A DNA stretch of 36,927 nucleotides, from NCBI GenBank assembly GCA_913044165.1, contig CAJWMY010000010.1:1-36927 (forward strand), given 5' to 3'. A model generated the notes under the pieces. It saw nothing but the letters and a program-made list of their open reading frames with translations. It was not told the origin of the DNA and made no database searches. Positions 1-36,927 of this stretch are shown piece by piece; position 1 is the first letter of the stretch; each line of letters starts with the position of its first letter. The stretch comes from an uncultured Puniceicoccaceae bacterium. Lineage in GTDB: Bacteria; Verrucomicrobiota; Verrucomicrobiia; Opitutales; Coraliomargaritaceae. The position numbers and the translations under genes are program-made.

Positions 1-33
1 AGCGCCGATTTAACTCAAATTGCTGGCGCATGA
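1..33 (+). CDS. C-terminal end of an unidentified protein (partial)
   Basis: Frame 1 reads ten sense codons (SADLTQIAGA) and then TGA. A rho-independent terminator begins 28 bases later, which is the expected position for the end of a gene entering from the left edge. The fragment is too short to assign a family, and it lies in the part of the window that seems to be assembled from foreign pieces. Confidence 0.25.
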   Translation, partial: SADLTQIAGA

Positions 34-60
34 TAAAATCAGCTAAAACGAGGCATTGAG

Positions 61-90
61 AACCGCCCAGTTTAGCTGGACGGTTTTTTT
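61..90 (+). terminator. Rho-independent terminator
   Basis: A hairpin pairs 61-65 with 81-85 and 67-70 with 76-79, with one C/A mismatch and a five-base loop, followed directly by a run of T to base 90. It would end transcription of the gene entering from the left. The long reading frame that starts at 56 crosses this hairpin, one reason to doubt that frame's first residues. Confidence 0.75.
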
Positions 91-142
91 ATTATTTGGG
101 GAGAGGGAAAATATATTAGATGGGCAAAAAACCGAGGGAGGA

Positions 143-400
143 TGGGCTTGCCCGGTTAAAACCGGAACTTTAGTTTACATCGTAAAATGTGAAGACTTGG
201 ATTTAACTGGTAGTAATTATTATATTGAAATTTTGGGTAAAAAACGTTTCTCAATAGACCGCTTAATCTCTCCTTCTATTGAGAAGCCTGTTGAATATTT
301 TCCTCCAGATATGCCTTCTATGAAAACAATGATGCAAAAATCATCTGGTGAGGCTCTTTACTTCCAAGCTAATGTCACTTATTTAGATGAAATTCAAGAT
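143..400 (+). pseudogene. LON substrate-binding-domain-like fragment
   Basis: About 86 codons inside a 517-codon reading frame (56-1609). The stretch with GTLVYIV, then [13 protein letters not shown], resembles the pattern of LON N-terminal (substrate-binding) domains, where a Gly-Thr strand is followed by a hydrophobic strand and a G-x-x-RF-x-I motif. No AAA+ or protease part follows. Instead the frame runs into a FliF tail and then a ribonucleotide reductase tail. The assignment rests on a weak pattern only. It is most likely one piece of a chimeric joint, not an independent gene. Confidence 0.3.
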
Positions 401-445
401 TTAAATAAATATCACCTATCCTCTTTTGATCCAAGCGCAATGGTT

Positions 446-770
446 GGATTTGGGATAGAGCAAATTGCCAATATTGAGCAACTCGTAACGAATGCTATTG
501 GCATTAATCTAGAGCGCGGTGACCAATTAACTGTGGATAGTGCCGCTTTCGTGTCAGATATTGAGGGTATCTCCAAACCCTGGTACGAAATCGATTTTTT
601 CATCAATCTAGTTCAACAGGTTATGACTTTCCTTATAATGGGCGTCGTTGTTCTTGGAGTTATCCGCCCACTAATCAACAGGATTATGATACCAACAGCA
701 TCTGGGAAGCCAGGAGAAGCAATGGTAGGGTTGGATGACGATGTTGATTTAGAAGACGAAAGTGGTGACG
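446..770 (+). pseudogene. fliF: C-terminal fragment of flagellar MS-ring protein FliF
   Basis: FliF forms the inner-membrane MS ring of the flagellar basal body. In the 517-residue frame at 56-1609, residues about 131-165 ([21 protein letters not shown]) match the conserved ring-building segment of FliF, in which a helix leads into the G-x-x-x-x-RGD-x-x-x-V motif. Residues about 178-210 form the expected C-terminal transmembrane helix ending in RPLINRI, followed by an acidic tail. The N-terminal two thirds of FliF are absent, no flagellar gene is nearby, and the frame continues into nrdJ without a stop. The fragment is AT-rich, unlike the nrdJ part. I read it as a piece of another genome joined here. 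Confidence 0.6.
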
Positions 771-781
771 CGCCAATAGCC

Positions 782-1609
782 GCGACTGCACCTCAAGTGA
801 TTGAAAAAGTGGTTGAGAGGATAATCCGCGCCGAACGCGAACGCCTTCCTCATCGCCGGAAAGGCTATACCCAGAAGGCAACTGTTGGGGGTCACAAAGT
901 GTATCTTCGAACCGGTGAATATGAAGATGGTCGTATTGGCGAGGTATTTATTGATATGCACAAGGAAGGCGCAGCCTTCCGTTCATTAATGAATAATTTT
1001 GCCATCGCCGTCTCAATCGGTCTCCAGTACGGCGTACCGTTAGAAGAGTTTGTTGAGGCTTATACCTTTACCCGGTTTGAGCCACAAGGCATCGTGACTG
1101 GAAATGACGCGATCAAAATGTCAACATCGATCCTTGATTATACATTCCGCGAATTGGCAATATCCTATCTTGATCGCAGTGATCTGGGTCATGTGAATGT
1201 CGATGATCTAGATGTAACGACAACGGGTGCCGGTGATAACCAGTCAGACGTGATGAACCGTGTCACAAGTCATGGTTTTATCCGCCGCCAAGGTTTGGTT
1301 GTCTATTCCAATGATGGTGGCGCAGCAGTTGCCGCTACTGGCGGAAGTGATAATGTAGAAACCTTGCGCGCAACCGATAAAGAGGGAAGTACAATTGCCG
1401 AAATCGGTCTTGCCAGCGACACCGCCGGTGAGGTCGCCAGCGGCGCAAATACCCTGAAAAGCAGTCCAAAAGCAGCCGACCTTGTACAGCAGGCCCGTAT
1501 GCAGGGCTACGAAGGTGAGGCCTGCCCGGAATGTCAGAATTTCACACTTGTCCGCAATGGTACCTGTTTGAAATGCAACACGTGTGGGTCAACCACAGGG
1601 TGCAGTTAA
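782..1609 (+). pseudogene. nrdJ: C-terminal third of B12-dependent ribonucleotide reductase NrdJ (5' part missing)
   Basis: Class II ribonucleotide reductase reduces ribonucleotides to deoxyribonucleotides with adenosylcobalamin. Residues about 243-517 of the frame show the family's C-terminal region: [61 protein letters not shown], and a cysteine-rich tail with CPEC, CLKCNTC and CGSTTGCS. This tail carries the shuttle cysteines. The catalytic ten-stranded barrel, about two thirds of the enzyme, is missing, and the FliF tail is fused in its place. Sequence style and higher GC suggest an alphaproteobacterial source, which is an inference. A strong terminator follows the stop codon. It cannot be functional as it stands. 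Confidence 0.85.
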
Positions 1610-1638
1610 ACTCTCCCTGCAGCGCAATCTGCAGACCT

Positions 1639-1667
1639 GGCCCCACGCAGTTTCGTGGGGCCTTTTT
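1639..1667 (+). terminator. Rho-independent terminator after nrdJ fragment
   Basis: A perfect nine-base stem (GGCCCCACG, 1639-1647, with CGTGGGGCC, 1654-1662) with a six-base loop, followed by five T. It lies 30 bases after the nrdJ stop codon and fits as that gene's natural terminator, so this stretch is probably contiguous source sequence. Confidence 0.9.
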
Positions 1668-1816
1668 ATTTCCAAAAATACAATATTTATCAATCGATCT
1701 GACTTGCCATTGCAGAATGATTATGCCAGCTTCGCAAAAGAGATTTCGTTAGTAGGTCGGCGCGGCCACCGCGACAAGAAACGCCGCTCAACCGTATGTT
1801 CAAGAGGAGTGAGACC

Positions 1817-2083
1817 ATGACAAGCAAGGTAGAACAAAGGCTGCGAGAAAACGGCGTTACAATTCCCGATGCCCCCAGCCCGGCTGCAAATTATCTGCCT
1901 TTCACCCGCACCGGAAATCTTGTTTTTGTTTCGGGTCAAGTTCCTTTTGTTAGTGGTAAACTGGAAGTTACCGGAACAGTTGGTAAAAATGCCAGTGTTG
2001 AAGATGCGCAAGGCCAGGCAAAAATATGTGCGATCAACCTGTTGGCACAATTGAAAGTTGCTTGTGGCGGCGATCTGGGCCAG
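1817..2083 (+). pseudogene. ridA: RidA (YjgF/UK114) family protein, N-terminal part, truncated
   Basis: RidA proteins hydrolyse reactive enamine/imine intermediates of amino-acid metabolism. The start at ATG 1817 has a good GAGGAG ribosome-binding site at 1804-1809. About 89 residues match the larger RidA type: NYLPFTRTGNLVFVSGQVP, a G-x-VG segment, then INLLAQLKVACGGDL. After codon 86-89 the sequence departs from the family (it should continue with the V-x-R-x-x-x-FV core and a C-terminal P-x-x-x-x-E motif) and becomes the reverse complement of a MerR gene. The frame stays open to 2236, but the last 50 residues are antisense MerR. The conserved C-terminal trimer and active-site part is lost. 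Confidence 0.8.
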
Positions 2084-2299
2084 GGTGACCCCGTCGTCAG
2101 CCAGCCGACGGATCTCGGCCAGCCGGGCCACATGCTCCTCGCAGTAGGCGGCCCGACGGCCCTTCCGGACCGGAGCCGGGATCAGTCCGAGGCGTTGGTA
2201 GTAGCGAACGGTGTCTATGCCGAGGCCGGCTGCTAGGGCCACCTGGTCGACGGTCAACTCGGCGTTGTCGCTCTTGGTCAGGGCATTGGCGAAGGCCAT
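2066..2299 (-). pseudogene. MerR-family regulator, N-terminal DNA-binding part, truncated
   Basis: Read on the minus strand from ATG 2299, residues 14-78 form a MerR winged helix-turn-helix: LTVDQVALAAGLGIDTVRYY, then RLGLIPAP, an RxY segment, and RLAEIRRLADDGVTLAQI. The coiled-coil and effector domain that should follow are absent because the frame enters antisense RidA. GC is much higher than in the rest of the window and the style is actinobacterial, which is an inference. The frame stays open to 1721, but only the first 78 or so residues are regulator. Confidence 0.75.
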
Positions 2300-2358
2300 G
2301 TTTGAACTCTACGAGTATTTACTCTCAGTGTCGATGCTCACACTCTCGTGGGTTCGTC

Positions 2359-2399
2359 GGAGTCGAACCGGCGTATCTCTTGTTTTCATAAGGGGCATC
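2359..2399 (-). pseudogene. Diverged copy of the tmRNA 3' end
   Basis: These 41 bases match 4097-4137, the T-arm and helix-2 strand of the intact tmRNA, at 38 positions and in the same orientation. One substitution breaks a T-stem pair, and the acceptor end (CACCTCC plus ACCA in the intact gene) is not conserved. No 5' tmRNA half is nearby. It is either a remnant attachment site left by integration at ssrA or part of the chimeric left end. Confidence 0.6.
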
Positions 2400-2470
2400 G
2401 TTCTGTATCTTAGTCATAGAGCGGATCTTAATTTATACCCGCCCTACCCGGCAATTAAATTTCGGGATTT

Positions 2471-2491
2471 TCTGACAATAATCTGACAATA
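2471..2491. repeat. Tandem TCTGACAATA doublet, 11-base period
   Basis: TCTGACAATA occurs at 2471-2480 and again at 2482-2491. It lies about 85 bases before the CobW-like gene. The spacing resembles two turns of a direct-repeat operator, but no regulator can be named from the sequence. Confidence 0.45.
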
Positions 2492-2575
2492 TTTAAATAT
2501 ATATGTTAGGTGCATTGACAAGTTTGCTAAAGTTAAAACTTAGGCGACTATAAATTGTTTAATTTTTATATTTTT

Positions 2576-3781
2576 ATGCAAACAAAACATTATAAACTAC
2601 CAGTTACAGTTTTATCAGGCTTCTTAGGAGCAGGAAAAACGACCGTACTTAATCATATACTTAATAATCGCGATGGACTTAGGGTCGCAGTCATTGTCAA
2701 TGATATGAGTGAGGTAAATATAGATGCCCGATTAATTGCGGACGGAGGGGCTAAGCTAAGTCGTACCGAAGAACAGCTAGTAGAAATGAGCAATGGCTGC
2801 ATTTGCTGCACATTACGGGATGATCTATTAGATGAGGTTCGACGGCTATCTAATGAGGGGCGCTTCGACTATCTGCTTATTGAGTCTACTGGAGTTTCTG
2901 AGCCTATGCCAGTAGCTGAAACCTTCTTTTTTAGAGATGAGCAGGGATTCAGCTTAGAGGATGTTTCTTCTTTAGATACAATGGTGACAGTAGTTGATGC
3001 GACTAATTTCGAAAAAGATTTTAACTCTGAGGATAAGCTTACAGACCGTGGCCAGCAAGTTGGCACAGATGACGTACGCAGTATAGTCGATTTATTAGTA
3101 GATCAAATTGAATTCGCTGATGTTATCTTGCTTAATAAAGTAGATACCGTTGATGTTGATACTAAATCGAGAATAATTGCTTCGATTAAGGCAATTAATT
3201 CGCAGGCTGAATTAATTGAATCAACTCACGGTCAAATTGACCCAAGATCCATATTGAATACTAAACGCTTTAATATTGATTCTGCAGAACAGATGCCTGA
3301 CTGGTTAAAAGTTATAGAAAAGGAACCGATTCCTGAAACTGAGGAATACGGAATAAATCATTTTGTTTATCGTGCACGCCGACCATTCCACCCGGTACGA
3401 TGGAATGAGTGGATGAATCAAAAATGGCCAGGAGTAATTAGATCAAAGGGCTTCTTTTGGCTGGCTACGAGAATGCAGTATGTCGGTGTTTGGTCTAAAT
3501 CAGGTAGGCAAAATAAATTTGAGATGGCTGGCAAATGGTTTGCAACAGTCAATCGAGAGAATTGGCCAGATGACAAAGCAGAGATTGCCTCTGTTCTTGA
3601 AAATTGGCAGGAACCCTTTGGTGATCGTAGGCAAGAAATAGTCATTATAGGTTATGCAAAACATATGGATGAACCCTTTCTTCGGGCTTGCTTTGATTCT
3701 TGCTTACTTACTGATGAGGAAATGCTACTTGGAGAGAATAATTGGAGAAAGTTTAAAGATCCAATCCCTAAATACGAATAA
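2576..3781 (+). CDS. COG0523/CobW-family GTPase metallochaperone
   Basis: G3E-family GTPases of this group insert or traffic metal ions (zinc chaperones ZigA/YeiR/YciC, cobalamin CobW). I take ATG 2576; an upstream in-frame ATG at 2555 would add seven hydrophobic residues. The protein is then 401 residues. The P-loop GFLGAGKT is at 15-22, the metal-binding CxCC (C-I-C-C) at 75-78, an ESTG switch segment about 30 residues later, and a guanine-specificity NKVD near 185. The C-terminal CobW_C domain follows ([29 protein letters not shown]). The insertion and the long tail match the ZigA-like branch best, so zinc is the likeliest metal, by inference. No convincing Zur palindrome is visible upstream. 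It lies alone with a 71-residue ORF between the ssrA fragment and ssrA. Confidence 0.88.
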
Positions 3782-3799
3782 AATGGGAATTCAGTAAAT

Positions 3800-4015
3800 A
3801 TGAAAATAGAAATAGAAATCAATGAGGTCGGAATAGCTTTTAGCGATTTAGATACAAATGGATATTCTACCAACTATAAATTTTTCTTTTTTGGTTCGAT
3901 CAATTGGGATGATGCACCAATAAGTATCGAAGAAATCATGAATGAGGGGGCTAGCCAAATTGAGCTTAAATCTTTGAGGGATTGGTGTTTAAAACAGAAA
4001 ACTAAAAAGGATTAG
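3800..4015 (+). CDS. Small hypothetical protein
   Basis: 71 residues from ATG 3800, starting 18 bases after the CobW-like gene on the same strand, so probably cotranscribed. The sequence is acidic (many E and D) with a few aromatic residues (FFFF, WDDAP) and a basic end (KQKTKKD). There is no signal peptide or membrane helix. I do not recognise a family. Its only clue is the neighbour, a metal-trafficking GTPase. Confidence 0.5.
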   Translation: MKIEIEINEVGIAFSDLDTNGYSTNYKFFFFGSINWDDAPISIEEIMNEGASQIELKSLRDWCLKQKTKKD

Positions 4016-4042
4016 TCGGTCCAATAACAATCTGAAAATAGT

Positions 4043-4078
4043 GCCTTAAGCGGCCTACAAACCGCATAATTTAAGGGC
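4043..4078 (-). terminator. Hairpin downstream of ssrA, possible terminator
   Basis: 4043-4049 (GCCTTAA) pairs with 4071-4078 with one bulged G, and 4050-4053 pairs with 4062-4065. It starts five bases after the tmRNA 3' end. Read in the tmRNA direction the stem is followed by ACTATTTT, a poor U-tract, so it may act as a terminator or only as a processing barrier. Confidence 0.45.
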
Positions 4079-4080
4079 AA

Positions 4081-4428
<348 letters not shown>

Positions 4429-4644
4429 AAATTATAAATAATGCAATAAAGAAATTTGAATAGCATAATAGAAAAACCACTTAAAAATGTTATAAAAATG
4501 AATTTCAAGGAACAGCAAAAATATAGAGTGTTAGATTTTGTTAAAGAATACAATCTTCAAAATTTAATATGCACCCTTACACTTTTAGTAATTAACCGCT
4601 TGAATTTTAATTAAATATCCCCTTATCTAAATTTCTAAAACGCA

Positions 4645-5604
4645 ATGAGTGATGCCATCAGTTGGAAAAAGCAAAATTTAATCAGTATTGAACACCTTTC
4701 TGTAACTGAAATAAATACTATTTTTTCACTCGCAAGAGCTTATAAAAAAGCCACTGATTCTGGCCAATCAAAATTTAATGCTCTTGAAGGCAAAACCGTA
4801 GTTAATCTTTTTCTTGAACCGAGTACACGTACGCGCCTAGCTTTCGAAATTGCTAGTAAACGTCTATCTGCAGATAGTATTACTATCAGTGGAGTCGCAA
4901 GCAGTTTGAGCAAGGGTGAGTCGCTGAAAGATACCGCACATAACATTGTAGCTCTCGGCGCAGATATTATAATCATGCGTCACTCTTCATCTGGCTCCTC
5001 CGAATATCTTTCCCGAACCATTAAAACGCCTATTATTAATGCTGGTGATGGATCACACGCCCATCCGACACAAGCCTTGCTCGATGCTTTCACATTAATG
5101 GAACGTTTAGGAGATGTAAAAAAGAAAAAAGTCACTATTCTTGGGGATATTCTTTTCAGTCGAGTAGCTCGTTCTAATATTCATTGTCTACAAAAGTTAG
5201 GCGCACATGTAACACTAGCTGGTCCTAATACTTTAGTCCCTAAAGCATTTGAAGCGATGGGGGTAAGAGTCTCCCATAATTTAAAAGAAGCACTGGAAGA
5301 TGCTGATGCCATCATGCTTCTAAGAATTCAACACGAAAGACAAACATCCACTCATTTTCCTTCTATCAGTGAATACAAAACAAGCTTCGGACTAAATGAA
5401 AGGAGGGCGCACTGGATTAAGCCTAACGCAATCATAATGCATCCAGGGCCCATAAATCGGGGCGTGGAAATTGATTCGAAGTTAGCAGATTCAGCAAATT
5501 CTGTAATTTTAGAACAAGTAAAAAACGGAGTCTTTGTTCGTATGGCAATTCTCCATCTTTGTCATAGTGCCTACAATAAATGTAAAATCAAACTTCCAAA
5601 ATAA
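4645..5604 (+). CDS. pyrB: Aspartate carbamoyltransferase catalytic subunit
   Basis: Joins carbamoyl phosphate and aspartate to carbamoyl-aspartate, the committed step of pyrimidine synthesis, in the cytoplasm. 319 residues, normal for the catalytic chain. The carbamoyl-phosphate loop STRTR is at 60-64 (FLEPSTRTRLAFE), followed by a second substrate loop (SLSKGESL), HPTQALLD, and the C-terminal HPGPINRGVEI. The ATG at 4645 follows about 215 bases of AT-rich intergenic DNA shared with the ssrA promoter. pyrC begins 13 bases after the stop, so the two are an operon. No regulatory-chain gene (pyrI) is seen. Confidence 0.97.
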   Translation: MSDAISWKKQNLISIEHLSVTEINTIFSLARAYKKATDSGQSKFNALEGKTVVNLFLEPSTRTRLAFEIASKRLSADSITISGVASSLSKGESLKDTAHNIVALGADIIIMRHSSSGSSEYLSRTIKTPIINAGDGSHAHPTQALLDAFTLMERLGDVKKKKVTILGDILFSRVARSNIHCLQKLGAHVTLAGPNTLVPKAFEAMGVRVSHNLKEALEDADAIMLLRIQHERQTSTHFPSISEYKTSFGLNERRAHWIKPNAIIMHPGPINRGVEIDSKLADSANSVILEQVKNGVFVRMAILHLCHSAYNKCKIKLPK

Positions 5605-5617
5605 TATAATATAAAGA

Positions 5618-6904
5618 ATGAATCAATATTTATGGATACAAAATGGATTAGTTATTGATCCTGACAACAATCGAGAAGCAGTCGGTGAAATATTCGCGAA
5701 AGATGGCCTTATTGTTAAGGATTTGACTGATGAGGAAAAAGACAAAGCTACTATTTATGATGCAAAAAATTTAGTCGTGGCACCTGGGCTCGTTGACATC
5801 CATGTACATTTCAGGGAACCGGGGCAGACGCACAAAGAAGATATAGCAAGTGGTTCTAGAGCAGCTGCGGCAGGAGGCTTTACTTCTGTTGTTTGTATGC
5901 CCAACACTAATCCAGTTTGTGATTCAGTTGGTACATTGGAACGCATCAAAGCAAGTATAGAAAAAGAGTCTGTTATCCATATTTATACAACTGGCTGTTT
6001 AACAATAGGAATGAAAGGCGAACAACTATGCCCTACAGGCCAACTCAAAGGTGCTGGAGTAGTAGCATTAACCGATGATGGTCTCTGTGTCCAAAATAAC
6101 GAAATAATGCGGAGAGCTGTCGAATATGCGACCCTTCACAAACTACCTATAATGGATCACTGCCAAGATGTAAGTCTGACCAAAGATGCGGTTATGAATG
6201 AAGGTGAGGTTTCCTTAAAACTGGGTCTCAAAGGTTGGCCTAGAGCTGCCGAAGATATAATTGTCGCTCGAAATATAATTTTATCTGAACTAACAGGAGC
6301 CCATATCCATATGCAACATGTTAGTTCTTACCATTCAGTTGAACTACTTCGTAATGCCAAGGCTCGAGGTATTCCTGTTACCGGTGAAGCTAGTCCCCAC
6401 CATATAGAGTTTACTGATGAATGCATAGGAGATTATAATACTCTATTTAAAATGAATCCACCTTTAAGAACGAACAAAGATCGGTTGGCTTTGATTGAAG
6501 GCTTAAAGGATGGCACAATAGATTGTATCGCAACAGATCATGCACCCCACTCCAATACAGAAAAAGACTGTGAATTTGATAAAGCACCCTTTGGCATTAT
6601 AGGCCTAGAAAATGCCTTAGCCAGTACTCTTGGAACCCTCTTCCACAACAAAGAGCTTTCATTAAAGGAGGTGATTGCTTTAATGACTCACAAAGGAGCA
6701 GAAATTTGCAATTTGCCAGCAGGTAATTTATCTATAGGTGCTCGCGCTGATATCTGCATCTTCGACCCAAATAAAAAATGGATCGTTAATGGCGATGATT
6801 TTAAAAGCAAGTCGAGAAATTGCCCTTGGATTGGCCGAACACTTAGAGGGCAAGTTAAGGCTACATATGTAGAAGGTAAAGAAGTCTATCGCTTACGTGT
6901 CTAA
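5618..6904 (+). CDS. pyrC: Dihydroorotase, type I
   Basis: Cyclises carbamoyl-aspartate to dihydroorotate, the step directly after PyrB. 428 residues fits the longer class I family. Zinc-binding HVH (H62, H64) lies in DIHVHFREPGQTHKEDI, followed by AAAAGGFTS, then a GEASPHH segment and ATDHAPH, which supply the remaining metal ligands and the catalytic aspartate. It starts 13 bases after pyrB, and the protease gene follows after 3 bases, so all three are probably one transcript. In some bacteria this family is a non-catalytic partner of PyrB, but the metal ligands here are intact, which favours an active enzyme. Confidence 0.96.
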   Translation: MNQYLWIQNGLVIDPDNNREAVGEIFAKDGLIVKDLTDEEKDKATIYDAKNLVVAPGLVDIHVHFREPGQTHKEDIASGSRAAAAGGFTSVVCMPNTNPVCDSVGTLERIKASIEKESVIHIYTTGCLTIGMKGEQLCPTGQLKGAGVVALTDDGLCVQNNEIMRRAVEYATLHKLPIMDHCQDVSLTKDAVMNEGEVSLKLGLKGWPRAAEDIIVARNIILSELTGAHIHMQHVSSYHSVELLRNAKARGIPVTGEASPHHIEFTDECIGDYNTLFKMNPPLRTNKDRLALIEGLKDGTIDCIATDHAPHSNTEKDCEFDKAPFGIIGLENALASTLGTLFHNKELSLKEVIALMTHKGAEICNLPAGNLSIGARADICIFDPNKKWIVNGDDFKSKSRNCPWIGRTLRGQVKATYVEGKEVYRLRV

Positions 6905-6907
6905 ACT

Positions 6908-7801
6908 ATGACAGGAATTAGCTCTAATATTGTATTGGGACTCATGCCTATTCTTTTTTTAGGAATAATTACTGGCTCAATTATTTTATGGTTAGATAAG
7001 AAAAAACAAAACCCTCTTAATATAGGAGAGAAGATTTCTTCACTACCTAGTTGGGAAATACCTTGGATTGATGTATTCCTTTTTCTTTTTTCCGCCTACT
7101 TATTTGTACTACTTTCCAATTCTACTATTGGCTTATTTATAAATCAATCAGAGGGGGAATCTATCACTCATCTCACACCTAAAATCGCTGTGCTTTCAAT
7201 TTGTGCACTTCATATACCCCTTGGGATAAACTTCTTTCTATTTCAAAATCTTTTCTTTAAAAAACGCGCATTAATACTCAACCAAAACAAAACAGAAATC
7301 CGTTCAGATATTATAAAATCTGGTTTTTATTTCATTCAATTACTGCCTTTAATTTGGATCATTTCTATTCTTTGGAATATATTACTAAGCTTCCTACAAA
7401 AGCTATCATTAATTGATGAATTCCCTGCCCAAGCCCTAGTTGAACTACTTACAAAAGACATAAGTTTATTTTATTTTGCACTATTGGCTTTTTGTGGAAT
7501 CGTTATTGCTCCAGTTATTGAAGAAATTTTATTCCGTGGATGCATTTATCGCTTCCTTAAAGGGAAAATACCACTTATTAGAGCCCAGTTATTAAGCGCA
7601 TCATTGTTCGCACTTTTACACGCAAATCTCCACTCATTTCTTCCTCTGGTTTTTATTGGTTTTATTCTAGCTCGCATTTATGAATCTAGTGGAAATATTA
7701 AACAATCAATAATATTTCATGGATTCTTCAATGCAACTAGTTTTACTTTTATAGCCCTATATAAATTTGCAGATATACCAATCCCAATATTTTTTCCATA
7801 A
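6908..7801 (+). CDS. CPBP-family intramembrane metalloprotease
   Basis: Membrane protein of 297 residues with about seven hydrophobic helices. The family signature is present: EEILFRG (E205, E206, R210), then FALLHAN with H238, and a last conserved HGFFNAT segment (H271, N275). These residues form the glutamate/histidine active site of CAAX-protease and bacteriocin-processing (Abi) proteins. Substrates are unknown for most bacterial members. It lies three bases after pyrC, so it is cotranscribed with pyrimidine genes, probably without a functional link. Confidence 0.88.
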   Translation: MTGISSNIVLGLMPILFLGIITGSIILWLDKKKQNPLNIGEKISSLPSWEIPWIDVFLFLFSAYLFVLLSNSTIGLFINQSEGESITHLTPKIAVLSICALHIPLGINFFLFQNLFFKKRALILNQNKTEIRSDIIKSGFYFIQLLPLIWIISILWNILLSFLQKLSLIDEFPAQALVELLTKDISLFYFALLAFCGIVIAPVIEEILFRGCIYRFLKGKIPLIRAQLLSASLFALLHANLHSFLPLVFIGFILARIYESSGNIKQSIIFHGFFNATSFTFIALYKFADIPIPIFFP

Positions 7802-7807
7802 GCATTG

Positions 7808-7824
7808 TTGACAATAGGTTGACA
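7808..7824. repeat. TTGACA doublet, 11-base period
   Basis: TTGACA occurs at 7808-7813 and 7819-7824 in the short gap before the foldase gene. Either copy could be a -35 element, but no good -10 box lies 16-18 bases further. The same geometry occurs at 2471-2491. Confidence 0.4.
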
Positions 7825-7868
7825 GATTGGAGCCCTAAACTAAAAAGGTTCTCTTTACTAAATTTATT

Positions 7869-9515
7869 ATGATTTCTTGGATTCAACATCACCTTATTCG
7901 TCACGGGCGCTGGATATTTATTTCACTGCTCGCTATTATAATCATTGCCTTTGTTTTTACTATTGGCAACACCCCCGGGTTAACTACCAATGATAGTAAT
8001 TATGAAAAACGGGTCGTGTTTGGAGTTGATATAAATAATCCTAATCAAATGGATAAACTTGCTGCTGCCGTCAGCATGAGTAGGTTGCTCCAAACTAAAA
8101 CTGAATTTAATAATAATGACCAATTTCAAAATGCCCTAGCCAATCGTATTGTTCAATTACATTTATTAAAAGCCATTCAAATACCAAGACCTGACTCGGT
8201 AAGCCTACAAACTTACATCACTACAATCCCATATTTTCAAGATGACAACGGGCAGTTTGAAAATGCACGCTACAATAGCTTTCTTTCTTTAATCAAAGAC
8301 GCTGAACAAATGGATGAATCAACTTTCATTGAAGTACTTAGTGATGATTACAGGATCAAAGAACTTGAATCCGTAATTGAGGGGCCTGGATATTACACTG
8401 ACGCTCAGATTCGTATTATAACTGACAAGCAAAATACCCTCTATGAAATCTATAATGTTAAACTAGATTATGAAAGCTATAAGGCGGACGTAGATACTAG
8501 TGAATCCAATCTTAAAGCCTACTTTGATGGTCAGCAGTTCAAATATGAAACAAGTGAAAAATTAAATGTAAGCTACCTACTATTTTCATCTACAGAAGAT
8601 ACACCTAAAATTCCGAAACAAGAAACCTTAGAGTCTTACTATCAAGAAAATAAACAGCAATTCAACAAATCTTTTTTAGCCGAATATCCTGATTCAGAAA
8701 TTAATGACCTAACTTACCAAAAAGTTAAGAATGAGGTTGAAGAAGATTGGATTAATAAAGCTCGACTTCGGTCTTCTGAAGAAAGAGCGAGTGAATTTGT
8801 CTATACCATATATGATAAATCAATTCCTCTCCATTCAGATACCTTTTATAATCTCATAGATAGCTATGGGGTAGAAGAAATCAACTTAGACTCATACTCT
8901 AGAAATGAGGTTTACAATAAGGCCCTACCTGCTAAAATACTAACTTCTGCATTTAACTTAACCCAAGAACGCTATTACTCTGACCCATACGAAATACCTG
9001 ATGGTTTTATTGTTCTTATCTACCAAGAAACAATCCCTTCAGAAATACCAAGTTTTGAAAGTGTTTCAGACCGTGTAGAAGTAGATTACGTAAACGAAGA
9101 AAAACGTAGCCAGTTTAACACCCATGGAGTGAATTTAAAAACTGAACTTGAAGCTATAATAGCTTCAGAAAAAGATTTTCAAAGCGAAGTAGAAGATATG
9201 GGGCTAAACCTCGAACCCTATCCTGAATTTAGCTTTAGTAATCCTCCAGAAAATGCTAATCCTTATGAATTTCAGGCAGTCTACCAATTAAAACCAGGAG
9301 AAATATCAGACCTATTCAACTACGGAGGAATAGGTATTATCACCTACTTAAAGTCCACTTCTGTTTTAGACTATGAAGAAGATCTAGATAATTTAGAGCG
9401 CTTAAAAAAGAATATCAAATCTTATAGTAAAAGTTCTGCTAAAGCAGATTTTTACAATGAATTATTAGCTATTGAGCTAAGTGAAGAAATTAGAGACAAT
9501 ATAGAAGAAGATTAA
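7869..9515 (+). CDS. PpiD/SurA-type membrane-anchored periplasmic foldase
   Basis: 548 residues. The N-terminus is typical of PpiD-like proteins: a short cytoplasmic segment rich in H, R and W, one transmembrane helix at about 15-33 (WIFISLLAIIIIAFVFTIG), then a large soluble periplasmic part rich in helices and acidic residues. Such proteins chaperone outer-membrane and secreted proteins, and some have peptidyl-prolyl isomerase activity. I cannot see a well-conserved parvulin active site, although the region near 440-500 with LKPGEISDLF and GGIGIITYL resembles the end of a parvulin fold. The stop at 9515 almost touches the convergent recN stop at 9517, which leaves no room for a terminator. 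Confidence 0.72.
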   Translation: MISWIQHHLIRHGRWIFISLLAIIIIAFVFTIGNTPGLTTNDSNYEKRVVFGVDINNPNQMDKLAAAVSMSRLLQTKTEFNNNDQFQNALANRIVQLHLLKAIQIPRPDSVSLQTYITTIPYFQDDNGQFENARYNSFLSLIKDAEQMDESTFIEVLSDDYRIKELESVIEGPGYYTDAQIRIITDKQNTLYEIYNVKLDYESYKADVDTSESNLKAYFDGQQFKYETSEKLNVSYLLFSSTEDTPKIPKQETLESYYQENKQQFNKSFLAEYPDSEINDLTYQKVKNEVEEDWINKARLRSSEERASEFVYTIYDKSIPLHSDTFYNLIDSYGVEEINLDSYSRNEVYNKALPAKILTSAFNLTQERYYSDPYEIPDGFIVLIYQETIPSEIPSFESVSDRVEVDYVNEEKRSQFNTHGVNLKTELEAIIASEKDFQSEVEDMGLNLEPYPEFSFSNPPENANPYEFQAVYQLKPGEISDLFNYGGIGIITYLKSTSVLDYEEDLDNLERLKKNIKSYSKSSAKADFYNELLAIELSEEIRDNIEED

Positions 9516-9516
9516 T

Positions 9517-11187
9517 TTAGTCTAAAAGCTCTTTCGCGTGTTCTAAAGCTGATTTTGAGCTTCTATCCCCAAGCATACGCGCAATTTCACCAAGGCGCAT
9601 TTGTTCATTTCCGTGGATAGGTATTATCGAAATTTCGGTATTTGAATCATCTTGTTTCTTATCTACAAGGTAGTGCTGCTTAGCGAGAGATGCTACCTGA
9701 GGTAAATGTGTTACACAAAACACTTGGTGCGAATTGGAAATGCGTGATATTTCTGCACCCACTGTTCGGCCAACTTCCCCCCCTACATTTGCGTCTACTT
9801 CATCAAAAACTAATATCGGAGTATGATCGACATCTGCTAATATCGTTTTTAAAGCAAGCATGACTCGAGCAGTCTCTCCACTGGATGCAATTTTATTAAG
9901 CGGCAAAAGACCCTGCCCCGCATTTGGAGAAAAGAGAAACTGACAGGTTTCTTGACCGAATTCAGAAAACTTATTCTCCGTTAAACTTTTGAGCTCAATT
10001 GAAAATTCGGCTTTTTTAAAGCCTAGTTTAAGAAGCAATTCCGAAACTTGATCAACAAGCACTTTAGAACCAACAAGCCTATTCTTATGTAAAAGTTTTG
10101 CATTTTTGATTAAGGATTGCTCTAATTCCGCACGCTCATTCTCTAACTTTTCTATTGATCCAGAAACATCACCTTGGGTCGACAGCTTTTCTTCCATTGC
10201 TTTTTTCTCGCTTTTGATACGCTCTATACTACCTCCATATTTTCGCTTTAATTCTTGAAGCGTGGACATCTTATTGGTCACAATATCAATTGTCTCTGTA
10301 TCAAAATCATAAGAACTAACCTCTGATTCAAGCTCACGCGTTAAGTCGTCTATTTCTATTTGAAGACTTCGAGCACGCTCCATACGCTGATAATGCGAAT
10401 TATCAAGTGTAGATAAATGATCCAATTTCTGATTAAGAATGTTTAATTGATGCATCAAGCCTGATTCACCCGAAATTAAGCCCAAGCAGCACCTTAGGGT
10501 TGATTGACATTCCTGGGATTGGGAAATTTTTGTATAATCTAAATCTAGTTTCTCCAAAGCGGATTCGCTTAAATCTAGTTCTTGTATTTTATTTAATTCA
10601 TTACTTAAAAAGCGCATATCGTCTGAATCTAATTGTTCTGAAGAATGGATATGTTGAAGCTTCCGCCCAAAATCCTTCCATTTTTGATATGCCAATTGGT
10701 AGGTCTTTAGAATATCTTGGTTTCCAGAAAAAGCATCTAATAAGCTCAATTGATATGATTCCTTAAATAGTTTTTGTGACTCTCCTGGACCATGAAAATC
10801 GATCCAAAATTCACCTAGAGACTTAAGCTGTGAAAGCGTGGCTAATGCACCATTAATTTTGATTTTAGATTGCTTTGATTGGTCTAGGCTTCGCGAGAGA
10901 ATCATCGTTCCTTCCTCACAAGCAGGTAGATCTAATTTGATTAAAAGTGCGTCCACGAATTTAGCCTGGGTATCAGGAAAGAAAAAACTAGCTTCAATAG
11001 ATAGACGAACCGCACCCTCACGTATCAATGATTGATTCGATCGAGTGCCAGACAATAAATTCAAAGCTCCGAGTAAAATACTTTTACCCGCTCCAGTTTC
11101 GCCTGTAACAACTGAGAATCCTTGATCGAAATCTAAAGACAACGATTTAAGTAAAGCCAAATTTTCAATCTTCAAGTACTGAAGCAT
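9517..11187 (-). CDS. recN: DNA repair protein RecN
   Basis: SMC-like ATPase that acts at double-strand breaks in recombinational repair. 556 residues, standard length. Walker A GETGAGKS is at 29-36 (SVVTGETGAGKSILLGAL). The middle is a long heptad-rich coiled coil. The C-terminal half has the ABC signature region (SSGETARVMLALK), Walker B ILVFDEVDANVGG, and the RecN-typical HLPQVASLA. The upstream membrane-protein gene ends six bases before this start, so the two form a minus-strand pair. Confidence 0.97.
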   Translation of the reverse strand: MLQYLKIENLALLKSLSLDFDQGFSVVTGETGAGKSILLGALNLLSGTRSNQSLIREGAVRLSIEASFFFPDTQAKFVDALLIKLDLPACEEGTMILSRSLDQSKQSKIKINGALATLSQLKSLGEFWIDFHGPGESQKLFKESYQLSLLDAFSGNQDILKTYQLAYQKWKDFGRKLQHIHSSEQLDSDDMRFLSNELNKIQELDLSESALEKLDLDYTKISQSQECQSTLRCCLGLISGESGLMHQLNILNQKLDHLSTLDNSHYQRMERARSLQIEIDDLTRELESEVSSYDFDTETIDIVTNKMSTLQELKRKYGGSIERIKSEKKAMEEKLSTQGDVSGSIEKLENERAELEQSLIKNAKLLHKNRLVGSKVLVDQVSELLLKLGFKKAEFSIELKSLTENKFSEFGQETCQFLFSPNAGQGLLPLNKIASSGETARVMLALKTILADVDHTPILVFDEVDANVGGEVGRTVGAEISRISNSHQVFCVTHLPQVASLAKQHYLVDKKQDDSNTEISIIPIHGNEQMRLGEIARMLGDRSSKSALEHAKELLD

Positions 11188-11193
11188 GATTCA

Positions 11194-11727
11194 TTAAGAA
11201 CTTAAAATAAATCTAAAAACCATGAGTAAAGGAAAGAATACAGCGGCAACCGAAATAAAAAATATCACGTAGGTTTTAAGAAAGCCGATTCTTAATACCT
11301 TATTAAGTGCAATTAAAAGAATGGTGAAACCGTAGACTAGCCCAACCAAAAACAGCAAAGGAGCTATTGAAGGTGCCAATGAAATTAAGATATATAGAAT
11401 AATAAAAAGAATAGTCCAAGGCAAAAGCCCAATACCAAGTGCAGATTGGATCTCAACTAAATCAACTTCAGCTCTGAACCATTTACTAAAAACTTTAATT
11501 GCTAAACTAAATAGGTAGAAGATACCCATGCCTATAAGACCTCCCATCAATACCTCCAAAGGCACACTATCGATTCCAAATAAATTATAATTTAAAACAA
11601 AAGGGAAACTCTGGACCATGAAAAACAGATAAGCCACCCGAAGTGCAAAGTTTCTCGTCTTTGTATCAAGTGTTAGTTCCAGAATCAAGTCACCAGGACG
11701 ATAAAATATTTCCAAATACTTAAGCAT
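11194..11727 (-). CDS. Small multi-pass membrane protein, Yip1-like
   Basis: 177 residues with about five hydrophobic helices and a soluble N-terminus (YLEIFYRPGDLILELT). The layout, in which a short amphipathic start is followed by a five-helix bundle, resembles bacterial Yip1-domain proteins, but no diagnostic motif is visible and I would not insist on it. It is read first in the pair with recN, six bases apart. The 241 bases upstream, shared with divergent carB, are AT-rich and contain no obvious operator. Confidence 0.6.
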   Translation of the reverse strand: MLKYLEIFYRPGDLILELTLDTKTRNFALRVAYLFFMVQSFPFVLNYNLFGIDSVPLEVLMGGLIGMGIFYLFSLAIKVFSKWFRAEVDLVEIQSALGIGLLPWTILFIILYILISLAPSIAPLLFLVGLVYGFTILLIALNKVLRIGFLKTYVIFFISVAAVFFPLLMVFRFILSS

Positions 11728-11968
11728 ATTTAAACACTGATAAACGTAATTGATTTTTCAAACATAAAGAATTAATTAATTTTAGAATAAGTTTTGAGGT
11801 TATACACTTGATTACTTTTTCTCTAATTTAAACAGCATGCTAATATTCTTTTTGATAAATATATGATTGATTATCTATATTTCAGTTTATCCTAAATCAA
11901 AATAATTTAAAGAAAATGCGATAATTGCTTGCAGGATAGTTTAAAAATTTCACGATTGCCTTTATTTT

Positions 11969-14900
11969 ATGCCAAAACGTACAGATTTAAAAACAATCTT
12001 AATCATAGGTTCAGGGCCAATAGTAATTGGGCAGGCATGTGAATTTGATTATTCAGGGACTCAAGCATGTAAAGCACTTCGAGAAGAAGGCTATAAAGTG
12101 GTTTTAGTTAATAGTAATCCAGCGACGATTATGACAGATCCTGAGTACGCTGATGTAACATATATTGAGCCTTTAACAGTGGAAGCGTTAGAGAAAATCA
12201 TATTAAAAGAAAAGCCCGATGCATTACTTCCAACTTTAGGGGGCCAGACTGCTCTTAACCTATCAATGGACTTAAATGCAAAAGGTATCCTTGCTAAATA
12301 CAATGTTGAAATGATTGGGGCAAAGCCTGAAGCCATCGAAAAAGGAGAAGCAAGGGAAATCTTCAAGCAAGCAATGGTCAAAATTGGAATGGATGTGGCA
12401 AGATCAGCTACAATCAATAATCTTAAGGATGCACTCGATGCTGCTGATAATTTGATCGGTGAGTTTCCAATCATTATTCGCCCAAGCTTCACACTCGGTG
12501 GTTCTGGCGGAGGCATTGCCTATAACCGTGAAGAATTTGAAAAGATGGTCCAGAACGGCCTTGATATTTCCCCTACTCATGAAGTCTTGATCGAGGAATG
12601 CTTGCTCGGATGGAAAGAATATGAAATGGAAGTTATGCGAGACCACAAAGACCAATGTGTGGTAATTTGCTCAATTGAAAATTTTGACCCAATGGGTGTC
12701 CATACAGGTGACTCAATTACAGTTGCTCCTGCAATGACATTAACCGACAAAGAATACCAATTAATGCGTGATGCATCATTTGCATGCATTCGAGAAGTTG
12801 GTGTTGAAACAGGTGGTTCAAATATTCAATTTTCTGTAAATCCCCAAGATGGACGACTTGTAGTAATTGAAATGAACCCTCGTGTTTCTCGTAGCTCGGC
12901 CCTTGCTTCAAAAGCAACTGGATTCCCTATTGCCAAAATTGCTGCAAAACTTGCCGTTGGTTATAGCTTAGATGAATTACAAAATGATATTACTAGAGAA
13001 ACACCAGCTAGCTTTGAACCCTCTATTGACTACGTTGTAACTAAAATTCCACGCTTCACTTTTGAAAAATTTCCTGGCTCCGATCCGACTTTAACCTCTG
13101 CAATGAAATCTGTAGGTGAAGCCATGGCGATAGGCCGTACATTTAAGGAATCCCTACAAAAGGCTCTTCGTTCTTTAGAAATCTCAGCCAAAGGATTAAT
13201 GGGACCTCCTAAATTCCATAAAAAAATAGAAGACATTCAACGCGTACGACAAGGTATATCTGTTCCCACTCCAGAACGCATATTTTGGTTACGACATGGA
13301 TACCTTAATGGCTTTAGCGTAGAAACCATGTTTGAGCTTTCAAAAATCGACCCTTGGTTCCTACATCAGATACAAGAATTGGTTGAATTAGAAAAAGAGC
13401 TCTCTAACACTAAGCTAGAAAATATTTCTGATTCTTTACTCTTAAAAGCTAAATCAAGTGGTTTTTCTGATTCACTCTTAGCTGACTTACTAGATTCTAG
13501 CCTAGAAAAAGTTACCTCACATAGAAAAGGAAAAGGAATCGATACTCAGTTTCGTCTCGTTGATACTTGTGCTGGAGAATTTGAAGCATACACGCCTTAT
13601 TATTATTCTTCTTATGGATCTGAAAACGAAATTAAAAAATCTGATAAACCAAAAATAATGATCCTTGGAGGTGGACCCAATCGTATTGGCCAAGGCATTG
13701 AATTTGATTATTGTTGCGTCCACGCTTCCTTTGCCCTTAGAGATGCCGGATATGAAACTGTTATGGTAAATTCAAACCCTGAAACAGTCTCAACGGATTA
13801 CGATACCTCAGATAAATTATTTTTTGAGCCCCTCACCTTGGAGGATGTTTTAGAAATATATCAACAGGAAAATTGCTCAGGAGTTATTGTTCAATTTGGT
13901 GGGCAAACACCATTGAATCTTGCCACTGAACTTTCAAAAAATGGAGTAAAAATTATAGGCACATCCCCTGAAATGATTGATGCTGCAGAGGACAGAGATC
14001 AATTCCGTACTATTCTTGAAGAATTAAACTTAAAACAACCAGCAAACCGCATTGCGCATTCTCGAGAAGAGGCTTATTTAGCTGCTGAATCTATTGGTTT
14101 CCCTGTCTTACTTAGACCATCTTTCGTACTAGGTGGTCGGGGAATGTTTATTGTCTATAACCTAGAAGAGATGAGAAACATAATAACTGAAGTATTTGAA
14201 GCTGCCCCCGGGAAACCAGTATTAATTGATAAATTTCTCGAAGACGCTTATGAGTTAGACGTAGATTGCATTTCTGACCAAGAAACTACCGTCATTGGGG
14301 GAATCCTTCAACATGTTGAATTTGCTGGGGTACACTCTGGTGATGCTGCTATGGTAATGCCACCACATACCCTGTCTCCAGATATAATAAAAACTGTTCG
14401 GGTAGCAACTCACGCTCTAGCAAAAGCTTTAAAAGTTATTGGACTCATGAATGTCCAATATGCTATTAAAGATGATGAGTTATTTATTATTGAAGTTAAT
14501 CCTAGGGCTTCTCGAACCGTTCCATTTGTATCTAAAGCAATTGGTCAGTCGTTAGCAAAGCTTGCCGCTAGGGTTATGGCTGGAGAAAAGTTGAAAAACC
14601 TAAAATTTACAGAAGAAATTATCCCCCCTTATTATGCGGTTAAGGAGTCCGTCTTTCCCTTTGCTCGGTTTCCCGGGGCTCCTATCATGCTAAGCCCTGA
14701 AATGCGAAGCACAGGAGAAGTAATGGGTATAGATTCCGATCTTGGGGTAGCATTTGCAAAAACTCAAATGGCAGCATCTCCTCCACTGCCAACAAAAGGT
14801 GATGCTTTTGTCAGCGTAAAAGACTCTGATAAAGAGCGTGCGATTTCGATTGCTAAAAAACTCAGCGCTTTAGGTTTTGGAATTATTGCAACCGCAGGAA

Positions 14901-15196
14901 CTAGTGATCTTTTTAAAGCACATAATATTGAAGTAAAGAGAGTTTGCCGCCTAAGTGAAGGACGGCCAAATGTCATAGATTTGATCAAAAATAATCAAGT
15001 CAGCCTCATCATCAATACACCACAAGGAACAATACCGCGCCAAAACGAGAATCAAATTCGCACAGAAGCAGTAAAACACAAAGTCTGTATTATGACTACA
15101 ATTTCAGCTGCTGATGCCGCAGTTGATGGAATCAAGTCCCTAAGAGAAAAAGGGTTTGAAGTCTGCTCAATTCAAGATTACGGAAAAAAAATCTAA
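11969..15196 (+). CDS. carB: Carbamoyl-phosphate synthase large subunit
   Basis: Makes carbamoyl phosphate from bicarbonate, ammonia (from the CarA glutaminase) and two ATP, feeding PyrB and arginine synthesis. 1075 residues, full length. Two homologous ATP-grasp halves are visible: [20 protein letters not shown] at the start and [20 protein letters not shown] near 570, each followed by GGQTALNL or GGQTPLNL and by E-MNPR/E-VNPR metal-binding segments. An MGS-like C-terminal domain (from about 940) may bind allosteric effectors. carA is not in the window. purU starts 17 bases downstream on the same strand. Confidence 0.98.
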
Positions 15197-15213
15197 TAAC
15201 GAATCAACGCTCA

Positions 15214-16077
15214 ATGAAAAAAGAATCAATTATAGCATTATTACATGGGCCTGATCATCCTGGTATTGTATCCCAAGTAGCCTCATGGATATACGATCGA
15301 AATGGGAACATAGACCATGCTGACCAACACAAAGACCCTGAAGCTAATATTTTCTTTCAAAGGGTTGAATGGACCCCATATGATGCATCTGAAAAATCTC
15401 TAGAAAAAGAATCGAATGCTTTTAAAAGTTTTGCCAGAAGTACTCTTGAAATGAGCGCATCGGTTGTCCTAAGTACTAAAAAGCCTAAAGTTGCGCTCTT
15501 TGTATCTAAGATTGACCACTGTTTTCACGATCTTATATTACGATTCAAAGCAAATGAACTTAACGGAACACTTGCATGCATAATATCAAATCATGAAGAT
15601 TTAAAAGATGCTGCTGAAAGTTACGATATTCCCTTTTACTATACTCCTCTCGAAAAGAATAACAAAGCAAATGCAGAAGAAGCACAAAATAAGCTACTAA
15701 AGGAACTCGAAATCGAAGTAGTTGTGCTTGCCCGCTACATGCAAATCTTATCTTCTGAATTCTTAAAGGCCATATCCGTACCTGTGATTAACATCCACCA
15801 TTCTTTTCTTCCAGCATTTGCTGGAGGAAAGCCATATCACCAAGCATATAATCGTGGTGTTAAAATAATTGGAGCTACTGCTCATTATGCCACTGCTGCC
15901 TTAGACGAAGGCCCTATTATATATCAAGATGTGACTCAAATTAATCACCGAAACTCAATTATAGATCTAATTCGAAAAGGGAAAGATTTAGAAAAATCAG
16001 TATTTGCACAGGCCGTAAGATTGCATTTAAATAATAGAATTCTTGTCTATAACAACAAAACAGTAGTATTTGATTAA
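15214..16077 (+). CDS. purU: Formyltetrahydrofolate deformylase
   Basis: Hydrolyses 10-formyl-tetrahydrofolate to formate and tetrahydrofolate, balancing one-carbon pools. 287 residues. An N-terminal ACT domain (LLHGPDHPGIVSQVASWIY) is followed by a formyltransferase-like fold with the active-site histidine in NIHHSFLPAF, then PYHQAYNRGVK and GATAHYAT, and the aspartate segment LDEGPIIYQDV. The FAGGKPYH loop is typical of PurU and separates it from PurN. It lies 17 bases after carB, and a TPR membrane protein follows 17 bases later. Confidence 0.95.
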   Translation: MKKESIIALLHGPDHPGIVSQVASWIYDRNGNIDHADQHKDPEANIFFQRVEWTPYDASEKSLEKESNAFKSFARSTLEMSASVVLSTKKPKVALFVSKIDHCFHDLILRFKANELNGTLACIISNHEDLKDAAESYDIPFYYTPLEKNNKANAEEAQNKLLKELEIEVVVLARYMQILSSEFLKAISVPVINIHHSFLPAFAGGKPYHQAYNRGVKIIGATAHYATAALDEGPIIYQDVTQINHRNSIIDLIRKGKDLEKSVFAQAVRLHLNNRILVYNNKTVVFD

Positions 16078-16094
16078 CCCTTAATATTCATATT

Positions 16095-16763
16095 ATGCAT
16101 AGAGAACCTAAAAATCCAAAAAATCCCCTATTTCCCAAAGATGCCGACCCAAAAAATATTTCTTTAGACCTAGATACTTCTGTTATGTCTGCTGAAGAAA
16201 AAATCTCCAATTATTGGGAGAAAAATCAAAAATCTATTCTGACATCAATTGGAATATGCTTTGTTGCTATTGTTGGATTGCAAGGAACAAAGATTGTTCA
16301 AAATAATGCTGCGCTAAAATTACAAGATGCTTATAAAACTGCTCTTCAAGAAGATTCCTTGAATGACTTTATTAAAACATACCAGGATACTTTAATTGGA
16401 GGATTTTCAGCCCTTAGTTTAGCCAATGATGCTTATAATAATGAAAACTACTCAGACGCGTTAATGTATTTTGAAAGTGCAGCAGATTCACTAGCTTCTA
16501 ACCAAAGTCCGCTATCAAGTAAGGCACAAATTGGAATTGCTTTCTGTCATTACCAACTTGACTTAGATAGAGGAATAAAAGCCCTAGAAAATCTACTTAA
16601 CGATGATTCAATTCTCGATTCCGTAAGAGCAGAAGCCGGATTTACCCTTACTTCCCTCGCTAAGATTCAGGGTAATTTAGAAAAAGCAAAAGCCTATGCT
16701 CAGATTGTATCAAGTTTAGAAAAAGGAGGATCTTGGGCTTCTCGTACCAACCAAATTCTATAA
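16095..16763 (+). CDS. Membrane-anchored TPR protein (YfgM-like)
   Basis: 222 residues. A charged cytoplasmic N-terminus (about 45 residues) is followed by one transmembrane helix at about 48-64 (LTSIGICFVAIVGLQG) and then a helical repeat region: A-L-x-x-x-Y segments such as DALMYFESAADSL, AQIGIAFCHYQLDL and AGFTLTSLAKIQGNLEKAKAYAQ. This architecture is that of YfgM-type ancillary proteins, which work with the Sec translocon and periplasmic chaperones. That role is inferred from architecture only. It lies 17 bases after purU. Confidence 0.65.
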   Translation: MHREPKNPKNPLFPKDADPKNISLDLDTSVMSAEEKISNYWEKNQKSILTSIGICFVAIVGLQGTKIVQNNAALKLQDAYKTALQEDSLNDFIKTYQDTLIGGFSALSLANDAYNNENYSDALMYFESAADSLASNQSPLSSKAQIGIAFCHYQLDLDRGIKALENLLNDDSILDSVRAEAGFTLTSLAKIQGNLEKAKAYAQIVSSLEKGGSWASRTNQIL

Positions 16764-16829
16764 AATAGCCAGCAAGAATTATTTTACAAAAAACTATAAA
16801 CTAAACATCAATTACATCTGAAGGATTGA

Positions 16830-18182
<1,353 letters not shown>

Positions 18183-18207
18183 TTAAGTAATCTTTCATCT
18201 TATAAAC

Positions 18208-18240
18208 AAAAGCCACTCTATTTATAGGGTGGCTTTTTAT
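18208..18240. terminator. Bidirectional terminator between eno and hydrolase
   Basis: A 13-base stem (18208-18220 with 18225-18237, one G-T pair) with a TTTA loop, flanked by A and T runs. It ends eno on the plus strand, and its A-rich left arm gives U-runs for the minus strand. The stop codon of the convergent hydrolase lies inside the right flank. Confidence 0.9.
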
Positions 18241-19013
18241 TTTTTAGGATAAGCTTTAAAGAATTTAACTGAAGATCGAGTATCAGCATATCGCCAACTA
18301 TGCCCCTGATCATGTACCCACCAAATCAAGTCCCCTTTTCTACTTGGGTAATATTGAGCTCCTGTTAGTCCCTTCCATTTTCCAGCTCGTTTTGAATCTC
18401 GGTATTCAATAATCTTCTCAACTAGTTGCTTTTGCTTATAGAATGTTCGTTCTTTTTTGCCAGTGATATGCAGAATAGGTATTCCTGAAAAGCTAACATT
18501 ACAATGATTTTCGCTTCCTATATGACTAGCTATTGCCGGAACCACCGATGCAAATATATTTGGACGCTCTTGAATTAAAATATAAGTAAATGAACCTCCA
18601 TTTGAAGATCCTAAACAATGAACGCGAGTAGTATCGATTAAGTTATGATCAGTAAAGTGGTTGTACATTTCATCAAAAAATACAATATCACGATCAGTGT
18701 AATCTCCTATAGAATATTGCCAACCGGTGTACACTCCCTTTTTATCATAGGGAGTAATCGTATTCAAACCCTGAGGATAAACTACAATAGCCTCAGGCCA
18801 GAATTTGTGAATGGGGCACCTTTCAATAAACTTTTCCGAGCTTCCTCGATGGCCATGCCAAACAAATACCAATGGAGATTTTTGGGAAGTGTATTTTTCG
18901 GGCATATAAACTAAAGCTGTTCTTTCAACTTTATTAACATTCCAGGACATTAGAGTCACTGATCCATCCAATTGGCCAAAAATTAGGGTTAGTAGTAAGA
19001 TAAAAAAAACCAT
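18237..19013 (-). CDS. Secreted alpha/beta hydrolase (LpqC/PHB-depolymerase-like esterase)
   Basis: I place the start at ATG 19013; a TTG two codons upstream is also possible. The first 18 or so residues (MVFFILLLTLIFGQLDG) form a signal peptide. The mature part shows the esterase pattern: LVFVWHGHRGSS, WPEAIVVYPQGL, the nucleophile elbow GSSNGG, a PILHITGKKE segment before the acid residue, and HSWRY near the end for the histidine. This order matches the polyhydroxybutyrate depolymerase/feruloyl esterase group (CE1-like), which cleaves ester links in polymers or plant-type polysaccharides. The actual substrate cannot be read from the sequence. Confidence 0.75.
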   Translation of the reverse strand: MVFFILLLTLIFGQLDGSVTLMSWNVNKVERTALVYMPEKYTSQKSPLVFVWHGHRGSSEKFIERCPIHKFWPEAIVVYPQGLNTITPYDKKGVYTGWQYSIGDYTDRDIVFFDEMYNHFTDHNLIDTTRVHCLGSSNGGSFTYILIQERPNIFASVVPAIASHIGSENHCNVSFSGIPILHITGKKERTFYKQKQLVEKIIEYRDSKRAGKWKGLTGAQYYPSRKGDLIWWVHDQGHSWRYADTRSSVKFFKAYPKK

Positions 19014-19048
19014 ATCCAATATATATTAAAGTACCCTATTTTCTCAAT

Positions 19049-19078
19049 AAAAAACCACTTCCGATGAAAGAAGTGGCT
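19049..19078 (-). terminator. Terminator after rplT
   Basis: Read on the minus strand, CCACTTC and GAAGTGG form a stem with an eight-base loop, followed by six T. It lies about 25 bases after the rplT stop codon. Confidence 0.88.
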
Positions 19079-19104
19079 TCTATTATTTGGGGGTAAATTA
19101 AAAA

Positions 19105-19470
19105 TTAAGCGTTAGCCGAATTCATCTCCTTTGCCTTAGCTATAAGTTGAACAAATGCAACCTCATCATGTATAGCTAATTCTGATAGCTGCTTTCGATC
19201 CATTTCAATTCCAGCTAACTTTAGGCCATGCATAAAACGGCTATAATTAATACCATTTGATCGGCATATTGCATTAATCCGAACGATCCATAACTGACGA
19301 AATTCAGATTTCTTTTTACGGCGGTCACGATAGGCATATTTTCCTGCGCGTTCAACAGCATCTTTTGCATACCGAAAAAGACGGGATTTATTTCCGAAGT
19401 AGCCTTTTGCGCTCTTCAGTATTTTTTTTCGACGCTTAAGTGTCGCTGGTACATTTCTTGTTTTAGGCAT
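19105..19470 (-). CDS. rplT: 50S ribosomal protein L20
   Basis: Binds 23S rRNA early in large-subunit assembly and in many bacteria also represses its own operon. 121 residues, strongly basic N-terminal half ([20 protein letters not shown] region and [16 protein letters not shown]), then the globular [10 protein letters not shown] part. It follows rpmI by 85 bases on the same strand, the usual order. Confidence 0.97.
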
Positions 19471-19555
19471 GTTATTTATTCTCTAGTTTGTTGATATTAG
19501 GTCGCCCATTTTCATGTTACCTAAATTATCATGTGTATATTAAAGCATTGATTTT

Positions 19556-19747
19556 TTAAGCAAAGGGTAAGCCTCGAATTAGATTCGCTCTCTGACCATC
19601 AGCTACAAGTTTGCTAGCTCCAGCACGACGACGTTGTTTAACGCTTTTATTTCTTAGCAAATGGCGATGTCCTGGTGTACGACGAAGTAGCTTACCGGTT
19701 CCAGTAACTTTAAAACGCTTGGCGATTGATTTCTTTGTTTTTTGCAT
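19556..19747 (-). CDS. rpmI: 50S ribosomal protein L35
   Basis: 63 residues, very basic, with the family pattern KTKKSIAKRFKVTGTGKL, then RRTPGHRHLLRNKS and RRRAG. It is cotranscribed with rplT. The usual upstream partner infC (translation factor IF-3) is not here; the next gene upstream is a DCC-family protein. No clear Shine-Dalgarno sequence precedes the start. Confidence 0.96.
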   Translation of the reverse strand: MQKTKKSIAKRFKVTGTGKLLRRTPGHRHLLRNKSVKQRRRAGASKLVADGQRANLIRGLPFA

Positions 19748-19767
19748 TGTTTTTTAGAACCGATGAA

Positions 19768-19787
19768 ATTGCCTATCTTAAGGCAAT
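19768..19787 (-). promoter_or_regulatory. Hairpin in the rpmI leader
   Basis: ATTGCCT (19768-19774) and AGGCAAT (19781-19787) form a seven-base stem with a six-base loop, about 20 bases before the rpmI start. There is no T-run in the direction of transcription, so it is not a simple terminator. L20 autoregulation acts on leader structures in other bacteria. Whether this hairpin serves that role is a guess. Confidence 0.35.
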
Positions 19788-19815
19788 TGGTAAAGCATAA
19801 AATATAAAAAAATCT

Positions 19816-20223
19816 CTAGGCATCTGAAATAAGCCGACTCGAATCAAGATTTTTAGGTAATGAGCAAGGAAGTTTTAATTTTTTTGAAAGCCTAGATCTA
19901 TTTTTAGCAAAGATCCGATAAACAAGGTCTCTTAATATTTCAGGAATAACTAAGAAGTATTTTGCCCAAGCATAAGGAGCTTTACAATCAGCAAGCACTT
20001 TTAAGACTGCGGTACTTTTATAATAGATTTGATCGCCGCGAATGTAGACAGCGCCTTCATCTTTTGAAAAATTAGTTTCAACAAAATTATCTAATAATTG
20101 GCCAGCAAATGCTGAATGTAATGAACTAATATAAAAACTGCTTGGTTTAGAAATTTTCAGAAGGATAGATACCGACCAACTACAAATTCCGCATTTGCCA
20201 TCATATAAAAAATAGCTTTCCAT
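19816..20223 (-). CDS. DCC-family thiol-disulfide oxidoreductase-like protein (DUF393)
   Basis: 135 residues. The family begins with a D-G-x-C-x-x-C motif after a short strand, seen here as YDGKCGIC with cysteines at 11 and 14. Further family features are the STAVLKVLAD segment and an R/Y-rich tail (VYRIFAKNRSRLSKK). DCC proteins have a thioredoxin-like fold and are predicted to handle disulfides, but no reaction is established for most. It ends 68 bases before rpmI and is divergent from the next gene on the right. Confidence 0.8.
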   Translation of the reverse strand: MESYFLYDGKCGICSWSVSILLKISKPSSFYISSLHSAFAGQLLDNFVETNFSKDEGAVYIRGDQIYYKSTAVLKVLADCKAPYAWAKYFLVIPEILRDLVYRIFAKNRSRLSKKLKLPCSLPKNLDSSRLISDA

Positions 20224-20293
20224 ATAATTACAGATAAGAACTTTTAATTAATTTCAAGCAAGCGATTTATTTATTAAGCTCAGAATTATTCCC

Positions 20294-20962
20294 ATGCAAT
20301 CTACTATTCTATACGGCTTACAGAGAGGATCAATACGAAAGCTTTCAGGCTTTAAAGGAATACATCATCTACCGACTGAATATAATGCATCCTCTATAGA
20401 ATTTGTCCAAAAGATAGGCGCAGAAAATATAAAGCAGATTGCGAGTGAGATTCTCGAGCATCAGAGAACCATTTTTGATTTAAAGAGAATTGATTATAAT
20501 ATTGATATTCAGAATGGAGCAGTTGCAGTCGAAACACCCCAACTTAGCTTTGTCGTATCAATTACATTAGATACTAAGCAAAATAAACAGTACTTGATTA
20601 GAACAGAGGTAAGCGCCTTTAAAGAAACAAACTTAACTAACCAATTCGAATTACTTAATAGCCTAAATTCTTACTGTAATCTCTTGTCAATTTGTTCCAA
20701 TACTACAATTAACATCGAAGATTTTATCGATAAAATTGAAGCAATTGATGAATTAAGGCATATATTAAGCTATCCAATAGATGCCACTGAGTGCTCACTA
20801 CGCTTTGAAAAATACAATATAGATTTAAAAATATCAGACAAAGGGATTGAAATAGATCCTATTATACCAAAGGGATTAGTCGATTTATTTAAAAATAGCA
20901 GTCACGTCCTAAGCCTGCTTAATCAATCAAGCCCAGGCTTTGAATTTGCTTTATTTGCATAG
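20294..20962 (+). CDS. Hypothetical protein
   Basis: 222 residues from ATG 20294, with no signal peptide or membrane helix. The sequence alternates hydrophobic and charged residues in the way of an alpha/beta soluble protein (for example FVVSITLDTK and YLIRTEVSAF in the middle, and a DIKL-type strand near the end). I do not recognise a family. Its 3' end overlaps the convergent transporter gene by 12 bases. Codon use matches the neighbours, so I believe it is expressed. Confidence 0.6.
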   Translation: MQSTILYGLQRGSIRKLSGFKGIHHLPTEYNASSIEFVQKIGAENIKQIASEILEHQRTIFDLKRIDYNIDIQNGAVAVETPQLSFVVSITLDTKQNKQYLIRTEVSAFKETNLTNQFELLNSLNSYCNLLSICSNTTINIEDFIDKIEAIDELRHILSYPIDATECSLRFEKYNIDLKISDKGIEIDPIIPKGLVDLFKNSSHVLSLLNQSSPGFEFALFA

Positions 20963-21937
20963 AATCCGAACAATCCATGCCCCAAATAACGTTTGGTAGA
21001 AATAATAACTAACTAGTGGTAATACAATAAAACCTGTTTCTACTTCAAAACCAAAGGTATCTATGGTTAGAAGTATTAATGGAATTCCTGAACAGATTGA
21101 TTTCTGAGAGGCCGTAAAAAAGAATGCAATTTGACGACCTCGTTGCAATTTAAGACACCTACCATTTTGCCAAACCAAATAGCTGACAATCGTAAACAAA
21201 CCCAAGGCATAAGATATTATTCGAATGAATTCAATGCCGGAAATCATAAACTCTTCGCCTATAAATGTTTGGCAAAAGCAGGTTAGAAAAGCATTAAAAA
21301 TTAAAATCAATAGTAATCCCTCAATAATATACTTTTTCCATATCAAGAGCTTCTGAAATATCTTAGGCCCGTAATAGCGAAGTCCATATCCTAAAAATAG
21401 AGGAATAAATAAGCAAAGTAAGACTCGTTCAATTAATATCCCAATGCGACTAAGATCAACAGAACCCTCTCCCATTCTGTAGACAAGAATAAAGCTTACT
21501 GGTAAAATAAATGTGCCTAAAAAATTAGATATACACGTTGAAACAAGTGCTTGGGAAACATCTCCTCCAGATAAATCTGTATACGAAACAGATAAAGCTA
21601 TCGTTGAAGGTGCCATTGTTAAAAAGAAAAATCCTAAAACCGCATTTGGCTGTAATGTCGGCATAAAAATAAAATATGCACATAAAATTGCTCCTATATA
21701 ATTCCAAAATAAAACAGCTAAGCAGATATTCAATGATATGCTATAATCTTTGAAAGCATACCGAGGTAACCCTAAGCCCTGAAAAAAGAAGATTAGTGCT
21801 ATTAACCACCATTTAAATGGCTGCGCAGAAACTATCCATTCCCCATTATTTAATGTATCTAATTGAGATACTGATAGCGCAAGCACTATGCTAGCTACAA
21901 GTCCATATATAAACATATTTTGTTTTAAATGCTTCAT
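20951..21937 (-). CDS. Bile acid:sodium symporter (SBF)-like membrane transporter
   Basis: 328 residues from ATG 21937; an upstream TTG at 21958 would add seven residues but would place the start inside a palindromic operator. About nine to ten hydrophobic helices are spread over the whole length. The region FFLTMAPSTIALSVSYTDLSGGD, followed later by FFTASQKSICSGIPL, matches the two crossover segments of the SBF/PF13593-type family (the P-S-T and Q-K-S motifs). Known members move organic anions with sodium. It is divergent from a siderophore receptor and shares Fur-like operators with it, so an iron-linked or siderophore-linked substrate is a reasonable inference, not an observation. Confidence 0.8.
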   Translation of the reverse strand: MKHLKQNMFIYGLVASIVLALSVSQLDTLNNGEWIVSAQPFKWWLIALIFFFQGLGLPRYAFKDYSISLNICLAVLFWNYIGAILCAYFIFMPTLQPNAVLGFFFLTMAPSTIALSVSYTDLSGGDVSQALVSTCISNFLGTFILPVSFILVYRMGEGSVDLSRIGILIERVLLCLFIPLFLGYGLRYYGPKIFQKLLIWKKYIIEGLLLILIFNAFLTCFCQTFIGEEFMISGIEFIRIISYALGLFTIVSYLVWQNGRCLKLQRGRQIAFFFTASQKSICSGIPLILLTIDTFGFEVETGFIVLPLVSYYFYQTLFGAWIVRILCK

Positions 21938-21953
21938 ATGCGCACTTAATATT

Positions 21954-21970
21954 CTCAAAAGAATTTTGAG
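21954..21970. promoter_or_regulatory. Palindromic operator before the SBF transporter (Fur-like)
   Basis: CTCAAAA-GAA-TTTTGAG is a perfect inverted repeat, 17 bases upstream of the transporter ATG. Its half-sites overlap TGAGA-type Fur half-sites found in the next two boxes. Confidence 0.5.
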
Positions 21971-22008
21971 AGTAAAGGTTTAAGCTAAAAAGTTGCTTTA
22001 TTATGATA

Positions 22009-22025
22009 TTGAGACTCTTTCTCAA
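22009..22025. promoter_or_regulatory. Fur-like box 1 upstream of siderophore receptor
   Basis: TTGAGACTCTTTCTCAA reads as a 7-1-7 Fur-type site (TGAGACT, C, TTTCTCA). It begins exactly 50 bases before an almost identical site. Fur represses iron uptake when iron is plentiful. Confidence 0.65.
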
Positions 22026-22058
22026 AATAAGTTTGACAATACGAAATACTTAATGAAA

Positions 22059-22075
22059 TTGAGACCCTTTCTCAT
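22059..22075. promoter_or_regulatory. Fur-like box 2 upstream of siderophore receptor
   Basis: TTGAGACCCTTTCTCAT is the second 7-1-7 copy, ending 21 bases before the receptor ATG. TTGACA at 22033-22038 lies between the two boxes and could be the -35 element, so both sites would flank or cover the promoter. Confidence 0.65.
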
Positions 22076-22096
22076 TTAAATCGAAAACAAACAAAC

Positions 22097-24292
22097 ATGA
22101 ATATTAAATTAATAAAAACTGCTACTGTTGCATTTTTATGTTCTACATTAGCAATTTTAAACGCTTTAGACGCTGAAGAAATCATTGAATTAGATGATTT
22201 AGAAGTTGTCGGGAAGTATTTGCAATCCGATCAAGTTAATTCTTTGAAAACAGCTACTCCAATTGAGGAAATACCTCAAAGTGTCTCGATATTAACATCC
22301 GATCTACTATCACTACAGGGTACGACTAGCATAAGCGAAATTGCAGACTACGTTCCGGGCATTTCAGCAGGACAAGGAGAAGGACATAGAGATCACATAA
22401 TGTTCCGTGGATTCAGATCAACGGCTGATTTCTTCGTTGATGGTGTAAGAGATGATGTCCAATACTACAGACCCTTATACAATATAGACCAAGTAGAAGT
22501 ACTTAGAGGTGCAAACGCCCTATTCTTTGGAAGAGGCGGTACTGGAGGTCTTATTAACCGAGTGACCAAAACTGCACAGATTGGGGATAAATTCTCTGAA
22601 TATCAAATATCTATGGATGATTTTGGTGGAAACTCCATTCGTTTGGACACAAATGTCACAGTAAATTCTAATGCTGCAGTTCGCTTAAACTACTATGAAG
22701 AAAATCTAGAAAATCACAGAGATTTTTATTATGGAGACAATAGTGGATTTAACCCAACATTTAAATTTAATTTAAGTGATAATACAGCTGTTAATCTATC
22801 TTATGAAACATTAGATCATGATCGTTACATTGATAGAGGCATTCCTTCCGTCGGAGGTACACCTGTCTCATCTTTAGCCGATACAACTTTTGGCTCACAA
22901 AACGACAATCTTTCTACTCTCGATGCAGAAAACATAAGACTAACAGTTGATCATAAATTAAATGATAGTAGTAAGATCCGTTTTAATTATACAGATAATG
23001 AATACAATAAGATGTACCAAAATCTTTACGCAGATAGTTATGATGCCAATGCAGATACAGTAACTTTAGCTGGTTACAGAGACACAACTGACAGAAGCAG
23101 TGAAATTATGTCCTTAGATTTCATAAGCGAAAAAGAAGTCGGTGGTTTTTTCCACAAATTTGTATTTGGTTATGAAAGTATCAAAACAAGTAACGATAAC
23201 GGCCGTTTCTATATGGACACTGATAATGAGGAAACTCTATATACTCTTGCTGATCAAGCATCTTGGTTGGTTAATAACGAACCAGATGACGGATGGGATT
23301 CACCAGGAGAACTAACTACATTAGAAGCACAAACTAAGTTTCAAAATGAGATTATAGGCACTGAAGTAAATCAGAAAGGTGAAAAGATCACTATTGCTGT
23401 AGCTAACCCACTAGATTTGTCAGCTACACCTTACAATTTCGTAACTGAAGAGTATGATGGTACAGAAGCAGAACTTGAGGTATCATCTATTTACTTTAGT
23501 GATGAAATATCTGTTACTGATAAATTAGATGTTGTTCTCGGTGGTCGCTTAGACACTTTTGATCTTTCTGTGACAGATGTATATGGAAATTCAGGTGGAA
23601 GTGCTTCTAAAAAAGATGAAGAGTTCTCTCCAAGGCTTGGTTTCTCATATAAAGCTAGTGAAGATGTAACTTACTATGCTAGTTACAGTGAATCTTTTAT
23701 ACCTAAAAGTGGTGACCAATACGCTGACTTAAAAGGTACAACTAAGCAAAAAACAGACCCAGATGTTTATGAAAATACTGAGTTTGGTGTTAAGTACGAC
23801 CTAAATAGTGGCATTAGCCTTACTGCAGCTTATTATGATCTGAATGCGGTTAAGCCATCTGGCTCTGTACAAGACGGCAATTACTCTGTATCAGAATCAA
23901 GCGTAGAAGGTTATGAGATTACATTAATCGGTAATATCAATCGAAATTGGTTTATTTCTGCCGGTGCTGACATTATAAAAGGTGATGCACCTGAAGAAGT
24001 CGCTGATAAAAGTTATTCTCTTTGGAATCTTTTTAAAATTGATAGTAAACTTAGCCTAGGCTTAGGATTGATTCATAAGGGCGACACTCTTGGAAAAGGT
24101 AAAAGTGTAAATTTGCCATCATACACCCGTGTAGATGCTTCTGCACACTACAAGGTTGATGAAAATCTTAGCCTACAAGTTAATATCGAAAATCTTACTG
24201 ATAAGCTGTACTTCCCTCACTCATATGGAAGCGGGCAGGTATCAGTGGGAGCGCCCCTACATGCTACATTTAAGATTGTAGGAAAATTCTAA
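22097..24292 (+). CDS. TonB-dependent siderophore receptor
   Basis: 731-residue outer-membrane receptor for ferric siderophores. A signal peptide (about 1-25, with a core of AFLCSTLAILNALDA) is followed by a TonB-box-like stretch (IIELDDLEVVG) and the plug domain: IEEIPQSVSILTSDLL, EIADYVPGIS, MFRGFRSTADFFVDGVRDD, QVEVLRGANALFFGRGGTGGLINRVTK. A 22-stranded barrel follows and ends with NLTDKLYFPHSYGS and an aromatic last residue (GKF), as needed for barrel assembly. The order and wording place it in the FhuA/FhuE/FcuA group, which takes hydroxamate-type siderophores; the substrate is an inference. Fur-like operators precede it and a strong terminator follows. No TonB-ExbBD genes are in the window. 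Confidence 0.93.
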   Translation: MNIKLIKTATVAFLCSTLAILNALDAEEIIELDDLEVVGKYLQSDQVNSLKTATPIEEIPQSVSILTSDLLSLQGTTSISEIADYVPGISAGQGEGHRDHIMFRGFRSTADFFVDGVRDDVQYYRPLYNIDQVEVLRGANALFFGRGGTGGLINRVTKTAQIGDKFSEYQISMDDFGGNSIRLDTNVTVNSNAAVRLNYYEENLENHRDFYYGDNSGFNPTFKFNLSDNTAVNLSYETLDHDRYIDRGIPSVGGTPVSSLADTTFGSQNDNLSTLDAENIRLTVDHKLNDSSKIRFNYTDNEYNKMYQNLYADSYDANADTVTLAGYRDTTDRSSEIMSLDFISEKEVGGFFHKFVFGYESIKTSNDNGRFYMDTDNEETLYTLADQASWLVNNEPDDGWDSPGELTTLEAQTKFQNEIIGTEVNQKGEKITIAVANPLDLSATPYNFVTEEYDGTEAELEVSSIYFSDEISVTDKLDVVLGGRLDTFDLSVTDVYGNSGGSASKKDEEFSPRLGFSYKASEDVTYYASYSESFIPKSGDQYADLKGTTKQKTDPDVYENTEFGVKYDLNSGISLTAAYYDLNAVKPSGSVQDGNYSVSESSVEGYEITLIGNINRNWFISAGADIIKGDAPEEVADKSYSLWNLFKIDSKLSLGLGLIHKGDTLGKGKSVNLPSYTRVDASAHYKVDENLSLQVNIENLTDKLYFPHSYGSGQVSVGAPLHATFKIVGKF

Positions 24293-24324
24293 ATATTTTT
24301 TTAAAAATCATACAGTAATAATCT

Positions 24325-24360
24325 ATGCGGATTAGGCTTGTGCCTAGTCCGCATTTTTTT
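24325..24360 (+). terminator. Rho-independent terminator after the receptor
   Basis: A 13-pair stem (24325-24337 with 24342-24354, one T-G pair), a TTGT loop and seven T. It separates the receptor from the serine hydrolase 16 bases downstream, which therefore needs its own promoter or read-through. Confidence 0.93.
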
Positions 24361-24375
24361 ATGCAAATATAGAAC

Positions 24376-25587
24376 ATGGGACTATTAAATATATTACTGC
24401 TTATGATATCTTTCGTATCATTAAATGCCCAATCAAATATGGAACTAACCACACAAAAAATTGATAATATTAATCATCAACTAGATGAATGGATAAAATC
24501 GGAAAAATACGCCGGCATAATTAATCTCACCTCTATAGACAATGACATTAAACATTTTGAGGCTTTTGGCTTTAGTGACATAAAGGAGAAAAAACTAATG
24601 GAAAAGGATACAATCGTCCGAATCTACTCAATGACTAAACCAATTGTTTCAGTAGCTATTATGCAGCTTGTAGAGCAAGGGAAATTAAAATTAGATAGCC
24701 CAATAACAGATTATTTCCCAGAATTTAAAAAACTAAAAGTCTATCAAAATGGTCGTTATGTCAGGCCTAATAAAGAAATTACACTAAAACATCTACTAAC
24801 CCATACAGCAGGATTCTCATATGGATGGGGCGAAAACCCAGTAGATAAAAAGTACCGAAAAGCCAAAATTTGGGATGATCTCAAAGACGGTAATGACTTT
24901 GTAAAAAAAATATCGAAATTACCATTAATATACCATCCAGGTGAAAAATGGCATTATAGTATATCTGTAGATATACAAGGAGTACTTATTGAAAGATTAA
25001 CTGGAATTACCCTTGCTAAATATTTAGATGTAAATTTTTTCGAACCTCTTGAAATGAAGGATACTAGTTTTAGATTACCGAATTCTAAAAAAAATAGATT
25101 TAGCTCAAATTATAAAAATGAAAATGGAAAACTTAAATTAGCTGAAGAATGGAGATCGCAACATTACTCAAGCCAAAGTAATTTCTTTGGAGGTGGAGGA
25201 GGACTTATTTCTACAGCTAGTGACTATTACAAATTTGCTCAGATGCTTTTAAACGGAGGTACTTTTAATGGTAGATATTATATAGGAAAAAATACAATAG
25301 ATTTAATGACAAGGGATCACCTAAGAAATGTATTGGATAATCCTAAAGATCCATGGACAGATTATTCATTTGGTTTAGAGGATTCTAAATTTGGATTAGG
25401 ATTTAGATTAAATATAGCGAAGGATCCATCATCAGGGAAAGAAATAACCCATCAGTATTCTTGGAATGGAGCTGCAGGTACAGAATTCTGGATAGACCCA
25501 CTTAATCAATTAATAAATATAACACTTATTCAAAAGCTTGATAGTGATTGGACTCTCAGGGAAAAGATGGAAGCGCTTATCTATTAA
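24376..25587 (+). CDS. Secreted serine hydrolase, class C beta-lactamase/esterase fold
   Basis: 403 residues. Signal peptide at about 1-19 (LLNILLLMISFVSLNAQ). The catalytic SxxK is SMTK at 85-88 (RIYSMTKPIVSVA), the second motif tyrosine is Y194 in WHYSIS, and the third segment is WNGAAGTEFWIDP, typical of esterase-type members of family VIII rather than true beta-lactamases. The HLLTHTAGFSYG stretch is also standard. It probably cleaves an ester or D-amino-acid peptide outside the cytoplasm. It sits behind the siderophore receptor but across a terminator, so a role in siderophore processing is speculative. It converges with the large fusion gene, ten bases apart. Confidence 0.85.
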   Translation: MGLLNILLLMISFVSLNAQSNMELTTQKIDNINHQLDEWIKSEKYAGIINLTSIDNDIKHFEAFGFSDIKEKKLMEKDTIVRIYSMTKPIVSVAIMQLVEQGKLKLDSPITDYFPEFKKLKVYQNGRYVRPNKEITLKHLLTHTAGFSYGWGENPVDKKYRKAKIWDDLKDGNDFVKKISKLPLIYHPGEKWHYSISVDIQGVLIERLTGITLAKYLDVNFFEPLEMKDTSFRLPNSKKNRFSSNYKNENGKLKLAEEWRSQHYSSQSNFFGGGGGLISTASDYYKFAQMLLNGGTFNGRYYIGKNTIDLMTRDHLRNVLDNPKDPWTDYSFGLEDSKFGLGFRLNIAKDPSSGKEITHQYSWNGAAGTEFWIDPLNQLINITLIQKLDSDWTLREKMEALIY

Positions 25588-25597
25588 AGATGAAATT

Positions 25598-28564
25598 TTA
25601 CGTATTAGAAATCCAAAGACATCCATATGGATTTAATTCAATCTCTGCTTTAACGTCGCTGTAACATTGCCCGGAAATTAAATCATGCCAATTCTCAGTA
25701 CTAATCAAATTTAATTCATTTAAAGACACTCTTACAACTTCGTCAGAGACATTATGTAAAGCAAAAATACTTTGATCTCGATCGAGGCTTTCTCGCCAAA
25801 AAGCGAAAACCTTATCACCTAAATGTAAAGTTAATTGAGTTGCATTTGGATGAAATGCGGGCTGTTTCTTTCTAATAGAAATGAGATGCTTAAGGGCTTC
25901 AAAGACAATAGAATGAGAGTCTTTAGAGTCACTCAGTTTATCATTTAAATCTTTCCATTCCCATCTATAACGGTTAATTGAACGCGCATGGCCGGTTTCT
26001 TCTGTCAATGAATGAGCATTCTCAGTACCTAACAAACTGTGTATATAAAAAGCAGGTATTCCCTCAAGTGCTAGAAGAATGGTATGCGCACAAATAAAAC
26101 GTTCTTTTTGAAAAATATCTGCACCTTTTGAAATAGTACCCTTCATTGCATCAAAGAGACTAATATTAGCCTCATATGGAACCTCTTTTTTTCCATTTAC
26201 TTTTCGATTCGAAATAGTACCTCCAAAAGACTTTAATGTATTAAGTAGATCATTTTGATTTTGCTCGGAAACCAAACCTTCTAGAGGTCGTAAACCAATT
26301 CCATCATGTGAGGCTATAAAATTCAAATAACTTCGTCCTCTTCTTGCTGGGGGCATAGACATCATCCATGATTTTAAGAGCGTAGCATCCCCTTTAAGTA
26401 ATGCATAAATTAAAAGTGGTGGTAAAGAAAAGTTATAAATCAAATGTGCCTCATTATCATTTCCGAAATAACTCAAATTCTCACGATTAGGCACATTTGT
26501 CTCTGTAATTAAAACAGATTCAGGATTCATCTGCTCCAAAATAAGACGCATCAACTTAACAACCTCATGGGTTTGGTTTAAATGAACACATGTAGTTCCT
26601 GATTCCTTCCAAAGGAAAGCAATAGCATCTAAACGAAAAAGCCGAACCCCTTTAGATACAAGAAATTTCAAAAGCCTAATAAACGCATAAAGGACTTCGG
26701 GATTATTGAAATTTAAATCAACTTGATCATGGCTAAATGTACACCATACCTTCTTTTTTCCATCGCTAGTCTCAACTTCTTTAAATAATGGGCTTGAACG
26801 CGGTCGAATAACTTTTGAACGATCAAAGCTATCATCAACTGTAAAAAAGAAATCTTTACCTTCACCTTTGTTAGCCAAGAAATTTTTGAACCATCTAGAC
26901 TCAACAGAACAGTGATTGATAACTAAATCTGCCATCAAGTCAAAGTCAGAGCCAATGGCTTCAATATCTGACCATTCTCCTAAATCATCATCTACTATAA
27001 AATAATCTATAACTGAAAAACCGTCATCTGAACTGTAGGGAGTAAATGGCAAAATATGGACTGTACTAATTATTTGACTAAGTTGTTTTCGCAAAAACTT
27101 ATTTAATGTACGCAAAGGCGCTTCATCGCCATGCTTTATAGTATCTCCATATGTTATTAAAGTTATATCGTTCTCACTCCATTTATTATGCCAACGTGAC
27201 AAATCATGAGATGCATCATTCAAATCCGAAAGCGCTACAATCGAATCTGTAATTGATTCAGTGTCATCTTTAGGATATAGGTTTTTTACGTGTTGCTCTA
27301 CCAAGTCACGTTGCCTCGTCTTGATTCGCTTTTTAGTCTTTATGGGGGAATATAATGCCATATCTTCATCCACTGCTTCAGTAAGCTGATCATAAATATC
27401 CGGAATTGCTGATAGAACTCGCTTCCAGCTTGGAATAAATGGCGTATCAGTTGGCTGATTTAAAAATTCATTACCTGCTCGCATAATACTTTCAGCAAAA
27501 ACCTCAACCGACTGCATTTCCTTGTGTCGATCATAATGCAATCCATTCATAAGAGAATCACTCTCATAAATATCTATTAAGTCTAGTGCCATTCGATAAT
27601 AAGATGCTTTAATTGTACGAATTTTTGCTGTTGAGAATTCCTCCCCAAAGGTTGCAAGTTTCCTAAAAAGTGACTTTGAGATATCTGAGCTCATTTTAGT
27701 TAACCCTTTAAATTGATCATGAGAGGATAAATCTTGATGCTTATGGTCATAGCGATCTGAAATATCAACCTGACAAATTTTATTCTTTTTGTGATTTCTG
27801 TAAATTTCAGACAACATCCCCATCTCCAAGCCCCAATCTGATGGAATTCGGATTTCTGGAATGATTTCTTTTTTAAAAGCGAACTCTCCCGATAGTGCAT
27901 ATTTAAAACTATCCATATACTCAAGATAATCAGTCTCACCGCAGACTTGTTTTAAAGCTCTAAGCAAAGGTGTAATTAATAGACGGCAAACACGCCCATT
28001 CATTTTATTATCAGCGATACGTGAATAATATCCCTTGCTATAGCTAAAATTCAAACTTGGATTGAGCACCGGGTAAATTAAGCGAGTCAACATTTCTTTA
28101 TGGTAAGTCAAAATATCACAATCATGGATAGCCACAACTTTTGATTGGTTGCTTGCTAATAAATAACCAAACATAAACCATACATTTCGACCCTTACCCT
28201 CTTGAAGGGGAGACAGATTGTAATCCTGCAATAAAGAATCAATTTTTCTTAAACGGGGACCACCATTCCATAATACTTTGATATTTTGAGGTAAAGGCTG
28301 AAGAGATTTTAAAGCAAGCTGATATTCAGAATCCGTTGCCTGATCCAAACCAACGACTATTTCATCAATATAATCCATCTGGGATAAAATTTCAATAATC
28401 CTAGGGAAGGCATCTCCTTTGAATTCAGAAAATAATGACGGTAAAATCAATCCAATAGGATTTGACCGAGATAATTTAAAAACTTCGCGCTCGAGACTCT
28501 CGTTAGAACGTGTTTTTAAATTATGAAAATTAGTAACGACACCATTTTGATGAAAATCACTCAT
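25598..28564 (-). CDS. Fusion: glucosyl-3-phosphoglycerate synthase-like GT + GH13_18 glucosylglycerate phosphorylase
   Basis: 988 residues, no signal peptide, so cytoplasmic. Residues about 35-330 are a GT-A glycosyltransferase of the GpgS/MpgS type: a NPIGLILPSL first strand, then GGPRLRKID, a GKGRNVWFMFG segment, and the metal motif HDCD at 147-150 followed by LTYHKEML and IYPVLNP. After a helical stretch, residues about 410-988 form a sucrose-phosphorylase-like GH13_18 domain: LPFTPYSSDDGFSVIDY, LVINHCS, nucleophile D646 in FRLDAIAFLWK, acid/base E688 in ITETNVPN, and D754 in ASHDGIGLRP. All three catalytic residues are present, and the pattern matches glucosylglycerate phosphorylase (E. 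coli YcjM type) better than true sucrose phosphorylases. The GT would join NDP-glucose and 3-phosphoglycerate; the GH13 domain would split glucosylglycerate with phosphate into glucose-1-phosphate and glycerate. Phosphatase and glycerate kinase genes sit directly upstream. Confidence 0.85.
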   Translation of the reverse strand: MSDFHQNGVVTNFHNLKTRSNESLEREVFKLSRSNPIGLILPSLFSEFKGDAFPRIIEILSQMDYIDEIVVGLDQATDSEYQLALKSLQPLPQNIKVLWNGGPRLRKIDSLLQDYNLSPLQEGKGRNVWFMFGYLLASNQSKVVAIHDCDILTYHKEMLTRLIYPVLNPSLNFSYSKGYYSRIADNKMNGRVCRLLITPLLRALKQVCGETDYLEYMDSFKYALSGEFAFKKEIIPEIRIPSDWGLEMGMLSEIYRNHKKNKICQVDISDRYDHKHQDLSSHDQFKGLTKMSSDISKSLFRKLATFGEEFSTAKIRTIKASYYRMALDLIDIYESDSLMNGLHYDRHKEMQSVEVFAESIMRAGNEFLNQPTDTPFIPSWKRVLSAIPDIYDQLTEAVDEDMALYSPIKTKKRIKTRQRDLVEQHVKNLYPKDDTESITDSIVALSDLNDASHDLSRWHNKWSENDITLITYGDTIKHGDEAPLRTLNKFLRKQLSQIISTVHILPFTPYSSDDGFSVIDYFIVDDDLGEWSDIEAIGSDFDLMADLVINHCSVESRWFKNFLANKGEGKDFFFTVDDSFDRSKVIRPRSSPLFKEVETSDGKKKVWCTFSHDQVDLNFNNPEVLYAFIRLLKFLVSKGVRLFRLDAIAFLWKESGTTCVHLNQTHEVVKLMRLILEQMNPESVLITETNVPNRENLSYFGNDNEAHLIYNFSLPPLLIYALLKGDATLLKSWMMSMPPARRGRSYLNFIASHDGIGLRPLEGLVSEQNQNDLLNTLKSFGGTISNRKVNGKKEVPYEANISLFDAMKGTISKGADIFQKERFICAHTILLALEGIPAFYIHSLLGTENAHSLTEETGHARSINRYRWEWKDLNDKLSDSKDSHSIVFEALKHLISIRKKQPAFHPNATQLTLHLGDKVFAFWRESLDRDQSIFALHNVSDEVVRVSLNELNLISTENWHDLISGQCYSDVKAEIELNPYGCLWISNT

Positions 28565-28575
28565 AGTAAAATTTG

Positions 28576-29430
28576 TTATATCTGGGTTAGGCTAAGGTTT
28601 AAAATTTCTAAAACTGAAGAATTCCATCCTTTAGATGCGTAGAATTTAGCAGAATAATAGTCAGGCCTTCTTAAGGCCATCATTCCTTTTTCAGCATTTG
28701 GAATAACTAATGCCAGATTAGACTGCTCCAACATAAGTCGATCATTTGGGCTATCTCCTATTGCGAATGTTTTCCAATCTACATTTGGATAACGATTTTT
28801 AAATAAAGACAATACTGATGTCATACCGATAGCTTTATCATAACCAGATTCCATTAAATGAAAAAATTTACCGCCTCTAACTGCTTTAATACCATGAGCA
28901 GATATCTTTTGCTTAAAATACTGCCAATCCTCAAGACTACTATGCCATAAAATTGGCTCAGTTGCATAACGATTTTTTGCATTTTTTGAAGCCTGCAGAT
29001 TTAATCCCGTTAGATCAGATAATGATTCAGCAGATAAGTCAGAAAATCCCTCAAATTTAAAACTATGATTTATCCTAAGCTTGTTAGAAATACTAAGTAT
29101 TCTCTCATAAGCAGCTGGATCATAAACACAAAAGTAATCTCCAAGTAGCGCAGTAGACTTTATATACTTAGACCAACACTCTCCTTCGATATCTAGCTTC
29201 GGAAAAGCTAAAGTAGCACCATTCTCTCCAATTAAAATAGGCTTACGCTTCCACCTCCATTTATCAGCAATAACAAGCATTTCTGACAATGTTTTACTAG
29301 AATTTAACACGAGTGGTATTTCTTCCTCATGAATAACGTCCAAGGCATCAATTGCATCTTTATATGAATAAGATCCATCAAGTAATGATGCATCTAAATC
29401 AGTTATAATAATATATGCCTTAGTTCCCAT
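28576..29430 (-). CDS. HAD phosphatase, mannosyl/glucosyl-3-phosphoglycerate phosphatase type
   Basis: 284 residues. HAD motif I is TDLDASLLD with nucleophile D11 and D13, motif II is the serine in LVLNSSKTLSE, and motif IV is FAIGDSPNDRLML. The cap region with LIGENGATL is characteristic of the MPGP branch of HAD-IIB enzymes. It would remove the phosphate from glucosyl-3-phosphoglycerate (or the mannosyl analogue) to give the free solute. The gene overlaps the upstream kinase by 11 bases and ends 11 bases before the fusion gene, so the three are translationally coupled. The glucosyl specificity is inferred from the neighbouring phosphorylase. Confidence 0.88.
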   Translation of the reverse strand: MGTKAYIIITDLDASLLDGSYSYKDAIDALDVIHEEEIPLVLNSSKTLSEMLVIADKWRWKRKPILIGENGATLAFPKLDIEGECWSKYIKSTALLGDYFCVYDPAAYERILSISNKLRINHSFKFEGFSDLSAESLSDLTGLNLQASKNAKNRYATEPILWHSSLEDWQYFKQKISAHGIKAVRGGKFFHLMESGYDKAIGMTSVLSLFKNRYPNVDWKTFAIGDSPNDRLMLEQSNLALVIPNAEKGMMALRRPDYYSAKFYASKGWNSSVLEILNLSLTQI

Positions 29431-30325
29431 AATTTTTAATCAATAATCTTTTAAAAGAACGATCTACATTAAAATCGATTACCATCTCAGCAAAATTAGA
29501 CATATCAACTAGCATCCATCGAGTGAGTCGCTCAAAGTGAGATATAAATCTTTCTAACTCTACCTTTGTCATAAAGTGCTGATTCAACTCAAATCCATTT
29601 TCTTCACAGGAAGCACGAAGCTTTTGCTCCTGTTCCATTCGCCAATCTACAATAGTCTCAAAAGAGGGAGTTCTTAATAAAATCGTATGATCAATATAGG
29701 AAAACATTTCTGCGTAGCAAGTAGCTAATTCTTGATTTACATAGCTACGCCAAGTTCCTTCAGAATCTTCTTTTGATTCAAAGGCATTTATTGGATCGGA
29801 TAAAGCATCTAGAGATTGTGCACGGGCTGAAACACACCAACCCTCGAAAAGAATAATATCTACTGGTAAATCAAGTTTGTTCCATTCCTCCTTTGGTACT
29901 CGATCGTCAATTTCTTTCCGAAAACGAGGACTGAGTATCGTACCATCTAATTGAGAAGATATAGATTTGAAAAAGTCTAGGGCTATATCAACAGAATGTG
30001 TACCAGGAACGCCTCGAGTAATAAGTAAAGGATGTACTAACTGAGATAAATTATATCGTTCTTGATATGTTTTATAGAGGTCATCTAAAGACAAAACAAA
30101 TGCGTTAAGATCATATTCTTCTCTAAAATAATCTGATAAAAATCGAGAGAGAGTTGATTTTCCAGTACCTTGGGCTCCATTAATACCAATTACCAATGGA
30201 GCCTCTGTCGATCGATTCCATTTTAAAATTTGTTCAGCAATTGGAAAATATGCACGATCAACTAGAATACGGAAATCAGTATTTAAGCGCTCTTTTTTAA
30301 TGAACTGATCTATAAATAACTCCAT
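29420..30325 (-). CDS. D-glycerate 3-kinase (GLYK/YggC-like)
   Basis: Phosphorylates D-glycerate to 3-phosphoglycerate with ATP. I start at ATG 30325 (301 residues); an in-frame TTG at 30355 would add ten residues. The P-loop is GAQGTGKS at 50-57 in VIGINGAQGTGKSTLS, followed by LSLDDLYKT, THSVDIALDFF, SPRFRKEIDDR and FEGWCVSA, which are the segments of the plant-type GLYK and P-loop uridine-kinase-like family. Upstream of the phosphatase with overlapping coding ends, it closes a cycle: glycerate released from glucosylglycerate returns to 3-phosphoglycerate. The kinase is the first gene of the unit and is followed by no other metabolic gene in the direction of transcription than the two named. 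Confidence 0.87.
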   Translation of the reverse strand: MELFIDQFIKKERLNTDFRILVDRAYFPIAEQILKWNRSTEAPLVIGINGAQGTGKSTLSRFLSDYFREEYDLNAFVLSLDDLYKTYQERYNLSQLVHPLLITRGVPGTHSVDIALDFFKSISSQLDGTILSPRFRKEIDDRVPKEEWNKLDLPVDIILFEGWCVSARAQSLDALSDPINAFESKEDSEGTWRSYVNQELATCYAEMFSYIDHTILLRTPSFETIVDWRMEQEQKLRASCEENGFELNQHFMTKVELERFISHFERLTRWMLVDMSNFAEMVIDFNVDRSFKRLLIKNYGN

Positions 30326-30406
30326 CTGCAACGAAATATGCAAGAATCGAGCCAAATTTCTAAAACTGCACTAAATCCTCAAAAACGAATTGTCATTTTA
30401 TCAATT

Positions 30407-30955
30407 TTAAGGCGAAAGCAAAATAGGAATATGTACTTCAGCACGTTTCTTTTGGTCAGCAACAGAAGGGCTGTCCCAATAAATTGCTCTAGCTTCACCT
30501 GTAATTGTATAAATACCTTGCTTTTCAATCCATTTTACAAGCTTACTTTTAGCTTTTTCAAAATTAGACTGGTTGTATCTTCCACAATAACCAATACTAG
30601 CAACAGTCCGGCTCGGAATTTTTTCGACGTCTACTGAACTGCTGGACTTTAGCTCTCTTTTTGAGGCGTCCTTACCTACAAAGAAGTACATTTCTCCTGG
30701 ATTCAATCTAACCTCAACTGGTGAAGTCATCGCTATATTTCGGGTGGTTATATACCAAAAAAGTGGCATAAAAAGATTGTTTTCTTCAAAATATGAAACA
30801 TTTGAACGTTTAACCAAGACAGTAGAAGCTGGTAAATATTTTACCTCAATTACTCCTTCATTAGTTCTTTTAAAAGCTGATTCAGATGCATTAATTGTTA
30901 AATTTGGAGCAATCATACAAAGAAAAATGGTAGTAATGTTTCCATAAATAGTCAT
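30407..30955 (-). CDS. Exported SOUL-family heme-binding protein
   Basis: 182 residues with an N-terminal hydrophobic segment (ITTIFLCMIAPNLTINA) that looks like a signal peptide. The body shows the SOUL/HBP pattern: a strand rich in R and V, then FMPLFWYITTRNIAMTSPVEVRL, where the IAMTSPVE segment is the family hallmark, MYFFVGKDA, a basic SRTVASIGYCGRYN, and a C-terminal region ending in an IPILLSP-type strand. Eukaryotic members bind heme or hydrophobic ligands; the role in bacteria is not settled. It is read before the glucosylglycerate genes, 82 bases from the kinase start. Confidence 0.85.
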   Translation of the reverse strand: MTIYGNITTIFLCMIAPNLTINASESAFKRTNEGVIEVKYLPASTVLVKRSNVSYFEENNLFMPLFWYITTRNIAMTSPVEVRLNPGEMYFFVGKDASKRELKSSSSVDVEKIPSRTVASIGYCGRYNQSNFEKAKSKLVKWIEKQGIYTITGEARAIYWDSPSVADQKKRAEVHIPILLSP

Positions 30956-31021
30956 ATATATATATCCACTAAAATGACCAAAACTTACTTTTATACACTT
31001 TATGTAGCGTTTACCACGTAT

Positions 31022-31747
31022 TTAATTGAACCATACATTTAATAATACGCCCTTTAATTTAAATCCTATAGTCATAATTACCAATAAAAGCCCTAATGAT
31101 AAGCCATAGGTGCTAGACTCTGGAATACCAACTAATGCAATAGAATCAAATCCAACGATTCCTTCAAATTCATCACCAACCGCAGCATAGCCTAATACAG
31201 AAGAGAATATTCTAATAGATTCTATTGTATCCAAAGTTGACTCAAAAGTATCAATACCAATTTGACCATTGTGATTAGCTACTCTGTGCATAGTAGATTC
31301 TGATATGGGTATATAAACTGAACCCCATCCACTATTTTCAGGGAAAAATTGAAATGAGTCACTTACCCAAAAAGTGCCTCCACCCTGCATTACATTAGTT
31401 CTATTTCCTAAAGATATACGAATTGAAGCAGCATCTATATCACTCCAATTGGCGAAATTAAACTGTATGCCAGTTACGCCTTTACTGTTGTAATTTCCAG
31501 TCCAAGCATCTGAAGTATTGTGAATGATTAATTTCTTGCCTTGATTGCCTGAATACAAGCCTGGAGTAATCTGAATATAATTATTGAATGTGGAAAAAGA
31601 ATTTTGATTAGTTATAGAAATTCTTTGTGCTGGGTCCCATCCGTCTAAGCCATTTGAGAAATCACTAGTCAGAATAGGAATATTCTGTGCGTTAATTCCA
31701 CATATTAAAAATGCACTTACATAAAAGTATTTAATATATAGAGACAT
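31022..31747 (-). CDS. PEP-CTERM sorted exported protein
   Basis: 241 residues. Signal peptide at about 1-20 (FYVSAFLICGINA). The middle has a beta-rich region with W and G residues (SNGLDGWDPAQR, WTGNYNSKG, FWVSDSFQFFPENSGWG), like a carbohydrate-binding or concanavalin-like fold. The C-terminus is a PEP-CTERM signal in a variant form: IPESSTYGLSLG at 208-219, a hydrophobic helix (LLLVIMTIGF) and then a lysine-rich end. Exosortase recognises this signal and moves the protein to the surface or the extracellular matrix. The usual P-E-P is P-E-S here. It starts two bases after the DUF1501 stop in the direction of transcription. Confidence 0.85.
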   Translation of the reverse strand: MSLYIKYFYVSAFLICGINAQNIPILTSDFSNGLDGWDPAQRISITNQNSFSTFNNYIQITPGLYSGNQGKKLIIHNTSDAWTGNYNSKGVTGIQFNFANWSDIDAASIRISLGNRTNVMQGGGTFWVSDSFQFFPENSGWGSVYIPISESTMHRVANHNGQIGIDTFESTLDTIESIRIFSSVLGYAAVGDEFEGIVGFDSIALVGIPESSTYGLSLGLLLVIMTIGFKLKGVLLNVWFN

Positions 31748-31749
31748 CT

Positions 31750-33225
31750 TTAAATAATAATATTGTTATTTAAAATACCCAAAGGAGATAATAAATTATT
31801 TAGGTTAAAATTGTTTATATTAGGTATGACTGTAGAAAGTTCGGATTGTGGGACGCCAAACCAACCTGCAATTTCTGCCATGTACGCATCAACTGGAGTA
31901 GTAGGCAAGAGACGCCCGCGGCCTACGTCATCGGGACCACCAATAGATAAGTTTGGATATTGTCCATAAATTTTTCCCCCATTAGCATTTCCACTTATGA
32001 TAAAATGATTTCCGCCCCAAGCATGGTCCGATCCACTCCCATTTGAAGATAGGGTACGGCCAAAGTCTGAGGCTGTATAAAGAACAACGTTGTTTTCTAA
32101 ACCTAGACCAACAATATTCCTCCAAAATAATTCTATTGCTTCATTTATTTCTCTAAAAAGTTGAGATTGAGGTATAACAACTTCATTATGATGATCCCAC
32201 CCTCCCCGGTCTATAAAAAATATTTGGCGATTCATCCCTAGTGCCATTCTAGCTTCTATAATTTTACTAAGCATTGAAAAACGAGATGCCGTATCAGAGA
32301 GATTGCTTACATCTGATGGATTATATGGCTGATCTAAACTTTCTAATGCTTCTTTAAAAAAAATTGAAGTATCAATTGATTTTTTATTAGATTTAGCAAG
32401 CGTTTTAGCATAGATATTATGATAATGATCACTTAGAATATCGTTTACTGAAAGTGTTAAAGTAGGATCTAAATTATAATTGTTTAATTCAACAATTCCA
32501 GATGGATCGGTAATATATGGTACGGTAGAATTGCCAGTTTGAAGTACATTTGTGCCTGACAGGGATATATTCATTGAAATATTATCTTGTTGGTTAGCGT
32601 GAGCCATTACCTCTGCCATTCTACCGCCCCAACCTTTTGGCGCAGTTCCTCTAACTTGAGGCACAAGTGTTTGCCAATGAATTTGGTGGTCAGCATGAGA
32701 AAATAATCCCTCTGGTAAAGATACAGAAGCATTGTTATAATCATTTAATGAGGTAGGCTCGATTAATGATCCAACGTTACTAACAAAGGCAAGATCACCA
32801 TTGTCATATAGCGTTTTTAAATAAGGCAAATCCGGATGAATACCAAATTCGCTGTAAGGCTGATTAGTTGAATTAATTGGAAGCAAATCATCTTTTCTGT
32901 GAGCTAATCCACCTAAACCATTTGCTATATTATCTAAATTATAAGGGTCGTAGATTACGCCTTCTGATAAATAATTCCCGCCACGGACTTGTTTATATTC
33001 GTTATATGCATTATCTTCTCTGGGCACTAGCATATTAAAAGAATCATTACCGCCACTAAAAAAAAGACATACAATAGCTTTATAATCTGGGAATCTTGAC
33101 CCTGAAACCGCACCTGCCGTTAACCTTAGAGATAAAAGTGAAGACAATAGAGACGCGGTACCAACTGCCGCACAATTTGCCTGGGCAATAAATTTCCTCC
33201 GAGATATTTTCTTATCTAGATTCAT
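31750..33225 (-). CDS. DUF1501 protein with Tat signal
   Basis: 491 residues. Twin-arginine signal ISRRKFIAQ near 7-15 followed by a hydrophobic stretch, so the folded protein is exported by Tat. Family landmarks are VCLFFSGGNDSFNMLVP, GIHPDLP, FSHADHQIHWQT, GGWDHHN, TASDFGRTL and DHAWGGNH. The fold is alkaline-phosphatase-like but the activity is unknown; such genes are typical of Planctomycetes and Verrucomicrobiota. Its start is one base after the DUF1800 stop, the standard pairing. PEP-CTERM and SOUL genes continue the same strand. Confidence 0.93.
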   Translation of the reverse strand: MNLDKKISRRKFIAQANCAAVGTASLLSSLLSLRLTAGAVSGSRFPDYKAIVCLFFSGGNDSFNMLVPREDNAYNEYKQVRGGNYLSEGVIYDPYNLDNIANGLGGLAHRKDDLLPINSTNQPYSEFGIHPDLPYLKTLYDNGDLAFVSNVGSLIEPTSLNDYNNASVSLPEGLFSHADHQIHWQTLVPQVRGTAPKGWGGRMAEVMAHANQQDNISMNISLSGTNVLQTGNSTVPYITDPSGIVELNNYNLDPTLTLSVNDILSDHYHNIYAKTLAKSNKKSIDTSIFFKEALESLDQPYNPSDVSNLSDTASRFSMLSKIIEARMALGMNRQIFFIDRGGWDHHNEVVIPQSQLFREINEAIELFWRNIVGLGLENNVVLYTASDFGRTLSSNGSGSDHAWGGNHFIISGNANGGKIYGQYPNLSIGGPDDVGRGRLLPTTPVDAYMAEIAGWFGVPQSELSTVIPNINNFNLNNLLSPLGILNNNIII

Positions 33226-33226
33226 C

Positions 33227-35491
33227 TTAATAAAGTGTATTAAATTCTACCGTCATTGAAATTAAAAAAATAAGATATTTTACTTTCATATAATCAGTCG
33301 GAAATTCTCCCGTAGCATTCATGGCATCTATTAAAATAACTTTAGTTGATTCACCTAAGGCACCTCCACACATAATTAAATCAAGCCAACTTATTAATGT
33401 ATCTATGTCATAACTCAGACTTACTTCATAACTAAAATCTAAATTTGCATCTACATACCATCGAGAGCCAAAATCTCCACTAGGATCCTGAATTAATCCT
33501 TGATCTATTAATAAGTTAAAATGATTCAAAAGCTTAAGAGCACTAACATCATTACTAATTTGGAATTCAGGAGCACTCAGACCCATATCTGAAATAGTTC
33601 CATTCGGAGAATAACTTGGACTATAAAAATTAAAAACTGAACTTTGTTCATAAGGAGCTTGGAGAATAGAATCTCCAAGGTTTTTAAAACAAATCCATTC
33701 ATAAACGCGATTTGATTCTAAATTAAAAGAACGACACAGATGCATTAATCTAATTAATGGCTCTCTAAGCTTTCCGTGTATAGGATCAAAAGATAAGCGG
33801 TGCGACCGAGCTTCTGGGTGCAGCAGTATAGCTTTAATTAAAGCAGCCATATCCCCCCTGTTTCCTGACCCAACACCATTATAAAGGCCAGACTTAAATG
33901 CACTCGAAACTGACTGAATATAACTTGGCGAAGGATTAGAAACTGTGAACCTTTGAATCATAAATTTTGCAAAAAAGGGAGGCAGGTTTTTATGTTCAAA
34001 CAAATGATCAAGGAGCCCTTTAACATCTGAACGTACTCCCTCTTTATTATTAGGGAATGGTCCTAGAGTAGTACCATCCAACAAAGTCTTTGTGCTAAAA
34101 TCATGCCTAACTGGTTGTATGCGCATAGGATCGACATAATTTCCAAAAAAAACTTCTATATTAGATCGATCCCCTGGGCGACGTAATCCAGTAAATACCT
34201 TAGCAAACTCAGCTACATCTTCAATCGAATATGTTGGAATTCCCTTACCATTTGAATTTAATTCCAATGTTCCATCTTCATTTAATTCCCAAAGTCCTAT
34301 GGTGAATAACTGCATTACTTCTCGAGCGTAATTTTCATCAGGGAAAGTCCCCTTACTTGGATCTGCTTTCTTATTTTCAATATATGAAAGATAATTACCC
34401 ATATGGGGACTCCAAGTAACTTCACTTAATATATCCCTAAAATTACCAAATGCATTTCGAACAAAAATATCATAATAATTTAACCAACGCTCAGTCGTGC
34501 CCTCTTGACCACTACCGGCTTCACCTACAACAAAATATTGGCTTAGTGCCCACGCAACTCTTTGTCTTAATTGATCCTCTGCATTAATAGCAGCTTCATA
34601 CCAAACTGCTTTTTTGTCACCCCCCCATCCAAGTCCAGAAACATCCCAAACATGACCTTTGTGGCGAATTGAATTTTCAGCATGCAAGCCGATTTTAGGA
34701 ACGCCTGCGTAGTCTAAATTTCCTGCATGATCCGAAGGGTCAATTGGATTTCCATCTATGTCGAAAAATCCACCATATCCAGGTAATGGATTATTCCAAT
34801 TTGCATCATAACGAGTAGGACCACGATAAAACGCAAAACGTTGGCCTAAGCTTGAATCGTGACCAACCTCATTAGGTAAAGCACCATCTCTCCACGTATA
34901 GTCTTGATAATCTGGATCACTTCGCTGTCGCCAAAAAGCTCTATGATAAAAAGGCGGTAGTGCAATTTGCTGATCGATCCAGCTTTCAAAACTTGTGTAA
35001 CTACTCTCCGTAAGATCTGCAGTCGCTAAATTTGGGAAGTTCGCAATATCAGAACGTGTTGGACCAAAAGTAGCTTGCATCAAAAAACGACTAACAAGTG
35101 CGCTATTACCAGGAATACTAATAGTTTTTTCATAACGTTTACGAAAAAATCCATTATTTCCTTGAGGCAAGATTAAAACCGATACTGGATCAGCTGGATA
35201 TACATCATAAGCATTTGGGGAAATAGACTCCCAGCCATTTCCATAATTTCTTGAAATAGGCATCCATTCTGAAAGACCATCAGAATACTCTATAACCTCT
35301 AATGGATAACTAGAATTGTCTAACCATAGATGAACCATAGTCCCATCTGTAATAAACTGATTTAATCCTCCATCTTCTGCCTTAGAAGTACCCAAAAAGG
35401 CAAATAAGAAACAAATAATCTTACATGTTAAAATAGGAGTAAATCTGAATAAACTATAGTTAGAAGAGCTAATCATTAAGTGGGGTTTCAA
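33227..35491 (-). CDS. DUF1800 protein, exported
   Basis: 754 residues. A signal peptide near 25-40 (ICFLFAFLGTSKA) follows a positively charged start. Family landmarks are FLMQATFGPTRSDI, LRQRVAWALSQYFVV, GNYLSYIENKKADP, NYAREVMQLFTIGLWELN and AKVFTGLR, then a C-terminal HPEARS and a final short sheet. The N-terminal 130 residues carry a region like a secreted-repeat domain. Function is unknown; it is always found next to DUF1501, which suggests the two act together outside the cytoplasm. Upstream, 71 bases away, is the TSP3-repeat protein, read in the same direction. Confidence 0.93.
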   Translation of the reverse strand: MKPHLMISSSNYSLFRFTPILTCKIICFLFAFLGTSKAEDGGLNQFITDGTMVHLWLDNSSYPLEVIEYSDGLSEWMPISRNYGNGWESISPNAYDVYPADPVSVLILPQGNNGFFRKRYEKTISIPGNSALVSRFLMQATFGPTRSDIANFPNLATADLTESSYTSFESWIDQQIALPPFYHRAFWRQRSDPDYQDYTWRDGALPNEVGHDSSLGQRFAFYRGPTRYDANWNNPLPGYGGFFDIDGNPIDPSDHAGNLDYAGVPKIGLHAENSIRHKGHVWDVSGLGWGGDKKAVWYEAAINAEDQLRQRVAWALSQYFVVGEAGSGQEGTTERWLNYYDIFVRNAFGNFRDILSEVTWSPHMGNYLSYIENKKADPSKGTFPDENYAREVMQLFTIGLWELNEDGTLELNSNGKGIPTYSIEDVAEFAKVFTGLRRPGDRSNIEVFFGNYVDPMRIQPVRHDFSTKTLLDGTTLGPFPNNKEGVRSDVKGLLDHLFEHKNLPPFFAKFMIQRFTVSNPSPSYIQSVSSAFKSGLYNGVGSGNRGDMAALIKAILLHPEARSHRLSFDPIHGKLREPLIRLMHLCRSFNLESNRVYEWICFKNLGDSILQAPYEQSSVFNFYSPSYSPNGTISDMGLSAPEFQISNDVSALKLLNHFNLLIDQGLIQDPSGDFGSRWYVDANLDFSYEVSLSYDIDTLISWLDLIMCGGALGESTKVILIDAMNATGEFPTDYMKVKYLIFLISMTVEFNTLY

Positions 35492-35562
35492 GATTAATAA
35501 CTAGCTAATATAGTAGTAAACTATTAAATATTATCAATTAAGAAAATTCTCATTTTCATAGA

Positions 35563-36927
35563 TTAATATTCCTCATGATATTCTCCTCCAGGATTAAAAG
35601 TTTCTCCAAACATATTTAACTCTTCCGATCCTAGGAAAATATACCCTTCTATCAATATTTTTCCATCACTTAGATTTTTATCTTCCATTGAACCAACAAC
35701 AATGAAACTATCCTGCATTGCTAATGGGAGTTTAATTTGAGTACCACCATAATCTACGGAAGTGTGGACATACGTATGCTGTCCGCTTAATACCAATGAA
35801 ATTGAACCTTCCGTTTTACTAGACGCATTAATAGTAAACAACTCAGAAACAAGGAAGCCTCCTTCTGAATTCTCTGTCAATTTTGTATCAAAGTCTTCAG
35901 ATACAATTGATGCATCTAAGTACTTAGACTCATTCTTAATTTTTTGGATATAATTTGAAACTTCTATTTCATCATAATCATTTCTAACAAACCAACGCGG
36001 GTTAGATCCTGTAGTATCACGCCTTAAAAACAATTTAGCAGAAGTCATCCTCTTGCCCGCAATAGCACTTAATTTTTCAGCTAACATTTCTCCGGTGAAA
36101 CCCATTTCTATATAGCCAAATTCATTATTTTCATCAAGGCCATTGAAATAAGCGTATAAACTAAAACCTTCCTCCCAATCTGATGGGGTAAAGAATTCTC
36201 TTTCTTTGAAGGCAATTGGTTTGTCTCTAGAATTATTTGGATTAGTAGATAGCATATGCTCCATATAATCATCGTACCCATCCTTGTCTGTGTCGGCTAA
36301 AATTAAACTCGTTCCTATCTCATACTCGTACGCATCCTCTAATCCATCTCCATCCGAATCTGAGTTGTTAGGATCACTCCTTAATTTAGCTTCAACTGAA
36401 TCAGTTACACCATCCCCATCTGTATCTCCGTCTAAGGTAAATCTTAAGCTCTTTGCTCTACTTAGTTCGAACACTTCTGATTCACTAGTAAGACCAGTAA
36501 TAGTTCCTTCTTCATCTGCATAAAGATCCCCAATATAAGGATATATCTCATATTGATATCCTGTGGGTAACGCTATACTTGTGCTGCCTCTTCCTCGGTT
36601 AAGTTCAACCTCGAGATATTCACCTTCACCAAAAAACGAATGCCAATTATCTTGGACTTCATCATAAACACCTACTTCAACATAAGCATATTGTTCATCC
36701 GTTGTTACACCCTTAGCCATACTCAAGCTAATGGACACCTTCGTAGGGAACTTCGACTTATCTAAAGGATCTGTGCCTGCTTGAACTTCATCATAATCAC
36801 TCATCCTATCTCTATCAGAGTCATTACTCTTAGGATCTGTTAAGTATGTATTTAGTTCGTCATAATCTGACAACCCATCCTTGTCTGTGTCGGCTAAAAT
36901 TAAACTCGTTCCTATCTCATACTCGTA
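35563..36927 (-). CDS. Large exported calcium-binding TSP3-repeat protein (5' end beyond window)
   Basis: The reading frame is open to the right edge, so only the C-terminal 454 residues are seen. The apparent TTG start at 36873 lies inside a conserved repeat and is not real. Three or more thrombospondin-type-3 calcium loops occur: DTDKDGLSDYDE, DSDRDRMSDYDE, DGDTDGDGVTDSVE, DSDGDGLEDAYE and DTDKDGYDDYME. The loops are joined by beta-rich stretches such as WHSFFGEGEYLEVEL. A final region of about 190 residues is beta-rich without loops. Such proteins in Verrucomicrobiota are rigid surface or adhesin-like structures. The gene precedes the DUF1800 gene by 71 bases. Confidence 0.82.
   Translation of the reverse strand, partial: YEYEIGTSLILADTDKDGLSDYDELNTYLTDPKSNDSDRDRMSDYDEVQAGTDPLDKSKFPTKVSISLSMAKGVTTDEQYAYVEVGVYDEVQDNWHSFFGEGEYLEVELNRGRGSTSIALPTGYQYEIYPYIGDLYADEEGTITGLTSESEVFELSRAKSLRFTLDGDTDGDGVTDSVEAKLRSDPNNSDSDGDGLEDAYEYEIGTSLILADTDKDGYDDYMEHMLSTNPNNSRDKPIAFKEREFFTPSDWEEGFSLYAYFNGLDENNEFGYIEMGFTGEMLAEKLSAIAGKRMTSAKLFLRRDTTGSNPRWFVRNDYDEIEVSNYIQKIKNESKYLDASIVSEDFDTKLTENSEGGFLVSELFTINASSKTEGSISLVLSGQHTYVHTSVDYGGTQIKLPLAMQDSFIVVGSMEDKNLSDGKILIEGYIFLGSEELNMFGETFNPGGEYHEEY
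36277..36330 (-). repeat. 54-bp perfect direct repeat, copy 1
   Basis: Identical to 36874-36927 over all 54 bases and in the same reading frame; it encodes 18 residues of a TSP3 loop (YEYEIGTSLILADTDKDG). The two copies are 597 bases (199 codons) apart. Confidence 0.95.
36874..36927 (-). repeat. 54-bp perfect direct repeat, copy 2, at the window edge
   Basis: Second copy, ending at the last base of the window. Exact identity at nucleotide level in a coding repeat suggests recent duplication or gene conversion. An assembler would stop at such a repeat. Confidence 0.95.

Follow-up and report, generated by a model that had tools for sequence, protein, structure and literature searches.

The window analysed comprises 36,927 nucleotides of an uncultured Puniceicoccaceae bacterium, a small marine member of the Verrucomicrobia, whose genome is available as a draft assembly of 78 contigs that is 87% complete. 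Three closely packed genes are located on the minus strand at positions 25598–30325. They encode, in order of transcription, a kinase, a phosphatase of the haloacid dehalogenase (HAD) type and a fused protein of two catalytic domains. The kinase and HAD genes overlap by 11 bases (29420–29430), and 11 bases (28565–28575) separate the HAD gene from that of the fused protein. This layout, which an earlier note on this DNA had described, was confirmed by the ORF coordinates, and the P-loop, HAD motifs, HDCD motif and GH13 triad reported there were all found at the expected places. Judged on sequence, the operon assignment is far above chance, given the profile E-values and an order kept in dozens of genomes. 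A promoter scan of the operon yielded 19 hits against 21.8 in shuffled sequences, that is, no excess, and the operon scan detected no terminator and no stress signal; therefore, no claim on regulation is made. No transporter gene was detected in the operon of the window. A SOUL-domain gene lies upstream of the kinase gene; of the loci fetched, only L027 has such a gene too, and it was therefore not counted as part of the system.

The first gene (29420..30325, minus strand) encodes a predicted class III (plant-type) D-glycerate 3-kinase (GLYK) of 301 aa from an ATG at 30325; an alternative TTG start at 30355 would give a longer ORF. It carries the P-loop GAQGTGKST and the motifs RGVPGTH and EGWC. 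The family profile was matched with an E-value of 8.5e-38, and the D-glycerate 3-kinases 6ckg and 7xpc were matched by phmmer with E-values of 3.5e-19 and 1.3e-13, respectively. The AlphaFold model (pLDDT 94.5) was most similar in fold to 7xpc (Z 28.3, 274 residues) and 6ckg (Z 27.6, 261 residues), followed by pantothenate kinases (23.2); as modelled, the P-loop fold is nearest to the solved GLYK enzymes. Class III kinases of plants and yeast yield 3-phosphoglycerate (PMC2063504). The source genome yielded no glycerate kinase of class I or class II, a weak absence at 87% completeness.

The second gene (28576..29430, minus strand) encodes a HAD-IIB phosphatase of 284 aa, assigned to the mannosyl-3-phosphoglycerate phosphatase (MPGP/GpgP) family. 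NCBIfam NF001218 was matched with an E-value of 4e-49 and the MPGP family with 1e-41 or better; TIGR01486 gave 142 bits, below its curated cut-off of 164.75. Matches to solved structures included 1xvi (2e-19) and the Thermus MpgP 3ztw (7e-11). The motifs DLDAS, SSKT and GDSPND and residue K199 are conserved.

The third gene (25598..28564, minus strand) is a single ORF of 988 aa, predicted to encode a glucosyl-3-phosphoglycerate synthase (GpgS) fused to a glucosylglycerate phosphorylase (GGaP). The N-terminal GpgS domain, of GT81 type, comprises residues 1–407 (27344..28564, minus strand). Its residues 3–403 matched the GpgS profile NF040724 with 361 bits (E=5e-108), the curated cut-off of 700 not being reached; a further search of the fused protein with this profile gave E=6e-107, and all 20 of the 20 relatives of this GT domain matched GpgS_Meth. 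In alignments to the mycobacterial GpgS structures 3ckj, 3e25 and 7p5l, the residues K124, D148 and D150 of HDCD, GRVC (190–193), LSGE (224–227), E247 and H274 were identified. The active site of GpgS from Mycobacterium tuberculosis contains Lys114, Asp134, Asp136, Ser210 of PLSGE, Glu232 and His258 (PMC2581804), and all of these (K, DxD, SGE, E and H) were matched in the window. In that enzyme the side chain of Thr187 binds the carboxylate of 3-phosphoglycerate, a feature not known to define the family; the window has Cys193 instead. Most unfused relatives carry Ser or Thr at this position, and L047 and L068 carry Cys. The fold search with the whole fusion matched only residues ~408 to 988, and the fold of the GT domain rests on sequence.

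Residues 408–460 (27185..27343, minus strand) form the junction and the N-terminal helical extension of the phosphorylase. This is the least conserved stretch of the fusion: its dN is 0.325, compared with 0.073 and 0.155 in the domains on either side. Purifying selection acts strongly on both fused domains (dN 0.07 and 0.16; synonymous sites saturated). In the model of the fusion, pLDDT was below 50 at residues 408–414 and 451–453, and the overall pTM was 0.61 with high local confidence.

The C-terminal domain (25601..27184, minus strand; residues 461–988) is a predicted GH13_18 glucosylglycerate phosphorylase of EC 2.4.1.352. Aligned with Escherichia coli YcjM and relatives, it has the GH13 triad of nucleophile D646, acid/base E688 and D754. 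The published GGaP signature consists of (T/S)ETN and a loop-A Glu replacing Gln (PMC7178133, PMC10608839); both elements are present here, as TETN (687–690) and PYE (796–798, with loop-A E798), and also in YcjM and all relatives shown. YcjM, a characterised glucosylglycerate phosphorylase, is 39% identical over 547 columns of the phosphorylase domain and shares the GH13_18 assignment, both motifs and the N-terminal extension; it differs in being stand-alone, and its operon contains genes for an ABC transporter and sugar dehydrogenases but lacks GpgS. Since the best solved relatives of the GH domain are glucosylglycerol and sucrose phosphorylases, a preference for one of those substrates over glucosylglycerate was considered. 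However, loop A reads VGAIYQ in glucosylglycerol phosphorylases and N(L/V)D(I/L/V)YQ in sucrose phosphorylases (PMC7178133), whereas the window has VPYEAN, which together with TETN is the GGaP pattern. Moreover, the sucrose-phosphorylase-type profile TIGR03852 was matched with only 198 bits (E=2e-58) against a cut-off of 334.4. Sucrose and glucosylglycerol specificity is thus very improbable and was dropped on the loop-A motifs.

The fragmentation of the draft assembly (78 contigs) might suggest that an error of assembly or sequencing produced the fusion. The full-length fusion was, however, also present as an uninterrupted ORF of 988–1009 aa in more than 25 other, independent genomes of several families, some assembled in 2–3 contigs, which rules this reading out for practical purposes. 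A survey of gene order in related genomes, called for in the earlier note, recovered the same order in dozens. The order GLYK-HAD-GT-GH occurs as four genes in Alteromonadaceae and as three or two in PVC bacteria. Many Alteromonadaceae have the GT stop in frame with the GH start and 3–6 bases away from it; in the PVC group GT and GH are fused. The operon of Alteromonas and Salinimonas agrees with that of the window in its four domains and their order, with 53–58% identity for GT and GH, but places GT (407 aa) and GH (584 aa) on separate ORFs. In two families the kinase is also joined to the phosphatase, so that the whole cycle would be carried by two bifunctional proteins. In the relatives L115, L118, L036 and L111 the kinase, or the kinase and the phosphatase, do not adjoin the fusion.

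The fused forms constituted one clade in the GH tree (SH-aLRT 99). The long-branch row L119 broke up the fused clade in an initial GT tree; with L119 and the likewise long-branched L120 left out, the 31 fused rows formed a single clade (100/98). From these comparisons, the fusion is read as having arisen once, from a tandem GT-GH pair through loss of the intervening stop.

The operon is predicted to encode a complete cycle of synthesis and recycling of the compatible solute glucosylglycerate (GGa). The GpgS domain would use ADP- or UDP-glucose to glucosylate 3-phosphoglycerate, and the HAD phosphatase would strip the phosphate to give GGa. The GH13_18 domain would convert GGa and phosphate to alpha-glucose 1-phosphate and D-glycerate, and GLYK would return D-glycerate to 3-phosphoglycerate, drawing the preceding step toward breakdown. 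Running one side would fill or drain the GGa pool; running both together would be a futile cycle, and the domains would therefore have to be controlled by substrate levels (NDP-glucose, 3-phosphoglycerate, phosphate) or other signals. Nearly all known catalytic residues of the enzymes are in place. The closed four-enzyme cycle proposed in the earlier note holds on paper, because the evidence from profiles and diagnostic motifs agrees with that from structure models and from the conservation of gene order; its activities stand as predictions. The profile and structure comparisons suggested there gave the GLYK fold match, and scores below the curated cut-offs for the GT and HAD domains. We consider it probable, at about 85%, that the operon encodes this complete cycle, with the first committed step of synthesis and the step of degradation on one polypeptide, and that the fusion had a single origin; substrates, direction of flux and physiological role, including the response to salt or nitrogen stress proposed in the earlier note, are inferred.

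For sugar supply and use, the source genome contains a glgC-like gene, the UDPGP family and phosphoglucomutases. A search found no BCCT transporter, which at 87% completeness is a weak absence. Ectoine synthase was matched neither in this genome nor in the controls, and that search was hence uninformative.

The phosphorylase domain might instead be mainly synthetic in vivo, making GGa from glucose 1-phosphate and glycerate, in which case the fusion would unite two routes to one solute. GGaP is freely reversible and serves synthesis in vitro (PMC11009771), and its role in vivo is called unsettled in reviews (PMC7178133). Against this, the kinase of the operon consumes glycerate, the co-substrate of such a synthesis. 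High cellular phosphate also favours phosphorolysis. In Prochlorococcus, transcripts place the phosphorylase step with recycling (PMC11631117). A synthetic role is accordingly considered unlikely, and the recycling direction is preferred.

Operons of this type are already known, and the apparently new element is the synthase-phosphorylase fusion. The earlier note, whose cycle proposal is upheld on sequence, did not single out this fusion and its single origin, the most unusual feature. According to the summary of Franceus et al. 2017 given in PMC7178133, GGaP genes occur near those for GpgS, GpgP and a glycerate kinase; in these neighbourhoods the predicted pathway and signature motifs are the same, but the genes are described as separate. 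The GGa metabolism operon drawn for Prochlorococcus NATL2A (PMC11631117) likewise covers GGa synthesis and recycling to glucose 1-phosphate and 3-phosphoglycerate, but its genes are separate and include one for a putative transporter. In Synechococcus PCC 7002 the GpgS, GGaP and GpgP genes are consecutively numbered (A2021–A2023) but separate (PMC10873239). Fusions within compatible-solute pathways are represented by GgpPS of Marinobacter, adjoined by a GH13_18 glucosylglycerol phosphorylase (PMC10873239), and by MpgS-MpgP (NCBIfam NF011072). These join two successive synthetic steps, whereas a synthetic and a degradative step are predicted to be joined in the window. No description of a GpgS-GGaP fusion was found in the literature searched, which consisted mostly of open-access texts, the key 2017 paper being outside its scope.

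Why GGa-making bacteria keep a GGa phosphorylase is stated as unsettled (PMC7178133). The fusion may carry no mechanistic meaning, having arisen by neutral loss of a stop codon between co-expressed neighbours whose halves act as they would alone, a view compatible with the four-step pathway and to which we give even odds. It agrees with the unfused GT and GH often being in frame 3–6 bases apart, with the short and weakly conserved joining stretch, and with the pTM of 0.61 against high local confidence, by which no fixed domain arrangement is predicted. On the other hand, the fused form has been retained across a deep clade whose genome sizes range from 1.3 to about 5 Mb, no reversion to the split form was seen in well-sampled trees, and kinase and phosphatase are additionally fused in two families; neutrality is still compatible with each of these. 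More tentatively, and with low odds, the fusion may be a bifunctional antagonistic enzyme: like phosphofructokinase-2/fructose bisphosphatase-2, a single polypeptide would control synthesis and breakdown reciprocally and so determine how large the solute pool is. Possible signals would be 3-phosphoglycerate, phosphate or osmotic ions. If reciprocal control is true, the families with the kinase-phosphatase fusion would run the whole cycle with two such proteins. With maker and breaker as one protein, the coupling of the two activities is directly testable from one expression construct, and the fusion marks a lineage of marine bacteria predicted to store and recycle GGa.

Three genes of the operon lie on the minus strand. 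The first transcribed is a P-loop kinase gene (D-glycerate 3-kinase, GLYK; 29420-30325, counted from the ATG), followed by a HAD phosphatase gene (28576-29430) and a fused open reading frame of 988 codons (25598-28564). The 11-base overlap and 11-base gap described in the earlier note were both exact on these coordinates, and the four-step glucosylglycerate (GGa) pathway that it had proposed is well supported, with a probability of about 0.85. The genome is a draft of 1.26 Mb in 78 contigs, approximately 87% complete. The same organisation was found in relatives named as Opitutia and Puniceicoccaceae assemblies; on these names and the genera sharing the operon, the organism is probably of marine origin. 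A SOUL heme-binding-like gene (30407-30955, same strand) is placed directly upstream of the kinase, and among the fetched loci it recurred only in L027. At 31022-35491, genes for DUF1800 and DUF1501 proteins precede a small gene with, as read from the sequence, a PEP-CTERM-like tail at its end. Ordinary pyrimidine and one-carbon genes are represented by tandem aspartate-carbamoyltransferase-like and dihydroorotase-like genes (4645-6904) and, at 11969-16077, by the gene for a carbamoyl-phosphate synthase large chain, after which comes a purU-like formyltransferase gene with an ACT domain.

The glycosyltransferase (GT) domain of the fusion matched the GpgS_Meth profile of glucosyl-3-phosphoglycerate synthases (GpgS) over residues 3-403 (358 bits, E=6e-107; 361 bits with the domain alone), and residues 465-946 matched the sucrose-phosphorylase-type GH13_18 profile; both matches are below the curated cut-offs of these equivalog models, as expected for a relative of, and not exactly, the enzymes behind them. 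In alignment, the residues important in Mycobacterium tuberculosis GpgS (PMC2581804) were kept: K124, D148 and D150 (within the HDCD motif noticed previously), LSGE 224-227, E247 and H274. The Ser of PLSGE, tied to discrimination against mannose in that enzyme (PMC2581804), has its counterpart in the fusion, and the acceptor-side Thr187 corresponds to Cys193. The previously recognised GH13 triad was located by alignment at D646, E688 and D754. Two signatures distinguish glucosylglycerate phosphorylases (GGaP), (T/S)ETN and a loop-A Glu versus Gln in other clades (PMC7178133; applied likewise in PMC10608839); both were found in the phosphorylase (GH) domain and were common to the characterised Escherichia coli YcjM and all relatives examined. 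In the AlphaFold model the two parts were well predicted (mean pLDDT 86.1), and the C-terminal part superposed on glucosylglycerol phosphorylase 7xdr (Z 37.5, rmsd 2.5, 456 residues); with a pTM of 0.61, the mutual placement of the domains is not to be taken from it. Against the nearest genome of the same genus, with synonymous sites saturated, dN was 0.073 for GT, 0.155 for GH and 0.325 for the joining stretch, and by the dN in each domain both halves look functional.

The HAD protein was assigned to the mannosyl-3-phosphoglycerate phosphatase family, whose motifs were kept across relatives. The kinase belongs to glycerate kinase class III: its nearest solved structures by sequence were D-glycerate 3-kinases (family profile 8.5e-38), and its predicted structure matched 7xpc (Z 28.3) and 6ckg (Z 27.6), the following group reaching 23.2. 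Class III kinases of plants and yeast yield 3-phosphoglycerate (3-PG) (PMC2063504), which is the GpgS acceptor. Neither class I nor class II glycerate kinases were found in the window's genome, in searches whose positive controls matched. The dN of phosphatase and kinase (about 0.37) was above that of the fusion domains; catalytic residues were nevertheless kept. Compared with close relatives (L025, L054, L027), both proteins (28576-30325) showed 46-58% identity, versus 83-89% for GT and 70-78% for GH, thus diverging much faster than their fusion neighbours despite the single shared operon.

The survey of gene order in related genomes, named in the earlier note as a check, revealed GLYK-HAD-GT-GH in many of them, in several layouts. 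Four separate genes were present in Alteromonadaceae (Alteromonas, Salinimonas, Glaciecola, Agaribacter), and three, with GT and GH fused, in the window's genus and its relatives. Gilvimarinus and Marinimicrobium have GLYK-HAD-GT, with GH separate on the opposite strand. In Pontiellaceae (including B12227, L035) and another family (f40 and f50), a two-gene layout was found in which GLYK and HAD are fused as well (571-594 aa; L107:9455-11239, L108:9015-10799, L109:3822-5537, L110:1712-3442, L035:481-2196), so that the whole cycle is predicted to be encoded by two bifunctional proteins. The fusion was accompanied by the phosphatase with no adjoining kinase in L115, L118 and L036, and stood alone, with neither adjoining, in L111.

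When 388 genomes sampled from the phylum were searched, fused matches of full length came from the window's family and from some members of families f20, f40 and f50; most remaining matches were unfused phosphorylases of about 40-46% identity. Many Alteromonadaceae have the GH start in frame with the GT stop and 3 or 6 bases from it; loss of the stop would therefore yield the fusion. A single branch set the fused proteins apart from the rest both in the GH tree (SH-aLRT 99) and in the GT tree (100/98, 200/200 bootstrap trees; 31 fused rows); in an earlier GT tree, one long-branch row had raised the number of changes required to two. These findings thus fit one origin of the fusion followed by descent, perhaps with some transfer besides. 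One fused copy (L036), in a Planctomycetota MAG, may reflect transfer or misbinning. In L113 and L114 (f50), from the same family as fusion-bearing genomes, GT-HAD is divergent to a GH that groups with other, unfused phosphorylases, an arrangement that suggests replacement or transfer.

No described GpgS-GGaP or GLYK-HAD fusion was found in the literature searched, a scope outside which the original 2017 paper lies. CAZy may carry such two-module proteins uncommented. The pathway and its gene clustering are already known: GGaP genes often have genes for glycerate kinase, GpgS or the phosphatase GpgP beside them (PMC7178133), a Prochlorococcus GGa operon recycles to glucose 1-phosphate and 3-PG (PMC11631117), and Synechococcus PCC 7002 A2021-A2023 are references for GpgS, GGaP and GpgP (PMC10873239).

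From their families, GT would transfer glucose from NDP-glucose to 3-PG, HAD would convert the glucosyl-3-PG to GGa and Pi, GH would phosphorolyse GGa to glucose 1-phosphate and glycerate, and GLYK would return glycerate to 3-PG at the expense of ATP, its withdrawal of glycerate tipping the phosphorylase towards breakdown. The window's genome has a glgC-like gene (406 bits, slightly below the cut-off) and a UDPGP-family pyrophosphorylase, so either ADP-glucose or UDP-glucose can serve as donor; it also has phosphoglucomutase-family genes, which make glucose 1-phosphate usable. A full turn would convert NDP-glucose, ATP and water to NDP, ADP and glucose 1-phosphate; running all steps at once would thus waste energy, and some control must exist. 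That this control resides within the fusion, by functional coupling of its domains, is a reading to which a neutral fusion is at least equal in likelihood.
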